Assembly (NCBI GenBank): GCA_023151255.1
Contig: JAKLJG010000005.1
Span: 19,570-77,055, forward strand
DNA from: Cyclobacteriaceae bacterium
GTDB taxonomy: Bacteria; Bacteroidota; Bacteroidia; Cytophagales; Cyclobacteriaceae
Length of the DNA: 57,486 bases
Direction of reading: 5' to 3'
In this document: positions 1 through 57,486 of the stretch, piece after piece
How the letters are laid out: each line of letters begins with the position of its first letter
Numbering within the stretch: position 1 is the first letter of the stretch
Notes under the pieces: model-generated
Told to the model about the DNA's origin: nothing
What the model saw: only the letters and a program-made list of their open reading frames with translations
Databases searched by the model: none
Program-made: the position numbers and the translations under genes

Positions 1-153
1 CTTAGTAAGGGCCTCATTGCCGACAAGAAGAAATCGTTGTTTGCGTATCTGGTCAGACTCACAAGCTGAAGCGAACACAAGCACCAACAAAATAACAAGC
101 GCACACTGCCTGGGGGCCCAGCGGATTTTTAATGTAAAATTCTTTACTTGCAT
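1..153 (-). CDS. Lipoprotein, N-terminal part only (cut by window edge)
   Basis: An open frame of 51 codons reads leftward from an ATG at 153 to the window edge with no stop. The protein begins with a basic stretch, then a hydrophobic segment (ALVILLVLVFASAC) ending in a cysteine at residue 31 that fits a lipobox, so it is probably exported and lipid-anchored. The visible mature part is too short to identify; GNEALTK at the end could open a TPR-like helix, which is a guess. Its start codon lies only 8 bp from the start codon of the divergent gene at 162. Confidence 0.6.
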   Translation of the reverse strand, partial: MQVKNFTLKIRWAPRQCALVILLVLVFASACESDQIRKQRFLLVGNEALTK

Positions 154-161
154 AGCACCTT

Positions 162-788
162 ATGGCCATTAACCAGGAATACGAAATTGAAGTTAGACGA
201 CTCCTGAACCAAAATAAGCGTTTTGAAGCCGTTCGCTATTTACAAAACACACTTAACGTTTCAAACACCGATGCCGACCGGCTGGTTCAGGCCGTTGAAA
301 ACGAAATTAGGCTCGAAACGCAAGAGGTCTTAAAGCCCGTTGCTGAAACAGCAAAAGGCTGCGGCAATGTGGTTATTAAGGTAATCAGTATCGGATTGGG
401 CTTCTTTGGTGTGGTGTTTATACTGATTGGCATCGGCACATACCTGCTGTTTAACTATATCGAGGCTGATGCCGTTGAAGTTCAGGGCCGCGTAGTTGAC
501 CTCCGGCCCAGCCCAAGTGGAGGCGATGGCTTCGCTCCCGTTATTGAATACGAATGGAACGGGCAAACCAAAACGCATTACAGCGAGGTGTACGCCTCCC
601 CTCCTGATTTTGAAGCCGGGCAGGTAGTACCGGTTTACGTTAACCCTTCCAACCCGGATACTGCTACCATTATCTACGAGGAAACAGGCTGGATATTCAT
701 TTCAGTTTTTGGAGGCATCGGAGCTGTGTTTATCATAATCGCCATTGTATTATTCAGGTTCGGAAAGAAAATGAACCGACCGCTTTGA
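162..788 (+). CDS. DUF3592-family membrane protein
   Basis: A 208-residue protein of unknown function. Residues 1-65 are soluble and helical, with a short segment (LLNQNKRFEAVRYLQ) like those in proteins that bind or sense partners through a small helical domain. Two hydrophobic segments follow, near residues 70-95 and 178-200. Between them lies a beta-rich extracytoplasmic domain (VQGRVVDLRPS to VYVNPSNPDTA) typical of DUF3592, whose hallmark is the conversion of a turn to YVNPxNP. It ends just before the his promoter, whose -33 element overlaps its stop codon. The family assignment is by motif; the role is not known. Confidence 0.75.
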   Translation: MAINQEYEIEVRRLLNQNKRFEAVRYLQNTLNVSNTDADRLVQAVENEIRLETQEVLKPVAETAKGCGNVVIKVISIGLGFFGVVFILIGIGTYLLFNYIEADAVEVQGRVVDLRPSPSGGDGFAPVIEYEWNGQTKTHYSEVYASPPDFEAGQVVPVYVNPSNPDTATIIYEETGWIFISVFGGIGAVFIIIAIVLFRFGKKMNRPL

Positions 789-814
789 AAATTGACTTCC
801 GTTTTGTTGCTTTG
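784..814 (+). promoter_or_regulatory. Candidate promoter of the his operon
   Basis: TTTG at 784-787 is followed after 19 bp by TTGCTTTG at 807-814. This fits the Bacteroidota primary sigma-factor promoter (TTTG, 19-21 bp, TAnnTTTG) with one mismatch in the -7 box. Transcription would then start near 820, almost on the leader peptide ATG at 823, so the attenuator transcript would have virtually no untranslated 5' end. The -33 box overlaps the stop codon of the preceding gene. Confidence 0.45.
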
Positions 815-822
815 ACACCACA

Positions 823-900
823 ATGACCAATAGAAAAAGCATAAACAATCATCACCATCATCATGTTAACACCATGTTGCGTGGCAGGTTTATGTTTTAA
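823..900 (+). CDS. hisL: Histidine operon leader peptide
   Basis: A 25-codon reading frame from ATG 823 to TAA 898-900 encodes MTNRKSINNHHHHHVNTMLR followed by GRFMF. Codons 10-14 (850-864) are five consecutive histidines (CAT CAC CAT CAT CAT). It lies directly upstream of hisG and is followed by a terminator hairpin, the arrangement of classical his leader peptides such as enterobacterial HisL. A ribosome that stalls here when charged tRNA-His is scarce should report histidine status. The peptide is unrelated in sequence to enterobacterial HisL apart from the His run. It is too short for ordinary gene callers. Confidence 0.85.
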   Translation: MTNRKSINNHHHHHVNTMLRGRFMF

Positions 901-955
901 CTGAACATTAAAGACTTTACTAAAAGGCTTGCCGCGATACCGGCAGGCCTTTTTT
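836..955 (+). promoter_or_regulatory. Histidine attenuator: competing RNA hairpins
   Basis: Three pairings are visible. Stem 1:2 pairs 836-846 with 888-898 (11 bp, one G-U), enclosing the His codons. Stem 2:3 pairs 883-891 with 925-933 (9 bp, three wobbles) and would act as antiterminator. Stem 3:4 pairs 923-934 with 941-952 (12 bp, one wobble) and is followed by a T-run, forming the terminator. Stem 2:3 excludes both others. A ribosome stalled on codons 850-864 would cover 836-846 and free segment 2; a ribosome at the stop codon would cover segment 2 and allow termination. The pairings are seen; the mechanism is inferred from known attenuators. Confidence 0.8.
923..955 (+). terminator. Attenuator terminator before hisG
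   Basis: AAAGGCTTGCCG (923-934) and CGGCAGGCCTTT (941-952) form a 12-bp stem with a six-base loop, followed by T's up to 955. It lies between the leader peptide and hisG, so read-through is needed for expression of the operon. Confidence 0.85.
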
Positions 956-970
956 GCTTTATACCGAATC

Positions 971-1846
971 ATGAATACCCATAAACAGATGAGCGAAGTT
1001 GTACGAATTGCTATTCAAAAATCAGGACGACTACAGGAAGGATCGCTGAAATTGCTTAAAGACTGCGGACTGAACATCAGCAACGGCAAAGATCAGTTGA
1101 AAACACAGGTATCCAATTTTCCTGTTGAAGTACTTTTCCTGCGCGATGATGACATCCCCCAATACATTGAAGACGGTGTGGCCGATGCCGGGATAATTGG
1201 CGAAAACGTTTTCACTGAAAAGCAGAAAAACGGGGTAATCATGAAGCGGCTCGATTTTGCGAAATGCCGCCTGGCGCTTGCCGTACCACGAACAACTAAC
1301 TATACAGGTTTAGCCTGGTTTAACGGTAAAAATATCGCCACTTCTTATCCAAACATTGTGGGCAACTACCTGAAGATGAAGAATATTACGGCAGGCATCC
1401 ACGAAATCAGCGGCTCGGTAGAAATTGCCCCCGGTATCGGCTTGGCCGATGCCATATGCGATATCGTCAGCACCGGCAGCACACTGCTCAGCAACGGCCT
1501 GAAAGAGGTAGAGCTTGTTATGCAGTCGGAAGCGGTATTGATTGCCGGTGATCTTAGTATGCAAAAAAAGAAAATTCTGGAAAAACTGGTATTCCGCATT
1601 GAAGCCGTACAGCAGGCACGAAACAACAAATACATCCTGCTTAATTGTCCCAACGAAGCCATTGAATCGATTACGCAGATTATCCCGGGCATGAAAAGCC
1701 CAACCATTTTGCCGCTAGGTAAACCAGGCTGGAGTTCCTTGCATTCGGTTGTCAACGAAAATGATTTCTGGGAAAAAATCGATCAGCTAAAACAATTGGG
1801 CGCTGAAGGGATTTTGGTAGTGCCGATTGAGAAGATGATTAAGTAG
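971..1846 (+). CDS. hisG: ATP phosphoribosyltransferase (long form)
   Basis: Catalyses the first step of histidine synthesis, joining ATP and PRPP to give phosphoribosyl-ATP. The sequence opens with the family signature (VRIAIQKSGRL), and the catalytic domain carries DDIPQYIEDGVADAGIIG and the PRPP-binding stretch DIVSTGSTLLSNGL. A C-terminal domain of about 75 residues (from ILLNCPNEA to VVPIEKMIK) is the histidine-binding regulatory domain of the long form, so no HisZ is expected. The start at 971 gives 291 residues; ATG 989 (MSEVVRIAIQ) is equally plausible and closer to the usual length. Extension further upstream would run into the terminator hairpin and is rejected. Confidence 0.95.
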   Translation: MNTHKQMSEVVRIAIQKSGRLQEGSLKLLKDCGLNISNGKDQLKTQVSNFPVEVLFLRDDDIPQYIEDGVADAGIIGENVFTEKQKNGVIMKRLDFAKCRLALAVPRTTNYTGLAWFNGKNIATSYPNIVGNYLKMKNITAGIHEISGSVEIAPGIGLADAICDIVSTGSTLLSNGLKEVELVMQSEAVLIAGDLSMQKKKILEKLVFRIEAVQQARNNKYILLNCPNEAIESITQIIPGMKSPTILPLGKPGWSSLHSVVNENDFWEKIDQLKQLGAEGILVVPIEKMIK

Positions 1847-1849
1847 AAA

Positions 1850-1917
1850 TTAGTAGTTAGTAAATAGTATTAAGTAGTGAGACTTACGAATACAAGTAAC
1901 CAAAAACGAACAACCCC
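1850..1917 (+). repeat. Low-complexity spacer of TAG/TTA/GTA words
   Basis: The 71-bp hisG-hisD spacer is made largely of degenerate repeats of TTAGTAG and TTAGTAA followed by TTAAGTAG. It is the only long gap within an otherwise tightly packed operon. Similar word-limited spacers occur near 18313, 19291 and 24690 in this window. It codes for nothing recognisable. Confidence 0.4.
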
Positions 1918-3207
1918 ATGAAACTCTACAACAATCCACACCGCGATGACTGGCCACAACTTTGCGAACGCCCGCAACTGCAACTGGGGTTTCTGGAGAG
2001 TTCGGTAAACAATATCCTGGCCCGAGTTAAACAAAGTGGCGACTACGCTCTTAAAGAACTCACTGGTAAGTTCGATAATGTGGACCTGAAGGAACTTACC
2101 GTAACTCCTGACGAAATACATTATGCCGCTGCACTGGTTAAGCCGGCTCTAAAGGCTGCTATAGAAACCGCTGCATCAAACATTAAAAAATTTCATCAGG
2201 CACAATTGCCGCCAGTAATAAAAGTCGAAACAATGCCAGGTGTAACCTGCTGGAGAAAAAGCGTACCGATTGAAAAAGTTGGCATTTATATACCCGGTGG
2301 AACTGCGCCTTTATTTTCAACTGTACTCATGCTGGCCATTCCGGCTACGTTGGCGGGCTGTAACAATATTGTGCTGGTTACTCCTCCGGATAAACAGGGC
2401 CAAATCCATCCGGCCATTCTATACGCTGCACAGCTAACGGCTATAAAAAAAATTTACAAAGTCGGTGGTGCTCAAGCCATTGCTGCCCTCGCCTACGGTA
2501 CGGAAACCATTCCGAAAGTGAATAAGATTTTCGGGCCTGGTAACCAGTATGTAACCAAAGCCAAACAACTGGTTAACCAGCAAGGCACGGCTATAGATCT
2601 GCCGGCCGGCCCAAGTGAAGTGCTGATTTGGGCAGATGACTCAGCTGTGCCGGAATTTGTTGCTGCCGATCTCCTGTCGCAAGCCGAACATGGTACCGAC
2701 AGTCAGGTGATGCTGGTTGCCAACAACTCACTACTTGCTGAAAAAGTTTTTAATGAGGTTGACCGCCAGGTAACGCAATTGCCCCGTAAGGAGATTGCCG
2801 GGCTGGCACTGCAAAACAGTAGGGCGCTTATTTTTGATAACGATGATGAAGCATTGGATTTTATAAACTCCTATGCACCGGAACACCTGATTATTAACAA
2901 AGGCCAGGCCGATAAACTGGCCGAAAAAATCCGCAATGCCGGTTCGGTATTTATCGGCAACTACTCACCTGAGGCTGCCGGTGATTATGCCTCGGGAACA
3001 AATCACACCCTGCCAACCAGCGGATATGCCGCTACCTATGGCGGTGTGTCTGTCGAAAGTTTTTTAAAGCACATCACCTTTCAGGAAATCACAGAAGAGG
3101 GTATCCGGCAGGTTGGTCCGGTAGTTGAAGCGATGGCCCACGCTGAAGAATTAATCGCACACAAAAATGCTATCAGCATCAGGCTTAAGCACCTGCAAAA
3201 TCAGTAA
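1918..3207 (+). CDS. hisD: Histidinol dehydrogenase
   Basis: Performs the last two steps of histidine synthesis, oxidising L-histidinol through histidinal to L-histidine with two NAD+. At 429 residues it has the normal length. Recognisable blocks are the nucleotide-binding [21 protein letters not shown], the signature region [29 protein letters not shown], the zinc- and catalysis-associated [10 protein letters not shown], and the C-terminal [12 protein letters not shown]. It is the second operon gene, separated from hisG by a 71-bp repetitive spacer and from hisC by 16 bp. Confidence 0.97.
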
Positions 3208-3223
3208 TCTGTAACCTACTAGC

Positions 3224-4252
3224 ATGGACATACAATCGCTACTCAGAGAAAATATAAAAGCACTCACACCTTATTCCACTGCCAGGGATGACTACGAGGG
3301 AACAGCCGAAGTGTACCTGGACGCGAATGAAAATCCTTTTCCTTCGGAATACAACCGGTATCCCGATCCACACCAACGGAAGGTTAAAGAGAAAATCAGT
3401 GCGCTGAAAAATATCCCTGTAGAAAATATTTTCCTAGGTAACGGAAGCGATGAAGCTATTGATCTGATTATCCGTGCCTTTTGTGAGCCGGCAGCCGATT
3501 CCATACTTATTCCCGAACCAACGTACGGCATGTATGCCGTTTGTGCCAGCATTAATAATGTGCCTGTTAAACGGGTTTTACTTAATTCATGGTTCGATCT
3601 AGACGTAGATGCTATAAATAAAACGCTGGATGCGTCTGTTAAAATTATCTTTCTCTGCTCGCCCAACAATCCATCAGGCAATTTACTTAATAAAGAAAAG
3701 ATAAACAGTTTGATCAATACCTTTAATGGTATTGTGGTTATTGATGAAGCGTACATCGATTTTGCTGCCGATGAAGGCTTCCTTCCGGTTTTAAGCAACT
3801 ACCCCAATCTGATCGTTTTACAAACATTTTCGAAAGCCTGGGGTTTAGCAGGCCTTAGGTTGGGTTTGGCGTATGCTTCGAATGTAATCATCGCCACACT
3901 AAACAAATTAAAATACCCGTACAACATTAATTCACTTACTCAAAATACAGTACTAGAAAAACTCTCTTCTGCTGGAGTTAAAAACAGCCAGGTAAACTTA
4001 ATCATCCGGGAACGCAAAAAACTTATCGAACGCTTAGCAACCGTTTCAGAAGTAATTAGAACATACCCATCAGACGCCAACTTTGTGTTGGTAAAATTTA
4101 AAGATGCCGGCTATGTTTATAATAACCTTCTGAAGAGGAGCATCATTGTACGCGATCGATCAGCAGTGGCATTATGTGAAGGCTGCCTGCGGATAACCGT
4201 GGGCACGCCTGAAGAAAATACTAAACTTATCGAAACATTGAGAATGCTATGA
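3224..4252 (+). CDS. hisC: Histidinol-phosphate aminotransferase
   Basis: A PLP-dependent class I/II aminotransferase converting imidazole-acetol phosphate plus glutamate to histidinol phosphate. The 342 residues include [10 protein letters not shown] near the N-terminus, the cofactor-contacting CSPNNPSGN and DEAYIDF, and the PLP lysine in [14 protein letters not shown]. It overlaps hisB by 4 bp (ATGA), suggesting translational coupling. Confidence 0.96.
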
Positions 4253-5364
4253 AACGTGTATTGTTTATTGATCGCGATGGAACCCTGATAATCGAACCAC
4301 CTGACGAGCAAATTGACAGCCTGGAAAAGCTGGAATTCTATCCGGGCGTTATCCGGTGGCTCGGTCAGCTTGTGAACGAGACGGATTATGAGTTGGTGAT
4401 GGTTACCAACCAGGACGGCTTGGGAACTGACCGGTTCCCTGAAGCCGCATTCTGGCCGGCACACAATAAAATGATCAAGACATTAGAAGGCGAAGGAATT
4501 AAGTTCTCAAAAGTTTTTATCGATCGCTCATTTGCGCACGAGAACAAACCTACCCGAAAGCCAGGAACCGCCATGCTTACGGAATTCCTGACAGAAAATT
4601 ATGACATAGCCAACTCGTATGTTATTGGCGACCGGCTGACGGATGTTGAACTCGCTTTTAACCTGGGATGCAAGGCCATCCTGATAAACAACGGATCACT
4701 GAGCCAGAAGCTTCACGCAGCGCCCTATTCAAGCGTAGCACAATTAGTTACAACCGACTGGAAAACTATTTACGAATTTCTTTTAAAACCCTTGCGCACG
4801 GCAACCCTTGCACGCAAAACCAGAGAAACTGAAATTACAGTTACACTAAATATTGATGGCAGCGGCAAATCATCTATTCACACCGGCATAGGCTTTTTCG
4901 ATCACATGCTGGAACAACTGGCAAAACATGGAAATATTGACCTGCAAATTCAGGTTCAGGGCGATCTGCACGTAGATGAACACCATACCATTGAAGACAC
5001 CGCCCTTGTGCTGGGCGAAGCATTTTATAAAGCACTGGGAACCAAGCTTGGTATTGAACGATACGGATTTGTTTTACCAATGGACGATTGCCTAGCACAA
5101 GTAGCCATCGACTTTGGCGGAAGGCCCTGGCTGATTTGGGAAGCAGCGTTCAAGCGCGAGAAAATCGGTGAGATGCCAACGGAAATGTTCTATCATTTTT
5201 TTAAATCATTTTCTGATACAGCAAGGTGTAACCTGAATATTAAGGCCGAAGGAACAAATGAGCATCATAAAATAGAAGCCATTTTCAAAGCATTTGCAAA
5301 GGCTTTGCGCATGGCCGTAAAACGAAATGGAAATGACTTGCCTACCACTAAAGGAACATTTTAA
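4249..5364 (+). CDS. hisB: Bifunctional histidinol-phosphatase / imidazoleglycerol-phosphate dehydratase
   Basis: A fusion of two enzymes of the pathway. Residues 1-170 form a HAD-type histidinol phosphatase, with the DxDGT motif in FIDRDGTL and the later motifs VTNQDG and KPGTAM and GDRLTD. Residues about 180-371 form the imidazoleglycerol-phosphate dehydratase domain, with the metal-binding motifs DEHHTIEDT and NEHHKIEA and the signature [11 protein letters not shown]. Fused HisB is common in enterobacteria and many Bacteroidota. It starts inside the end of hisC and is followed 5 bp later by hisH. Confidence 0.96.
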
Positions 5365-5369
5365 TATAA

Positions 5370-5957
5370 ATGAGAATAGCTGTAATAAAATATAATGCCG
5401 GCAACATTCAGTCGGTAGCCTATGCGCTGGAACGGCTTGACGTCAGGTTTAGTATAACTGACAACCCGGAAGAAATTGCATCGGCTGATAAAGTAATTTT
5501 CCCCGGTGTAGGCCAGGCGCAAACTACAATGCGGTATTTACGTGAACAGAAATTAGATGAAGTAATCCGTACACTTCAACAGCCAGTATTAGGCATTTGC
5601 CTCGGCATGCAACTGATGTGCCGGTTCTCGGAAGAAGGCTCAACAGAATGCCTGGGAATATTTGATGAAACCGTAAAGCGTTTTCTGACCAATGCGCAAC
5701 ATAACGTACCACACATGGGCTGGAATCAGGTTGAATTCACTAATAACGAAATAGGCCCGTTCATGCAGCCCGCAAACTTTTACTTTGTTCATAGCTATTA
5801 TGTGCCTGTAAATAAATACACCATCGCACAGTGTCATTACGGGCAGCCTTTCAGCGCCATGATGCGAAAGAACAACTTTTTAGCTGTGCAGTTCCATCCG
5901 GAAAAATCAGCTCAAACCGGTGACCATATTTTGCGCTATTTTCTACACGCGTTTTAG
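5370..5957 (+). CDS. hisH: Imidazole glycerol phosphate synthase, glutaminase subunit
   Basis: A class I glutamine amidotransferase of 195 residues that supplies ammonia to HisF. The nucleophilic cysteine is in VLGICLGMQLM, and the His-Glu pair of the triad is in QFHPEKS near the C-terminus. The N-terminal IAVIKYNAGNIQSV is the usual family opening. It sits between hisB and hisA with spacers of 5 and 8 bp. Confidence 0.96.
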   Translation: MRIAVIKYNAGNIQSVAYALERLDVRFSITDNPEEIASADKVIFPGVGQAQTTMRYLREQKLDEVIRTLQQPVLGICLGMQLMCRFSEEGSTECLGIFDETVKRFLTNAQHNVPHMGWNQVEFTNNEIGPFMQPANFYFVHSYYVPVNKYTIAQCHYGQPFSAMMRKNNFLAVQFHPEKSAQTGDHILRYFLHAF

Positions 5958-5965
5958 TTATTGCT

Positions 5966-6688
5966 ATGAAAATGAAAATCATACCCGCAATTGATATCGT
6001 CAACGGAAAATGCGTTCGCCTTGTTCAGGGCAACTTCAGCAAAGTAACTGTGTATAGCAAAGATCCTGTTGAAGTTGCCCGTCAGTTCGAAGAAGACGGA
6101 TTTGAATACCTGCACCTGGTTGACCTTGACGGTGCCCGGCTGGGCAGAATAACAAACTGGAAGGTAATTGAGAAGATAGCCGGTAAAACTGCCCTAAAAA
6201 CCGATTTTGGCGGTGGTGTGCATACAGAAGAAGAAATTGAACGACTGATGGGTTTAGGCGTTGAGTATATCAATATTGGAAGTTTGGCCATTCGGCAACC
6301 CGATACGTTTACCACCTGGCTGAATAAATTTGGCTCCGATAATTTTATCCTAAGCGCTGACGTTCAGCATGAAATGATAAAAGTTTCAGGCTGGCAGGAA
6401 GAGGCCGGCATTTCGGTTTTTGATCTGATCAGAAAATTCAAGACTGTGCGGCATGTAACCTGCACCGACATCAGCACAGATGGCATGTTAAACGGACCGA
6501 ACATTGCACTTTATAAAAAGCTAAAAATAAAATTCCCTAACCTGGGTATCATCGCCAGTGGTGGAATCAGCACGGCCGATGATGTTGAGGAACTGAATTA
6601 CCTGAAACTGGAGGGCGCTATCATCGGAAAAGCCCTGTATGAAAAAAAGATAACAGCCGAACAGTTAAAAAACCGAAACTTATTGTAA
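5966..6688 (+). CDS. hisA: ProFAR isomerase
   Basis: 1-(5-phosphoribosyl)-5-[(5-phosphoribosylamino)methylideneamino]imidazole-4-carboxamide isomerase, a half-barrel-duplicated TIM barrel of 240 residues. The first catalytic aspartate is in IPAIDIVNGKCVRL, and phosphate-binding glycines are in FGGGVHTEEE and IASGGISTADD. The stop codon is immediately followed by the hisF start (6689), with no spacer. The first two codons offer alternative starts (MKMK); 5972 is possible. Confidence 0.95.
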   Translation: MKMKIIPAIDIVNGKCVRLVQGNFSKVTVYSKDPVEVARQFEEDGFEYLHLVDLDGARLGRITNWKVIEKIAGKTALKTDFGGGVHTEEEIERLMGLGVEYINIGSLAIRQPDTFTTWLNKFGSDNFILSADVQHEMIKVSGWQEEAGISVFDLIRKFKTVRHVTCTDISTDGMLNGPNIALYKKLKIKFPNLGIIASGGISTADDVEELNYLKLEGAIIGKALYEKKITAEQLKNRNLL

Positions 6689-7444
6689 ATGCTTACTAAA
6701 CGCATAATCCCCTGCCTCGATGTAAAGGGTGGTCAAACCGTTAAAGGTATCAACTTCAGCAACCTGCGCAATGCAGGCGACCCGGTTGAATTAGCTGCTC
6801 TATATGCTAACCAAGGAGCCGATGAACTTGTTTTTCTGGATATTTCGGCTACGCAGGAAGTGCGCAAAACAATGAGCAAATGGGTAAAGGATGTTGCGCG
6901 CCAAATCAACATTCCGTTCACCGTTGGCGGAGGTATTGCAGCCGTGCATGACGTTGCTGCACTCCTGGAGGCCGGAGCCGATAAGGTAAGCATCAATTCA
7001 GCAGCCGTACGTAATCCAAACCTGATAAATGAATTGGCAAACCACTTCGGCTCGCAATGCATTGTGCTGGCTATCGATGCACGAAAAATTCATAATACCT
7101 GGGTAGTTCATACGCATGGCGGTAAAAACCCGACTGACAAAAGACTTTTCAGTTGGGCGAAAGAGGGGCAGGAACGCGGTGCCGGTGAAATATTATTTAC
7201 CAGCATGGACCACGATGGCACAAAAAACGGGTTTGCCCTTGACCCGCTTGAAAAACTTCACCACCTGCTTACCATTCCGGTAATCGCCTCAGGCGGTGCC
7301 GGCACGATGGGGCATTTTGCCGATGTGTTTGCATTGGCTAAGGCCGATGGCGCACTGGCGGCCAGCGTATTCCATTTTGGCGAAATCAGCATACCCGAAT
7401 TGAAAATTTTCCTGCAAAACCACCAAATTCCCGTCCGCCTATGA
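6689..7444 (+). CDS. hisF: Imidazole glycerol phosphate synthase, cyclase subunit
   Basis: A TIM-barrel cyclase of 251 residues that uses HisH-derived ammonia to make imidazole glycerol phosphate and AICAR. The catalytic aspartates lie in [15 protein letters not shown] and VLAIDARK. Phosphate-binding loops TVGGGI and ASGGAG are present. It overlaps hisIE by 4 bp, again suggesting coupling. Confidence 0.96.
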
Positions 7445-8028
7445 AACCCGATTTTTCTAAAAACAACGGATTAATACCCTGTATCATTCAGGATTATCGC
7501 ACACACCATGTGTTAATGCTGGGTTACATGAATGAAGAAGCCTGGCGTAAAACACAAACCGAACAACGGGTAACGTTTTTTAGTCGTTCAAAAAACAGGC
7601 TCTGGACAAAGGGCGAGACTTCCGGAAATTTTCTTGATGTAGTTGATATGATTACTGATTGCGATAAGGATACACTGCTGATTAAAGTAAAACCAGCAGG
7701 ACCCGTATGCCATACCGGTAACGATACCTGCTTTGGTGAACCAAATAAAGTGTTTAATCTTAGCGTACTTCAAGAAGTTATTCTGTCGAGAAAGGCACAT
7801 CCTGAAGAAACATCATACACCGCGGCATTATTCCGGGCCGGCATTAATAAAATAGCCCAAAAGGTTGGTGAAGAAGCCGTAGAGCTGGTTATTGAAGCTA
7901 AAGATGCCGATGACACCCGATTTCTAAACGAAGCGGCTGATTTACTATACCACTACCTGGTATTATTGGTTGCACGGAATAAAACAATTACCGATGTGGA
8001 GCAGGTACTGAAAGAGCGGCATCGCTGA
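7441..8028 (+). CDS. hisIE: Bifunctional phosphoribosyl-AMP cyclohydrolase / phosphoribosyl-ATP pyrophosphatase
   Basis: A fused enzyme for steps 2 and 3 of histidine synthesis. Residues 1-105 are the HisI cyclohydrolase, with [11 protein letters not shown], the metal-binding DCDKDTLL and [11 protein letters not shown]. Residues about 112-195 are the all-alpha HisE pyrophosphohydrolase, with [13 protein letters not shown] and NEAADLLYH. It is the last gene of the operon. No strong terminator follows; an AT-rich 81-bp spacer separates it from the next gene. Confidence 0.96.
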
Positions 8029-8109
8029 TTTTCAGTATAACCCGAAGAATTGTCAACCAGCTTACAATCTAAAACAACAGAATATAGCGGTTGATTTTTA
8101 TCTTCGTGA

Positions 8110-8799
8110 ATGAAACTACCTGAAACCAAAACCATCAATGGCTTTCCGTTTATCCGATACGTGCGTGAAAAATATCCGGAAGCTGAAGTAACATTGCGCA
8201 GTCAATGGTTTTACGAATGGATGAATCAGCGCAGAACCGTTCGCGAGTTTTCTGATAGACCGGTTCCCCTGGAAGTTATCAATAACCTTATATTAACGGC
8301 TTCAACAGCACCCAGTGGTGCACACAAGCAGCCTTGGAAATTTTGCGTAGTTGAGAGTCCGGAACTAAAGAAGAAAATCCGCCAGGCAGCCGAACAAGAA
8401 GAGTACGAAAGTTACACCGGCCGGATGAGTGAGGAATGGCTTAATGCCATTAAGCCGCTGCAAACCGACTGGCATAAACCCTTTCTGGAAACAGCTCCGT
8501 ACCTGATTGTTGTTTTCAAAAAACTTTACGAGTTAAACCCTGACGGATCCAAAAGGAACAATTACTATGTAAGCGAATCGGTTGGCCTTGCGTGTGGCTT
8601 TTTACTGGCTGCCATCCACCATGCCGGACTTGTTGCCTTAACGCACACGCCCAGTCCGATGAATTTTCTTACCAAGATTCTTAACAGACCTGAAAACGAA
8701 AGACCTTTTCTCTTAATACCAGTAGGTTACCCAACTGAAGAAACTTACGTACCTGATTTAAAACGGAAGCATCTATTAGAAATAGCGGTGTACTACTAA
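8110..8799 (+). CDS. Iodotyrosine deiodinase-like flavoprotein (nitroreductase superfamily)
   Basis: An FMN-dependent nitroreductase-fold protein of 229 residues. FMN-binding blocks are RRTVREFS (near residue 41) and APSGAHKQPW (near 67). Recalled alignment to animal iodotyrosine deiodinase is close over the lid and C-terminus (TAPYLIVVFK, YYVSESVGLACGFLLAA, LIPVGYP, VPDLKRK). The substrate-zwitterion triad of that enzyme, Glu-Tyr-Lys spaced +4 and +21, is present as Glu98, Tyr102 and Lys123. It may therefore reduce halogenated tyrosines or related aromatics; plain nitroreductase activity is the alternative. Start ATG 8110 directly follows TATCTTCG (a near -7 box). It overlaps the convergent gene at its end by 4 bp. 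Confidence 0.85.
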   Translation: MKLPETKTINGFPFIRYVREKYPEAEVTLRSQWFYEWMNQRRTVREFSDRPVPLEVINNLILTASTAPSGAHKQPWKFCVVESPELKKKIRQAAEQEEYESYTGRMSEEWLNAIKPLQTDWHKPFLETAPYLIVVFKKLYELNPDGSKRNNYYVSESVGLACGFLLAAIHHAGLVALTHTPSPMNFLTKILNRPENERPFLLIPVGYPTEETYVPDLKRKHLLEIAVYY

Positions 8800-9368
8800 T
8801 TTTCGTTGACTAAGCGATTGTTCCTGGGGTACGTTTTCAGATAAGTCAATGTGTAGGTAATAGTTTGGTTGCCTTTTACAAATGAATAAACGCCCTCCAG
8901 AATATCAGGCTTCATCAAATCATAAACAAAGGTAAAGGTCATCACCTCTCCATCGGGCTCAAAATGTTTATAAATAAACCCGCCTCCTTCCGACAAACCG
9001 TTTATTTCGGCCACCACCGGATAGTCAGCGCCATCTTTATCGGTAATGGCAATTTCTATGTATTCATTTTTTGACTCGGGCCAGTCCTTTAAAATGGCTA
9101 TCGTAGCGTAGTTTTCCTTTCGGACCAACGTTCGTTCGCGTTCAACAGGCGAAAGCAGCGTTGGTCCTTTTTTTTTGATGATGCAGGATACTGAATAGAT
9201 GCCTTCGATGGATGTTTCAGCAAAATTTCGTGCGATATAGCGCCTAATCATCTCTTCGGCATTAACCATTTTATAAACAGATTTTTTCTGTGGCACCTTG
9301 AAAGAGAAAAGTTGAGCTCCGCAGTGAAAACTGAGCAGCACGAATAAACATGTAATACGAATAATCAT
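8796..9368 (-). CDS. Secreted protein of unknown function
   Basis: I do not recognise this 190-residue protein. It begins with a signal peptide (MIIRITCLFVLLSFHCGAQ). The remainder is soluble and rich in beta-strands (YATIAILKDW, YIEIAITDKDG, GFIYKHFEPDGEVMTFTF), with an N-terminal helical segment around residues 33-50. It lies 1 bp downstream of the lipoamide-dehydrogenase-like gene on the same strand and is probably cotranscribed with it. It converges on the deiodinase-like gene with a 4-bp overlap. No catalytic motif is apparent. Confidence 0.7.
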   Translation of the reverse strand: MIIRITCLFVLLSFHCGAQLFSFKVPQKKSVYKMVNAEEMIRRYIARNFAETSIEGIYSVSCIIKKKGPTLLSPVERERTLVRKENYATIAILKDWPESKNEYIEIAITDKDGADYPVVAEINGLSEGGGFIYKHFEPDGEVMTFTFVYDLMKPDILEGVYSFVKGNQTITYTLTYLKTYPRNNRLVNEN

Positions 9369-9369
9369 G

Positions 9370-10854
9370 TTAAAAATGCAAATCCTGGTAAACGCCCTGA
9401 GTGGAAGTACGGCATGAAAGTTTACCGGTTAATGCGCTTGGTTTAAACATGGATTTGCCCAGCAGCATCCGTACGCACTCCTGAATACCTTCAGTAATGG
9501 ATGGATGCGGATGAACACATTCAGCCAGTTCTTCAATGCCTTTATCCATTGAAATTAACAAGGCTACCGCCTGGATGGCACTGGAAGCATGGTTGCCAAC
9601 CACCTTCATACCCAGAATTTTCATGTGCGCATCATTGGTAACAAGTAATTTAATGAAACCCTGCGTATTGCGCTTGGCTATGGCCCTCGGGATGCAACTG
9701 TAGTCAAGGGTAACCACTTTATAGTCAATACTCTTTTCACGCGCCTGGGTTTCATTGAGTCCCACACCGGCCACTTCGGGATTCAAAAACATAATGGTGC
9801 TGATGTTCTCATATACCAGTTTACGCTCTGGCTTTCCAAAAATCTTTTCAACTGCGTAGCGGCCTTCCAGTTCGCCAACGTTTACCAATGAAATATCGGC
9901 CGTGATGTCGCCAACTGCATAAATATTCGACACGTTGGTTTGTGTGTCGTTATCTTCAATGCCCCGTTTGGAGATGTGTATATCCACCCGGTTTTCATCC
10001 CACAACTCCTCATAATTAGGTGTTCGCCCTACGGCTACCAGGGCTTTTTCAACATTAAAAATTTCTTTGCCTCCATCGGTATATTCCAGTTCATACTCCA
10101 CACGCCCATTCTTTATTTCCATTCGCACCAGGCGGGAATTGCGGTGTATCAGCACACCGCTGTTTTCCATGTTCCGCTCAATCACCCGCACCACATCTTC
10201 ATCTTCAAAGGGAAGTATCCGATCGCCTTTATCAATCAGGTGCACTTTTGTTTTACCGAACCCGGAAAAAATAGTGGCATACTCACAACCGATAACCCCT
10301 GCCCCGACAATCACCATGCTTTCGGGAAAGTCTTCCATGTTTTCAATTCCCTCACTGGTCATCACAATTTTTTCATCAATAGGCAACTCAGGCAAGTAGC
10401 GCGGCCGGCTGCCGGTGGCCAGAATGATGTAATCGGTTTTAACTACTTCTTTGTGCGCTCCGTTAACGATTTCAACTTCATGTTGGCTTATCAACCGGGC
10501 TGTTCCGGTTTTAAAGGTCAGCAACTTTGAGTAGGTCGAATCCTGCAGTAGGTGCATGTGCTCCTCCAGCAAGGTTTTTCGCTCGGTTACTGCCCTGCGT
10601 ACCTCAGCCTGAATTTCTTTATACGAGATGCTGGGAGCCTGAATGTTGTAGCGTTTTAAGCTTTTACGGAAACTTGCCGCCTCGCGCGATAACTCCCACC
10701 AGGTTTTTGATGAAAGTGCACCATTGGTTACACCCGCACCACCAACCCGGTTACGTTCAATCAATAAAACCTTCTTTTTGAAATCGAGTGCCCGCATAGC
10801 CGCAGCATAGCCTGAGGGGCCGGCACCAATAACAACCAAATCGAATTTTTCCAT
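9370..10854 (-). CDS. Lipoamide dehydrogenase-like flavoprotein lacking the redox cysteines
   Basis: A 494-residue member of the pyridine nucleotide-disulfide oxidoreductase family. The FAD site is VIGAGPSGYAAA (residue 8 on), the NAD(P) site VIVGAGVIGCEYA, and the second FAD motif IYAVGDIT. The C-terminal dimer domain keeps the His-Glu motif (HPHPSITE). The redox-active disulfide (GGxCxNxGCxPSK) is replaced by GGAGVTNGALSSK, so positions 41 and 46 are Gly and Ala. It thus cannot work as a dithiol dehydrogenase; a transhydrogenase, quinone reductase or other electron-transfer role is possible. It lies 55 bp downstream of the ctlX-type gene. Confidence 0.85.
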   Translation of the reverse strand: MEKFDLVVIGAGPSGYAAAMRALDFKKKVLLIERNRVGGAGVTNGALSSKTWWELSREAASFRKSLKRYNIQAPSISYKEIQAEVRRAVTERKTLLEEHMHLLQDSTYSKLLTFKTGTARLISQHEVEIVNGAHKEVVKTDYIILATGSRPRYLPELPIDEKIVMTSEGIENMEDFPESMVIVGAGVIGCEYATIFSGFGKTKVHLIDKGDRILPFEDEDVVRVIERNMENSGVLIHRNSRLVRMEIKNGRVEYELEYTDGGKEIFNVEKALVAVGRTPNYEELWDENRVDIHISKRGIEDNDTQTNVSNIYAVGDITADISLVNVGELEGRYAVEKIFGKPERKLVYENISTIMFLNPEVAGVGLNETQAREKSIDYKVVTLDYSCIPRAIAKRNTQGFIKLLVTNDAHMKILGMKVVGNHASSAIQAVALLISMDKGIEELAECVHPHPSITEGIQECVRMLLGKSMFKPSALTGKLSCRTSTQGVYQDLHF

Positions 10855-10909
10855 ACGAAAAAAGCCATTTACTATACTTGACCGGTTGCCAAGTTACTTG
10901 TTTAAATCA

Positions 10910-11842
10910 TCAATGCTGATCCCGCAAAGGCAAAAAATTACCGGCTATCATACACCGAACGCTGCCGCCTCCGTATTTTTCAATGGTGGGTATAGCAATG
11001 GGGATCATTTCAGCATAACGCGAGATGGCATCAACCTGGCCTGGTAAGAGCGAATTAAAGGCCTGTTCAGAAAGCAGCACGTATGTTTCATTATTTCGGT
11101 TTCTGACCTCAATCATATTCCCCGCAAATGCCCGCATCTGAGCATAGCTTATGGCTACCACTTTATGGCCGGTTGTGGCTAAGCTTTTTAAAAGAAGCTC
11201 CTGGTCTTCATCACCCCTGACCGCATCGAGGCAGATGGCCGCAAAATTAGAACCCACGCACATCATAACGTTGGTATGGTAAACTGGAATCCCCTGCTCA
11301 TCAACCGCATTAAAAATCAATGAAGTGAACCCTAATTTTTTAGCCACAGCAGTAACCAATGCTTCATGTGTTCTGGGTGAGCGGGCTGCGTAAGCTATCC
11401 GGTTAACGTAATCAAACACGAGGCTGCCGGTACCTTCCAGAAAGCGGTTTTGCTTTTCTTCACCGGTTATATCAACCACTGTATTAACAACAAAGCCCCT
11501 CTTTAACTGGCTCACAATATCCTGTCTGCGTTCGGCCCTTCGGTTTAGTGCCATCATCGGATAAAGCACAAGCGTACCATCATCGTGGAGCGAAATCCAG
11601 TTATTGGGAAACTGGGCATCGGGTTTTGCCGGCAGGGGTGTGTCATCAAATACATGCACGTCAAGGTCGTGCGAGCGCAACAAATCAACCATCCGATCAA
11701 ATTCCAATAGCACTTTTTGCCTGATAAATTCTTCGGCTACACTTTCTAATGGCTGTTGAAACATATTGGAACCGGCTGTATCCGGATTATATCCGAATGC
11801 GGCAGGGCGAATCATAAAAACAGAAGCAGGAGCCTGATGCAT
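10910..11842 (-). CDS. ctlX: CtlX-type amidinotransferase-fold hydrolase
   Basis: A 310-residue member of the guanidino-group-modifying superfamily, close to the citrulline-utilisation hydrolase CtlX group (VFMIRPAAFGYNPDTAGSN at the N-terminus). The expected pentein-fold residues are visible: PDAQFPNNWIS, EGTGSLVFD, the histidine in YHTNVMM, and the nucleophilic cysteine in GGGSVRCMIAGNF near the C-terminus. It probably hydrolyses arginine, citrulline or a similar ureido/guanidino compound. It heads a minus-strand group with the flavoprotein and secreted protein downstream and diverges from the PAP2 gene at 11912. The exact substrate cannot be read from sequence. Confidence 0.8.
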   Translation of the reverse strand: MHQAPASVFMIRPAAFGYNPDTAGSNMFQQPLESVAEEFIRQKVLLEFDRMVDLLRSHDLDVHVFDDTPLPAKPDAQFPNNWISLHDDGTLVLYPMMALNRRAERRQDIVSQLKRGFVVNTVVDITGEEKQNRFLEGTGSLVFDYVNRIAYAARSPRTHEALVTAVAKKLGFTSLIFNAVDEQGIPVYHTNVMMCVGSNFAAICLDAVRGDEDQELLLKSLATTGHKVVAISYAQMRAFAGNMIEVRNRNNETYVLLSEQAFNSLLPGQVDAISRYAEMIPIAIPTIEKYGGGSVRCMIAGNFLPLRDQH

Positions 11843-11911
11843 GGTATTGGAGTTACAATTATAAACTTAATTTTACAGCAGCCATACTGTTAATCCTTAT
11901 ACCCTAATACC

Positions 11912-12487
11912 ATGCTGGATACTTTGTTGGAACTTGATAAACAACTGCTGCTTTGGTTAAATGGTTTTCACGCCCCCTGGCTGGACCCGATAATGCTTTT
12001 GCTTACTAAAACCATCGCCTGGTTACCCTTATTTGGTTTATTATTATATGTTGTTATTAAAGATTATCGAAAAGAAAGCTGGCGCGTATTACTGGCCATT
12101 ACATTAACCATTGTACTTGCTGATCAACTAACCAGCAGCGTGATGAAACCATTTTTTGCACGACTTCGCCCATCGCGTGATCCGGAACTGACCGGTCTAA
12201 TTCATCTGGTTAATGGATTCAAAAGCGGACTGTACGGATTTGCCTCCAGCCATGCTGCCAACAGCTTTGGCGTTGCCATGTTGTTTTGGCTATTGTATAA
12301 ACAAAGGCGGAAGTGGATTTGGACTCTGTTTATATGGGCCGGATTTCTTTCTTATACACGCATTTACCTGGGAGTACATTTCCCTGGTGACATAGTAGTT
12401 GGTGCACTTGTTGGCATGGGCTGTGCACTATTAAGCCATTACCTATATACGCGTTTTTTAGAGCCCACTCAATCAACGCCAACTTAA
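11912..12487 (+). CDS. PAP2-family lipid phosphatase
   Basis: A membrane phosphatase of 191 residues with about five hydrophobic segments. The three family motifs are present: KPFFARLRP (KxxxxxxRP), YGFASSHAANSF (PSGH-type, here SSH) and SYTRIYLGVHFPGD (SRxxxxxHxxxD). Relatives dephosphorylate undecaprenyl pyrophosphate, phosphatidylglycerophosphate or lipid A. It could complement UppP encoded at 43013. It ends with a 4-bp overlap with the convergent DUF2807 gene. Confidence 0.88.
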   Translation: MLDTLLELDKQLLLWLNGFHAPWLDPIMLLLTKTIAWLPLFGLLLYVVIKDYRKESWRVLLAITLTIVLADQLTSSVMKPFFARLRPSRDPELTGLIHLVNGFKSGLYGFASSHAANSFGVAMLFWLLYKQRRKWIWTLFIWAGFLSYTRIYLGVHFPGDIVVGALVGMGCALLSHYLYTRFLEPTQSTPT

Positions 12488-13191
12488 TTGTCTCTTCCCC
12501 TTACCTCAGCACCAAAGTTGGTGTTGGTGTGGCGCACTGCCGGACTTCCTGCATAGTCAACCACGGCACCCAATCCGGCAGAAACCTCAATCTCATCGGT
12601 TACAGAAACAAAAACTTCTGAGCCCATGCTCGCCTTTATATAAGCCGATTTACTCTGCAGTTGCCGGGCTTTAATAACACCACCCATACTTGATTTCACT
12701 TCGAGGTATTCGGTACGACCATTTATACGGGCTACTGCACCCATGTTTGATTTAAGATACAAATTCTTAGCCAGCACCTCCATGGATACTTCAGCGCCCA
12801 TGCTGCAATCAATTGCCAGGTTTTTTGATTTTACCCTGTCGGATGTGGTAACCACAGCACCCGCGCTTGCTTTGATTTCGTCAATATCGGTGTAATAAAC
12901 TTTCACACGGATGTACTCATCCCACTTCGAATCGGAACTCCAGTCGTTAAAATAATGGCGGTTCCGTACTTTAAGTTTTAACGTATTGCCGCTAACACCA
13001 GCCACCACGTCTTTCGAATCAACTCCTTTATAATCCAGTTCAACACGGTTTTTGTCGGAGTAAATCAGTTCCACATCAAACGGTCCAAATACATCAAGAG
13101 CATTGAAAGTTTCCAGATTAACCGATTGCCTTTGTGCCCAAACAAGTGCTGGGAGCAGGTAGAATAAGGTCAGAATAAACTTTTTAATCAT
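12484..13191 (-). CDS. DUF2807 (head GIN domain) secreted protein
   Basis: A 235-residue protein with a signal peptide (MIKKFILTLFYLLPALVWAQ) and a putative auto-transporter-type adhesin head domain, DUF2807. This domain forms a right-handed beta-helix, seen here as short repeating strands with small residues (KNLAIDCSMGAEVSM, KNLYLKSNMGAVARI, EYLEVKSSMGGVIKA, KSAYIKASMGSEVFV). Function is unknown; it is probably periplasmic or surface exposed. It is the last gene of a minus-strand group with ribE, 50 bp downstream of it. Confidence 0.85.
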   Translation of the reverse strand: MIKKFILTLFYLLPALVWAQRQSVNLETFNALDVFGPFDVELIYSDKNRVELDYKGVDSKDVVAGVSGNTLKLKVRNRHYFNDWSSDSKWDEYIRVKVYYTDIDEIKASAGAVVTTSDRVKSKNLAIDCSMGAEVSMEVLAKNLYLKSNMGAVARINGRTEYLEVKSSMGGVIKARQLQSKSAYIKASMGSEVFVSVTDEIEVSAGLGAVVDYAGSPAVRHTNTNFGAEVRGRDN

Positions 13192-13241
13192 GATTTAGCG
13201 GGTTATAAGCAAATGACGACTGCCGGAGTCAAAAGGTTGCG

Positions 13242-13832
13242 TCATCCCCGTTGTTTTAATAGCCGCTGCACGTATTTACCAATAATATCAAACTCAAGGT
13301 TCACCCGGTCACCGGGCCGCAGGCTTTGAAAATTGGTGTTTTCGAACGTGTAAGGAATAATAGTGACTGTAAAGCCGTTCTCCTTAATATTAAAGCAGGT
13401 GAGGCTTATCCCATCAACACTAATAGAGCCTTTTTCAACGGTAATGTTTCCGGCTGAGGGGTCATACTCAAAGTCAAACAACCAACTGCCACCAACTTCC
13501 TGAACGCGTACGCAAGTACCCACCTGGTCAACATGCCCCTGAACAATGTGGCCATCGAAGCGACCATTGGCCGCCATGCAACGTTCAAGGTTAATTTGAC
13601 TTCCCTCCTTCCAACGATCCAGTGTTGATTTTTTTAATGTCTCATCCACTGCGGTAACCCAATGCTTACCGCCTTCCGCCTTCGTTACCGTAAGGCACAC
13701 ACCGTTGTGCGAAACACTTTGATCAGTTTTTAATTCCTGAGATATCGGACTACTGATACAAAAATGTTTGTTGGTCTGATCGGTAACAATACGCTCAACT
13801 TTACCCAAGGCCTCAATAATTCCTGTAAACAT
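13242..13832 (-). CDS. ribE: Riboflavin synthase, alpha subunit
   Basis: Dismutates two molecules of 6,7-dimethyl-8-ribityllumazine to riboflavin. The 196 residues hold two lumazine-binding barrels. The first begins MFTGIIEALGKV with SVSHNGVCLTV; the second, from about residue 97, contains GHIVQGHVDQVG and KGSISVDGISLTC. Its start is 1 bp after the stop of the upstream M20 amidohydrolase, so the two are probably cotranscribed. The ribF product at 44463 uses the riboflavin made here. Confidence 0.95.
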   Translation of the reverse strand: MFTGIIEALGKVERIVTDQTNKHFCISSPISQELKTDQSVSHNGVCLTVTKAEGGKHWVTAVDETLKKSTLDRWKEGSQINLERCMAANGRFDGHIVQGHVDQVGTCVRVQEVGGSWLFDFEYDPSAGNITVEKGSISVDGISLTCFNIKENGFTVTIIPYTFENTNFQSLRPGDRVNLEFDIIGKYVQRLLKQRG

Positions 13833-13833
13833 T

Positions 13834-15477
13834 CTATTTCTTCGACTCTAACTTTTGAATTGCTTGCTTTTGATCAGGCCGCAAGGTAGGATATTGAATA
13901 CCCAATTGCTCAAGATAGGTTTTATATTTTGCCGGATTGTAATAAAGCGGCTTGAGCTTGGGTTTGTACTCCTCCATAATTTTCTGGTTCAGGTAAATAG
14001 CAGGATTATCTTTCTCGCCTACCAGTGGTGTGTACTGTATTTCTTTGGTTTGTTCGTTTTTATAATAAGTCCATGCATTAACAAGGATTTCGGGCTTCAA
14101 TAACATATCGAGCAACGTCATGGCTTCAGCCCTGGCTCCATAAAGTATTCCCTTATGAGCAATGGGTGTGGCCATGGTAATGGCGTTGCTCCAATGGTGA
14201 CCGGGCAGGCCGGGAATATTTGATGGATAACGAAGAACTATTGTGGGCAGCGACCAACTGATGTCGGCAATGTCATCAGAGCCTCCGCCCATGGCCATAA
14301 GCTGGCGACCCATAACGTTGATTGACCCTGTAGGACTTGGAAGACCAAGCGTATCCAGTTTTACGGCCAGGCCTTCCACTTTAGGTGCTTTCATTTCCAA
14401 CTGCACTGCTTTGGCCAACAGCTGGTCTTCGGCCGACCACTGGGGCAACCCAACTTTCTTTATGTTTTCGTACATCGCTTCGGCAAGCGGTTTGTTAAAG
14501 TGGCCGGGCCATGCCGAGCCAAGAATTTCATAAGTGAACTTGGTGTCGGTCATCATGGCCGCGCCTTCGGCAATTTTTAAACCGGTATCGAATAATTTCT
14601 TGATATCCGGGTAGGTTCGCTCACGGAAATAATACCATACCGATGCCTTAGAGGGAACAACATTAGGCTGGTCACCTCCATCGGAAATAACATAGTGCGA
14701 TCGTTGGGTGAGTTCAAGGTGCTCACGCCTGAAGTTCCAGCCGATGTTCATTAACTCCACTGCATCGAGAGCACTTCGTCCACGCCACGGTGCGCCCGCG
14801 GCATGAGCTGCTGATCCTTCAAAATTAAACCGAACGGAAACCAATCCGTTCATACCCGAATCGCCATACGATACGCCCAGGTTGTTGCCAACGTGGGTAA
14901 AAATGCAGGCATCAACATCCTTGAAATAGCCGGCACGCACGTAATACGCTTTTGTACCCACAAGTTCTTCGGCAATACCGGGCCACAACATCAGCGTACC
15001 GGAAATTTTTTCGCGCTCCATAATTTTTTTGAGCGCCAATGCCGCAATAATGTTAACAGCCTGGCCTGAGTTATGACCTTCACCATGGCCGGGTGCACCT
15101 TCTACCAGAGGATCATGATAAGCAACACCGGGCTTCTGCGAGGCTTTGGGAATGCAGTCTACATCCGAACCAAGCGCGATCAGCGGTTTGCCCGAGCCCC
15201 ACGTGGCAATCCAGGCTGTGGGCACACCGGCTATTCCCTTCTGCACTTTAAATCCGTTTTTCTCCAGCAGTGTGGTGAGGTACGTAAAGGTTTCAAATTC
15301 CTGAAAGCCAAGCTCGGCAAAACTGAAAAGCATGTCGTTAATTTGCTGGCCAAGCGGAGCCAGCTTTTCAACTTCTGCAACTGCCTCAGTCTTTAGTTTT
15401 TCAAGTTTCTGAATTTCGGGTTGGGCGTAAACCAACAACGATGCGGATAGCAGAAGGAAGGTAAAAATTCGTATCAT
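13834..15477 (-). CDS. M20-family amidohydrolase, exported (AbgB-like)
   Basis: A 547-residue zinc-dependent peptidase/amidohydrolase with a signal peptide (MIRIFTFLLLSASLLVYAQ). Metal-site segments are GSDVDCIPK, APGHGEGHNSGQAVN and the catalytic pair in IAEELVGTKAY. The dimerisation/lid insert contains SAAHAAGAPWRGRSALDA, and HHWSNAI lies near the end. The closest relatives are AbgB-type subunits that split p-aminobenzoyl-glutamate-like amides. The extra length relative to cytosolic AbgB is due to the signal peptide and a C-terminal extension of about 80 residues. The natural substrate is unknown. Confidence 0.85.
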   Translation of the reverse strand: MIRIFTFLLLSASLLVYAQPEIQKLEKLKTEAVAEVEKLAPLGQQINDMLFSFAELGFQEFETFTYLTTLLEKNGFKVQKGIAGVPTAWIATWGSGKPLIALGSDVDCIPKASQKPGVAYHDPLVEGAPGHGEGHNSGQAVNIIAALALKKIMEREKISGTLMLWPGIAEELVGTKAYYVRAGYFKDVDACIFTHVGNNLGVSYGDSGMNGLVSVRFNFEGSAAHAAGAPWRGRSALDAVELMNIGWNFRREHLELTQRSHYVISDGGDQPNVVPSKASVWYYFRERTYPDIKKLFDTGLKIAEGAAMMTDTKFTYEILGSAWPGHFNKPLAEAMYENIKKVGLPQWSAEDQLLAKAVQLEMKAPKVEGLAVKLDTLGLPSPTGSINVMGRQLMAMGGGSDDIADISWSLPTIVLRYPSNIPGLPGHHWSNAITMATPIAHKGILYGARAEAMTLLDMLLKPEILVNAWTYYKNEQTKEIQYTPLVGEKDNPAIYLNQKIMEEYKPKLKPLYYNPAKYKTYLEQLGIQYPTLRPDQKQAIQKLESKK

Positions 15478-15594
15478 AGTAAGGCCAGGTTTAGATGTCG
15501 TTTCCGAAAGTAACGTATTCTAGAAGCTCAACCAAATGCAATTATGTTACCGGAAACAAACGATTTTGCCCTAAAATCAAACAAAAATACAATA

Positions 15595-15626
15595 TTTGGT
15601 TTACATTATAAACTATTTTATGTTTG
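15595..15626 (+). promoter_or_regulatory. Bacteroidota-type promoter
   Basis: TTTG at 15595-15598, a 20-bp spacer and TATGTTTG at 15619-15626 match TTTG-N19/21-TAnnTTTG without mismatch. It would drive the membrane protein/regulator pair that starts at 15645, giving a 5' leader of only about a dozen bases. Confidence 0.65.
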
Positions 15627-15644
15627 TACCGTTAAAGCCGGAAT

Positions 15645-16232
15645 ATGAAAACCAAACACGACAACCTGAACCCGCAAGAAAGCCTGGAGCTGATTAAAAG
15701 CATGATTAACCAAGCGAAGGGAAACATCGGACGCAGCAGCTTTTACTTCTTGTTGTGGGGATGGGTAATTGCCCTCTGTAATTTCGGCATGTATGTGATT
15801 TTTAAATTTACAAGTTTTCCACACAACGCACCCTACATATGGCTACTTGTTGTACCGGCTTGGATTATCACCCTTATCCATGCCAATAAGCAACAAAAGC
15901 AAAGAGGCGCTACAACACACCTTGACGAAATAAATAAGTGGCTATGGATTACCATGGCCATCAGTATTTTACCAGTTTGGTTTTTTGGAGCCAAGTTAAA
16001 CTGGATGATTAACGCCATTGTTATGATGCCTATTGGCTCGGCTACTTTTCTTTCGGGAATAATTATTCGATTCAGGCCACTCATACTTGGTGGTATAACA
16101 TTCTGGTTTGCCGGTATTGCATGTTACCTGGTCACCCCCTCCGAACAAATTCTGATTGGCGGCCTTGCTGTTATGCTGGGCTATTTAATTCCGGGTTACA
16201 TGTTAAAAAATCAGCGGGAGAAAAATGTTTAA
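15645..16232 (+). CDS. Multi-pass membrane protein, partner of a winged-helix regulator
   Basis: A 195-residue protein with a short soluble N-terminus (NLNPQESLELIKSMINQAKG) and about five hydrophobic segments between residues 30 and 188. The N-terminal motif recurs in Bacteroidota membrane proteins encoded beside small HTH regulators. It overlaps the regulator gene by 8 bp, which suggests coupled translation and a joint role such as membrane signal sensing. Biochemical function is unknown. Confidence 0.75.
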   Translation: MKTKHDNLNPQESLELIKSMINQAKGNIGRSSFYFLLWGWVIALCNFGMYVIFKFTSFPHNAPYIWLLVVPAWIITLIHANKQQKQRGATTHLDEINKWLWITMAISILPVWFFGAKLNWMINAIVMMPIGSATFLSGIIIRFRPLILGGITFWFAGIACYLVTPSEQILIGGLAVMLGYLIPGYMLKNQREKNV

Positions 16233-16509
16233 AGAACTTGATCCGCTGCTGCATTCGCAATTGCGCCTGGGGGTGATGTCTTTACTCATGAGTGTGGAGT
16301 CGGCAGAGTTTACATTTCTAAAAGAGAAAACCAATGCAACGGCTGGCAACTTAAGTGTGCAACTGGATAAACTTTCGGAAGCAGGTTACATCACCATTGA
16401 AAAATCGTTCAAAGGAAAGAAACCGCTCACTACGTGTACCATAACAAAAAAGGGAATGAAGGCTTTTGAAGAATATGTGAATGCACTGAAACAATACATT
16501 AAACCATAA
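16225..16509 (+). CDS. Winged-helix transcriptional regulator (ArsR/MarR-like, HTH_34 type)
   Basis: A 94-residue single-domain DNA-binding protein. The recognition region is FTFLKEKTNATAGNLSVQLDKLSEAGYI, with a wing at KSFKGKKPLTTCTITKKG. This family typically auto-represses its own operon. It overlaps the membrane protein gene upstream and is followed 41 bp later by the hydrolase gene, which may belong to the same unit. Confidence 0.85.
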   Translation: MFKELDPLLHSQLRLGVMSLLMSVESAEFTFLKEKTNATAGNLSVQLDKLSEAGYITIEKSFKGKKPLTTCTITKKGMKAFEEYVNALKQYIKP

Positions 16510-16550
16510 TTTTTTTATTCATTTAGTTAATAATATAAACCAGTTTACAA

Positions 16551-17450
16551 ATGAAAACAAACACAAAAAAAATCCTTCTGGCAGCGGGCCTGCTTATTTG
16601 TATTCTCGCCATCTATGTGCTTCAATCAGAAGCAACCGCCAGCCCATCTTTTAAAGTTGAAAAAGTTGGAAGAGGGAAAAAGCACATTATTCTTATTCCC
16701 GGACTGACCTGCCCGGGTGATGTTTGGAATGAAACTGTAGAACGTTACAAAAAGAATTATACCTGTCATTTGATTTCCCTTCCGGGTTTTGCGGGAACCC
16801 CGGCTATTGAAACGGCTGAGTACCTGAAAACCATGCGCGATGAACTTATCGGGTATATCAAAGACAACAAGTTAAAGAAACCAATTCTGGTTGGTCATAG
16901 TCTGGGTGGCTTCTTAAGTCTGTGGATTAGTGCAGTTGAACCGGATTTAGTTGGTGCAAATTTCATCGTTGATGCGCTCCCCTACTTTCCGGCCATTCAG
17001 AATCCATCGGCCACTGTAGAGTCAATGAAACCTGTGGCTGCCAGTATGCGCGACATGATGAAAAACGCAACACCCGAACAAACAAAGAAAAGTCAGCAAT
17101 ATTACCTGAGCACCATGGCATCAGCACCCGATAAACTTGAATTGATTGGCCGCTGGGGAATTGAATCGCACGCGCCTACCGTGGCGCAGGCCATGTATGA
17201 ACTTCAAACCATCGACTTGCGAAATGATGTTGCCACCATTAAAGTACCCGTAACAGTTTTGGGTGCATGGATAGCCTACAAAGATTATGGCGTAACACAT
17301 GAAAGCACATTAAAGAATTTCTCTGATCAATATCAACACGTGAAAAATGTAAACATCCAATTAACCGATACTGCGAAACACTTCATTATGTATGATGATC
17401 CGAAGTGGTTTTTTGAACAGATGGACAGGTTTCTTATCAACAACAAATAA
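16551..17450 (+). CDS. Alpha/beta hydrolase, exported or membrane-anchored
   Basis: A 299-residue esterase/lipase-type protein. An N-terminal hydrophobic segment (residues 8-25) acts as signal or anchor. The nucleophile is Ser117 in VGHSLGG, the oxyanion loop is in LIPGLTCPG, and the terminal histidine is in DTAKHFIMYDDP. An acidic partner probably lies near VLGAWIAYKDYG. Its substrate is unknown. It sits between the regulator gene and a small secreted protein gene, all on the plus strand. Confidence 0.85.
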   Translation: MKTNTKKILLAAGLLICILAIYVLQSEATASPSFKVEKVGRGKKHIILIPGLTCPGDVWNETVERYKKNYTCHLISLPGFAGTPAIETAEYLKTMRDELIGYIKDNKLKKPILVGHSLGGFLSLWISAVEPDLVGANFIVDALPYFPAIQNPSATVESMKPVAASMRDMMKNATPEQTKKSQQYYLSTMASAPDKLELIGRWGIESHAPTVAQAMYELQTIDLRNDVATIKVPVTVLGAWIAYKDYGVTHESTLKNFSDQYQHVKNVNIQLTDTAKHFIMYDDPKWFFEQMDRFLINNK

Positions 17451-17460
17451 ATACTATCAA

Positions 17461-17994
17461 ATGAAATCATTAATCATCATTGTCATCACTTTTTTGGGAA
17501 ACGTGCTGGCACAAGCCCAGGGAACTGCACCCGAAAGTTTAAAACAGGAAATGCAAAAACTGGATTACATGGCCGGTAAATGGAAAGGCGAAGCCTCCAT
17601 GCGCCAACCCAACGGAACGTTGTTGAAAGTAAATCAGGAAGAAGACATCCAATTCAAACTGGATGGAACCATTCTGCTAATTGAAGGTACCGGTCGCAAC
17701 CCTGAAGAGGGGAAAGTCTCCTTTAATGCATTGGCGATTATTTCTTACGATCTGCAGAAAAAAGAATTCCAAATGAAATCACATGTGATGAATGGTAATC
17801 AGACCAATGCCTATTTTAAAATCGTGAAAGAAAATCATTTTGAATGGGGCTTTGACACCCCACAAAAGGCAAAGATCCGTTACAATATCATTCTAAACCC
17901 ATCAGATAAATCCTGGATCGAAAAGGGCGAATATTCGCCGGATGGCAATAACTGGTTTCCATTTATTGAAATGAACTTGACAAAGTTAGACTAA
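17461..17994 (+). CDS. Secreted DUF1579-like protein
   Basis: The start at ATG 17461 gives a 177-residue protein with a clear signal peptide (MKSLIIIVITFLGNVLAQAQ). A longer frame to 17392 overlaps the hydrolase gene and has no such signal, so it is rejected. The mature part (LDYMAGKWKGEASMR onward) is a beta-rich barrel of the type that starts with a WxG strand, as in DUF1579 and related lipocalin-like proteins. Ligand and role are unknown. It follows the hydrolase gene by 10 bp. Confidence 0.75.
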   Translation: MKSLIIIVITFLGNVLAQAQGTAPESLKQEMQKLDYMAGKWKGEASMRQPNGTLLKVNQEEDIQFKLDGTILLIEGTGRNPEEGKVSFNALAIISYDLQKKEFQMKSHVMNGNQTNAYFKIVKENHFEWGFDTPQKAKIRYNIILNPSDKSWIEKGEYSPDGNNWFPFIEMNLTKLD

Positions 17995-18027
17995 CTTAAA
18001 TTCCTACAACTTTAAAGCCCATACTTT

Positions 18028-18312
18028 ATGACACTCGAGGAAGAAAAATTATACAAAGAAGCGCGCAAGCGTGTAAAGCGCAAGAAAGAATTTTACAGTC
18101 ACCTGTTAAGCTACATAACTATTGGCTTGTTTTTAACCTTTATCAACTGGTACTCCAACCCAGGGCGCTGGTGGGTACATTGGGTATGGATTGGATGGGG
18201 TATTGGGATTTTTTTTCATGGCCTGAGCTTGTTTAGAAAAAACATCTTGTTTGGTGATGAGTGGGAAGAAAAAGAGATTAAGAAAGAAATGGAAAGGATG
18301 AAAAGGCCTTGA
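18028..18312 (+). CDS. 2TM domain protein
   Basis: A 94-residue protein of the Bacteroidota 2TM family. A charged N-terminus (EEEKLYKEARKRVKRKKEF) is followed by two membrane helices around residues 27-42 and 49-68, with conserved WxxNP-type residues (INWYSNPGRWWVHWVWIG), and a charged C-terminus. Related domains are often fused to LytTR or histidine kinase modules, but this one stands alone. Role unknown. Confidence 0.85.
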   Translation: MTLEEEKLYKEARKRVKRKKEFYSHLLSYITIGLFLTFINWYSNPGRWWVHWVWIGWGIGIFFHGLSLFRKNILFGDEWEEKEIKKEMERMKRP

Positions 18313-18378
18313 AATTGTTAGTTGATAGTTGTTTAGTAATTTGTACGCACACTTAATAACTAAGAACTAACTCGTAAA
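18313..18378 (+). repeat. Intergenic inverted repeat of GTTAGTTGATAG type
   Basis: The spacer before the DUF72 gene begins with GTTAGTTGATAGTTGTTTAG (18317-18336) and ends with TTAATAACTAAGAACTAAC (18353-18371), which is imperfectly inverse to the first part; GTTAGTT and AACTAAC are perfect. A 15-bp segment at 18319-18333 reappears inverted at 19298-19312, beyond the DUF72 gene, with one mismatch. Confidence 0.5.
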
Positions 18379-19272
18379 ATGGAATTCGGCCGCGTTTCTG
18401 CTGATGAACTGGATAAGATAGACTTCGCTCTCCCTCCAGACCATCCCGGAACTACGGCTATCCTTAGAAAGCAAAAGAATAAGGGCGATGCAAAAGTTTT
18501 TGTAGGCTGCGCCAAGTGGGGCCGGCCCGACTGGGTTGGAAAAATTTATCCGAAAGGAACTAAGGCTGGTGATTTCCTCGAACACTATGCTCAACAATTC
18601 AACTGTATCGAGCTGAATGCCACCTTTTACCGCATGCCCACACGCAAGCAAACCAGCGGATGGAAAAGCAAAGTGGGCGATAATTTTAAATTCTGCCCCA
18701 AGTTTGTTGACCAGATTACGCACATCAAACGCCTGAAGGACGTTGATGAACTAACTGATCGATTTTTAGACGGCATCTCAGGTTTTGAACAAAACCTTGG
18801 TCCGGTTTTTCTGATGCCGCACCCCGGGATGGGGCCAAAAACACTGGAGACACTGGAGGCTTTTATCCAGTCACTTCCAAAAGACATTGAACTCTATACC
18901 GAGTTGCGTAATAAAGGCTGGTTTGCTGACCCGGAAGCCTTCAATGCTGTTTTCACTATGCTCGAACGGAATAAATCCGGCTCCATTATTACCGATGCTT
19001 CCGGCCGAAGGGATTGCGTGCACATGCGGCTAACAACCCCTTCAGCATTTATCCGCTTTGTCGGCAATGCCCTCCATCCAACCGATTACACGCGCTGTGA
19101 TGACTGGATCAATCGAATGAAATCCTGGTCTGATCAGGGTATTGATTCGATGTACTTTTTTATGCACCAGCACGAAGAACTTCACTCTCCTGAACTGTGC
19201 CGGTATCTCATCCCGAAAATCAATGAACAACTGGGAACGACCATCAATGTTCCGGAGTTTGTTGGCCAGTAA
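18379..19272 (+). CDS. DUF72 family protein (TIM-barrel, YecE-like)
   Basis: A 297-residue protein of the DUF72/YecE family. Visible family segments are VFVGCAKWGRPDWVGKIYP, FNCIELNATFYRMP, FKFCPKFVDQITH, and YTELRNKGWF. The fold is a TIM barrel; the molecular function is not established. It is a stand-alone gene flanked on both sides by related inverted repeats (18319-18333 and 19298-19312), which may point to movement of the gene or to a shared spacer repeat. Confidence 0.85.
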   Translation: MEFGRVSADELDKIDFALPPDHPGTTAILRKQKNKGDAKVFVGCAKWGRPDWVGKIYPKGTKAGDFLEHYAQQFNCIELNATFYRMPTRKQTSGWKSKVGDNFKFCPKFVDQITHIKRLKDVDELTDRFLDGISGFEQNLGPVFLMPHPGMGPKTLETLEAFIQSLPKDIELYTELRNKGWFADPEAFNAVFTMLERNKSGSIITDASGRRDCVHMRLTTPSAFIRFVGNALHPTDYTRCDDWINRMKSWSDQGIDSMYFFMHQHEELHSPELCRYLIPKINEQLGTTINVPEFVGQ

Positions 19273-19290
19273 ACTTTATTGCGAAAAACC

Positions 19291-19320
19291 TACAACCAAC
19301 AACCATCAACTATTCACTTT
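19291..19320 (+). repeat. Intergenic repeat, inverse of the 18313 element
   Basis: AACAACCATCAACTA at 19298-19312 is the reverse complement, with one mismatch, of 18319-18333. The surrounding bases continue the same words (ACAACCAACAACC). It lies between the DUF72 gene and cysS. Confidence 0.45.
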
Positions 19321-19348
19321 TTAGTAGTTTCGCTCCGACTTTTGTATT

Positions 19349-20845
19349 ATGACTTTATTTGAGAAATACCCGGTTTCAATAACCAATTCGCTTTCAGGCA
19401 AAAAAGAACTATTCACTCCGCTAAAATCGCCTTTTGTTGGATTGTATTCGTGTGGACCTACTGTGTACAATGAAGTGCACCTGGGTAACCTGCGCACCTT
19501 CACTGCTTTTGATGTAGTGTATCGGTACCTCACACACATCGGCTATAAAGTTCGTTACGTACGCAACATTACCGATGCGGGCCACCTGACCAACGATGCC
19601 GGTGAAGGGGTTGACCGTATTGAAGAAAGCGCCAAGCTGGAACAACTGGAGCCGATGGAAATCGTTCAGAAGTACACGTTCAGTTTCCATGAAGTATGCC
19701 GGATATTCAACATCCTACCGCCCTCAATTGAGCCCACCGCAACGGGGCACATTGTAGAGCAGATTGAAATGGTGAAGAAAATTTTAGCCAACGGCTATGC
19801 GTACGAAGTGAACGGCTCGGTATATTTTGATGTGCGCAAGTTCATGGAAAAATATAAGTACGGTGAGCTGAGCGGCCGCAATATTGATGAACTACTGGAG
19901 GGTACACGCGAACTGGACAGGCAGGATGAAAAACGACATGCCGTTGACTTTGCCATATGGAAAGCAGTATCTCCAAATCACATTCAACGTTGGCCATCGC
20001 CCTGGGGCGAAGGCATACCCGGTTGGCATTTGGAGTGTTCAGCCATGGGAACAAAATACCTTGGTGAACAATTTGACATTCATGGTGGTGGTATGGATTT
20101 GAAATTTCCACACCATGAATGCGAAATCGCGCAAAGCATAGGCGCCTACGGCAAAGCACCGGTGCGGTACTGGATGCACGCCAACATGCTAACTGTAAAT
20201 GGTGAGAAGATGAGCAAATCAAAAGGCAACTCCTTTTTACCGCGCGAACTGTTCACAGGCTCTCATCCCCTGCTGGCAAAAGCCTACAGCCCAATGGCCG
20301 TACGGTTCTTTATGTTGCAATCGCATTACTCGAGCACCCTTGATTTTTCGAATGAAGCCCTGCAAGCCGCAGAGAAAGGCTATAAGAAACTGAGTAACGC
20401 CTTGGGTACCATTAAAAAGCTTGACCATCCCGGTGGTGCCGGCAAACAAGATGAGGAGTTGTTAAAACTGATTGATGAAGCTTATCGCAACATGAGCGAT
20501 GATTTCAATACAGCAAAAACGCTTGCCGTATTGTTTGAAATGTCATCCCGAATCAACGATATCAAATCAGGTAATTACAGATTAACCGATCTTGACGCGG
20601 ATGCCTTCCAAAAATTCAAGTCCGCCTACATTACATTTATGGAAGACGTATTGGGCTTACAGGAAGAAGGCAGCCAGAACCAGGAATTGCTGGACGGTGT
20701 TATACGGGTAATGATTGAACTCCGCAAAAAAGCCCGCACCGACCGGAACTATGCCCTATCCGATAAAATCAGGGATGATTTGAAAGCCCTGGGGGTACAG
20801 TTGATGGATGGGAAAGATGGGGAGATATCATACACTATTGAATAG
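19349..20845 (+). CDS. cysS: Cysteinyl-tRNA synthetase
   Basis: A class I aminoacyl-tRNA synthetase of 498 residues charging tRNA-Cys. The HIGH motif appears as HLGN in [17 protein letters not shown], the KMSKS motif as KMSKSKGN, and zinc ligands in [12 protein letters not shown] and HHECEIAQ. The C-terminal DALR-type anticodon region ends at EISYTIE. It has its own spacer upstream and is followed by yidD after a structured 80-bp gap. Confidence 0.97.
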
Positions 20846-20855
20846 CTTCGAGTTA

Positions 20856-20919
20856 CGAGTTGCGATTTTGTGAATATCATTGCAGCAAACTCTTAGCTCA
20901 CGGCTCGAAACTCGCAACT
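20856..20919 (+). repeat. Imperfect inverted repeat before yidD
   Basis: AGTTGCGA (20858-20865) and TCGCAACT (20912-20919) are perfect inverse copies; the flanking words CGAGTT and CTCGAAAC extend the likeness. The intervening 46 bases have no T-run after the second arm, so it is a poor terminator. It resembles other word-limited spacers of this window. Confidence 0.45.
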
Positions 20920-20925
20920 AAAAGA

Positions 20926-21156
20926 ATGCTTAAGAAAATCTTCATCCTCCCCATCCGCTTTTACCAACTCAGCATTTCTCCGTTGTTAGGTGCACATTGC
21001 CGGCATACGCCTACCTGTTCGCAATACACCATTGAAGCCATTCAGGAATGGGGCGTTTTAAACGGTATCTGGCTGGGCATGAAGCGTATAGCACGATGCC
21101 ATCCATGGGGAACAAGTGGTTATGATCCGGTTCCAAAGAAGAAAACGCATCACTGA
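20926..21156 (+). CDS. yidD: Membrane protein insertion efficiency factor YidD
   Basis: A 76-residue protein starting at ATG 20926. The family pattern is clear: [20 protein letters not shown], then [12 protein letters not shown] and [17 protein letters not shown]. YidD sits at the inner face of the membrane through an amphipathic N-terminus and supports YidC-dependent insertion. It is found here without rnpA or yidC, next to cysS. A longer frame from 20860 would start within the inverted repeat and is rejected. Confidence 0.93.
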
Positions 21157-21208
21157 TTAAACCTTTTCAGGTGAGGTCAATCAAAGACAGCATAAAACCA
21201 AAACGAAA

Positions 21209-21469
21209 ATGAAAACCAGAATTTTAATCAGCCTTTTCAGTCTTCTTTTATTGACTGCGAACATTGTTATAGCTCAGTCTGACCAGACCATTCGCCAGAA
21301 GAATTTGCAAAAACGTGAAAACATAAATGAAAAACGACAGGAACGTATTGAAAAACGTAATCCCAATGGTTACGGCCGGGTTGATGACCGCGTAGAAAGA
21401 CGGGGCGACCGGATTGATCGCAAGCAAAAACGAACCGACAGGCGTGTAAAACGCAGAAAGGGTGAATAA
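21209..21469 (+). CDS. Small secreted, highly charged protein
   Basis: An 86-residue protein with a signal peptide (MKTRILISLFSLLLLTANIVIAQ) and a mature part of about 60 residues that is almost entirely Arg, Lys, Glu, Asp, Asn and Gln. The pattern is periodic, with pairs such as KRENINEKRQERIEKR and RVERRGDRIDRKQKR suggesting a single charged helix. No family is recognised. The gene lies between yidD and the convergent fucosidase gene. It could bind polyanions in the periplasm; this is only a guess from charge. Confidence 0.65.
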   Translation: MKTRILISLFSLLLLTANIVIAQSDQTIRQKNLQKRENINEKRQERIEKRNPNGYGRVDDRVERRGDRIDRKQKRTDRRVKRRKGE

Positions 21470-21472
21470 TTC

Positions 21473-22870
21473 TTATTGTTCCGCTAAAAAAAGTTTAACT
21501 CCAGCCAACACGGGCGGAGATTTTGCTTCGGTGATTCTTATCCTGACTTTGGTTGTGGTAATATCACCGAAGCTTAATATTCTCTTATAACCTATGGTTG
21601 TCTGCCGGTCAAGTTCTTTATAACGACCATCTCTCCAGATATCCACCGCAAATTCCTTCACCCGTTGCCCAAACTCAATGCCCTCCTGAAGAACGATCCT
21701 GTTAAATGTAACCGGCTCTTTAAACTCAACTTCGATTTCGGATAACACTTCGGAAGAAGCCCAGTACGAACGGACATTATCATCAATTAGATTGCTCACC
21801 GTATAATTTATGAGAGAAGAGGATGCACTCACGATGGCTTTTGTTGCTAAATTTTCTTTAAAAGTTTCATTTATCACCTCAGCCAATTCCATCAGCCGTA
21901 CCGAATCAGCATACGGAATCAAGCCTCTCCTGTCAACCGGCACATTCAGCAGCAAGTTTGAGCCACGGCCAACCGATCCGTAGTAAATCTCAATCAACTG
22001 TTCCAATGATTTCACGTTGTCATCCGTATCCGGACTGTAAAACCAGCCCGGACGAATGGATACATCACATTCGGCCGGCACCCAGTGCGTGCCATCCTCA
22101 TGGCCTTCGGTAAGCTCGTGGTAATCCGGATAACCGGGATAGACTTTCTCTACGTTCAGCGTGTTCCAGTTGGTGAGCCCGGCAAAACCTTTTTCATTAC
22201 CAACCCACCGGCAGCCCGGCCCGGCATCGCTGAAAATAATAGCATCAGGCTGATGTTTATAAACCGTTCTATTAAATAACGGCCAATCGTACTCCTGCTT
22301 CTTACCGTTTGGGCCCTCCCCGTTTGCACCATCAAACCATTGCTCAAACACTTCACCATAATTGGTAAGCACCTCCCCTATCATATTAACAAAAACCTGG
22401 TTGTATTCTGGCGTACCATAAGCAGGATGATTGCGATCCCATGGCGACAGGTAAACACCAAACTTCAATCCATATTCACGGCAGGCATCCGAAAGCTCGC
22501 ATAAAACATCACCTTCTCCGTTTTTCCATAAACTTTCACGAACGGTATGCGTACTGAATTTACTCGGCCACAAACAAAATCCATCGTGGTGCTTGGCAGT
22601 AATGATTATTCCTTTCATTCCTGCCTGTTTTGCTGTTGCTGCCCACTGCCTGCAATCCAGTTGAGTGGGATTGAAAACTTTTGGGTCTTCCTTACCATGC
22701 CCCCACTCCACATTGGTAAAAGTATTCGGGCCGAAATGAATAAACATGTAGTACTCCAGTTCGTGCCAATTTAGTTGACTTGCTGTAGGTATTGCTCCAT
22801 ACGGTTTTAGGTAAGGCTGTGAACAACCATACCCGAGAAATAATGTAGCAGTTATCAAAAACTTATTCAT
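21473..22870 (-). CDS. GH29 alpha-L-fucosidase, lipoprotein
   Basis: A 465-residue glycoside hydrolase that removes alpha-L-fucose from glycans. The N-terminus carries a lipobox cysteine (LFLGYGC, Cys16). The barrel shows MFIHFGPNTFTNVEWGHG, GIIITAKHHDGFCLWPS and DRNHPAYG; the likely nucleophile is the aspartate in EQWFDGANG. A C-terminal F5/8-type (discoidin) carbohydrate-binding domain starts near residue 335 (ATKAIVSASSS). It diverges from the GMC oxidoreductase gene, 78 bp apart, which hints at a common sugar-use theme. Confidence 0.9.
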   Translation of the reverse strand: MNKFLITATLFLGYGCSQPYLKPYGAIPTASQLNWHELEYYMFIHFGPNTFTNVEWGHGKEDPKVFNPTQLDCRQWAATAKQAGMKGIIITAKHHDGFCLWPSKFSTHTVRESLWKNGEGDVLCELSDACREYGLKFGVYLSPWDRNHPAYGTPEYNQVFVNMIGEVLTNYGEVFEQWFDGANGEGPNGKKQEYDWPLFNRTVYKHQPDAIIFSDAGPGCRWVGNEKGFAGLTNWNTLNVEKVYPGYPDYHELTEGHEDGTHWVPAECDVSIRPGWFYSPDTDDNVKSLEQLIEIYYGSVGRGSNLLLNVPVDRRGLIPYADSVRLMELAEVINETFKENLATKAIVSASSSLINYTVSNLIDDNVRSYWASSEVLSEIEVEFKEPVTFNRIVLQEGIEFGQRVKEFAVDIWRDGRYKELDRQTTIGYKRILSFGDITTTKVRIRITEAKSPPVLAGVKLFLAEQ

Positions 22871-22948
22871 GAAAATTTCCTTCGGGCAAAAACCGGTTTT
22901 TAAACTTAAAAGAAAATTCTACATTTAACGAACTCATAAAAATTTAGC

Positions 22949-24688
22949 ATGCCGTTTCAAATTAAAGAAAACAGCAAAGTTTACGATGTATGCATTGTAG
23001 GTTCGGGTGCAGGTGGTGGTATGGCCGCTTATGTACTTACCCAAGCCGGATTAAAAGTTTGTGTACTCGAAGCCGGGCCGTGGTACGATCCGGCAAAAAA
23101 CGTAACCCAGTTAAAGTGGCCGTGGGAATCGCTGCGCAGAGGTGCGGGCACCACCTTCCGCCCGTTTGGCGATTTTGATGCTGCCTACGGTGGCTGGGAA
23201 ATGGAAGGAGAACCGTACACACGTGTACCCGGCACACAATTCGACTGGTTTCGATCGCGCATGCTGGGTGGAAGGACCAACCACTGGGGAAGAATTTCAC
23301 TTCGGTTCGGACCAAAAGATTTCAAAGGAAAAAGTCATGATGGGTTAGGCGATGATTGGCCCATCGGTTATGATGACGTTGCCCCATACTACGACAAAGT
23401 AGATGATTTAATAGGTGTATTCGGAAGCAAGGAAGGCATACCCAACGAACCCGATGGAAGATTTCTGCCTCCACCAAAGCCCAGGCTCCATGAACTTATC
23501 ATTAAAGAGGGCGCAAAAAAGCAAAACATTCCGGTTATCCCCTCGCGCTTATCGATTCTCACAAAAAAAATTAATGACGATCGTGGCGCATGCTTTTATT
23601 GCGCTCAATGCAATAGGGGTTGCACGGTGTATGGCGATTTCTCCTCATCCTCCTGCCTGATTAAGCCGGCCACCAAAACCAACAACCTTGATGTTATCGT
23701 AAACGCCATGGTGCGCGAAGTGCTAACCGATGAAAACGGAAAAGCCACAGGCGTTTCGTACGTAGCCAAAGACGATTTGCAGGAATACCAGGTAAAAGCC
23801 AAAGTAGTGGTGTTGGCAGCGAGCGCTTGTGAGTCGGCCCGGTTGCTGCTAAATTCAAAATCAAAAGCCCACCCCAACGGCCTGGCAAACTCCAGCAACG
23901 TGGTTGGAAAATATTTACATGACTCAACCGGTGCGGCTATTGGCGGTGTGCTGCCACAACTGTTTGGCCGTAAACGATACAATGAAGACGGTGTGGGCGG
24001 CATGCACGTGTACACACCGTGGTGGCTCGACAATAAGAAACTGGATTTTCCGCGAGGCTACCACATTGAATACTGGGGCGGAATGGGTATGCCCGGTTAT
24101 GGTTTCGGTTTTGGTATTCAGGGATTAAACGGTCGCTTTCCCGACCGAAATGGAAATCAGAAAACCGGTGGCGGGTATGGCGCAGCGTTAAAAGATGACT
24201 ATCGTTATTACTGGGGCGCTTCGGTAGGCATGGCCGGCCGTGGTGAAGCAATTGCCCTCGAAAGCAACTATTGCGAGATTGACCCGAATGGCGTGGTTGA
24301 TAAATACGGTATCCCTGTTCTGCGATTCCATTATAAATGGAGCGATCACGAAATAAAGCAAGCCAAACACATGCAGGAAACCTTTCAGGAACTGATGCAC
24401 AACATGGGAGCAGTAATTACCTGGGGAGTTGCGGGGCCGGAAACAAATTACGGACTTGAAACTCCCGGACGGATTATTCACGAAGTGGGAACAACCCGCA
24501 TGGGTAATGATCCAAAGCGCTCGGCAGTAAACAAATTCAACCAGGCCCACGACTGCAAAAATCTTTTTGTGGTGGATGGCGGGCCGTTTGTTTCACAGGC
24601 CGATAAAAATCCAACGTGGACAATTCTCGCATTATCCTGGAGAGCATCCGATTATATTATTGAGCAGTTTAAAACTCAAAATTTATAA
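22949..24688 (+). CDS. GMC-family FAD oxidoreductase, large subunit of a membrane sugar dehydrogenase
   Basis: A 579-residue flavoenzyme. The FAD-binding motif is VCIVGSGAGGGMAAY near residue 14; the GMC C-terminal signature region includes HEVGTTRMGNDPKRS, and NLFVVDGGPFVSQADKNPTWTI ends the domain. A cysteine-rich motif (CFYCAQCNRGC) may ligate metal or form disulfides. Relatives pair with a gluconate 2-dehydrogenase subunit 3-like protein and oxidise sugar C3 hydroxyls (glucose/lactose 3-dehydrogenase). The partner gene is at 25155, but an IVP-type gene intervenes. No signal peptide is visible; export as a complex with the small subunit is likely, by analogy. Confidence 0.87.
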   Translation: MPFQIKENSKVYDVCIVGSGAGGGMAAYVLTQAGLKVCVLEAGPWYDPAKNVTQLKWPWESLRRGAGTTFRPFGDFDAAYGGWEMEGEPYTRVPGTQFDWFRSRMLGGRTNHWGRISLRFGPKDFKGKSHDGLGDDWPIGYDDVAPYYDKVDDLIGVFGSKEGIPNEPDGRFLPPPKPRLHELIIKEGAKKQNIPVIPSRLSILTKKINDDRGACFYCAQCNRGCTVYGDFSSSSCLIKPATKTNNLDVIVNAMVREVLTDENGKATGVSYVAKDDLQEYQVKAKVVVLAASACESARLLLNSKSKAHPNGLANSSNVVGKYLHDSTGAAIGGVLPQLFGRKRYNEDGVGGMHVYTPWWLDNKKLDFPRGYHIEYWGGMGMPGYGFGFGIQGLNGRFPDRNGNQKTGGGYGAALKDDYRYYWGASVGMAGRGEAIALESNYCEIDPNGVVDKYGIPVLRFHYKWSDHEIKQAKHMQETFQELMHNMGAVITWGVAGPETNYGLETPGRIIHEVGTTRMGNDPKRSAVNKFNQAHDCKNLFVVDGGPFVSQADKNPTWTILALSWRASDYIIEQFKTQNL

Positions 24689-24695
24689 GTGCTGA

Positions 24696-24708
24696 ATGTG
24701 TTAATGTG
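24696..24708 (+). repeat. Left arm of 13-bp perfect inverted repeat
   Basis: ATGTGTTAATGTG is the exact reverse complement of 25120-25132. It lies 7 bp after the GMC gene stop and 24 bp before the IVP-family gene. Together the arms bracket that gene. Confidence 0.7.
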
Positions 24709-24732
24709 CGGAAGTACTAATGGCAAATAAAT

Positions 24733-25119
24733 ATGACAAAAATTACAAGATTTGAAGACCTGAAATGCTGGCAGTTATCCAGAGAACTTGTCCGTCAAGT
24801 GTATCAGGCATGTGATCAAGGTAAGCTTTCAAAAGATTTTGAAACACGAGATCAAATTAAGAGCGCTGCACTTTCCGTAATGAATAATATTGCCGAAGGA
24901 TTTGGAAGATATAGCAACAAAGAATTTATTCGTTTTTTGGATTTTTCGCAATCTTCTGCGATAGAAGTGAAGAGCATCACTTATGCTCTGGAGGATTTGG
25001 AGTACCTATCCATGGATAAGATTATTCAAATTCGTGAAAAAGCAGAAGAGACAAAAAACACAACACTTGCCTTTATCAGATATTTAAAGAATAGAAACAA
25101 AAGCACACAAACACCCTAA
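24733..25119 (+). CDS. Four-helix-bundle protein of the S23 / 23S rRNA intervening sequence (IVP) family
   Basis: A 128-residue all-alpha protein. The family pattern is plain: FEDLKCWQLSRELVRQVYQ at the N-terminus, then DQIKSAALSVMNNIAEGFGR, EFIRFLDFSQSSAIEVKS and a last helix rich in charges. Members are encoded in 23S rRNA intervening sequences, as accessory (Avd) proteins of diversity-generating retroelements, and as orphan genes in many Bacteroidota. This one is AT-richer than its neighbours, sits between two oxidoreductase subunit genes, and is bracketed by a perfect 13-bp inverted repeat. No reverse transcriptase is near, so an Avd role is not supported. Confidence 0.87.
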   Translation: MTKITRFEDLKCWQLSRELVRQVYQACDQGKLSKDFETRDQIKSAALSVMNNIAEGFGRYSNKEFIRFLDFSQSSAIEVKSITYALEDLEYLSMDKIIQIREKAEETKNTTLAFIRYLKNRNKSTQTP

Positions 25120-25132
25120 CACATTAACACAT
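25120..25132 (+). repeat. Right arm of 13-bp perfect inverted repeat
   Basis: CACATTAACACAT begins directly after the stop codon of the IVP-family gene and is the reverse complement of 24696-24708. The following bases continue as CAAAACCTGAACACCCCAAC before the next start codon. Confidence 0.7.
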
Positions 25133-25154
25133 CAAAACCTGAACACCCCAACAT

Positions 25155-25811
25155 ATGAAAAGAAGAGACTCAATAAAAGCTATCGCACTTTCAGCCATTT
25201 CATCTGGAGTTCTGCTACAATCATGCGACCCGGATAAAAAAGAAACTGCAGCAACACTACCAAAATCAGCAGGAATAGACCGCCATCCATTCGAACAGGT
25301 GCGCGATGAAAAACTGGTAGCCGAGAAATTCTTTGATGTTCATGAGATGAATACCATCAAAGTGTTGATTGATATCATTATACCTAAAGACGAAACCAGT
25401 GGCAGTGCCACCGATGCCGGTGTTCACGACTTCATCGAGTTCATTGTAAAGGATATGCCGCGTCATCAACTGCCACTTCGCGGTGGACTAAAGTGGCTTG
25501 ACGTTCAATGCTTCAAACGGTTCAATAAAAAATTTATCGAATGCTCACCTCAAAATCAATTGAGTATTATCGATGATATTGCTTACCCATCAACCGCTAA
25601 ACCCGAAATGAAGCAAGGTGTAACCTTTTTCAACCTGCTTCGGGATTTAACCGCAACCGGATTCTTTACCAGTGAAATCGGACTGAACGATCTTGGATAT
25701 GTCGGCAACCGTCCTAATCAATGGGATGGCGTGCCCCAGGATGTGCTCGATCAGTACGGACTTAACTATTCGGATCGCGAACTTAACGAAACTGTAAAAT
25801 TTAACTCTTAA
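25155..25811 (+). CDS. Gluconate 2-dehydrogenase subunit 3-like protein (small subunit)
   Basis: A 218-residue exported protein. The N-terminus (MKRRDSIKAIALSAISSGVLLQSC) combines a twin-arginine-like RR with a lipobox-like cysteine at residue 24. The domain includes NTIKVLIDIIIPKDETSGSATDAGVHDFIEFIV and the typical tail GYVGNRPNQWDGVP. Such small subunits help export and stabilise GMC dehydrogenases. It is followed by the Gfo/Idh/MocA gene 4 bp downstream. Confidence 0.85.
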   Translation: MKRRDSIKAIALSAISSGVLLQSCDPDKKETAATLPKSAGIDRHPFEQVRDEKLVAEKFFDVHEMNTIKVLIDIIIPKDETSGSATDAGVHDFIEFIVKDMPRHQLPLRGGLKWLDVQCFKRFNKKFIECSPQNQLSIIDDIAYPSTAKPEMKQGVTFFNLLRDLTATGFFTSEIGLNDLGYVGNRPNQWDGVPQDVLDQYGLNYSDRELNETVKFNS

Positions 25812-25815
25812 GATT

Positions 25816-27222
25816 ATGGTGTCACGCAGAAAGTTTATTCAGCAAGCGGGAGCAGCAGCAGCTTTTACCATAGTTCCGCGTTTTGTACTGGGTGGCAATG
25901 GATTTATTCCGCCTAGCGATACCCTTTACCTTGCCGGAATCGGAGTAGGCGGCAAAGGTACCTCCGACCTGACGGAATGCGCTAAAAGTCCGAATGTAAA
26001 AGTGGTATTCCTCTGCGATGTGGATGATCGCCAGGCGGTGAAATCAAGAGAAAATTTTCCACAAGCCAAGTATTATAAGGACTTCCGCATCATGCTTGAT
26101 AAGGAAGAAAAAAATATTGACGCACTCACCATCTCCACACCCGACCATATCCATGCCGTTGCGGCCCTGAATGCCATGCAACGTGGTAAACATGTGTATG
26201 TACAAAAACCGCTTACCTGGAGCATCCATGAAGCACGAACGCTGGCCGAAGCAGCAAAAAAATACAAAGTAGTAACGCAAATGGGCAACCAGGGCGGCTC
26301 AGGCGAAGGTGTACGAAAAGGAAAAGAGATTTACCAAGCTGGTTTGATTGGTGACGTTACCCGCGTGTATGCATGGACAAACCGACCTGTGTGGCCCCAG
26401 GGAATACCAACGCCCTCAGGCAAACACGATATACCTGGCGAACTTGATTGGGATCTTTGGCTCGGACCAGCCAACCCAATTGATTACAACCCGGCCTATC
26501 ACCCGTTTAACTGGCGCGGCTGGTGGAGTTTTGGCACGGGAGCCCTCGGTGATATGGCATGTCACATTCTTGATCCTGCCTTCAGGATTTTGCCTATCGA
26601 TTATCCTTCTGAAGTAGAGTGCAGTACGGGAACGGTGTGGACCGGGTTTTTCCAGGAGGGTTATTTTCCTGATAGTTGTCCGCCCTCTTCCATCGTTCAC
26701 CTTAAATTTCCCGGAAAGCATGGTAAGCCCGATATTAAATTAACCTGGATGGATGGCGGTGTACTGCCCGAACGACCCGAAGAACTGTTGCCTGATGAAC
26801 CGATGGGCAACTGGGATGGCGGCCTGATCATGGTGGGCACTAAAGGTAAACTCATGTTCGATTGCTACGGTGCTAACCCCCGCCTCTTGCCAACAACACT
26901 AATGAAAGATCTTAACATTAAAGAATCTATTCCTCGTGTTAAAGAAGGGCACTACGTTCAATGGGTTAATGCCTGCCTGAAGGGATATGGAAAAGCTGAA
27001 CTCAGTTCCCCATTTGAATTTGCAGGACCGTTCACAGAAGCAATACTTATGGGTAACCTGGCCATTCGCAGTTACGGGATGCGGGTAAAAAATGATAAAG
27101 GACAAAATACCTATCCCGGACGCAAGAAACTTTTATGGGATTGGAAAAATATGAAGATTACCAACTTTGATGAAGCCAACAGTTTTGTAAAACGCGAATA
27201 CCGCAATGGCTGGAACTTGTAA
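25816..27222 (+). CDS. Gfo/Idh/MocA-family oxidoreductase with Tat signal
   Basis: A 468-residue NAD(P)-dependent oxidoreductase. A Tat signal begins SRRKFIQQAGAAAAF. The Rossmann motif is GIGVGGKGT, followed by VVFLCDVDD, ISTPDHIHA and the family lysine in YVQKPLTWSIHEA. Exported relatives in Bacteroidota act on 3-keto-sugars or glycosides (GH109-like enzymes included). With the GMC dehydrogenase pair next door, an oxidation/re-reduction route for glycosides is plausible. Substrate is not determinable. Confidence 0.9.
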   Translation: MVSRRKFIQQAGAAAAFTIVPRFVLGGNGFIPPSDTLYLAGIGVGGKGTSDLTECAKSPNVKVVFLCDVDDRQAVKSRENFPQAKYYKDFRIMLDKEEKNIDALTISTPDHIHAVAALNAMQRGKHVYVQKPLTWSIHEARTLAEAAKKYKVVTQMGNQGGSGEGVRKGKEIYQAGLIGDVTRVYAWTNRPVWPQGIPTPSGKHDIPGELDWDLWLGPANPIDYNPAYHPFNWRGWWSFGTGALGDMACHILDPAFRILPIDYPSEVECSTGTVWTGFFQEGYFPDSCPPSSIVHLKFPGKHGKPDIKLTWMDGGVLPERPEELLPDEPMGNWDGGLIMVGTKGKLMFDCYGANPRLLPTTLMKDLNIKESIPRVKEGHYVQWVNACLKGYGKAELSSPFEFAGPFTEAILMGNLAIRSYGMRVKNDKGQNTYPGRKKLLWDWKNMKITNFDEANSFVKREYRNGWNL

Positions 27223-27285
27223 TCCTATAACCACCGCTGAATTATCTTCTAAATCACCGATATTGCAGGATTGTTCGGTCAATCC

Positions 27286-28293
27286 ATGCTGAAAATAGAC
27301 ACCCATACGCACATCATTCCTAAAAAGTTGCCCAATTGGGCAGAGAAATTCGGGTATGGCGATTTCATCTATTTACAGCATCACAAAAAAGGATTTGCCA
27401 AAATGATGCGCGGCAACCAGTTTTTCAGAGAGATAAAGGAAAACGCCTGGAATCCGAAACTACGAATTGATGAATATGCTCAGTTCAATACTCAAGTTCA
27501 GGTAGTATGTACTGTTCCGGTCATGTTTTCGTATTGGGCTAAGCCCATGGATTGCCTGGACGTTTCAAAATTTCTCAACGACCACATCGCTGACCTGACC
27601 GAAAAATACCCGAAGCATTACCTTGGCCTGGGTACCATTCCGATGCAAGACACCGACCTCGCCATTCAGGAACTTGAACGTTGTAAAAAAATCGGGTTGC
27701 TGGGTATTCAAATCGGCTCAAACATCAACGACCTGAACCTGAACGAAGAACGTTTCTTTCCCATCTTTGAAGCCTGCGAAAAGTTAAGCATGGCCGTGCT
27801 GGTACACCCCTGGAATATGATGGGCATGAAAAACATGCAACGCTACTGGCTTCCCTGGCTGGTGGGCATGCCGGCCGAAACATCGCGCGCTATTTGTTCG
27901 ATGATCTTCGGAGGGATCTTTGAAAAATTGCCGAAGCTTCGGGTAAACTTTGCCCATGCGGGAGGATCTTTTTTGGGCACCATCGGGCGGATTGAGCACG
28001 GCTTTATCTGCCGCCCCGATCTGGTAGCTATTGACAACCCCGTAAACCCGCGAAATTATTTAGGCAAATTCTGGGTTGATTGCATTACCCACGATGCCAT
28101 GATGCTTGAGTATGTACTGAAACTACAGGGCTCCAAACACATTACCCTAGGTTCCGATTACCCGTTCCCGCTTGGCGACCTGGAAATTGGCCGGTTTATT
28201 GAAGAGATGAACATTGATGAGTCGGTTAAGGAGGATATTTTTTGCAATGCCCCGTTAACCTGGTTAGGAATAACTCAAAACCGGTTTAACTGA
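27286..28293 (+). CDS. Amidohydrolase of the ACMSD family
   Basis: A metal-dependent TIM-barrel (de)carboxylase/hydrolase of 335 residues. The start at ATG 27286 gives MLKIDTHTHIIP, with the HxH metal motif at the very start. Other metal ligands are in VLVHPWNMMG, NFAHAGGSF and LGSDYPFPLGD. The best match is 2-amino-3-carboxymuconate-6-semialdehyde decarboxylase, a branch enzyme of kynurenine breakdown. No other kynurenine gene is in the window, so related decarboxylase activities remain possible. The stop overlaps the next start by one base. Confidence 0.85.
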   Translation: MLKIDTHTHIIPKKLPNWAEKFGYGDFIYLQHHKKGFAKMMRGNQFFREIKENAWNPKLRIDEYAQFNTQVQVVCTVPVMFSYWAKPMDCLDVSKFLNDHIADLTEKYPKHYLGLGTIPMQDTDLAIQELERCKKIGLLGIQIGSNINDLNLNEERFFPIFEACEKLSMAVLVHPWNMMGMKNMQRYWLPWLVGMPAETSRAICSMIFGGIFEKLPKLRVNFAHAGGSFLGTIGRIEHGFICRPDLVAIDNPVNPRNYLGKFWVDCITHDAMMLEYVLKLQGSKHITLGSDYPFPLGDLEIGRFIEEMNIDESVKEDIFCNAPLTWLGITQNRFN

Positions 28294-28916
28294 TGACTAT
28301 GATTGCGCGTTACACGTTAGTTTTTATTGTTGCACTTTTCTTTACAGAGGCACCTGCACAAGACCGTAGTGCAGCCGAAGAATACCGGATTCAACTGGAG
28401 CAACGCAAACGTGCCGATTTACTTCGGGTTATGGATTCAGCCGTTACGATGATGGATGAAGGACGTTATGAAGTTGCCGATCAAAAACTGATTTATGTGC
28501 TTAATAACATTAAAAGTATTCCCTCCGACCTGACCTTTTATTTTGGTAAAAATTCATTCTACCTTAATAAGTTTAAACAAAGTATCGACTGGCTGAATAA
28601 GTATATCCAACTAAAAGGATCAACCGGCCAATTTTATGCAGAGGCCGTGGGTTTACTCAAGCAAGCAGAAACCGAAATTGTGAAAGAGCAAAGCAGAAAC
28701 ACCGCTAAAGTGAAAGAGGTACTTTCATCTGAATACGAAATTGACTGCGGCCCTGCAGGCAAAGTTACCTGCCCTGTCTGCAAGGGTACCACAGTTCTGA
28801 TAAAAAAAGGTGCCTTCGAAAATCAATACAAAACGTGCCCGTATTGCGACAAGCACGGATTTCTTACCTGTGCCGAATACAACCTGCTCATCAAAGGGCA
28901 ATTGGAACCAAAGTAA
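28293..28916 (+). CDS. Secreted protein with C-terminal CxxC zinc-ribbon-like motifs
   Basis: A 207-residue protein with a signal peptide (residues 1-23, ending TEAPAQ). Residues 25-140 are helical and TPR-like (AEEYRIQLEQRKRADLL, YEVADQKLIYVLNNI, KFKQSIDWLNKYIQL). The C-terminus holds two CxxC pairs (CPVCKGTTVLIKKG and CPYCDKHGFLTC), which resemble a DnaJ-type zinc ribbon or a disulfide pair. It may share a transcript with the ACMSD-like gene. The role is unknown. Confidence 0.65.
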   Translation: MTMIARYTLVFIVALFFTEAPAQDRSAAEEYRIQLEQRKRADLLRVMDSAVTMMDEGRYEVADQKLIYVLNNIKSIPSDLTFYFGKNSFYLNKFKQSIDWLNKYIQLKGSTGQFYAEAVGLLKQAETEIVKEQSRNTAKVKEVLSSEYEIDCGPAGKVTCPVCKGTTVLIKKGAFENQYKTCPYCDKHGFLTCAEYNLLIKGQLEPK

Positions 28917-28922
28917 CCGGAG

Positions 28923-28955
28923 TTTTTAGCACCCGGTTAAGAAATTGTATCTTTA
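28923..28955 (+). promoter_or_regulatory. Candidate promoter of trhO
   Basis: TTTTTA at 28923-28928 and TATCTTTA at 28948-28955 are 19 bp apart and match the TTTG/TAnnTTTG consensus with one mismatch in each box. The trhO start is 33 bp further on. Confidence 0.4.
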
Positions 28956-28987
28956 CAGCCAATTAGGTTTTCCTGCAAAAAACACTA

Positions 28988-30040
28988 ATGGCACTTTATA
29001 ACCGAATTGAGGGAAGGTTGCTCAAGGAGCAGCTTCACTCGGCACCACGCCTTGACCGCACCACACTGTCATTTTACAAGTACCACCACTTGCCTGATCC
29101 GAAAGCTTTTCGTGATGAATTATACATACTATTAAGCAGGCTGGGAGTATTGGGCCGGATTTATGTTGCGCCCGAAGGAATTAACGCTCAGGTGAGCGTA
29201 CCAACCAACAACCTTAGCGCCTTCTGCGGGGCACTCTACTCCATTTCTTTTTTGAACGGGATACGACTAAATATTGCCGTGGATGACAACGGAAAATCAT
29301 TTTTCAAGCTGAAAATTCTGGTCAGAAAAAAAATAGTAGCCGATGGGCTGGATGATTCCACCTTTGATGTAACCAACTGTGGTAAACATGTTTCCGCGGC
29401 TGAGTTTAATAAATTGGCGGATGATCCGAACACGATTATCATTGACATGCGCAACCATTACGAAAGCGAGGTGGGTCATTTTAAAAATGCCATCTGCCCT
29501 GATGTCGACACCTTTAGGGAAGAATTGCAGGTAGCCGAAGATCTAATGGCACAGCATAAGGATAAAAATCTGTTGATGTATTGCACAGGCGGTATCCGAT
29601 GCGAAAAGGCCAGCGCCTGGATGAAGCACAAGGGTTTCAAAAACGTTTTCCAACTGGAGGGCGGCATCATTGAGTACGCACGGCAGGTTAAAGCACAGGG
29701 ACTTGAAAACAAATTCATCGGGAAAAACTTTGTGTTCGATGAGCGGCTGGGTGAACGGATCACTGATGACATCATCAGTACATGCCACCAGTGCGGTGCC
29801 CCATGCGATGACCACACCAATTGTAAAAACGATGGCTGTCATTTGTTGTTCATCCAATGTAAATCCTGCGCTGAGAAGTTTGATGGATGCTGCTCCGAAG
29901 AATGCAAATCCATCATCAGGCTGCCAAAAGAAAAGCAAAAGGAAATCCGCAGGGGCATCAATAAAGGCCGCCAGGTATTTAAAAAGGGCCGGTCGCAACA
30001 CCTCCTTCAAAATGCCAATTCAAGCACCCCTGTTTTATGA
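28988..30040 (+). CDS. trhO: tRNA uridine(34) hydroxylase (rhodanese family)
   Basis: A 350-residue protein of the TrhO/YceA family, which makes 5-hydroxyuridine at the wobble position of some tRNAs. An N-terminal acylphosphatase-like domain (residues 20-120) is followed by a rhodanese domain with the active cysteine in [14 protein letters not shown], and a cysteine-rich C-terminus ([24 protein letters not shown]) that probably binds zinc. It overlaps mogA by 4 bp. The ATG at 28988 is the only sensible start. Confidence 0.93.
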
Positions 30041-30567
30041 TGATTCGTATTGGCATCATCAACGTATCCGACAGGGCCAGCCAAGGCATTTATGAAGATA
30101 TTCCAGGTAAGGAAATAGTTGCTGCACTTACAGAATACATAAAAAGCCCCTGGGAAAAAGAATATACCGTTATTCCTGATGAACAACACCTGATTGAACA
30201 ATGCCTTATTGAAATGGCCGATCAGAAGCAGTGCTGCCTGATAATAACCTGCGGAGGAACCGGCCCCGCTAAACGCGATGTGACCCCAGAAGCTACTGAA
30301 AAGGTATGTGAAAAAATGCTTCCCGGATTTGGCGAACTGATGCGTATGGAAAGCCTTAAATATGTGCCGACAGCCATCCTCTCCCGGCAAACAGCCGGAA
30401 TTCGCGGAAAATCATTAATTTTGAACCTGCCGGGAAAGCCAAAAGCCATCCGGCAGTGCCTGAATGCTGTTTTCCCAGCGGTCCCCTATTGCATTGACCT
30501 GCTGGAAGGACCGTTCATCGAATGCAATGAAGAGGTCATTAAGCCATTCAGGCCGCATTCTGTATAA
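30037..30567 (+). CDS. mogA: Molybdopterin adenylyltransferase
   Basis: Adenylylates molybdopterin before molybdenum insertion. The 176 residues show the MoCF fold: [17 protein letters not shown], the substrate-binding [17 protein letters not shown], and [14 protein letters not shown]. No other molybdenum cofactor genes are in the window. It overlaps trhO by 4 bp and is followed by the M23 peptidase gene 11 bp later. A -7-like TATAATTG overlaps its stop codon. Confidence 0.93.
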
Positions 30568-30578
30568 TTGCAGGCTTT

Positions 30579-31556
30579 ATGAAAATTAAATACTACTACG
30601 ATACCGAAACGTGCAAATACGAACGGGTACGTACCAAAACCAGCGACATCGTTCTAAACGGCTTAGGGCTTTTCTTCCTCACCCTTCTGCTGGCCAGCGG
30701 CATCTACCTGATGTTCAGCACATACTTCGAATCACCAAAGGAGCTCTTCCTGAAAAACGAAGTGAAAGAACTCGAGTACTATTATGCCAACTTAAAAAAG
30801 CAGGTTGACGAACTTGAAAAAACCGTGCAGGGGTTGGAGCATCGCGATGACAACATTTACCGGGTGGTATTAGGCTCCGAACCTATTGATAAAGCAATAC
30901 GTAATGCCGGTGTGGGCGGTGTTGAACGGTACAGCGACTTGCTCAATAAACCCATTGAGCATAAAGATCTTATTCTTGAACTAAGCAAACGCGTGGATTT
31001 GCTTCGCAGAAAAGTGTACATCGAATCAAAGTCACAGGATGAAGTGGTTGAACTGGCTGAAAATAAAGAAAAACAATTTGCCGCCACACCGGCCATTCAA
31101 CCTATCGCTAACAAGCAACTCATTGCTCTGGCTTCAGGTTTTGGCATGCGCATACACCCGGTGTACAAGGTAAAGAAAATGCACACCGGCATTGACTTTG
31201 CCGCGCCCATCGGCACACCCATTTATGCTACAGCCGATGGTGTTGTGGAAGAAGTGGATATCCGGTTCAGTGGCTACGGCAAAATGATTACCATCAATCA
31301 TGGTTTTGGCTACCAGACCCGGTACGCACACATGCACGATTTTGCTGTACGCAAAGGACAGAAAGTTAAACGCGGTGATTTAATTGGATACGTAGGCAAT
31401 ACGGGGCTCTCAACGGCTCCGCACCTGCATTATGAAGTATTGTTAAATGGCGTACTGATTAACCCGGTGCATTACTTTTACAATGATCTGTCACCTTCGG
31501 AATACGAGAAAATCATCGAACTGGCCTCCATCGAAAACCAGTCACTGGGAATGTAA
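30579..31556 (+). CDS. M23-family cell-wall peptidase
   Basis: A 325-residue membrane-anchored endopeptidase. A membrane helix lies at residues 28-48, then a coiled coil (VKELEYYYANLKKQVDELEK onward), and an M23/LytM domain from about residue 185. Metal and catalytic residues are in GMRIHP, HTGIDFAAP, and HLHYEV (HxH). It probably cleaves peptidoglycan cross-links during growth or division. A strong terminator follows at 31581. Confidence 0.93.
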   Translation: MKIKYYYDTETCKYERVRTKTSDIVLNGLGLFFLTLLLASGIYLMFSTYFESPKELFLKNEVKELEYYYANLKKQVDELEKTVQGLEHRDDNIYRVVLGSEPIDKAIRNAGVGGVERYSDLLNKPIEHKDLILELSKRVDLLRRKVYIESKSQDEVVELAENKEKQFAATPAIQPIANKQLIALASGFGMRIHPVYKVKKMHTGIDFAAPIGTPIYATADGVVEEVDIRFSGYGKMITINHGFGYQTRYAHMHDFAVRKGQKVKRGDLIGYVGNTGLSTAPHLHYEVLLNGVLINPVHYFYNDLSPSEYEKIIELASIENQSLGM

Positions 31557-31580
31557 TTCACTATTAAAGTTCTTACTAAG

Positions 31581-31606
31581 AAGCCTGCTACAGATGCAGG
31601 CTTTTT
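31581..31606 (+). terminator. Rho-independent terminator after the M23 gene
   Basis: AAGCCTGC (31581-31588) and GCAGGCTT (31596-31603) form an 8-bp stem with a seven-base loop, followed by a T-run. It ends the trhO-mogA-M23 unit. Confidence 0.85.
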
Positions 31607-31658
31607 AATTCAGGTGTATTTTGTAATTTCATGCAGTTAAGTAGTAACCCTCTTTATC

Positions 31659-32612
31659 ATGAGATTAGCACTACTGCTTGCTGTATTGGCTGGCACTACC
31701 TGTAATGCCCTTGCGCAAGGTTGCAGCGATGCCGGTTTTTGCACCATGGGTGCTATGAAACCCGACCAGCCTTTTAATAAAAAAGTACCCGTTAAGTTGC
31801 GCTCCATGGAAGTAAGCTTTTACCGAGGCACCACCACGCTTTCACCGATCGTATATGTCGCCAACCTGGACATGAGTTTCAATATTATTGACAGCAAGAC
31901 CTTCTTTCAAATAAAACTTCCATACCAGGCCGTTACCGGGAATTTCGGAAACACGGGTGGGCTTGGCGATATTTCGTATTGCATAACCCGTAATCTATTC
32001 TCTTCCGAACAGTTCGATATCAGTTTTACGGTAGGGGGCAAAATACCATCTAATAATTCTAACCTGAAAGATGATAAATTTAATCTGCCCTTACCGATGT
32101 ACTACCAAACCAGCTTAGGCACATACGATGCCATTGCTGGTATTTCATTGGTTAGCCGTAAATGGCTGTTTGCTACAGGCATTCAACATCCGTTTAATAA
32201 AAACGGAAACACATTTCAGTGGGCCGATTGGGATCCTGTTTATAAAGATGGTGAAGGAGTGGATTATGTTCATAAATACGACAAAGCCTACAAACTAAAA
32301 AGAGGAACAGATGTTATGCTACGCATTGAACGCAACTTCCGTTTCTCACGATTTAATTTCACAGCAGGACTGCTGCCAATATTCAGAATTACCAAAGACG
32401 AAATCGAAGAACCCCCAACATCCGGTACACGCATAAAACCCGATGGCACCACAGGCATGGCCCTTTCGGGAATTGTAACAGCCGGCTACAGTTTTAATGT
32501 AAAAACCGGTGTGCGTCTTTTAGTCGGACATAAAATCACCCAACGCGATGTTAACCCGGACGGCCTAACCCGGATTATGGTTACCACTATAAGCTATTTC
32601 TATCGGTTCTGA
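31659..32612 (+). CDS. Outer-membrane beta-barrel protein of unknown function
   Basis: A 317-residue exported protein. The signal peptide (MRLALLLAVLAGTTCNALAQ) precedes a mature chain of alternating amphipathic strands (SFNIIDSKTFFQIKLPYQ, QFDISFTVGGKIP, NFTAGLLPIFRI, GVRLLVGHKI) and ends in aromatic YFYRF, typical of barrel insertion signals. Two early cysteines (CSDAGFC) could form a disulfide. It overlaps the CHAT gene by one base, so the two are coexpressed. No family is recognised with confidence. Confidence 0.75.
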   Translation: MRLALLLAVLAGTTCNALAQGCSDAGFCTMGAMKPDQPFNKKVPVKLRSMEVSFYRGTTTLSPIVYVANLDMSFNIIDSKTFFQIKLPYQAVTGNFGNTGGLGDISYCITRNLFSSEQFDISFTVGGKIPSNNSNLKDDKFNLPLPMYYQTSLGTYDAIAGISLVSRKWLFATGIQHPFNKNGNTFQWADWDPVYKDGEGVDYVHKYDKAYKLKRGTDVMLRIERNFRFSRFNFTAGLLPIFRITKDEIEEPPTSGTRIKPDGTTGMALSGIVTAGYSFNVKTGVRLLVGHKITQRDVNPDGLTRIMVTTISYFYRF

Positions 32613-35314
32613 TGATACGCAGCAACTTACTTATCGGACTCCTCACGGTCGCTGTAAATTTGATGCAGGCTCAAAATTTACAATCTGCTACGGAGCAGCT
32701 GGATCAATTACTTTATGACTCAAAATTTGACGAAGCAATTGCCTTAGCTGATAAGTTTACATCCAACAACACCGAACCAAGTATTCTTATCGGTAATAAA
32801 AAAGCTGAAGCACTTATTCAATTAGGCCGATATGATCAGGCTACTGCCCTGCTTGACCAACTACAAAGCCAGGCTGAGAAATCCAATAAACCAGATGCCC
32901 TCGGGGCTATCGTTCAATCCAGCCGCGGCTTTCTTTACCTGAACCAGGGAAGAAGCGATTTAGCTTTGGAACTCCTTGAAAATGCCGTGATCACACTTAA
33001 TGAAACAGCCGATCGGCTTTACCTGGCACGGGCAATGGCATACCTGGGTCAAGCTTACTCCGCCACCGGCAAGTACGCCCAGGCCGAAGAGCAATTACAA
33101 ATGGCCCTTTCCATACGATTGGATGAGTTGCCCGAATCACACGAACTGATTGCCGCCTCGTACAACGACCTGGGCATGGCTTTTAGTCAAACTGATGTTG
33201 ATAAAGCACTCGATTATTTTGATAAGGCAATTGAATTATACACCCGGCTACATGGTGCCAACCATCCGAAAACAGCAATTGTTAATACCAACATGGGCCT
33301 TGCTTACCGGTCCATGAAGCTCTATGGTGATGCCATTACTGTTTTTGAAGATGCCCTTAAGATATGGCAAATGGTTTACACCAACCCCCATCCCTCGCAA
33401 GCCTTTGTTTTGCTTAACCTGGGGCAAACCTATGCCACCATGGGCGAATTAAACACAGCCCTCAGTTTTTACGAAAAAGCACTGGCCATCTACCAGCAAA
33501 CACACGGAAGAAAACATCCGGATATCGCCTCCACCTACAATCTTATCGGCAAAATAAAGGTTACACAAGGCAAGTTTAACGAGGGCCTGGCAAGCTATCA
33601 GCAGGCGTTGATTGCCAACGTGAGTAATTTTGAAAGCACCGATGTTAATCAGAATCCGGATGGCAGCACATTTTATAACGGTAACCAGTTGTTGTATTCC
33701 ATCATGTATAAGGCACAGGCGCTTGAAGGCCGTTATTTTGGCAAAACCTTAAAACAAAGTGATTTGAACACCGCTATTACTCATTTACAAAACTGCGATG
33801 CCCTTATTGACCGGTTACGCCAGCAAACTATTAAAGAGTCCGACAAAATCACCCTGGGAGCTATTGCCAATGAAGTATATGCCGATGGTGCGCGAATAGC
33901 CTATGAACTAAGCGATGTAGCCTTTCGTAAAAGATCCTACTACCGTGAATTGAGCTTTTATTTTGCCGAAAAAAGTAAAGCAGCCGTTTTACTGGATGCA
34001 ATCTCTGATACAAACGCCAAGTCGTTTGCCGGAATTCCTGATGAGTTACTGGAAGAAGAACGCGGACTAAAATCAGCCCTGGCCTTGGTCAATCAAAAAC
34101 TTGCACAGAAACCTTCAGAGGATGAAGAGAAATACCTTCGCGAAACGGCTTTTCACCTTAACCAAAGTTACCAGACCTTTATTAAAAACCTGGAAAATCA
34201 ATATCCGGAATATTTTAACCTGAAATACAATTCTACCGCTCCCTCGCTTGACCAGGTACAGGCTATACTTCCGGGTAATTCAGCTGCCCTCAGTTACTTT
34301 ATTGATGATTACAACGGCCGGGCAAGGCTTTATACCTATGTTATCACCAAAAAATCTTTCCGAATTGTAAGTAAACCGTTGCCGGCTACGTATAACAAAA
34401 ATTTAACAGGTTACCGCAACAGTATTTTCTTTCGCGACCAACATTCGTTCATCGAAACAGCCACTGCACTTCACCGAACACTTATGCCCAGACTTTCGCG
34501 CCACATTAGCGATCTGATTATACTGCCGGCCGGCCGGATGGGTGTAATTCCCTTCGAGGCATTATTAACACGGAAAGTCAAAAACGAAGATGAGCCTTAT
34601 CCGGCCCTGCCCTATCTGGTAAAAAAATTCAGTACGCGCTATGAATTTTCCACCGGCCTGATGTTACAACGACAATCGGACAAACCCAGGCCGATTCAGT
34701 CGGCCATGCTATGCGCGCCTGTAACTTTTCCGCAAAAAGACAACTTAACCGATCTGCCTGGCACGGCCGCAGAAGTAAATACCCTGAATGAATTGTTCGC
34801 GACTAAAAAAATTACCTGCGAGTTACTCACCAATCACCTTGCCAGTGAATCGGCAATAAAAACCAAAACGCTTAAAGACTATAACCTGCTGCATTTTGCC
34901 ACGCACGGCATTGTAGATGAAAACAATCCGGAATTATCGCGAATATTTCTTCAAAACGATTCAGAAGCTGAAGACGGCAACCTGTTCTCAGGCGAAATTT
35001 ACAACCTGAAGTTAAACGCCAGCTTGGTTACATTATCGGCCTGCCAAACCGGCTTGGGTAAAATATCCAAAGGCGAAGGGGTAATCGGCTTATCGCGCGC
35101 ATTGGTTTATGCCGGTGCAAAAAATATTATCGTTACCTACTGGAGTGTTGCCGATGAATCAACTGCCCAACTCATGACCGATTTTTATCAGTTATTACTT
35201 GAAAATCCCTCTCTATCGTTTAGTTCAACCTTACGCCAGGCAAAACTCAACATGCTTAACAGCCGCTATTCAGCACCGTACTACTGGGCTCCGTTTGTTC
35301 TTATAGGCTTTTGA
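32612..35314 (+). CDS. Secreted TPR-CHAT domain protein (caspase-like protease fold)
   Basis: A 900-residue exported protein. A signal peptide (ends MQAQ) is followed by about eight tetratricopeptide repeats (residues 25-340; ARAMAYLGQAYSATGKYAQAEEQL is one) and a C-terminal CHAT domain from about residue 600. The catalytic dyad of the CHAT/caspase fold is present: His in LLHFATHGIVDE and Cys in LSACQTGLG. CHAT domains include separase- and caspase-like proteases; in Bacteroidota they occur with TPRs as exported proteins of unknown target. It is paired with the barrel protein upstream. Confidence 0.9.
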   Translation: MIRSNLLIGLLTVAVNLMQAQNLQSATEQLDQLLYDSKFDEAIALADKFTSNNTEPSILIGNKKAEALIQLGRYDQATALLDQLQSQAEKSNKPDALGAIVQSSRGFLYLNQGRSDLALELLENAVITLNETADRLYLARAMAYLGQAYSATGKYAQAEEQLQMALSIRLDELPESHELIAASYNDLGMAFSQTDVDKALDYFDKAIELYTRLHGANHPKTAIVNTNMGLAYRSMKLYGDAITVFEDALKIWQMVYTNPHPSQAFVLLNLGQTYATMGELNTALSFYEKALAIYQQTHGRKHPDIASTYNLIGKIKVTQGKFNEGLASYQQALIANVSNFESTDVNQNPDGSTFYNGNQLLYSIMYKAQALEGRYFGKTLKQSDLNTAITHLQNCDALIDRLRQQTIKESDKITLGAIANEVYADGARIAYELSDVAFRKRSYYRELSFYFAEKSKAAVLLDAISDTNAKSFAGIPDELLEEERGLKSALALVNQKLAQKPSEDEEKYLRETAFHLNQSYQTFIKNLENQYPEYFNLKYNSTAPSLDQVQAILPGNSAALSYFIDDYNGRARLYTYVITKKSFRIVSKPLPATYNKNLTGYRNSIFFRDQHSFIETATALHRTLMPRLSRHISDLIILPAGRMGVIPFEALLTRKVKNEDEPYPALPYLVKKFSTRYEFSTGLMLQRQSDKPRPIQSAMLCAPVTFPQKDNLTDLPGTAAEVNTLNELFATKKITCELLTNHLASESAIKTKTLKDYNLLHFATHGIVDENNPELSRIFLQNDSEAEDGNLFSGEIYNLKLNASLVTLSACQTGLGKISKGEGVIGLSRALVYAGAKNIIVTYWSVADESTAQLMTDFYQLLLENPSLSFSSTLRQAKLNMLNSRYSAPYYWAPFVLIGF

Positions 35315-35339
35315 GCAAGGAGCGAATCAAACCAAAGAA

Positions 35340-35357
35340 GGCAGCCCGAAGGCTACC
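35340..35357 (-). terminator. Minus-strand hairpin terminator behind the decayed gene
   Basis: Read on the minus strand, GGTAGCC-TTCG-GGCTGCC forms a 7-bp stem (one G-U) with a stable tetraloop, followed by TTCTTT. The wobble becomes a C-A mismatch on the plus strand, so the structure favours minus-strand RNA. It lies at the end of the decayed HYCMG gene and supports that gene's former extent. Confidence 0.55.
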
Positions 35358-35712
35358 GCAACAATCTTGTACAAAGGCTTTAGAGGAGCCGAGTAATCGC
35401 TAAAACAATTTTTAACACTTGCCTTAGCGGGTTTAATATAATCCCCAGGGCGCACTTAGCTCAGAAAGGAGGTATAATTTTGGGGCTAAATGCTTATGGA
35501 TAAGCCTGACTTTGGCTTAACCTATAAATCTGTGCTATAATCCGTAAAAATGGGTTTTAAGGCAAAACAGACTGCAATCGCATTTTTTGGCCTCAAAAGT
35601 GAAAAGTTCAGCCAAATTTTGCCCGCCCCATGCAGTAGTGAGTGGTTTTAACCACGCCTACTGACAGGAGCAGGTAAATACACGTGAACGCTATGGCAAA
35701 AAGCTTATTCAC
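35358..35712 (-). pseudogene. Decayed HYCMG-type small membrane protein gene
   Basis: From a GTG at 35712 the minus strand encodes MNKLFAIAFTCIYLLLSVG, then VVKTTHYCMGRAKFG, and stops at 35608. The signal-like helix plus HYCMG motif is the start of a small Bacteroidota family. In the +1 frame the reading continues as LAELFTFEAKKCDCS, with stop at 35535, and after further stops as HKHLAPKLYLLSELSA, both like that family's middle and end. A frameshift near 35615-35625 and at least two in-frame stops are therefore inferred. Sequencing error alone would need several events. The region 35315-35776 holds no other gene. Confidence 0.6.
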
Positions 35713-35818
35713 TGTGCATGAAAGAACCCTAAAGTACGCGGTAAGGTTTCAATTTTCCTAAAGAATTTCTGAAACTTTGTTTACCCCCAAAAAATGCCCT
35801 TTTTTGCATGAAAACCGC

Positions 35819-36469
35819 ATGTTGGAGGATAATTACAAGCAACGGGGCCTACGCAAAAAACTCGTTAAAATTCTTGAAAAAAAAGGCATTACAGACCCCC
35901 GGGTACTCCAGGCCATTGGCAAAGTACCCAGGCATGTATTTTTTGATAATGCTCTGCTAGAACATGCCTATCAGGATAAGGCATTTCCTATTGGCGAAGG
36001 GCAAACTATCTCACAACCCTATACGGTAGCCTTTCAGACGGAGAAACTGGAGGTCAAGCCTGGCGATAAGGTTCTGGAAATAGGTACAGGGTCGGGCTAC
36101 CAGGCCTGCATCCTGCTTGAACTGGGTGCTCAGGTTTATACAATCGAATACAATAAAAAGTTGTATGAAAAGGCGAAGTCCTTTTTACCGCGCATCGGCT
36201 ATAAGCCCTACTTCTATTTAGGCGATGGTTCAAAGGGCTTACCCGCTAAAGCACCTTTCAATAAAATATTAGTAACAGCAGGAGCCCCCGTTGTACCCGA
36301 AGCCCTTATACATCAACTGGCTGATAACGGTGTGCTGGTCATCCCGGTTGGCGATCGTGAAAAACAACGCATGGTTCGGATTAGGAAAAAGAACGGCCAC
36401 CTTAGCAAAGAAGAGTTTGATTACTTTAGTTTTGTGCCGCTGCTTGGTGAAAAAGGCTGGACCCGGTAG
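35819..36469 (+). CDS. pcm: Protein-L-isoaspartate O-methyltransferase
   Basis: Uses SAM to methylate isoaspartyl residues in damaged proteins and start their repair. Start ATG 35819 (MLEDNYKQRGLRKKLVKIL) gives 217 residues; the frame extends to 35777 but those extra residues are not family-like. Motifs are VPRHVFF, GEGQTISQPYTVAFQTE, the SAM-binding VLEIGTGSGYQACIL, and the C-terminal VTAGAP and GVLVIPVG. The next gene starts 4 bp after the stop. Confidence 0.93.
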   Translation: MLEDNYKQRGLRKKLVKILEKKGITDPRVLQAIGKVPRHVFFDNALLEHAYQDKAFPIGEGQTISQPYTVAFQTEKLEVKPGDKVLEIGTGSGYQACILLELGAQVYTIEYNKKLYEKAKSFLPRIGYKPYFYLGDGSKGLPAKAPFNKILVTAGAPVVPEALIHQLADNGVLVIPVGDREKQRMVRIRKKNGHLSKEEFDYFSFVPLLGEKGWTR

Positions 36470-36472
36470 TTA

Positions 36473-37009
36473 ATGCAATCAACTATGCCAAGAAAGAAAA
36501 AATACCCGCGTGAATCGTTTGTGAGTATGACCGAACTGGTTTTACCCAACGATACAAACACACTGAACAACCTGATGGGCGGAAGACTGATGCACTGGAT
36601 GGATATTGTATCGGCCATAGCCGCCCAAAAGCATTCTAACCGCATTGTGGTTACCGCCTCCGTTGATAATATTTCGTTCAGGCATCCCATTCTGTTGGGG
36701 CATGTGGTTACGCTGAAAGCACGGGTAACCCGATCTTTCAATTCATCAATGGAAGTGCGTATAGATGTGGAGGCAGAGGACATCCCATCGGGAAAAAAAA
36801 TTGAAAGCAACAGTGCATACTTCACCTTTGTTGCCGTTGACCAGAGCGGAAGACCCATTGACGTGCCCGAAATCGAACCGGAAACGGACGAAGAAAAAGA
36901 ATATTACAATGGCGCACTTCGAAGAAGACAATTGCGCCTGATCCTTGCCGGCCGTATGAAACCACAGGATGCCCACGAACTAAAGTCCATTTTTGATATA
37001 AACCAATGA
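36473..37009 (+). CDS. Acyl-CoA thioesterase (hotdog fold)
   Basis: A 178-residue hotdog thioesterase related to YciA/Acot-type enzymes. The core is VLPNDTNTLNNLMGGRLMHWMDIVSAIAA, with the catalytic Asn and Asp typical of this group, followed by VVTASVDNISFRHPILLGHVV. It hydrolyses acyl-CoAs to free acids. It overlaps the following small gene by 4 bp. Confidence 0.9.
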   Translation: MQSTMPRKKKYPRESFVSMTELVLPNDTNTLNNLMGGRLMHWMDIVSAIAAQKHSNRIVVTASVDNISFRHPILLGHVVTLKARVTRSFNSSMEVRIDVEAEDIPSGKKIESNSAYFTFVAVDQSGRPIDVPEIEPETDEEKEYYNGALRRRQLRLILAGRMKPQDAHELKSIFDINQ

Positions 37010-37398
37010 AGGGCGTTATTAACCTTGCTGCCGATATCTACTCCGAAGATCTTTACTGCATTTCAAACCAAACGCTGGTTGTAATCCCTGAAAATTGGCA
37101 TAACCTGGGAGTACCGGAAAAGGATCTGATTACAAGGTTTGTTGAGGCACTTAAACAACACTTTTCGGTTACAAAAATCAGTGTAGTTAGCGAATCAGCT
37201 ATTACTACATCTCTAATCAATCAATGCAAGGCCAGCCTTATAATTAGTTTTGGAGTTCCCCTGCCAGAAATTGAAGATAAGTACTTACCTGTAAAATACC
37301 ACAGCGCAGAGTTAATTCTGGCGGATAGCCCAGCCGAAATGAACCAGGAACGGAAAGAAAAATTATGGGCTGCCCTTAAAAAGCGTTATTCACGCTAA
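37006..37398 (+). CDS. Hypothetical protein, translationally coupled to the thioesterase
   Basis: I do not recognise this 130-residue protein. It is soluble, with alternating strands and helices (QTLVVIPENW, FVEALKQHFSVTKISVVSES, CKASLIISFGVP, ELILADSPAEM) suggesting a small Rossmann-like fold. It has no signal peptide. The 4-bp ATGA overlap with the thioesterase gene supports it as a real gene. Confidence 0.65.
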   Translation: MKGVINLAADIYSEDLYCISNQTLVVIPENWHNLGVPEKDLITRFVEALKQHFSVTKISVVSESAITTSLINQCKASLIISFGVPLPEIEDKYLPVKYHSAELILADSPAEMNQERKEKLWAALKKRYSR

Positions 37399-37421
37399 CC
37401 ATGGTTCCTGGCCTGCTGGCC

Positions 37422-37454
37422 TTTTTGCCGAATAGGGCAGTTCTTCTATCTTTG
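37422..37454 (+). promoter_or_regulatory. Bacteroidota-type promoter of hppA
   Basis: TTTTTG at 37422-37427 and TATCTTTG at 37447-37454 are separated by 19 bp and match the consensus perfectly. Transcription would begin near 37460, giving hppA a leader of roughly 70 bases. Confidence 0.7.
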
Positions 37455-37532
37455 CGCAGTTTTTTTTGGGGTGTCGGCATGCATTACCGATTGAACCCTG
37501 AAACCCTTAATCAATAACCTGTAAACGTTACA

Positions 37533-39833
37533 ATGGAAAACCTACATTACTATTTGCCGGCATTCGGAGTGCTGGGTATTATTTTTGTTCTCTGGAAAAG
37601 TGCCTGGGTTAATAAGCAGGATGCCGGTTCCGAAAAAATGAAAAAGATTGCCGGCCACATAGCCGAAGGCGCAATGGCTTTTCTTAAAGCCGAATACAAA
37701 ATCTTGGCGGTATTTGTTGTCTGTGTCGCTATCCTGCTCGGGGTAACCGCCAATACCGAATCCTCCTCTCCTTTGGTGGCTGTTTCATTTATACTCGGGG
37801 CTTTCTGTTCAGCGCTTGCCGGGTTTATCGGCATGCGGGTAGCAACAAAAGCCAATGTTCGTACTACCAATGCGGCCCGTACCAGTTTGGGGCGTGCGTT
37901 GGAAGTTGCCTTTGCCGGTGGTTCAGTAATGGGGATGGGAGTGGTAGGACTGGGTGTATTAGGATTAAGCACCTTATTCATTATCTACTCCAATATTTTT
38001 GGTATTGATTCACAAGCCAACCTTACTCAGGTTATTACCATTATCACCGGTTTTTCATTTGGCGCTTCTTCTATCGCCTTGTTTGCCCGTGTTGGCGGAG
38101 GCATCTACACCAAAGCTGCCGATGTGGGAGCCGACCTTGTTGGTAAAGTTGAAGCGGGTATTCCTGAAGATCACCCGCTCAATCCGGCTACCATTGCCGA
38201 TAACGTGGGCGATAACGTGGGCGATGTAGCCGGCATGGGGGCCGACTTGTTTGAGTCGTATGTCGGCTCCATTGTGGGTACAATGGTATTAGGAGCAGCC
38301 TTTATGGTACCCGGGTTTGTCGATAATTTCAATGGCCTTTCCGCTGTACTGTTGCCCCTTGTACTGGCTGGTGTTGGTATTGTTATGTCCTTCATCGGCA
38401 CCTTCTTCGTTCGGGTTAAAGAAGGGGGCGATCCGCAAAAAGCCCTGAACATGGGTGAGTTTGTTTCATCCGGCATTATGATAGCCGCCTCTTACTTCAT
38501 TATTACAAACATGCTGCCTGCACAGTGGAGTTTTACCGACCCGCTGTACACCGATGGCGAAGGAAATGCCGTTGTGAGAACGATGACCGCCATGGGTGTT
38601 TTCTGGGCAACGGTTATCGGATTAATTGCCGGCTTGCTCGTTGGGCTGATAACTGAGTATTACACGGGTATGGGTAAAAAGCCCGTGCTCTCAATTGTGC
38701 GTCAATCATCAACCGGTGCCGCAACAAATATTATAGCAGGTTTAGGTGTTGGTATGATGTCCACCGCATTGCCCATCATCATTATTGCGTTATCAATTAT
38801 CGGTGCATTCTACTTTGGCGGCTTGTACGGTATCGCAATTGCCGCTGTGGGCATGCTTTCAAACCTGGGTATACAACTGGCAGTTGATGCTTACGGCCCC
38901 ATTTCGGATAATGCCGGTGGTATTGCCGAAATGTCGGAATTACCCAAAGAAGTTCGTTCGCGTACCGACAAACTGGATGCAGTAGGTAACACCACTGCAG
39001 CCATCGGTAAAGGATTTGCCATTGCCTCGGCTGCCTTAACTGCGCTGGCGTTGTTTGGCGCCTTCATGACTACGGCAAAACTTGGATCGATTGACGTTTC
39101 AAAGGCCAATGTCATGGCGGGCTTATTTATCGGTGGTATGCTTCCGTTTGTGTTTTCCGCACTCGCTATGGGCGCAGTGGGCCGCGCAGCCATGTCAATG
39201 ATTGAAGAGGTAAGGAGGCAGTTCACCTCCATACCGGCTTTAAAAGCCGCGTTGGACGTCATGAAGCGCAACGGTGATAAAAGCAAAGAAGAATGGTCAG
39301 CTGAAGACCAGAGGATTTTTAATGATGCCGATGGCAAAGCTGAATACGGAAAGTGTGTTGAGATTTCAACGCAGGCAGCCATCCGCCAGATGGTCGTACC
39401 CGGCCTGATGGCAGTTATTGCCCCGGTATTAATTGCATTCTTACCCGGCTTTGGTGTTGAAGCCCTGGGTGGGATGTTAGCCGGAGTAACCGTATCCGGT
39501 GTGCTGATGGCCATCTTCCAGTCGAATGCTGGTGGCGCCTGGGATAACGCCAAGAAAAGCTTTGAGGAAGGCGTGGAAATAAACGGCCAGAAGTATTACA
39601 AAAAATCTGACCCTCACAAAGCAGCTGTGGTTGGCGATACCGTAGGTGATCCGTTTAAGGACACTTCAGGACCTTCACTAAATATTCTATTAAAACTGAT
39701 GTCGGTAGTAGCCTTGGTTATTGCCCCGTTGCTGGCTCAGGATACTAACACCAGTCAGTCTCAGGCTGAAGAAAATAAACCCAAAATGGAAGTTATAAGT
39801 GTTAAGCCTTTAGATAATGCCCAAGCAAAGTAG
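37533..39833 (+). CDS. hppA: Membrane-bound ion-pumping pyrophosphatase
   Basis: A 766-residue, roughly 16-helix pump that couples pyrophosphate hydrolysis to Na+ and/or H+ export. The catalytic loops are [18 protein letters not shown], the acidic [18 protein letters not shown], and [12 protein letters not shown], plus [17 protein letters not shown] near the end. The segment [10 protein letters not shown] has alanine where K+-independent enzymes carry lysine, so it belongs to the K+-dependent class, many of which pump Na+. A hydrophilic tail ([14 protein letters not shown]) is extra to the core. It has its own promoter and terminator. Confidence 0.96.
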
Positions 39834-39848
39834 CCGCTACCATCACCT

Positions 39849-39882
39849 AAAAAACCCTGGCCGGGCCGGTCAGGGTTTTTTG
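39849..39882 (+). terminator. Rho-independent terminator after hppA
   Basis: AAAAAACCCTG (39849-39859) pairs with CAGGGTTTTTT (39871-39881); a GC-rich inner region closes the loop and a T-run ends it. The stem is symmetrical in A/T and could work in both directions, but only plus-strand genes are adjacent. Confidence 0.85.
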
Positions 39883-39895
39883 TTTATTTTACAGC

Positions 39896-40315
39896 ATGTT
39901 TAGACTACTGATTTTTGCTCTCTTTTCACTAAACGCCTCGGGCCAAACAGTTGTTGGAAAATGGAAAACCATTGACGACACTTCCGGAGAGGTTAAATCG
40001 GTTGTTGAAATTTATGAACGAAACGGTAAGGTGTATGGAAAGGTCGTTCAAACGTTTCCGAAACCCGGGCAAAACCCCGACCCGGTTTGTTCCAAATGCG
40101 ATTTGGAGGATGAGCGGTACAATAAAAAGATTATTGGTATGGAGATTATGAAAGACCTAATAAAATCCGGCAGCGAGTACACAAACGGAGATATTCTTGA
40201 CCCGGAAAACGGTAAAGTTTACCGGTGCAAAGTATGGCTGGAGGGTGTAAATCTTAAACTTAGAGGGTATTGGGGACCATTTTGGCGAACCCAGACCTGG
40301 CTTAAAGCTGATTAA
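39896..40315 (+). CDS. DUF2147 secreted protein
   Basis: A 139-residue protein with a short signal peptide (MFRLLIFALFSLNASGQ). The family pattern runs GKWKTIDDTSGEVKSVVEIYERNGKVYGKV, then IGMEIMKDL, DILDPENGKVYRCKVWLEG and LRGYWGPFWRTQTW. DUF2147 is a lipocalin-like exported domain of unknown ligand. Two cysteines (CSKC) lie in the middle. The gene is monocistronic by its terminator upstream and a 70-bp gap downstream. Confidence 0.9.
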   Translation: MFRLLIFALFSLNASGQTVVGKWKTIDDTSGEVKSVVEIYERNGKVYGKVVQTFPKPGQNPDPVCSKCDLEDERYNKKIIGMEIMKDLIKSGSEYTNGDILDPENGKVYRCKVWLEGVNLKLRGYWGPFWRTQTWLKAD

Positions 40316-40386
40316 TCTGCTTATGCAACATTTTAACGATAATATAGTACATTAAACCACGTTTACGGTTACCAAATTGATACACG

Positions 40387-40950
40387 ATGGTATTCAAGTC
40401 GAGCTCTGCAATGGACGAAAAGGAAATTTTCGAGCGCATCTGTAAAGGTGATGAACGAGCTCTGGAGTTCTTATACAAAAAATACTACCGGATGATGACC
40501 AAGATGGTCATTACCAACAGCGGAACGGAGGAAGAAGCCCGCGACATCTACCAAGAAGCCTTGGTAGTATTCTGGCAAAAGGCTGTTTCAGGTAAGTTGG
40601 TGCTCACTTCAAAAATGAGCACGTTTATCTATAGCATCTGCCAGAACTTATGGCGAAAGGAGCTAGAGCGTAAAAAGCGGCTTAGTAACGAAGAAAAAGA
40701 TTTACCGGTTACCCTGGATACGGAAAGCGAGGAGCGGAACAAAATCATCGCCCGGTGTATTGATCAGTTAGGCGATACCTGTAAAAAAGTACTGATGTAC
40801 TACTATTTCGATGAGATGTCGATGCAGGAAATTGCTGACAAGTTGGGATTTGCCAATACCGATACCGCAAAAACCAAAAAGTATAAGTGCAAACAAAAAC
40901 TGGATGAATTAATTAAAGCTCAGTATTCTGAGTTGGATTTTTTAGATTAA
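40387..40950 (+). CDS. ECF-type RNA polymerase sigma factor
   Basis: A 187-residue sigma-70 family protein with region 2 (ALEFLYKKYYRMMTKMVITNSGTEEEARDIYQEALVVFWQK) and region 4 (LMYYYFDEMSMQEIADKLGFANTDTAKTKKYKCKQKL). ATG 40411 (MDEKEIFERIC) is a possible alternative start. It lies 4 bp ahead of a single-pass membrane protein gene that fits an anti-sigma factor. Confidence 0.92.
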   Translation: MVFKSSSAMDEKEIFERICKGDERALEFLYKKYYRMMTKMVITNSGTEEEARDIYQEALVVFWQKAVSGKLVLTSKMSTFIYSICQNLWRKELERKKRLSNEEKDLPVTLDTESEERNKIIARCIDQLGDTCKKVLMYYYFDEMSMQEIADKLGFANTDTAKTKKYKCKQKLDELIKAQYSELDFLD

Positions 40951-40953
40951 CAC

Positions 40954-41799
40954 ATGGCCTCCGAAAACGAATTACGCTTACTGGATGATTATCTGGCCAA
41001 CCGGCTTACCGGGCAGGAAAAGATTGCATTTGAACAACACCTGCAAGGCAGTACTGAATTACAACAGGAGTTAAAGTTTCAACAGGAGCTGATACAAGGA
41101 ATCCGCCAGGCACGTGTAGCTGAACTGAAGGCTATGCTCAACAATGTTCCGGTACCTCCTGCAAATGTTGGTACCGCCTCCGTTGTTAAAATTATTTCCG
41201 CAGTTGCCGTTGTGGGCGTAGTTTCAACTGCCCTCTATTATTACTTTGATAACAAAAACAACGAACAGCCACAGGTTAATAAAAAAGAAGAAACCATTGT
41301 TAGTCCTGTAACCCCGGCTGACTCAGAATCAAAATCGCAGGACCAGGCAGTAGTTATTACTGACGAAAGTGCAGTGAATACCAAACCGACAGAAAAGCCG
41401 GTTGTTTCCGAGTCTGCTGCACCGGCCGTACACCCGAAACTCGATGTATATTCACCTGAGGCAGAAGCCGACCAGTTGCAGCTACAAAAAGAACATGCCC
41501 AATTGGAGATTATTTCAAAAGCCTTTGTTACTTCTTCTATCGAAGTTGAAGCCAAGGAAGCCTCCCGCAAATACGGCTTTCATTATATGTTTAAGGACAA
41601 TAGATTGGTTTTGTACGGCTCATTTAATGATAATCTGTATGAAATTCTTGAATTCATTGCGGGAGATCAGCGCACCGTGGTGCTCTACTACAACAGTGCA
41701 TATTACCTGCTTGACCTTGATAAATCAGTACCCACTCCGCTGGTGCCCATCAAAGACAAAGCGCTCCTCAACAAACTAAAGCAATACCGAGGCAATTAA
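40954..41799 (+). CDS. Putative membrane anti-sigma factor
   Basis: A 281-residue protein. The N-terminus (LLDDYLANRLTGQEKIAFEQHLQGSTELQQEL) resembles the cytoplasmic zinc-less anti-sigma segment of Bacteroidota FecR/anti-sigma proteins. A membrane helix lies at residues 73-92, then a low-complexity linker (residues 95-160, rich in Glu, Ser, Pro, Val), and a periplasmic domain to the C-terminus (EASRKYGFHYMFKDNRLV onward). It starts 4 bp after the sigma gene and is followed by a terminator. Confidence 0.7.
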   Translation: MASENELRLLDDYLANRLTGQEKIAFEQHLQGSTELQQELKFQQELIQGIRQARVAELKAMLNNVPVPPANVGTASVVKIISAVAVVGVVSTALYYYFDNKNNEQPQVNKKEETIVSPVTPADSESKSQDQAVVITDESAVNTKPTEKPVVSESAAPAVHPKLDVYSPEAEADQLQLQKEHAQLEIISKAFVTSSIEVEAKEASRKYGFHYMFKDNRLVLYGSFNDNLYEILEFIAGDQRTVVLYYNSAYYLLDLDKSVPTPLVPIKDKALLNKLKQYRGN

Positions 41800-41810
41800 T
41801 TATCAGAATT

Positions 41811-41835
41811 ACCCCGTTACTAGCGGGGTTTTTTG
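41811..41835 (+). terminator. Rho-independent terminator after the sigma/anti-sigma pair
   Basis: ACCCCG (41811-41816) and CGGGGT (41824-41829) enclose a seven-base loop, with T's to 41834. It separates the sigma operon from ftsX. Confidence 0.8.
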
Positions 41836-41877
41836 TTGGTATGGTTATTTACTACCGCCTTTACTGAATTAAATAGC

Positions 41878-41885
41878 TACCTTTG
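41878..41885 (+). promoter_or_regulatory. -7 promoter element directly before ftsX
   Basis: TACCTTTG matches TAnnTTTG exactly and ends 4 bp before the ftsX ATG at 41890, predicting a leaderless or near-leaderless mRNA. No good -33 TTTG was found at 19-21 bp upstream, so strength is uncertain. Confidence 0.4.
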
Positions 41886-41889
41886 CCCG

Positions 41890-42783
41890 ATGCAGAAAGG
41901 TTACGTTACCAAAAAACTTGGCAGCTATCCGTTGGTCGGGGTAATTCTAAGCATTACCCTTGCCCTCTTTGTAACGGGTCTTTTTGGTTTGCTTATTATT
42001 TACTCAAGTCAACTTGAAAAACTTGTGCGCCAAAATGTACGCGTACAGGTTTACTTAAAAAATGGCTTAACCGAAAGCCAGCGTACTCAAATCGAAAAAA
42101 AACTTGAGGCGCTCCCCTACCTCTCCCAGCCAGAGGCTAATGCGCAGCCTGTAATTTTTTTTGTTTCAAAAGATGAGGCAGCCAGAAAATTTATTGCCGA
42201 AACAGGCGAGGATTTTACAAAATTTCTTGGTGAAAATCCGCTGCATGATGCCTACCTGATTACCATTGCCCCGGCTTATCACAGCCCCGAAGACCTGCAT
42301 AAAATAAAGAAGGAGATTGAAGGAATGAATGGCATTTTTCAGGTTTACTACGTTGAAGAACTGATAACAGCAATTAACAACAACGTAACCCGCATAAGCC
42401 TGATTTTACTTGGCCTGATTATCATCTTTTTACTGGTGGTCATCCTGCTTATTAACAACACCATCCGGCTGGCGTTATTTTCACAGCGCTTCCTTATCCG
42501 CAGCATGCAACTGGTTGGAGCAAAAAATTGGTTTATTCAAAAACCCTTCTTACTTCGGGCGATGATTTATGGTTCGGTTGGCGGCTTATTGGCATCGGCA
42601 GGACTTACCGCTGTTGTTGAAACCGCTAACCGTAAAATTGAAGATCTTAAAGCACTTCAGAGTTTACCTCATTTCGCAATGCTGATGGGTGGCCTGTTCT
42701 TACTCGGAATAATCATTTCTGTGGTTAGTACCCAGGCGTCCATTCGCAGATATCTCCGCATGTCGTTAGATGAACTTTATTGA
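41890..42783 (+). CDS. ftsX: Cell division protein FtsX
   Basis: The membrane subunit of the FtsEX complex that couples septal peptidoglycan hydrolysis to division. The start at ATG 41890 (MQKGYVTKKLGSYPLVGV) gives 297 residues with four membrane helices (about 18-40, 174-198, 226-246, 262-285) and a large periplasmic domain between the first two. The upstream TTG-started extension overlaps the terminator and promoter and is rejected. No ftsE is in the window, as is common for split FtsE/FtsX loci in Bacteroidota. Confidence 0.93.
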   Translation: MQKGYVTKKLGSYPLVGVILSITLALFVTGLFGLLIIYSSQLEKLVRQNVRVQVYLKNGLTESQRTQIEKKLEALPYLSQPEANAQPVIFFVSKDEAARKFIAETGEDFTKFLGENPLHDAYLITIAPAYHSPEDLHKIKKEIEGMNGIFQVYYVEELITAINNNVTRISLILLGLIIIFLLVVILLINNTIRLALFSQRFLIRSMQLVGAKNWFIQKPFLLRAMIYGSVGGLLASAGLTAVVETANRKIEDLKALQSLPHFAMLMGGLFLLGIIISVVSTQASIRRYLRMSLDELY

Positions 42784-42789
42784 TAATTT

Positions 42790-42999
42790 ATGGAGCACAA
42801 ATTACCCTTTAGCCGAAAAAACTACATACTGATGATTGCCGGTCTGATAACGCTGGTCGTTGGTTTTATTGTTATGTCGCTGGATAAAGAAACACATGGC
42901 TTTGGATTTCTCGGCCTGACCCTGGGGCCAATCATAGTCGTAGCAGGGTTTATCATTCAGCTCTTTGCTATTCTGTACCGGGCCGAAGAGAAAAAATAA
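42790..42999 (+). CDS. DUF3098 family small membrane protein
   Basis: A 69-residue protein with two membrane helices (residues 12-30 and 40-62). It begins [21 protein letters not shown], the characteristic DUF3098 opening. It lies between ftsX and uppP, 6 and 13 bp away, in the conserved Bacteroidota order. Its role is unknown; linkage suggests cell-envelope or division function. Confidence 0.88.
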
Positions 43000-43012
43000 C
43001 CGCAATTCTACC

Positions 43013-43804
43013 ATGTCGGTTATCCAGGCTATTCTGCTGGCCATCATTGAAGGCCTTACCGAGTTTCTTCCTGTATCGTCAACGGGTCATATCATAATTG
43101 GCTCATCGTTGATGGGTATTGCTACACAGTCGTTTACAAAATTGTTTACCGTAGCAGTTCAGTTCGGTGCTATTCTTTCGGTAGTTGTGCTTTATTGGAA
43201 GAAGTTTATTCAATCCGTTGACTTCTACTTTAAATTATTTATTGCTTTTATACCTGCTGCCCTCATCGGCCTTTTGCTGGATAAATTTATTGATACCTGG
43301 CTTGAACGGGTTGATGTAGTCGGCTATAGCCTGGTGGCCGGAGGAATTATCTTCTTATTCATCGACAGCCTGTTCCAGAACAATGAGAAAAATATCGACC
43401 AGCGAATAACAAACCCGATTGCCCTACGCATCGGCTTGTTTCAATGCCTGGCGCTTATTCCCGGGGTTTCACGTTCAGCAGCCACCATCATTGGCGGGCT
43501 GTCACAAAACCTCAATAAAAAAAATGCGGCAGAATTTTCTTTCTTCCTTGCTGTTCCTACCTTGTTTGCAGCAGCAGCCTACAAGCTTTTTTCATTTGCA
43601 AAATCAGGGACAACCATTTCATCGGATGATATTCTCCTGCTGGTAATCGGTAACCTGGTGGCATTTGTTGTTGCCATGGTGGCAATTAAGTCATTCATCG
43701 GCTTTTTAACACGCCACGGCTTTAAGGTGTTTGGCTACTACCGCATTGTGATAGGGGTAATCATTCTGGTACTTTACCACCTCGGATACGACCTTGCTAT
43801 TTAA
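43013..43804 (+). CDS. uppP: Undecaprenyl-diphosphatase (BacA type)
   Basis: Recycles the lipid carrier of peptidoglycan synthesis by removing one phosphate from undecaprenyl diphosphate. The start at ATG 43013 ([20 protein letters not shown]) gives 263 residues with about eight hydrophobic segments. Signature motifs are [14 protein letters not shown] and [13 protein letters not shown]. The longer frame to 42965 overlaps DUF3098 and is rejected. Spacing to truB is 5 bp. Confidence 0.95.
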
Positions 43805-43809
43805 AGGCC

Positions 43810-44466
43810 ATGCACCAAGAGACATCCTCAGCCGATCGCCTGCTGCTGGTTAACAAGCCATTGGGATGGACCTCCTTTGACGTTGTAAACAAGCTTCGTT
43901 ATAAACTGAAAATAAAAAAAATTGGTCATGCCGGCACTCTTGACCCCTTAGCCACCGGCCTGTTAATCATCTGCACCGGTAAAATGACTAAACAAATTGA
44001 AAAGTTTATGGGGCTTGAGAAAGAATATACCGGCACCCTTATGCTGGGGCAAACCACACCTTCGCACGATCTGGAGACACCAGTATCAGAAACAAAAGAA
44101 ACAGGACATCTGACAGATGAGCTAATCTATCAGGCGGCAAACCAACTTACAGGAACTATACTGCAAACGCCACCTGTGCATTCAGCCATACGGATTGGCG
44201 GAAAACGGGCATACGCCTTAGCACGAAAAGGCAAAGAGTTAAACCTACAACCCCGTGAAGTGTTAATAAAAGACTTCACTATTACGGCCATCAACCTGCC
44301 TGCCGTACAATTTAAGGTAGTGTGCTCAAAAGGTACCTACATCCGCAGTTTGGTACGCGACTTCGGAGATGCGCTTGGTGTTGGCGCACATCTTTCGCAA
44401 CTTTGCCGAACCCGTATAGGTAGTTATCAACTGGCCGATGCGCTGAGCCCCGAACAAATTCAATGA
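43810..44466 (+). CDS. truB: tRNA pseudouridine(55) synthase
   Basis: Makes pseudouridine 55 in the T-loop of tRNAs. The 218 residues include KPLGWTSFDVVNKLR, the catalytic aspartate in GHAGTLDPLATGLL, and the conserved YTGTLMLGQTTPSHD and CSKGTYIRSL. It lacks a long C-terminal PUA extension, as in many Bacteroidota. It overlaps ribF by 4 bp. Confidence 0.95.
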   Translation: MHQETSSADRLLLVNKPLGWTSFDVVNKLRYKLKIKKIGHAGTLDPLATGLLIICTGKMTKQIEKFMGLEKEYTGTLMLGQTTPSHDLETPVSETKETGHLTDELIYQAANQLTGTILQTPPVHSAIRIGGKRAYALARKGKELNLQPREVLIKDFTITAINLPAVQFKVVCSKGTYIRSLVRDFGDALGVGAHLSQLCRTRIGSYQLADALSPEQIQ

Positions 44467-45395
44467 AAATATACCATCACCTTGATGACTTTAGCCGGTT
44501 GCCCTATGCCGTGGTTACCAGCGGAACATTTGACGGGGTGCATTTGGGGCACCAGCGTATATTGACTCGCCTGAAAGAAATAGCGCAAAAAAACCGGGGC
44601 CAAACAGTTGTATTAACTTTTTGGCCACATCCCCGGTTGGTGCTGTATCCGGAAGACAACAGCCTGAAGTTATTAAACACCTTTGAAGAAAAAGCCGAAC
44701 TCATTAAAGAACAAGGTATTCAGCACCTGGTGCGAATTCCGTTTACGCGCGAATTTTCAAATTTATCATCCGAAGAATTTATTACTCGCATACTTGTACA
44801 AACCATCGGAACGAAGAAACTTGTTATCGGGTACGACCACCGCTTCGGGCATAACCGCGAAGGGAGTTTTGAAGAGTTGAAAACCAATGGCCCGCGTTAT
44901 GGTTTTGATGTGGAAGAAATTCCCCGGCAGGATGTTGACCATGTTACGGTTAGCTCAACAAAAATACGGCAAGCCCTGGAGCAAGGCGATATTTCATCGG
45001 CTAACCAGTTGTTAGGTAAGCCTTACCTGCTAACCGGGCGTGTTATTAAAGGTGATAAAATCGGCAGGCTGATTGGATTTCCGACAGCCAACCTGGAAAT
45101 TGACTCACAACACAAACTTGTGCCGGCTGATGGCATCTATGCCGTAACAGTTGTATATGGAACTAACACATTTGGCGGGATGCTCTACATTGGTTACCGA
45201 CCCACCATCGGAGGCAATCAAAAATCCATCGAGGTAAACATTTTTAATTTCGCTAAAGATATCTATGGTGAAACCCTAACGCTGTACCTGCATGCGCTTA
45301 TCAGGAAAGATACAAAGTTTAATGACCTTGAACACCTGCGGCTGCAACTGGAGCAGGACAAGGTTGAAGCCATTCGGATTTTAAAAATGGATTAG
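44463..45395 (+). CDS. ribF: Bifunctional riboflavin kinase / FAD synthetase
   Basis: Converts riboflavin to FMN and FAD. The N-terminal FAD synthetase half has the nucleotide-binding TSGTFDGVHLGHQ and SSTKIRQAL; the C-terminal flavokinase half has GRLIGFPTANLE and GIYAV. Length is 310 residues, as expected. It ends the ftsX-ribF block; a perfect -7 sequence (TAGATTTG, 45393-45400) overlaps its stop and may start transcription of scoA. Confidence 0.96.
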   Translation: MKIYHHLDDFSRLPYAVVTSGTFDGVHLGHQRILTRLKEIAQKNRGQTVVLTFWPHPRLVLYPEDNSLKLLNTFEEKAELIKEQGIQHLVRIPFTREFSNLSSEEFITRILVQTIGTKKLVIGYDHRFGHNREGSFEELKTNGPRYGFDVEEIPRQDVDHVTVSSTKIRQALEQGDISSANQLLGKPYLLTGRVIKGDKIGRLIGFPTANLEIDSQHKLVPADGIYAVTVVYGTNTFGGMLYIGYRPTIGGNQKSIEVNIFNFAKDIYGETLTLYLHALIRKDTKFNDLEHLRLQLEQDKVEAIRILKMD

Positions 45396-45416
45396 ATTTG
45401 CAAAAATCAGTTGCAC

Positions 45417-46112
45417 ATGATTAATAAAGTTGTACGCGATGCCGATGAGGCCGTACAGGATATACCTGATAATGCCGTATTAATGCTGGGTGGTTTCGGA
45501 TTATCCGGCATACCGGAGAACTGCATAGCTGCCCTGCTTCGGAAGGGCGTTAAGGGGTTAACCTGTATTTCGAATAACGCAGGTGTTGATGATTTTGGCA
45601 TCGGGTTATTACTAAAAACACGGCAGGTAAAGAAGATGATTTCATCCTATGTAGGTGAGAACGAGGAGTTTGAGCGGCAACTGTTATCGGGTGAACTGGA
45701 AGTTGAACTGATTCCGCAGGGAACCCTGGCCGAGCGCTGCCGTGCAGGCGGTGCGGGCATACCCGCATTTTACACTCCGGCAGGCGTAGGCACCGAAGTG
45801 GCCCAGGGAAAGGAAGTCAGAGAGTTTCATGGAAAAAAATACCTGATGGAACACTGGCTGCGGGCCGATTTTTCGCTGGTTAAAGCCTGGAAAGGCGACA
45901 CCACCGGCAATCTGATTTATCGGGGCACCTCCCGCAACTTTAACCCGATGATGGCCGCTGCCGGAAAAATTACTATTGCCGAAGTAGAAGAATTAGTGCC
46001 TGTTGGAGAATTGGACCCTAATCAAATCCATACTCCCGGAATTTACGTTCAGCGCATCTTCCAGGGTAAACACTACGAAAAACGAATTGAACAACGAACT
46101 ATTCGTAAATGA
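45417..46112 (+). CDS. scoA: 3-oxoacid CoA-transferase, subunit A
   Basis: One half of the succinyl-CoA:3-ketoacid CoA-transferase used in ketone-body and acetoacetate use. The start at ATG 45417 ([16 protein letters not shown]) gives 231 residues. Family signatures are [15 protein letters not shown] and [16 protein letters not shown]. It is followed by scoB after 6 bp. Confidence 0.95.
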
Positions 46113-46118
46113 GTTGCT

Positions 46119-46775
46119 ATGTTAGACAAGGTAGGTATAGCCAAACGCATCGCACGTGAAGTAAAAGACGGTATGTACATCAACCTCGGCATTGGCATAC
46201 CCACCCTGGTAGCCAACTACATACCGGCCAATCTGCATGTTGTTCTGCAATCCGAAAACGGATTGTTGGGGATTGGCCCCTTCCCTACCGAAGAGCAGGT
46301 TGATCCGGATTTAATTAATGCCGGAAAGCAAACCATTACCATGCTGCCCGGATCTGCATTATTCAGTTCAGCTGAAAGTTTCGCCATGATTCGAGGCGGA
46401 CATATCGACTTGACAATCTTGGGCGCCATGGAGGTAAGCGAAAATGGCGATATTGCTAATTGGAAGGTGCCCGGCAAAATGGTAAAGGGCATGGGCGGTG
46501 CCATGGACCTTGTGGCATCCGCCAGCCACATCATTGTAGCCATGCAGCACTGCAGTAAAGACGGTGCCTCTAAACTTTTAAAAGAATGTACGTTACCGAT
46601 TACCGGTTTGCGTTGTGTTAAACGAATCGTTACTGATTTGGCAGTACTGGACGTAGTACCAACCGGAGGCTTTAAACTGCTGGAACGTGCACCGGGCGTA
46701 AGTATAGAGCAGATAAAAAATGCAACGGCCGGAAAACTGATTATCGAAGGTGAAATTCCCGAGATGACTTTCTGA
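46119..46775 (+). CDS. scoB: 3-oxoacid CoA-transferase, subunit B
   Basis: The subunit carrying the active-site glutamate, here in [14 protein letters not shown], that forms the CoA thioester intermediate. The 218 residues also show [13 protein letters not shown] and [15 protein letters not shown]. Together with ScoA it transfers CoA between succinate and acetoacetate. gldC follows 17 bp later. Confidence 0.95.
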
Positions 46776-46792
46776 TTTACTACCTGACCGAC

Positions 46793-47134
46793 ATGAGAAA
46801 AACGACAATCAACTTTAGCGTAGAACTGGATAGCAACAACGTACCCGATAAAATCCTATGGGATGCTTCCGACAAGCCTGAAGCGGCACCGGCCGAAACC
46901 AAGTCCATCAGCATCTCCCTGTGGGACCAATTGCAAAAAAACACCTTGCGTATAGACTTATGGACCAAGGATATGCCTGTAGATGAAATGAAACGCTTTT
47001 ACATCGATTGCCTGGGAGGCTTGGCCCAGAGCATCCTTACCGCAACGGGCGATGAATTCATGGCCACCGAAACCCATGCCCTGTGCGACAGGCTGGTTGA
47101 CCACCTTCGTTCCGAAAACCTTAAAAACGGATAG
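46793..47134 (+). CDS. gldC: Gliding motility protein GldC
   Basis: A 113-residue soluble protein of the GldC family, seen in KTTINFSVELDSNNVPDKILWDAS and the conserved TKSISISLWDQ and the second half FYIDCLGGLAQSILTATGDEFMA. GldC supports gliding/type IX secretion in Bacteroidota, although many non-gliding species keep it. gldB is not in the window. It is the last gene of the sco-gldC run before the TonB receptor. Confidence 0.93.
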   Translation: MRKTTINFSVELDSNNVPDKILWDASDKPEAAPAETKSISISLWDQLQKNTLRIDLWTKDMPVDEMKRFYIDCLGGLAQSILTATGDEFMATETHALCDRLVDHLRSENLKNG

Positions 47135-47284
47135 CACTTCAAGCAGCCCTTTAACGAAATCAAGCGCATTTACTTTGTTTTTTATTAAAATTTTGTACTT
47201 TTCAGGATAGTACAAAGAAGATCCTTTTACCGTAACCAAACACAATTAATTATTTTACAAAACCAACCAACTAAAGAAAACCGT

Positions 47285-49978
47285 ATGGAGAAGTTTTACA
47301 AACGTTCGTGGGCTTTGGCATTAACCATGATGCTGGGCCTTACGGCAACTTTTGCTCAAACCACCGTTTCCGGCAAGGTGAAAGACGAAACCGGAACACC
47401 CATGCCGGGTGTAAACATTATCGTTAAAGGCACCACCGATGGGTCCGTAACAGATGCCAATGGTGGCTATACGTTAAGCACCAGCAAAACACCACCCTTT
47501 ACGCTCCGCTTTTCCTTTATCGGATACCGCAGCATGGAAGTGGAAGTTACTGGTGCCACATCGGGTATTGAAGTTTCTATGGAATCAGATCCGTTAGGTC
47601 TTGATGAGATTGTGGTAATCGGCCAGGGCCAGCGGGCTGAATTTATGAAAGCCCCGGTTACAGCCTACCGCGTGGGCTCGCTTGACATCCGCAACGTTCC
47701 TGCACCCGATTTTTATGAATCAGTTTCATACCAGCCTGGTGTACAAATGAATGCCGGCAGCTTAAACTTCCAGGCCATGAACACCCGTGGGTTTGCCACC
47801 ATTGCCAACACGCGCTTTGTTCAACTGGTTGACGGCATGGACACCTCCGCACCCATCCTCAACTTCCCCACCGGTAACCTGGTGGGTATTAGTGAACTGG
47901 ATGCAGAAAGTATGGATTTGTTGCCGGGTGCTTCGTCAGCTTTGTACGGACCAAACGCGTTTAACGGTATCATCCTGATGAACAGCAAATCGCCTTTTGA
48001 GTATCAGGGGCTTAGCATTACAGCCAAAGGTGGCGTAACCCGTTCGGATGCACAAGGCGAAGCCAACCCGATGTACAACTTCGGCCTGCGTTATGCCAAA
48101 GCCTTCAATAATAAATTTGCCATCAAGGTTAACTTCTCAATGGCCGATGCCACCGACTGGAAAGGAAATGATTACCGCACCCACCGACCTGATCCAGAAA
48201 ACCCGGTAAGCCAGACCAGCCTGCCGTACTTTGACGGACTTAACCTGTATGGTGACGAAACAGTAATCAATACAGGTATTCCTGGATTTTCTCCGTTAAC
48301 CAGAACAGGCTTCAGGGAAGAAGACCTCGTTGATAACTATGATGCCAGCAGCCTGAAGTATGATGCTGCATTACATTACCGCTTTAACCCGAACCTTGAA
48401 CTTAGCTACGCTTATCGTTTTGGTGGAGGTAATACTGTTTACCAGGGCAGTGAAAAATACGCCATCCGCGATTTCACCCAACAGTTTCACAAAGTAGAGC
48501 TAAGAGGTAAGAACTTCTTTGTTCGCGGTTACAACACACGCACCGATGCCGGTAACTCGTATAACATGAGCGCCCTGGGCGCTTTTGTCAATGAGGCTTT
48601 CCGAACCTCAGCAACAGGTCCCTCAGGTGGGTGGGTGCAGGATTATGTACTGGCATACAGTGGCGCCATCCCTACCGTTACGCCCGGTGATCATGCAGCC
48701 GCCCGGACATTTGCCGACCGCTTTATCCCGGCAAGCAACACCCAGCAATTCAGAGATACAGTAAATGCGGTCCGTAACCGGTTCTTTCAGCGTACTCCTC
48801 CAGGTGCCAAATTCATAGACAACTCCAGGCTTTATCATGCCGAGTTTAACTACAGGTTTGATGATATGATTAAATGGGCCGAAGTACAGCTCGGTGGTAA
48901 TTTTAGGCGGTATGATCTATTCTCAGATGCAACTGTTTATAATGAGGATCCAGACGGAGACGGAACGGCTGACAGGATTACCATTGACGAATACGGTGCC
49001 TACCTTCAGATAGCTAAAGAATTGGGTAAACTGAAACTCACCGGTTCCATCCGCCACGATAAGAACCAAAACTTCGATGGCTTGTGGACACCTCGTCTAT
49101 CGGCTGTATTCTCGGCAAGTGAAAACAGTTTCTTTAGGGCCTCGTTCCAAACCGGTTTTCGGAATCCCGACACACAAGCTCAATATATCTACTTTCCTAC
49201 CGGATCAGGTATATTATTGGGTAGCACGAAGGACAACGCAGAGCCTTACCAGATACATAATGGTGGCGCCTGGACACAGTCCTCTTACGAGGATTTTAGA
49301 CTTTCCGGTGATAGTACAGACCTTGTCACCGCCAATATCGCATACATTAAACCCGAAAAACTGCAAAGCATAGAAGTTGGTTACAAGGGTTCATTCAACA
49401 AAAGTTTGTTGGTAGATGCCTATGTTTTTTACAACACCTACCGAAACTTTCTTGGCGATCAACTCGTGTACAGCAAACTGCCCACTACCCATAAAGGAAA
49501 TACCGTACCAGCAGGTACACTTTGGTCTCCTTATGTAAACTCGCCAGAAAAAATTACCTCGCTTGGTGCAGGGGTTAACCTGAGTTATACCTTCCTAAAA
49601 GGATATGTGGCCACTGCCAACTACACCTTCCAGAATTACGATGCCAACGAAGATGAGTTTATTGCTGGCTTTAACACACCGGAGAACAAAATCATGGTTG
49701 GCTTGAGCAACCGGAACATTAACAACACCGGCTTCGGATTTAACCTGAATTTCCGTTGGCAGGAGTCCTTTATTTGGAACTCGGGCTTCGGCAACTGGAT
49801 AGTTCCTGAATACGGTGTATTTGATGCCATGCTGAGTTACCAGATTAACTCCATGAAGGCAATCCTCAAGTTGGGCGGCACTAACCTGTTGGGTGGCGAC
49901 TACCGGCCGAACTTTGGTTCCAGTTTCGTAGGACAGCAATACTACCTGTCGATAACCTTTGATGAACTTTTTAAATGA
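47285..49978 (+). CDS. TonB-dependent outer-membrane receptor
   Basis: A 897-residue receptor of the SusC/CirA type. A signal peptide (ends TATFAQ) is followed by a carboxypeptidase-like regulatory domain (residues 28-105, GKVKDETGTPMPGVNIIVKGT), the TonB box/plug (DEIVVIGQGQ to VPAPDFYESV; GASSALYGPNAFNGIILM) and a beta-barrel ending in YYLSITFDELF. It lacks a SusD partner; instead an SGNH-hydrolase lipoprotein follows 20 bp later. The 150-bp leader has a possible TTTG-N18-TACTTTTC promoter and a TTGTAC/GTACAA inverse repeat. The transported substrate is unknown. Confidence 0.93.
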   Translation: MEKFYKRSWALALTMMLGLTATFAQTTVSGKVKDETGTPMPGVNIIVKGTTDGSVTDANGGYTLSTSKTPPFTLRFSFIGYRSMEVEVTGATSGIEVSMESDPLGLDEIVVIGQGQRAEFMKAPVTAYRVGSLDIRNVPAPDFYESVSYQPGVQMNAGSLNFQAMNTRGFATIANTRFVQLVDGMDTSAPILNFPTGNLVGISELDAESMDLLPGASSALYGPNAFNGIILMNSKSPFEYQGLSITAKGGVTRSDAQGEANPMYNFGLRYAKAFNNKFAIKVNFSMADATDWKGNDYRTHRPDPENPVSQTSLPYFDGLNLYGDETVINTGIPGFSPLTRTGFREEDLVDNYDASSLKYDAALHYRFNPNLELSYAYRFGGGNTVYQGSEKYAIRDFTQQFHKVELRGKNFFVRGYNTRTDAGNSYNMSALGAFVNEAFRTSATGPSGGWVQDYVLAYSGAIPTVTPGDHAAARTFADRFIPASNTQQFRDTVNAVRNRFFQRTPPGAKFIDNSRLYHAEFNYRFDDMIKWAEVQLGGNFRRYDLFSDATVYNEDPDGDGTADRITIDEYGAYLQIAKELGKLKLTGSIRHDKNQNFDGLWTPRLSAVFSASENSFFRASFQTGFRNPDTQAQYIYFPTGSGILLGSTKDNAEPYQIHNGGAWTQSSYEDFRLSGDSTDLVTANIAYIKPEKLQSIEVGYKGSFNKSLLVDAYVFYNTYRNFLGDQLVYSKLPTTHKGNTVPAGTLWSPYVNSPEKITSLGAGVNLSYTFLKGYVATANYTFQNYDANEDEFIAGFNTPENKIMVGLSNRNINNTGFGFNLNFRWQESFIWNSGFGNWIVPEYGVFDAMLSYQINSMKAILKLGGTNLLGGDYRPNFGSSFVGQQYYLSITFDELFK

Positions 49979-49998
49979 TAATTGTTAATCAGTAGCTT

Positions 49999-51567
49999 AT
50001 GAAAAAGATGAAATTTTTAAGCATGATCCTAACCCTGTTCTTTGTGGTTAGTTGTGAACAGGAAATATTGGTACAACAAGATCCCGACCCCGATCCGGAT
50101 CCGACCGGGGAGTCCGGCAGTGCAAACTTTACCAAGTTTGTATCCATTGGCAATTCACTAACAGCCGGCTACATGGCTGGTGCGCTTTTTTCTTTTGGAC
50201 AGGAAAACTCTTACCCGGCCATTATGGCTGAACACTTTGCTTATGTAAGCGAGAATGATGCATTTGATCAGCCACTGGTTAATTCTGTTAACGGATGCTA
50301 TAATCCAACATCGGGTTGTACATTGGGTCGACTGATTTTGTTTGATCCGGATGGTCCGACAGGTCCGGCTTCCGCTGCACCAACACCGGCCGGCAGCCCG
50401 GGTGTACCAGCCCCTTTCAATACAAACGCCACCGACCATTTACAGGCTTTAGCACCCTTTACAGGTAATAAAGACAATCTCAACAACTTTGGTGTACCCG
50501 GTATAATTCTGGCACAGGCACTTACACCGGCAACCGGTGGACCAGCACCACCGGCACCTAACCCTGCATACAATCCCTACTTTGCCCGGTTTGCCAAAAC
50601 GCCTAGTACGGATGGTACTACCGGATCCACAATACTCAGCGATGCGTTGGCCACAAACCCTACCTTTGTTTCCTTCTGGTTGGGTAATAACGATGTGTTG
50701 GGTTATGCTGTAGGTGGCGCCTCTAATCCATCCATTTTAACCAGCGTGCCAGCCTTTACAGCTCAGTATTCAGCAGCCATTGATGCCATTTTGGCCCACC
50801 CCAATAACGTAAAAATGGTGGTTGGCAACGTACCCAATGTTACAACTATTCCGTATTTCAGACTGGTACCTTATAATCCTGTTGTGATTACCAATCAAGC
50901 TCAGATTGATGCCATTAATGCGGGCTATGCCCCCTATAATGCTGGCCTGGATGCCGCCTTCGATGGAGGATTCATCACCAATGAGGAACGTAACAAACGA
51001 AAAGTTATTTTCACCGTTGGCCAAAACCCGGTTGTTATTATTGATGAGTCGTTGACCGACTTAAGCGGTTTAGGGTTGCCAAATTACCGTGAAGCAACAG
51101 CGCAGGATTTACTGGTTCTTCCTGCTGCCTCGTTTATTGGATCCCTGGTAGGCGGAGACCCTTCGTTAATAAACGGAGTTACCGTGCCGCTGGCCGACCA
51201 ATGGGTACTGATTCCTTCTGAGATTACAGAAATTACTACCCGCATAAACGACTTCAACGCAGCTATAGCCGCTAAAGTTGCAGCCAACAGCATGCGCATG
51301 GCACTGGCGGATATCTTTACCAAGTTTAATGAGCTTGCCACCAGCCCTACCGGTGGACTGGTAGTAGATGGCTTGTTTATCCGCTCTTCACTGGCACCGC
51401 CTAACGGAGTGTTTTCGGAAGATGGTGTTCATCCGAATCCCCGCGGCTCGGCTTACATTGCCAAAATTTTTATTCAGGCAATTAATGCCAAGTTCGGTTC
51501 AACAGTACCTGAGCCAAACATTTCGAAGTATTTTGGAACATTCTTCCCGGTAAGTCCGGCACTATAG
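49999..51567 (+). CDS. SGNH/GDSL-type hydrolase lipoprotein
   Basis: A 522-residue surface or periplasmic lipoprotein. The lipobox is VVSC (Cys at 19), then an Asp-Pro linker (DPDPDPDP). The catalytic blocks of the SGNH fold are present: VSIGNSLTAGY (block I, with Asn in place of Asp in GDSL), FWLGNNDVLGY (block III) and DGVHPNPRG (block V, Asp and His). It probably is an esterase/lipase acting on the ligand of the adjacent TonB receptor. The low-complexity Pro/Ala-rich segment (residues 115-140) may be a linker insert. Confidence 0.88.
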   Translation: MKKMKFLSMILTLFFVVSCEQEILVQQDPDPDPDPTGESGSANFTKFVSIGNSLTAGYMAGALFSFGQENSYPAIMAEHFAYVSENDAFDQPLVNSVNGCYNPTSGCTLGRLILFDPDGPTGPASAAPTPAGSPGVPAPFNTNATDHLQALAPFTGNKDNLNNFGVPGIILAQALTPATGGPAPPAPNPAYNPYFARFAKTPSTDGTTGSTILSDALATNPTFVSFWLGNNDVLGYAVGGASNPSILTSVPAFTAQYSAAIDAILAHPNNVKMVVGNVPNVTTIPYFRLVPYNPVVITNQAQIDAINAGYAPYNAGLDAAFDGGFITNEERNKRKVIFTVGQNPVVIIDESLTDLSGLGLPNYREATAQDLLVLPAASFIGSLVGGDPSLINGVTVPLADQWVLIPSEITEITTRINDFNAAIAAKVAANSMRMALADIFTKFNELATSPTGGLVVDGLFIRSSLAPPNGVFSEDGVHPNPRGSAYIAKIFIQAINAKFGSTVPEPNISKYFGTFFPVSPAL

Positions 51568-51587
51568 CAGTGTTAAAGAATTTAAAC

Positions 51588-51620
51588 AAAAACCCTGGCG
51601 GTATCCGTCAGGGTTTTTTT
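51588..51620 (+). terminator. Terminator between convergent SGNH and YdcF genes
   Basis: AAAAACCCTG (51588-51597) pairs with CAGGGTTTTT (51609-51618), with further inner pairing GGCG/CGTC-like and a GTAT loop. The symmetric A/T ends suit both the plus-strand SGNH gene and the minus-strand gene. Confidence 0.8.
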
Positions 51621-52383
51621 ATACATAGCCGGCCAACCAATACGCTACGAATCCCGTCCACTCTTTGAACAGTTTACTCCAAATCAGCAGGGCATCAACC
51701 TTCGGGAGGAACAGCACGTCCAGGGTATAATAGCGCGGGTGCGTATAAAAATCAGTTGAAAAGGGAGTAACATTGAGGCCGGCTTTGCGGAAACAGGCCA
51801 GTGACCTGCGCATATGAAAGCCTGACGTAATCAGCACGATGCCTTCGGTGGTATCAGCAGGCAGCATGCGCTTAACATGTACAGCCGACTCATACGTGTT
51901 TCTCGATTCATTTTCAATAACCAGGCTATCGGCTGGTACACCCATCAACACTAGCGCTTTACCAATTTCATCGGCCTCTTTGCGGCTTTTAGTAAATAAG
52001 CGGCCAGTGCCGCCTGATACTATTATTTTCTTCAACATGCCGCGTTTATATAAGTCCACCGCATGCACTACCCGGTCGGCTCCATGCTCAAAAAATACCC
52101 GGTCGGTTAAGGATGCATCATTACGGGTAACTCCGGTTAAAATGATGCCATATGAAAATGGATTGGCTATCTCAGCATACGGAGTTGGGGGTACCTCCCA
52201 CCGGAGCATAATTTCATTGGCAATAAATTCATTGGAAAAAAGGTACAACAATCCAAAAGCAGTCCAAAAAAGCCGCTTGCGCCATTGTTGAGTCTTCAGT
52301 AATGCAGATATAAGTAACAGCAGGCTTATCAGCACCAACGGCATAACCAGGTAGCCCAGGGTTTTGGAAAGAAAAAAGAACAT
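51619..52383 (-). CDS. YdcF/SanA-type membrane protein (DUF218)
   Basis: A 254-residue protein with membrane helices near residues 10-28 and 38-55 and a DUF218 domain. Family segments are YGIILTGV, RVVHAVDLYKRGMLKKIIVSGG, SRNTYESAVHVK and LITSGFHMRRSLACF. These proteins act in envelope integrity (SanA confers vancomycin tolerance in enterobacteria). A possible tiny ORF lies directly upstream. The role here is inferred only from the family. Confidence 0.9.
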   Translation of the reverse strand: MFFFLSKTLGYLVMPLVLISLLLLISALLKTQQWRKRLFWTAFGLLYLFSNEFIANEIMLRWEVPPTPYAEIANPFSYGIILTGVTRNDASLTDRVFFEHGADRVVHAVDLYKRGMLKKIIVSGGTGRLFTKSRKEADEIGKALVLMGVPADSLVIENESRNTYESAVHVKRMLPADTTEGIVLITSGFHMRRSLACFRKAGLNVTPFSTDFYTHPRYYTLDVLFLPKVDALLIWSKLFKEWTGFVAYWLAGYV

Positions 52384-52391
52384 GCCGGATT

Positions 52392-52445
52392 TTAAAAAAT
52401 CCTTACCAGGATCAAAAGCAGGATAATCAGTATCAGAATAATCAT
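52392..52445 (-). CDS. Possible 17-residue hydrophobic peptide
   Basis: On the minus strand ATG 52445 to TAA 52392 encodes MIILILIILLLILVRIF, a single potential membrane helix. It lies between the ABC transporter gene and the YdcF gene, ending 8 bp before the latter's start. Such short hydrophobic frames arise by chance in T-rich DNA, so this is only a candidate. It could be a leader peptide for the YdcF gene or a membrane microprotein. Confidence 0.3.
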   Translation of the reverse strand: MIILILIILLLILVRIF

Positions 52446-52472
52446 GGTCTTTTTATTACAGTTGTAAAGGTA

Positions 52473-55400
52473 TTACTTTTTATATAACGGGTTCGATAAA
52501 TTTCCTATTCCATCAATAATTCTACGTAAAACGTCAAAATACAGGGCTATGGCCAGCACCAGCGTCATCGACCAGATTACCCCGGTGTTAAAAATCAACG
52601 TGTTAACGTTTGTGTTAAGGAAATGTTTAGCCGGCATGTAAAACTGGGCATCAAAATCAACAATGTGTTCGGGTTCGGGGTCTTTATATATCGGGTATAT
52701 TTTCTGAATGAGTTTTCCGTCCTTTTCTATAATCCGGTGGGTTTCAGTGAGGTTTTTTACAAACTCGGCAATAGCCTCGTTGCGGTATTGATCACGAAAA
52801 AGTTCGTATTCCCGCTCTTTTTCGGGGGTATCTGTTAATGATGCAACCAGTTTTTCTTTCTCTTCATCGGCTTTATTATAGAGCCTGATGTAGAATCGCC
52901 TCAGGCTAATCAAAAACTCAGAAGCCCGGGCGTAGGTAAGCGAATCAAAGTGTCTAAGGGTTATATTATCAAACCAGTTAACATCCTGAGCCGTATTCAC
53001 AAACGCAGCCTCTTTGCGTAATTCATTTCGTATCAGGTCCAGGTCGCGCATAACCTTGGCAATCACGTCCCGATCAATGGCTTTCAGGTTATTCAGGCAG
53101 TACTGCAGCCGGGTTTCCAGTTCGGGCAGGTAGTACACTTTTTTATAATCCGACTCGGCCATGATTTTATCGTACAGGTAAAATTTTTTCTCATATCGGT
53201 TATCCTTAAACTGAGTAACCATGGCCGCTTCAAACGCCCAGCGCGAGGCCATCAAATCACCAACAAATGGTACCGTGGCTGTATTGCCAATTACCGGATT
53301 CAGTTTATCGAATTTTACAACTACCCCACTTAAAATAAGCTGTGGTATAATCAGTAACGGAATAAGTATGTATATAGTAACGGCTGAATTGAATGCTGAT
53401 GAAATATTTAACCCAAGCATGTTGGCAAAGCAGGAAACGGTAAACAGGATCATCCAATGCTGGGGCAGCATATCGCGAATTTCAAGAATGTAATTACCCA
53501 CCAGCACAAATGTGAGCGTTTGGATGGCCGATAAGGTGAAGAGGATGGAAATTTTGGAAAGCAGGTAACTGCTGCGGCTTAAATGCAAAAAGGCTTCGCG
53601 TTTAAGAATTTTCCGGTCGCGAATGATCTCTTCAGCACTCACCGTCAGGCCCATAAACAGGGCTACAATTACACTCATAAACAAGTACGCGGGCAGGTTA
53701 AGGTTTTTGGCAAAAACATACCCCGACAATAATTTATCATCAACATTGTAATACCGAACGATAAAGGCAAGTATAAACGCAAGCAAGGGCGCTTCCAGCA
53801 AATTAATAATCATGTATTGCCGGTTGTGCAGCTTGGCTTTCAGGTCGCGCATGGCAAAAAGCAGGGTTTGCTTAAGCCTGCCGGGTATTTGCAGCGATGA
53901 TTTAACTGGTTCGTGTGCGGTTTCGATTGGCGGAAGTTTAGCCGAATTTTTATATATGCGGCTCCACTGCTCCGGGGTTATTTTGCGTTCGTTGGTAAAG
54001 TGGCCGTATTCGTTAATAATTTTGGTTTCAATGATATTAAAAATTTGTTCGGGGTTAACATTGCCGCAGGCGTAGCACTCACCTTCATCGCTGCTCACAA
54101 GATCGATACTCTTTTTAAAATAAACTATGGCATCAACGGGGTTTCCGTAATAAATCTGATAACCACCGGTATCCAGGATAAGTAACCGATCGAACTTTTT
54201 AAAAATATCAGAAGAGGGCTGGTGAATTACCGCAAAAACAAGTTTTCCTTTTAACGAAAGTTCCTTGAGTAAATCGATAATGTTTTCCGAGTCGCGCGAA
54301 GATAATCCACTGGTAGGCTCATCACAAAACAGAACGGCCGGTTCGCGAAGTAATTCCAACCCGATGTTCAGGCGTTTGCGCTGCCCCCCGCTGATGGTTT
54401 TTCGCAATGGCGAACCGACTTTTAAATCTTTAATCTCGGCCAGGCCCAAGTCTTCCAGCGTTTTCATCACCAGGAAGTGTATGGACTCCTCATCTTTGTT
54501 GTTAAAACAGAGTTTAGCAGCATAATACAGGTTTTCATAAACCGTCAGATCTTCAATAAGCAGGTCGTCTTGCGGCACAAAACCAATAATACCTTCAATT
54601 TTTTCAGGCTCTTTATGTATATCAATTCCATTTATTAAAACCTGCCCTTCGCTTGGCTTTTCAGTTCCGTTTAGAACGTAAAGCAAGGTTGATTTGCCCG
54701 CTCCGCTGGCACCCATTAGCGCCACCAGGTTACCCGATTGCTCGGCCAGGTTTACCTGACGCAACCCGAGTTTGCCATTTTTAAACTTGAATGAGATAGC
54801 TTTAGCCTCAAGCGATATCCGGCCGCCATCGCTTAATTTTTTAAAGGCATTCAAAATTTCGCCATAGTAAATGGGATCATCCTTTTCCCAGCGCAGCGTG
54901 CTGCCAACGGCAAGTACCGAGATAAATCCCGGCTTAATCGGAACCCCATTAAGGTAAACATCAGAGTTGCCGATGTATTTAACAAAATACAATTCAACAT
55001 TTTTGAAATAGAGTACGGCAATAAATCCGTTAAGATTTTTTCGATATATCCACTTGCTTTGCCCTGTTGATGCCGATTGGTTGTTGATGATCAATATGGA
55101 TGGGTTTTCAAGTAAGGCTGCATCCTTCCCCAAAACAAACAGAAGCGCGGCCTGAATATCCTCTTCGCTTATTTTAAATTGGCTGCCAATGGCCCGAAGC
55201 TGGTCTTTTTCACGGGTCGTAATCATTTCATCGGCCAGTACAATGCGGATGAGCTCGAGGGTAATGATAACCTTTTGCTTTTGCGTAATCTCCAGGTTAA
55301 GATCTGAACAGATTTTTTGTATAGTTTGAATATCCTTTTGATGATCCTGCAAACTCACTTCGCGCGAGTACTCATCGAAGCGATTGAGGTAATGTTCCAG

Positions 55401-55526
55401 TTTAGTAAGGCTTACATGCTCGGCAAGGAAGGCTTGAATTTGCTCTCGTTCCTGCCGGGTAACTTCATCCTGACGGGCAACAACGGCAAACAATTTCAGA
55501 ATAGCATTTAGTACTACTTCACTCAT
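52473..55526 (-). CDS. ABC-2 type transporter, ATPase and permease fused, with TerB- and FHA-like N-terminus
   Basis: A 1017-residue fusion. Residues 1-135 are an all-alpha, TerB-like domain (VVARQDEVTRQEREQIQAFL). Residues 150-215 resemble an FHA-type beta domain (FVKYIGNSDVYLNGVPIKPG). The ATPase spans about 235-450, with Walker A GASGAGKST, signature ISGGQRKRLNIGLELL, Walker B AVLFCDEP and the H-loop in VIHQPSSD, resembling eukaryotic ABCG half-transporters. The permease (helices from about 575 to 760) is followed by a long charged segment and a last helix near 985. It likely exports or remodels lipids or polysaccharides; substrate unknown. Confidence 0.88.
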   Translation of the reverse strand: MSEVVLNAILKLFAVVARQDEVTRQEREQIQAFLAEHVSLTKLEHYLNRFDEYSREVSLQDHQKDIQTIQKICSDLNLEITQKQKVIITLELIRIVLADEMITTREKDQLRAIGSQFKISEEDIQAALLFVLGKDAALLENPSILIINNQSASTGQSKWIYRKNLNGFIAVLYFKNVELYFVKYIGNSDVYLNGVPIKPGFISVLAVGSTLRWEKDDPIYYGEILNAFKKLSDGGRISLEAKAISFKFKNGKLGLRQVNLAEQSGNLVALMGASGAGKSTLLYVLNGTEKPSEGQVLINGIDIHKEPEKIEGIIGFVPQDDLLIEDLTVYENLYYAAKLCFNNKDEESIHFLVMKTLEDLGLAEIKDLKVGSPLRKTISGGQRKRLNIGLELLREPAVLFCDEPTSGLSSRDSENIIDLLKELSLKGKLVFAVIHQPSSDIFKKFDRLLILDTGGYQIYYGNPVDAIVYFKKSIDLVSSDEGECYACGNVNPEQIFNIIETKIINEYGHFTNERKITPEQWSRIYKNSAKLPPIETAHEPVKSSLQIPGRLKQTLLFAMRDLKAKLHNRQYMIINLLEAPLLAFILAFIVRYYNVDDKLLSGYVFAKNLNLPAYLFMSVIVALFMGLTVSAEEIIRDRKILKREAFLHLSRSSYLLSKISILFTLSAIQTLTFVLVGNYILEIRDMLPQHWMILFTVSCFANMLGLNISSAFNSAVTIYILIPLLIIPQLILSGVVVKFDKLNPVIGNTATVPFVGDLMASRWAFEAAMVTQFKDNRYEKKFYLYDKIMAESDYKKVYYLPELETRLQYCLNNLKAIDRDVIAKVMRDLDLIRNELRKEAAFVNTAQDVNWFDNITLRHFDSLTYARASEFLISLRRFYIRLYNKADEEKEKLVASLTDTPEKEREYELFRDQYRNEAIAEFVKNLTETHRIIEKDGKLIQKIYPIYKDPEPEHIVDFDAQFYMPAKHFLNTNVNTLIFNTGVIWSMTLVLAIALYFDVLRRIIDGIGNLSNPLYKK

Positions 55527-55580
55527 TGATGTATTTTAAGTAAGGTTAAATATACAGCAAACCACCGATTATCGGGTAAT

Positions 55581-55613
55581 AAAAAAGCCCCGGTGGTCTG
55601 TCCACCAGGGCTT
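55581..55613 (-). terminator. Rho-independent terminator for the lipoprotein gene
   Basis: On the minus strand AAGCCCTGGTGG (55613-55602) pairs with CCACCGGGGCTT (55596-55585) with one mismatch, and is followed by T's (55586-55581). It lies 20 bp beyond the lipoprotein gene stop. Confidence 0.85.
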
Positions 55614-55632
55614 GTGCAGGAGCTATGCAAAT

Positions 55633-56529
55633 TTATTCGGTAATACCTTTTCGAATCTTACTAACAATGGAACTTATCTGGGTAAGGTTTTTATCCGACA
55701 GCACCATATCGGCCCGGTTATTCCGTATCTGCTCTTCGATATTCAATGCTGCATAGGCCTTTTCAAGTTCCTGTAAATCGGTAACAATACCGGCCACCGG
55801 TTCGGTTTGCTCAACCGAACTGAGCATTTTTAAAAGTTCTGATACTGATTTCTTTTGATTAAGAATAACCTGAATGATCGGAGTGAGGATGAGGTTGCGG
55901 GAATCATCCGGAAGTAAATTTTTAGGATACGAATTAACCAGACCCGTTGAGATGTACAGCCCCTCAATGAAACTACCGGTTACCACCAATGCGGCCAGCC
56001 GGTTACGACTGTCGTCTTTCAACAGGCGCTCGGTTTGCTTAAGGGTTTGATCCAACAAAGACGTAAGCGAGTCTTTATTGGAAATATTAGCCTCGAAGCG
56101 TTTAAGTATTTCCATATCGAAGGTACCTATTACACCCAGTATATCAGCCAGGTTCTTGCAGGAGTTAAGGTAGTCAATAGCCTCCTGGGTCTTATCGTAG
56201 GAAGACAGGTACCCGATATCAGCTGCATATACACCCAGGTTAAGGGCTGCCTTATCGTTTCTGCGGGTGTACCGTTCGGCATTAGTAATCGGGTTAACAA
56301 GACCTTGGTTAAATTCGGCCCCGGTTTGCTGTATCATGTATGGAATTTCGGACGGTGAAGGAATACCGTAAACGACCTCTTCAATGGACTGTTTAAGGTT
56401 TTTATTAGCTTCGTCAAACTCAGCGGAATTTTTGTCTGTGCCGCTTCCACCCGACCCGCAAGCGGCTAACAGAAGCATTGAAATAAAAGCGAGAATACTA
56501 AGGAAGTAAATGGGTTGTTTAAAGTTCAT
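55633..56529 (-). CDS. Lipoprotein of unknown function
   Basis: A 298-residue protein with a lipobox (MLLLAACGSGG, Cys24) and a Gly/Ser linker. The mature part is mostly helical (EFDEANKNLKQSIEEVVYG, ALNLGVYAADIGYLSSYDK, TSLLDQTLKQTERLLKD, ALVVTGSFIEGLYIS). No family is recognised. It has its own terminator and lies upstream of the ABC gene on the same strand. It diverges from the response regulator gene at 56658, with a 128-bp AT-rich gap between. Confidence 0.75.
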   Translation of the reverse strand: MNFKQPIYFLSILAFISMLLLAACGSGGSGTDKNSAEFDEANKNLKQSIEEVVYGIPSPSEIPYMIQQTGAEFNQGLVNPITNAERYTRRNDKAALNLGVYAADIGYLSSYDKTQEAIDYLNSCKNLADILGVIGTFDMEILKRFEANISNKDSLTSLLDQTLKQTERLLKDDSRNRLAALVVTGSFIEGLYISTGLVNSYPKNLLPDDSRNLILTPIIQVILNQKKSVSELLKMLSSVEQTEPVAGIVTDLQELEKAYAALNIEEQIRNNRADMVLSDKNLTQISSIVSKIRKGITE

Positions 56530-56657
56530 TGGGTTAAAGGTTTAGAGTTCAATTTTACTACATTTTTTAATGCTAAAAAACCTCAAAAAGCCAATTTTCA
56601 ATTAAATTTAATTTGAATGGCGTTATATTGCCAGTTTAAAACCTAACCGACTTTCCG

Positions 56658-57047
56658 ATGGTTAACGTTACTCTGCTAATTGACGACAGCGACATAGACC
56701 TGTTCATCCAGCGGAGGTTTTTGGAAGTTTATCATTTCAGCCAAACGCTAATCACCTACAAATCGGCTGATGAAGCATTAAACTGGCTTGGTTCACTAAA
56801 CACCGGATTTCCTGATGTGATTTTTTTGGATTTGAATATGCCTAAAATCGATGGGTTCGCATTTCTGGAAAAATTTGCCGGTTTGCCTGAAACCGTTACA
56901 GCCAATTCTAAGATCATCATCCTTACGAGTTCAAACAGCAAAGCCGATGTAGACAAGGCCATGGTTAATAAAAATGTTGTTCACTTTATCACCAAGCCGA
57001 TCAAACAATCGGATATTGAAGAACTCAAGGCAAAGTTTGCTTCCTGA
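56658..57047 (+). CDS. Single-domain response regulator (CheY-like)
   Basis: A 129-residue receiver domain. The acidic pair is DDSD (residues 9-12), the phosphorylation site Asp58 in VIFLDLNMP, the switch Ser/Thr in IILTSS and the conserved lysine in FITKPI. No output domain is attached, so it probably relays phosphate or binds a partner. No histidine kinase is in the window. Confidence 0.93.
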   Translation: MVNVTLLIDDSDIDLFIQRRFLEVYHFSQTLITYKSADEALNWLGSLNTGFPDVIFLDLNMPKIDGFAFLEKFAGLPETVTANSKIIILTSSNSKADVDKAMVNKNVVHFITKPIKQSDIEELKAKFAS

Positions 57048-57095
57048 AAATTCGTAAGGCTACCGGTCAAGCCTATCTTTAAAGATCTGAACTCT

Positions 57096-57135
57096 TTCGC
57101 GGGCACAACAACTTTGTTGTCATCCCTTCAGCGAA
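57096..57135 (+). other. Unexplained hairpin between response regulator and leuS
   Basis: Nested inverted repeats are visible: TTCGC (57096-57100) with GCGAA (57131-57135), GGG (57101-57103) with CCC (57124-57126), and ACAACAA (57105-57111) with TTGTTGT (57114-57120). No T-run follows, so it is not a standard terminator. It lies in the 255-bp gap, which also holds a -7-like TATTTTTG at 57212-57219. Confidence 0.45.
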
Positions 57136-57302
57136 AATCTGCTTTCAAAAGCTATGTTTCTAAATGAAGCAACCATAAACTGTAACAGGTGGGCCATTTG
57201 CAGGATTCCGTTATTTTTGCGACTTCACTATCCCGTCCTCCTTCTACAGTGGGGAGAGGGAGGTGCCTAAACCGAAATAACCATTCAAACAATAGAATTA
57301 CA

Positions 57303-57486
57303 GTGGCGGAATACAGCAAGGAAGAGATAAGGCGAATTGAGGAAAAATGGCGGAAGCTTTGGGATGAGCACCAGGTTTACAAGGTTGAAACAAATCCTGT
57401 CAAACCAAAGTACTATGTATTGGACATGTTCCCGTACCCTTCTGGCGCAGGGCTTCATGTGGGCCATCCTCTTGGGTATATCGCCT
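57303..57486 (+). CDS. leuS: Leucyl-tRNA synthetase, N-terminal part only (cut by window edge)
   Basis: From GTG 57303 the frame encodes [20 protein letters not shown] and continues through [25 protein letters not shown], the LeuS N-terminus with the HIGH motif as HVGH. No in-frame ATG lies upstream near enough, so a GTG start is proposed. The frame is open to the window end. A CCTCC/GGAGG pair at 57237-57263 lies in the leader. Confidence 0.9.

Follow-up and report, generated by a model that had tools for sequence, protein, structure and literature searches.

The window analysed here, a stretch of 57,486 nucleotides from a Cyclobacteriaceae bacterium, contains a his operon that is complete downstream of a short, His-rich open reading frame (ORF), as judged from NCBIfam matches within the window. 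The coordinates of the leader, its stems and the genes are collected in Table 1. The leader ORF opens with an ATG at 823 and closes with a TAA stop codon at 898–900, giving a product of 25 residues, and the five consecutive His codons that the first-pass annotation had placed at 850–864, in a 25-residue leader ahead of hisG, are correctly read in the window. hisG itself probably starts at the ATG at 989, the in-frame upstream ATG at 971 being the less likely choice because the ATG of close relatives lies near the position of 989. Directly upstream of the leader lies an ORF of 208 residues (162–788) that runs at its 3′ end into the candidate −33 element and that gave no NCBIfam match at E ≤ 0.001.

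Table 1. Features of the his leader region and operon in the window.
Feature	Position	Strand	Remarks
Candidate −33 element, TTTG	784–787	+	Separated by 19 nt from the −7 box; weak by itself
Candidate −7 box, TTGCTTTG	807–814	+	Bacteroidota-type; 5/6 against TAnnTTTG; ends 8 nt before the ATG
Leader peptide ORF	823–900	+	25 codons and a stop codon; MTNRKSINNHHHHHVNTMLRGRFMF; His-rich leader kept in relatives
Region 1, protector stem 5′ arm	836–846	+	Pairs with 888–898; 77.6% of cells paired in relatives; loses at equilibrium
Five consecutive His codons (putative sensing site)	850–864	+	Third positions alone vary in ten genus members
Region 2, antiterminator 5′ arm	880–891	+	12 bp with 925–936; complementarity p = 0.001
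Protector stem 3′ arm	888–898	+	Pairs with 836–846
Region 3, intrinsic terminator 5′ arm	922–934	+	13 bp with 941–953; 96.5% paired in relatives
Antiterminator 3′ arm	925–936	+	Overlaps the terminator 5′ arm
Region 4, terminator 3′ arm	941–953	+	Pairs with 922–934
Terminator T tract	950–955	+	Read in the sequence; partly within the stem
hisG (ATP phosphoribosyltransferase)	989–1846	+	TIGR00070, 193.6 bits against a cut-off of 75.75
Remainder of his operon: hisD, hisC, hisB (bifunctional), hisH, hisA, hisF, hisIE	1918–8028	+	NCBIfam match above cut-off for each

Three stems had been drawn in this leader beforehand, and all three exist in the sequence, two of them with adjusted limits. The protector stem 836–846/888–898 forms with 11 of 11 pairs, exactly as claimed. 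The antiterminator, put at nine base pairs (883–891/925–933), has all nine but is longer than stated, running to 12 bp at 880–891/925–936, and the terminator, put at 12 bp (923–934/941–952), is present with its T tract but has one pair more, 13 in all, at 922–934/941–953. Folding of the segment 820–960, which the first-pass annotation had recommended, gave −37.2 kcal/mol (z = −4.09), with 0 of 200 dinucleotide shuffles folding as low. The terminator hairpin (−20.2 kcal/mol) is the sole terminator-like site in 600–1100, where 0.3 were expected, and the complementarity between the leader and the terminator in the window reached p = 0.001 over 1,000 shuffles.

The conservation of this arrangement was examined at hisG loci gathered from relatives, from the family and from the phylum, together with named contigs, the phylum sample being restricted to genomes at least 90% complete. 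A hisG match was present in 258 distinct genomes, 203 of which were examined; with 20 named contigs these made 223 loci, and 221 after L040 and L050 were dropped for having fewer than 250 nt upstream. The 55 genomes left out were 52 of the phylum sample, mostly those with the most divergent HisG, along with G013, whose hisG match came in two pieces, and G067 and G098, whose hisG lies near a contig end. A leader ORF was counted as His-rich if it lay no more than 450 nt from the hisG match and contained three or more consecutive His residues, or four among six. By this rule 163 of the 221 loci carried one, compared with 1 of 221 when the opposite strand of these stretches was read, and the same rule applied to other amino acids reached at most 46 of 221 (leucine). 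A looser rule gave 178 leaders against 2 on the reverse strand, recovering 15 of the 58 loci that had no His leader by the strict criterion; no His leader was found at the nine most divergent HisG loci examined (L215–L223). By kinship, His leaders were present at 16/16 loci of the genus, 78/109 of the family, 4/8 of the order, 26/27 of the class, 15/18 of the named contigs, and 24/43 of the rest of the phylum; the phylum fraction is probably biased upwards because the genomes left out were mostly those with the most divergent HisG. A strict terminator followed 88 of the 163 leaders (0/163 in shuffled segments) and was absent after 75, while a relaxed one followed 111 of the 163 (15 in shuffles). 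These counts bear on one rival reading, namely that the hairpin is a mere terminator between two transcription units and the His-rich ORF a chance or non-regulatory neighbor. Such a reading would suit the strength of the hairpin and the upstream ORF that ends just before the leader, at 788, but a His run and a leader–terminator complementarity recur across hisG loci, with reverse-strand and shuffle controls far lower, and we regard this reading as highly improbable.

In the genus of the window, both the His leader and the terminator were found at 16 of 16 examined hisG loci. Among ten equal-length leaders of this genus, the five His codons vary in third positions only (3 columns), whereas over the whole ORF the three codon positions vary alike (8, 8 and 9 columns), which argues that the His codons are kept as protein. 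Loss of the His run or of the stems in relatives had been named in advance as the outcome that would speak against an attenuator, and the comparison instead came out in its favor, with the run kept at 16/16 loci and the stems kept as well. Several genus members also carry palindromic insertions between the terminator and hisG, of the CCCCTCTCC...GGAGAGG type in L006–L010 and of a different, CTTCGACAGGCTCAGGCTTCGG type in L003 and L005; these insertions lengthen the leader-to-hisG distance and are absent from the window.

A promoter scan of 600–1100 found no sigma-70 promoter in the window. The candidate −7 box is of the Bacteroidota type, and since TAnnTTTG is placed at −12 to −5 in Flavobacterium psychrophilum (PMC9723704), the box at 807–814 predicts a transcription start near 819, four bases before the ATG. 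The promoter proposed earlier, with its start almost on the leader ATG, agrees with this predicted start, but its −7 box is off consensus, being without the A of TAnnTTTG. As box counts vary with the in-frame ATG that is chosen, only the 118 leaders with a single in-frame ATG before the His codons were kept for a wider survey. An exact TAnnTTTG ended 3–12 nt before the ATG in 33 of these 118 leaders (shuffles: mean 1.2, maximum 4), and a box of 5/6 or better stood at that distance in 63 (shuffles: mean 18.75, maximum 29); other exact boxes lay farther upstream, and many of the 118 leaders were without any. Combined with the placement reported for F. psychrophilum (PMC9723704), the 33 exact boxes predict starts within about 8 bases of the ATG. 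In that species the median 5′ untranslated region (UTR) is 24 bp and leaderless mRNAs amount to 5.5% (PMC9723704).

The stems were further assessed in alignment A1, which comprises 33 leaders of the window's group, 31 of them distinct. For the terminator, pairing holds in 96.5% of cells, and 14 cells at 5 pairs show two-sided change, a level that 0 of 500 shuffles matched, although different pair types are no more numerous than in shuffles, 488 of 500 being as high. For the nine-pair antiterminator 883–891/925–933, 90.0% of cells are paired, compared with 33–56% when the arms are slid by one to three columns and with 89.4% after dealing the letters anew (24 of 500 as high); its covariation is thin, with two-sided change in 2 cells (9 of 500 shuffles as high), possibly because a stretch bound to pair with two partners has little room to change. 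In the protector stem, 77.6% of cells are paired (0 of 500 shuffles as high) and 8 show two-sided change (8 of 500). Compensatory changes, which had been sought in all three stems, are therefore clear for the terminator but few for the antiterminator and the protector stem.

A separate test, run leader by leader, compared the spacer between the His run and the terminator with shuffled spacers for complementarity to the terminator 5′ side. Significant complementarity (p ≤ 0.05) was found in 77 of the 88 terminator-bearing leaders, 31 of 33 in the window's group and 46 of 55 elsewhere, with arms extended by five bases towards the loop and three upstream, a design adopted after the result of a first version, in which arms cut short at the loop gave 11 of 88, was known. 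The antiterminator arms differ by lineage, containing GGCAGG in the window's group and CTCAGGCGA or CTCAAGCGA in several loci of the same class, and yet they pair, so that complementarity is kept while the sequence changes. The conserved C-terminus of the peptide, GRF in the window's group and QAR-like in several same-class loci, may accordingly be a by-product of the antiterminator arm. This pattern also weighs on the possibility that the leader is real but that control is mainly translational, or is exerted in trans by the released peptide or a short RNA in the manner of peTrpL of Sinorhizobium meliloti. Roles in trans have been described for leader peptides (PMC7298713), and some relatives keep a His leader without a strict intrinsic terminator; against this, the terminator is retained at all 16 examined genus loci, the antiterminator arm pairs with the terminator 5′ side, and the first residues of the peptide vary, which gives no hint of a product acting in trans. 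We therefore consider such control very unlikely as the main mechanism at this locus.

The geometry of the leader was examined by equilibrium folding of RNA masked up to the 3′ edge of a ribosome, with that edge set at A site +12 or +15. In RNA ending at 940, the antiterminator has a probability of 0.91 for A sites on codons 1–15, of 0.67 at codon 17 (+12) or codon 16 (+15), and of zero from codon 18 (+12) or 17 (+15) up to the stop codon. The His codons are leader codons 10–14 and lie inside the range that permits the antiterminator; in the stricter case they end one codon before the last fully free position, as the classical model needs. By the computed positions, the antiterminator arm is free while the ribosome is on the His codons and covered once it nears the stop codon. 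Once the RNA extends to 960, the terminator prevails whatever the ribosome position (0.95–0.97), which implies that the choice between antiterminator and terminator must fall during transcription. Without a ribosome, the protector stem has a probability of 0.98 in RNA ending at 912 and of 0.02 at 940, where the antiterminator, at 0.89, beats it; the folds thus separate an advanced from a stalled ribosome, not a stalled ribosome from none. The protector stem is the weakest element, which may act kinetically or not at all, and a role as an extra brake when the leader is not translated is possible but not well supported. A choice among the stems by ribosome position, as in classical his attenuation, had been proposed from the first inspection, and it stands in that the geometry fits and the His run and stems are kept, with the reservation that the protector stem loses at equilibrium and is paired in only 77.6% of cells. 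The sequence and its comparison with relatives show the ORF with its His run, the two stems that compete, the conservation of these parts and this geometry.

Taken together, these findings make it very probable that the his operon is governed by a ribosome-mediated transcription attenuator. RNA polymerase would start a few bases 5′ of the leader ATG, and a ribosome would immediately enter the 25-codon leader. Under a shortage of charged tRNA-His, this ribosome would stall with a His codon (850–864) in its A site and leave 880–891 free to pair with the emerging 925–936, so that the terminator would be blocked and hisGDCBHAFIE transcribed. When tRNA-His is charged, the ribosome would instead reach the stop codon at 898–900 and cover 880–891, and the terminator 922–934/941–953 with its T tract would halt transcription before hisG. 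The site of the transcription start, the stalling itself, the efficiency of termination and the response to histidine are what we infer in this scheme. The first-pass observation as a whole is confirmed almost to the base, and its interpretation is supported.

A different form of His leader was found elsewhere in the collection. Leaders of the HHxHHS pattern occur at 27 of the 221 loci, with a strict terminator at none of them, and 23 of these 27 loci, including L108, L118, L120, L129, L137 and L147, were brought together in alignment A2. The A2 peptides end in HHxHHSS, the His codons thereby ending the peptide, and in folds of five HHxHHS loci the loop of a roughly 7-bp hairpin, TTCCTCC-TRA-GGAGGAA, holds the stop codon. 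On the 3′ side of this stop hairpin comes a conserved ACATATCGCCC stretch, followed in most loci by a GGCTGT/ACAGCC hairpin; a T tract is absent. Of 118 family genomes, 14 contain the exact 17-base palindrome TTCCTCC-TAA-GGAGGAA, each as a single copy, whose coordinates in all 14 place it some 97 to 110 bases ahead of the hisG match. Inspection by eye revealed no convincing alternative-pairing switch in these terminator-less (type B) leaders. It is conceivable, although we would not favor it at present, that hisG is commonly controlled by His leaders across much of Bacteroidota, a sizeable share of them on nearly leaderless transcripts that load a ribosome as they emerge, and that one lineage (HHxHHS) has replaced the terminator by another output. 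If this were true, the HHxHHS lineage would possess a his attenuator with a different read-out, translational or factor-dependent; the terminator-less form raises the question of a different output for the same sensor.

Leaders for other amino acids, built on the same plan as the his leader, were found in the genome that carries the window, and the two described here were examined in this one genome. A Phe/Tyr-rich leader, MFNNTWFYFYYFFFQPFTGIERRVICC, precedes a prephenate dehydratase (pheA-type) gene (L225 from position 1277, C22), and a Trp leader, MKGITNTAWWWHISGFDM, precedes a trpE-type gene with a Pfam Chorismate_bind match (L229 from position 749, C2). Each is followed by a strong hairpin, GC-rich in the case of trpE, with a five-T tail, and both fail the six-T test; the complementarity between spacer and terminator reached p = 0.004 for pheA and p = 0.005 for trpE. 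This organism thus probably relies on leader-peptide attenuation more than once, and the his, trpE and pheA leaders together suggest attenuation as a general control of amino-acid synthesis here. Scanning two of the three aspartokinase matches (L226 and L227) gave no convincing Thr leader, and acetolactate synthase had only a weak, sub-cut-off match in this genome. A palindromic insertion also follows the pheA terminator at L225.

Comparison with Rfam returned no family, T-box included, at its gathering score in the window. Thirteen weak matches were obtained at E ≤ 10 in 600–1200, of which the best were leader families and none a T-box. The His_leader family RF00514 scored 24.2 bits against a gathering score of 49 in the window, and none of 39 relatives had a match above its cut-off; sub-threshold matches turned up in 3 of the 39, in no case on the contig of hisG. 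Similarly, the Bacteroid-trp family RF01692 scored 21.7 bits against a gathering score of 49 in the window, had no match at E ≤ 0.001 in the 39 relatives, and gave no match in the window's own genome despite the Trp leader at L229; at E ≤ 0.05, Rfam matched none of 14 selected related leader loci. An annotation based on Rfam would therefore miss the his leader of the window. The same searches address the idea that histidine is sensed by a riboswitch, a T-box or a bound repressor, the leader ORF being incidental. In Firmicutes, his genes are indeed under the control of T-boxes and HisR (PMC9413887), and the one riboswitch model among the 13 weak matches, SAM_alpha, lies at 884–943 (11.4 bits against a gathering score of 36, E = 8.6), but with no family at its gathering score in the window, no T-box at E ≤ 10 in 600–1200, and leader families as the best of the weak matches there, we give this idea almost no credence.

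Among the matches listed in a search of the open-licence literature, no paper on his attenuators in Cytophagales was recognized by title or abstract. Older comparative studies of attenuation by Vitreschak and colleagues in 2004, Lopatovskaya and colleagues in 2010, and Naville and Gautheret in 2010 may already list Bacteroidota cases. In an article on the his genes of this superphylum, the word "leader" is absent and "attenuat" occurs once, with reference to enterobacteria (PMC8305728). For F. psychrophilum, strong clues to leader-peptide attenuation upstream of amino-acid operons have been described, along with a conserved structured element upstream of hisG in Flavobacteriaceae that is without an Rfam hit (PMC9723704). 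That element concerns the same phylum and the same gene and is named without a peptide or stems in the section devoted to it, while the same-class loci examined here share the plan of the window's leader with other arm sequences. Shine-Dalgarno sequences are noted as absent in the phylum (PMC9723704), and what began as a guess by eye is now a conserved and testable regulatory element in such a phylum. Bacteroid-trp (RF01692) is likewise a leader-peptide RNA family of Bacteroidetes, for Trp and not for His.

In E. coli, the his leader consists of a leader peptide with His codons and of alternative antiterminator and terminator structures. The window's leader resembles this proteobacterial leader (RF00514; E. 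coli, Salmonella) in the run of His codons before hisG, the antiterminator and intrinsic terminator, and the same inferred logic, and it differs in sequence, in a predicted 5′ UTR of about four bases, and in its weak protector stem. The his attenuators of Firmicutes, reported from 17 genomes with three to five consecutive His codons, a terminator and an antiterminator (PMC9413887), have the same parts in another phylum. A transcript that begins at the leader ATG is known for the trpL attenuator (rnTrpL) of S. meliloti (PMC7298713), and the ilvBNC attenuator of Corynebacterium glutamicum has been discussed as leaderless (PMC11857589), both in other phyla and for other amino acids. Compact, near-leaderless attenuation outside proteobacteria, which had first been singled out as special, is therefore unique in neither respect, a Bacteroidota case having been suggested before (PMC9723704) and leaderless attenuators being known (PMC7298713). 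The mechanism is thus a known one, and the leader of the window is a well-supported new example of this classic control.
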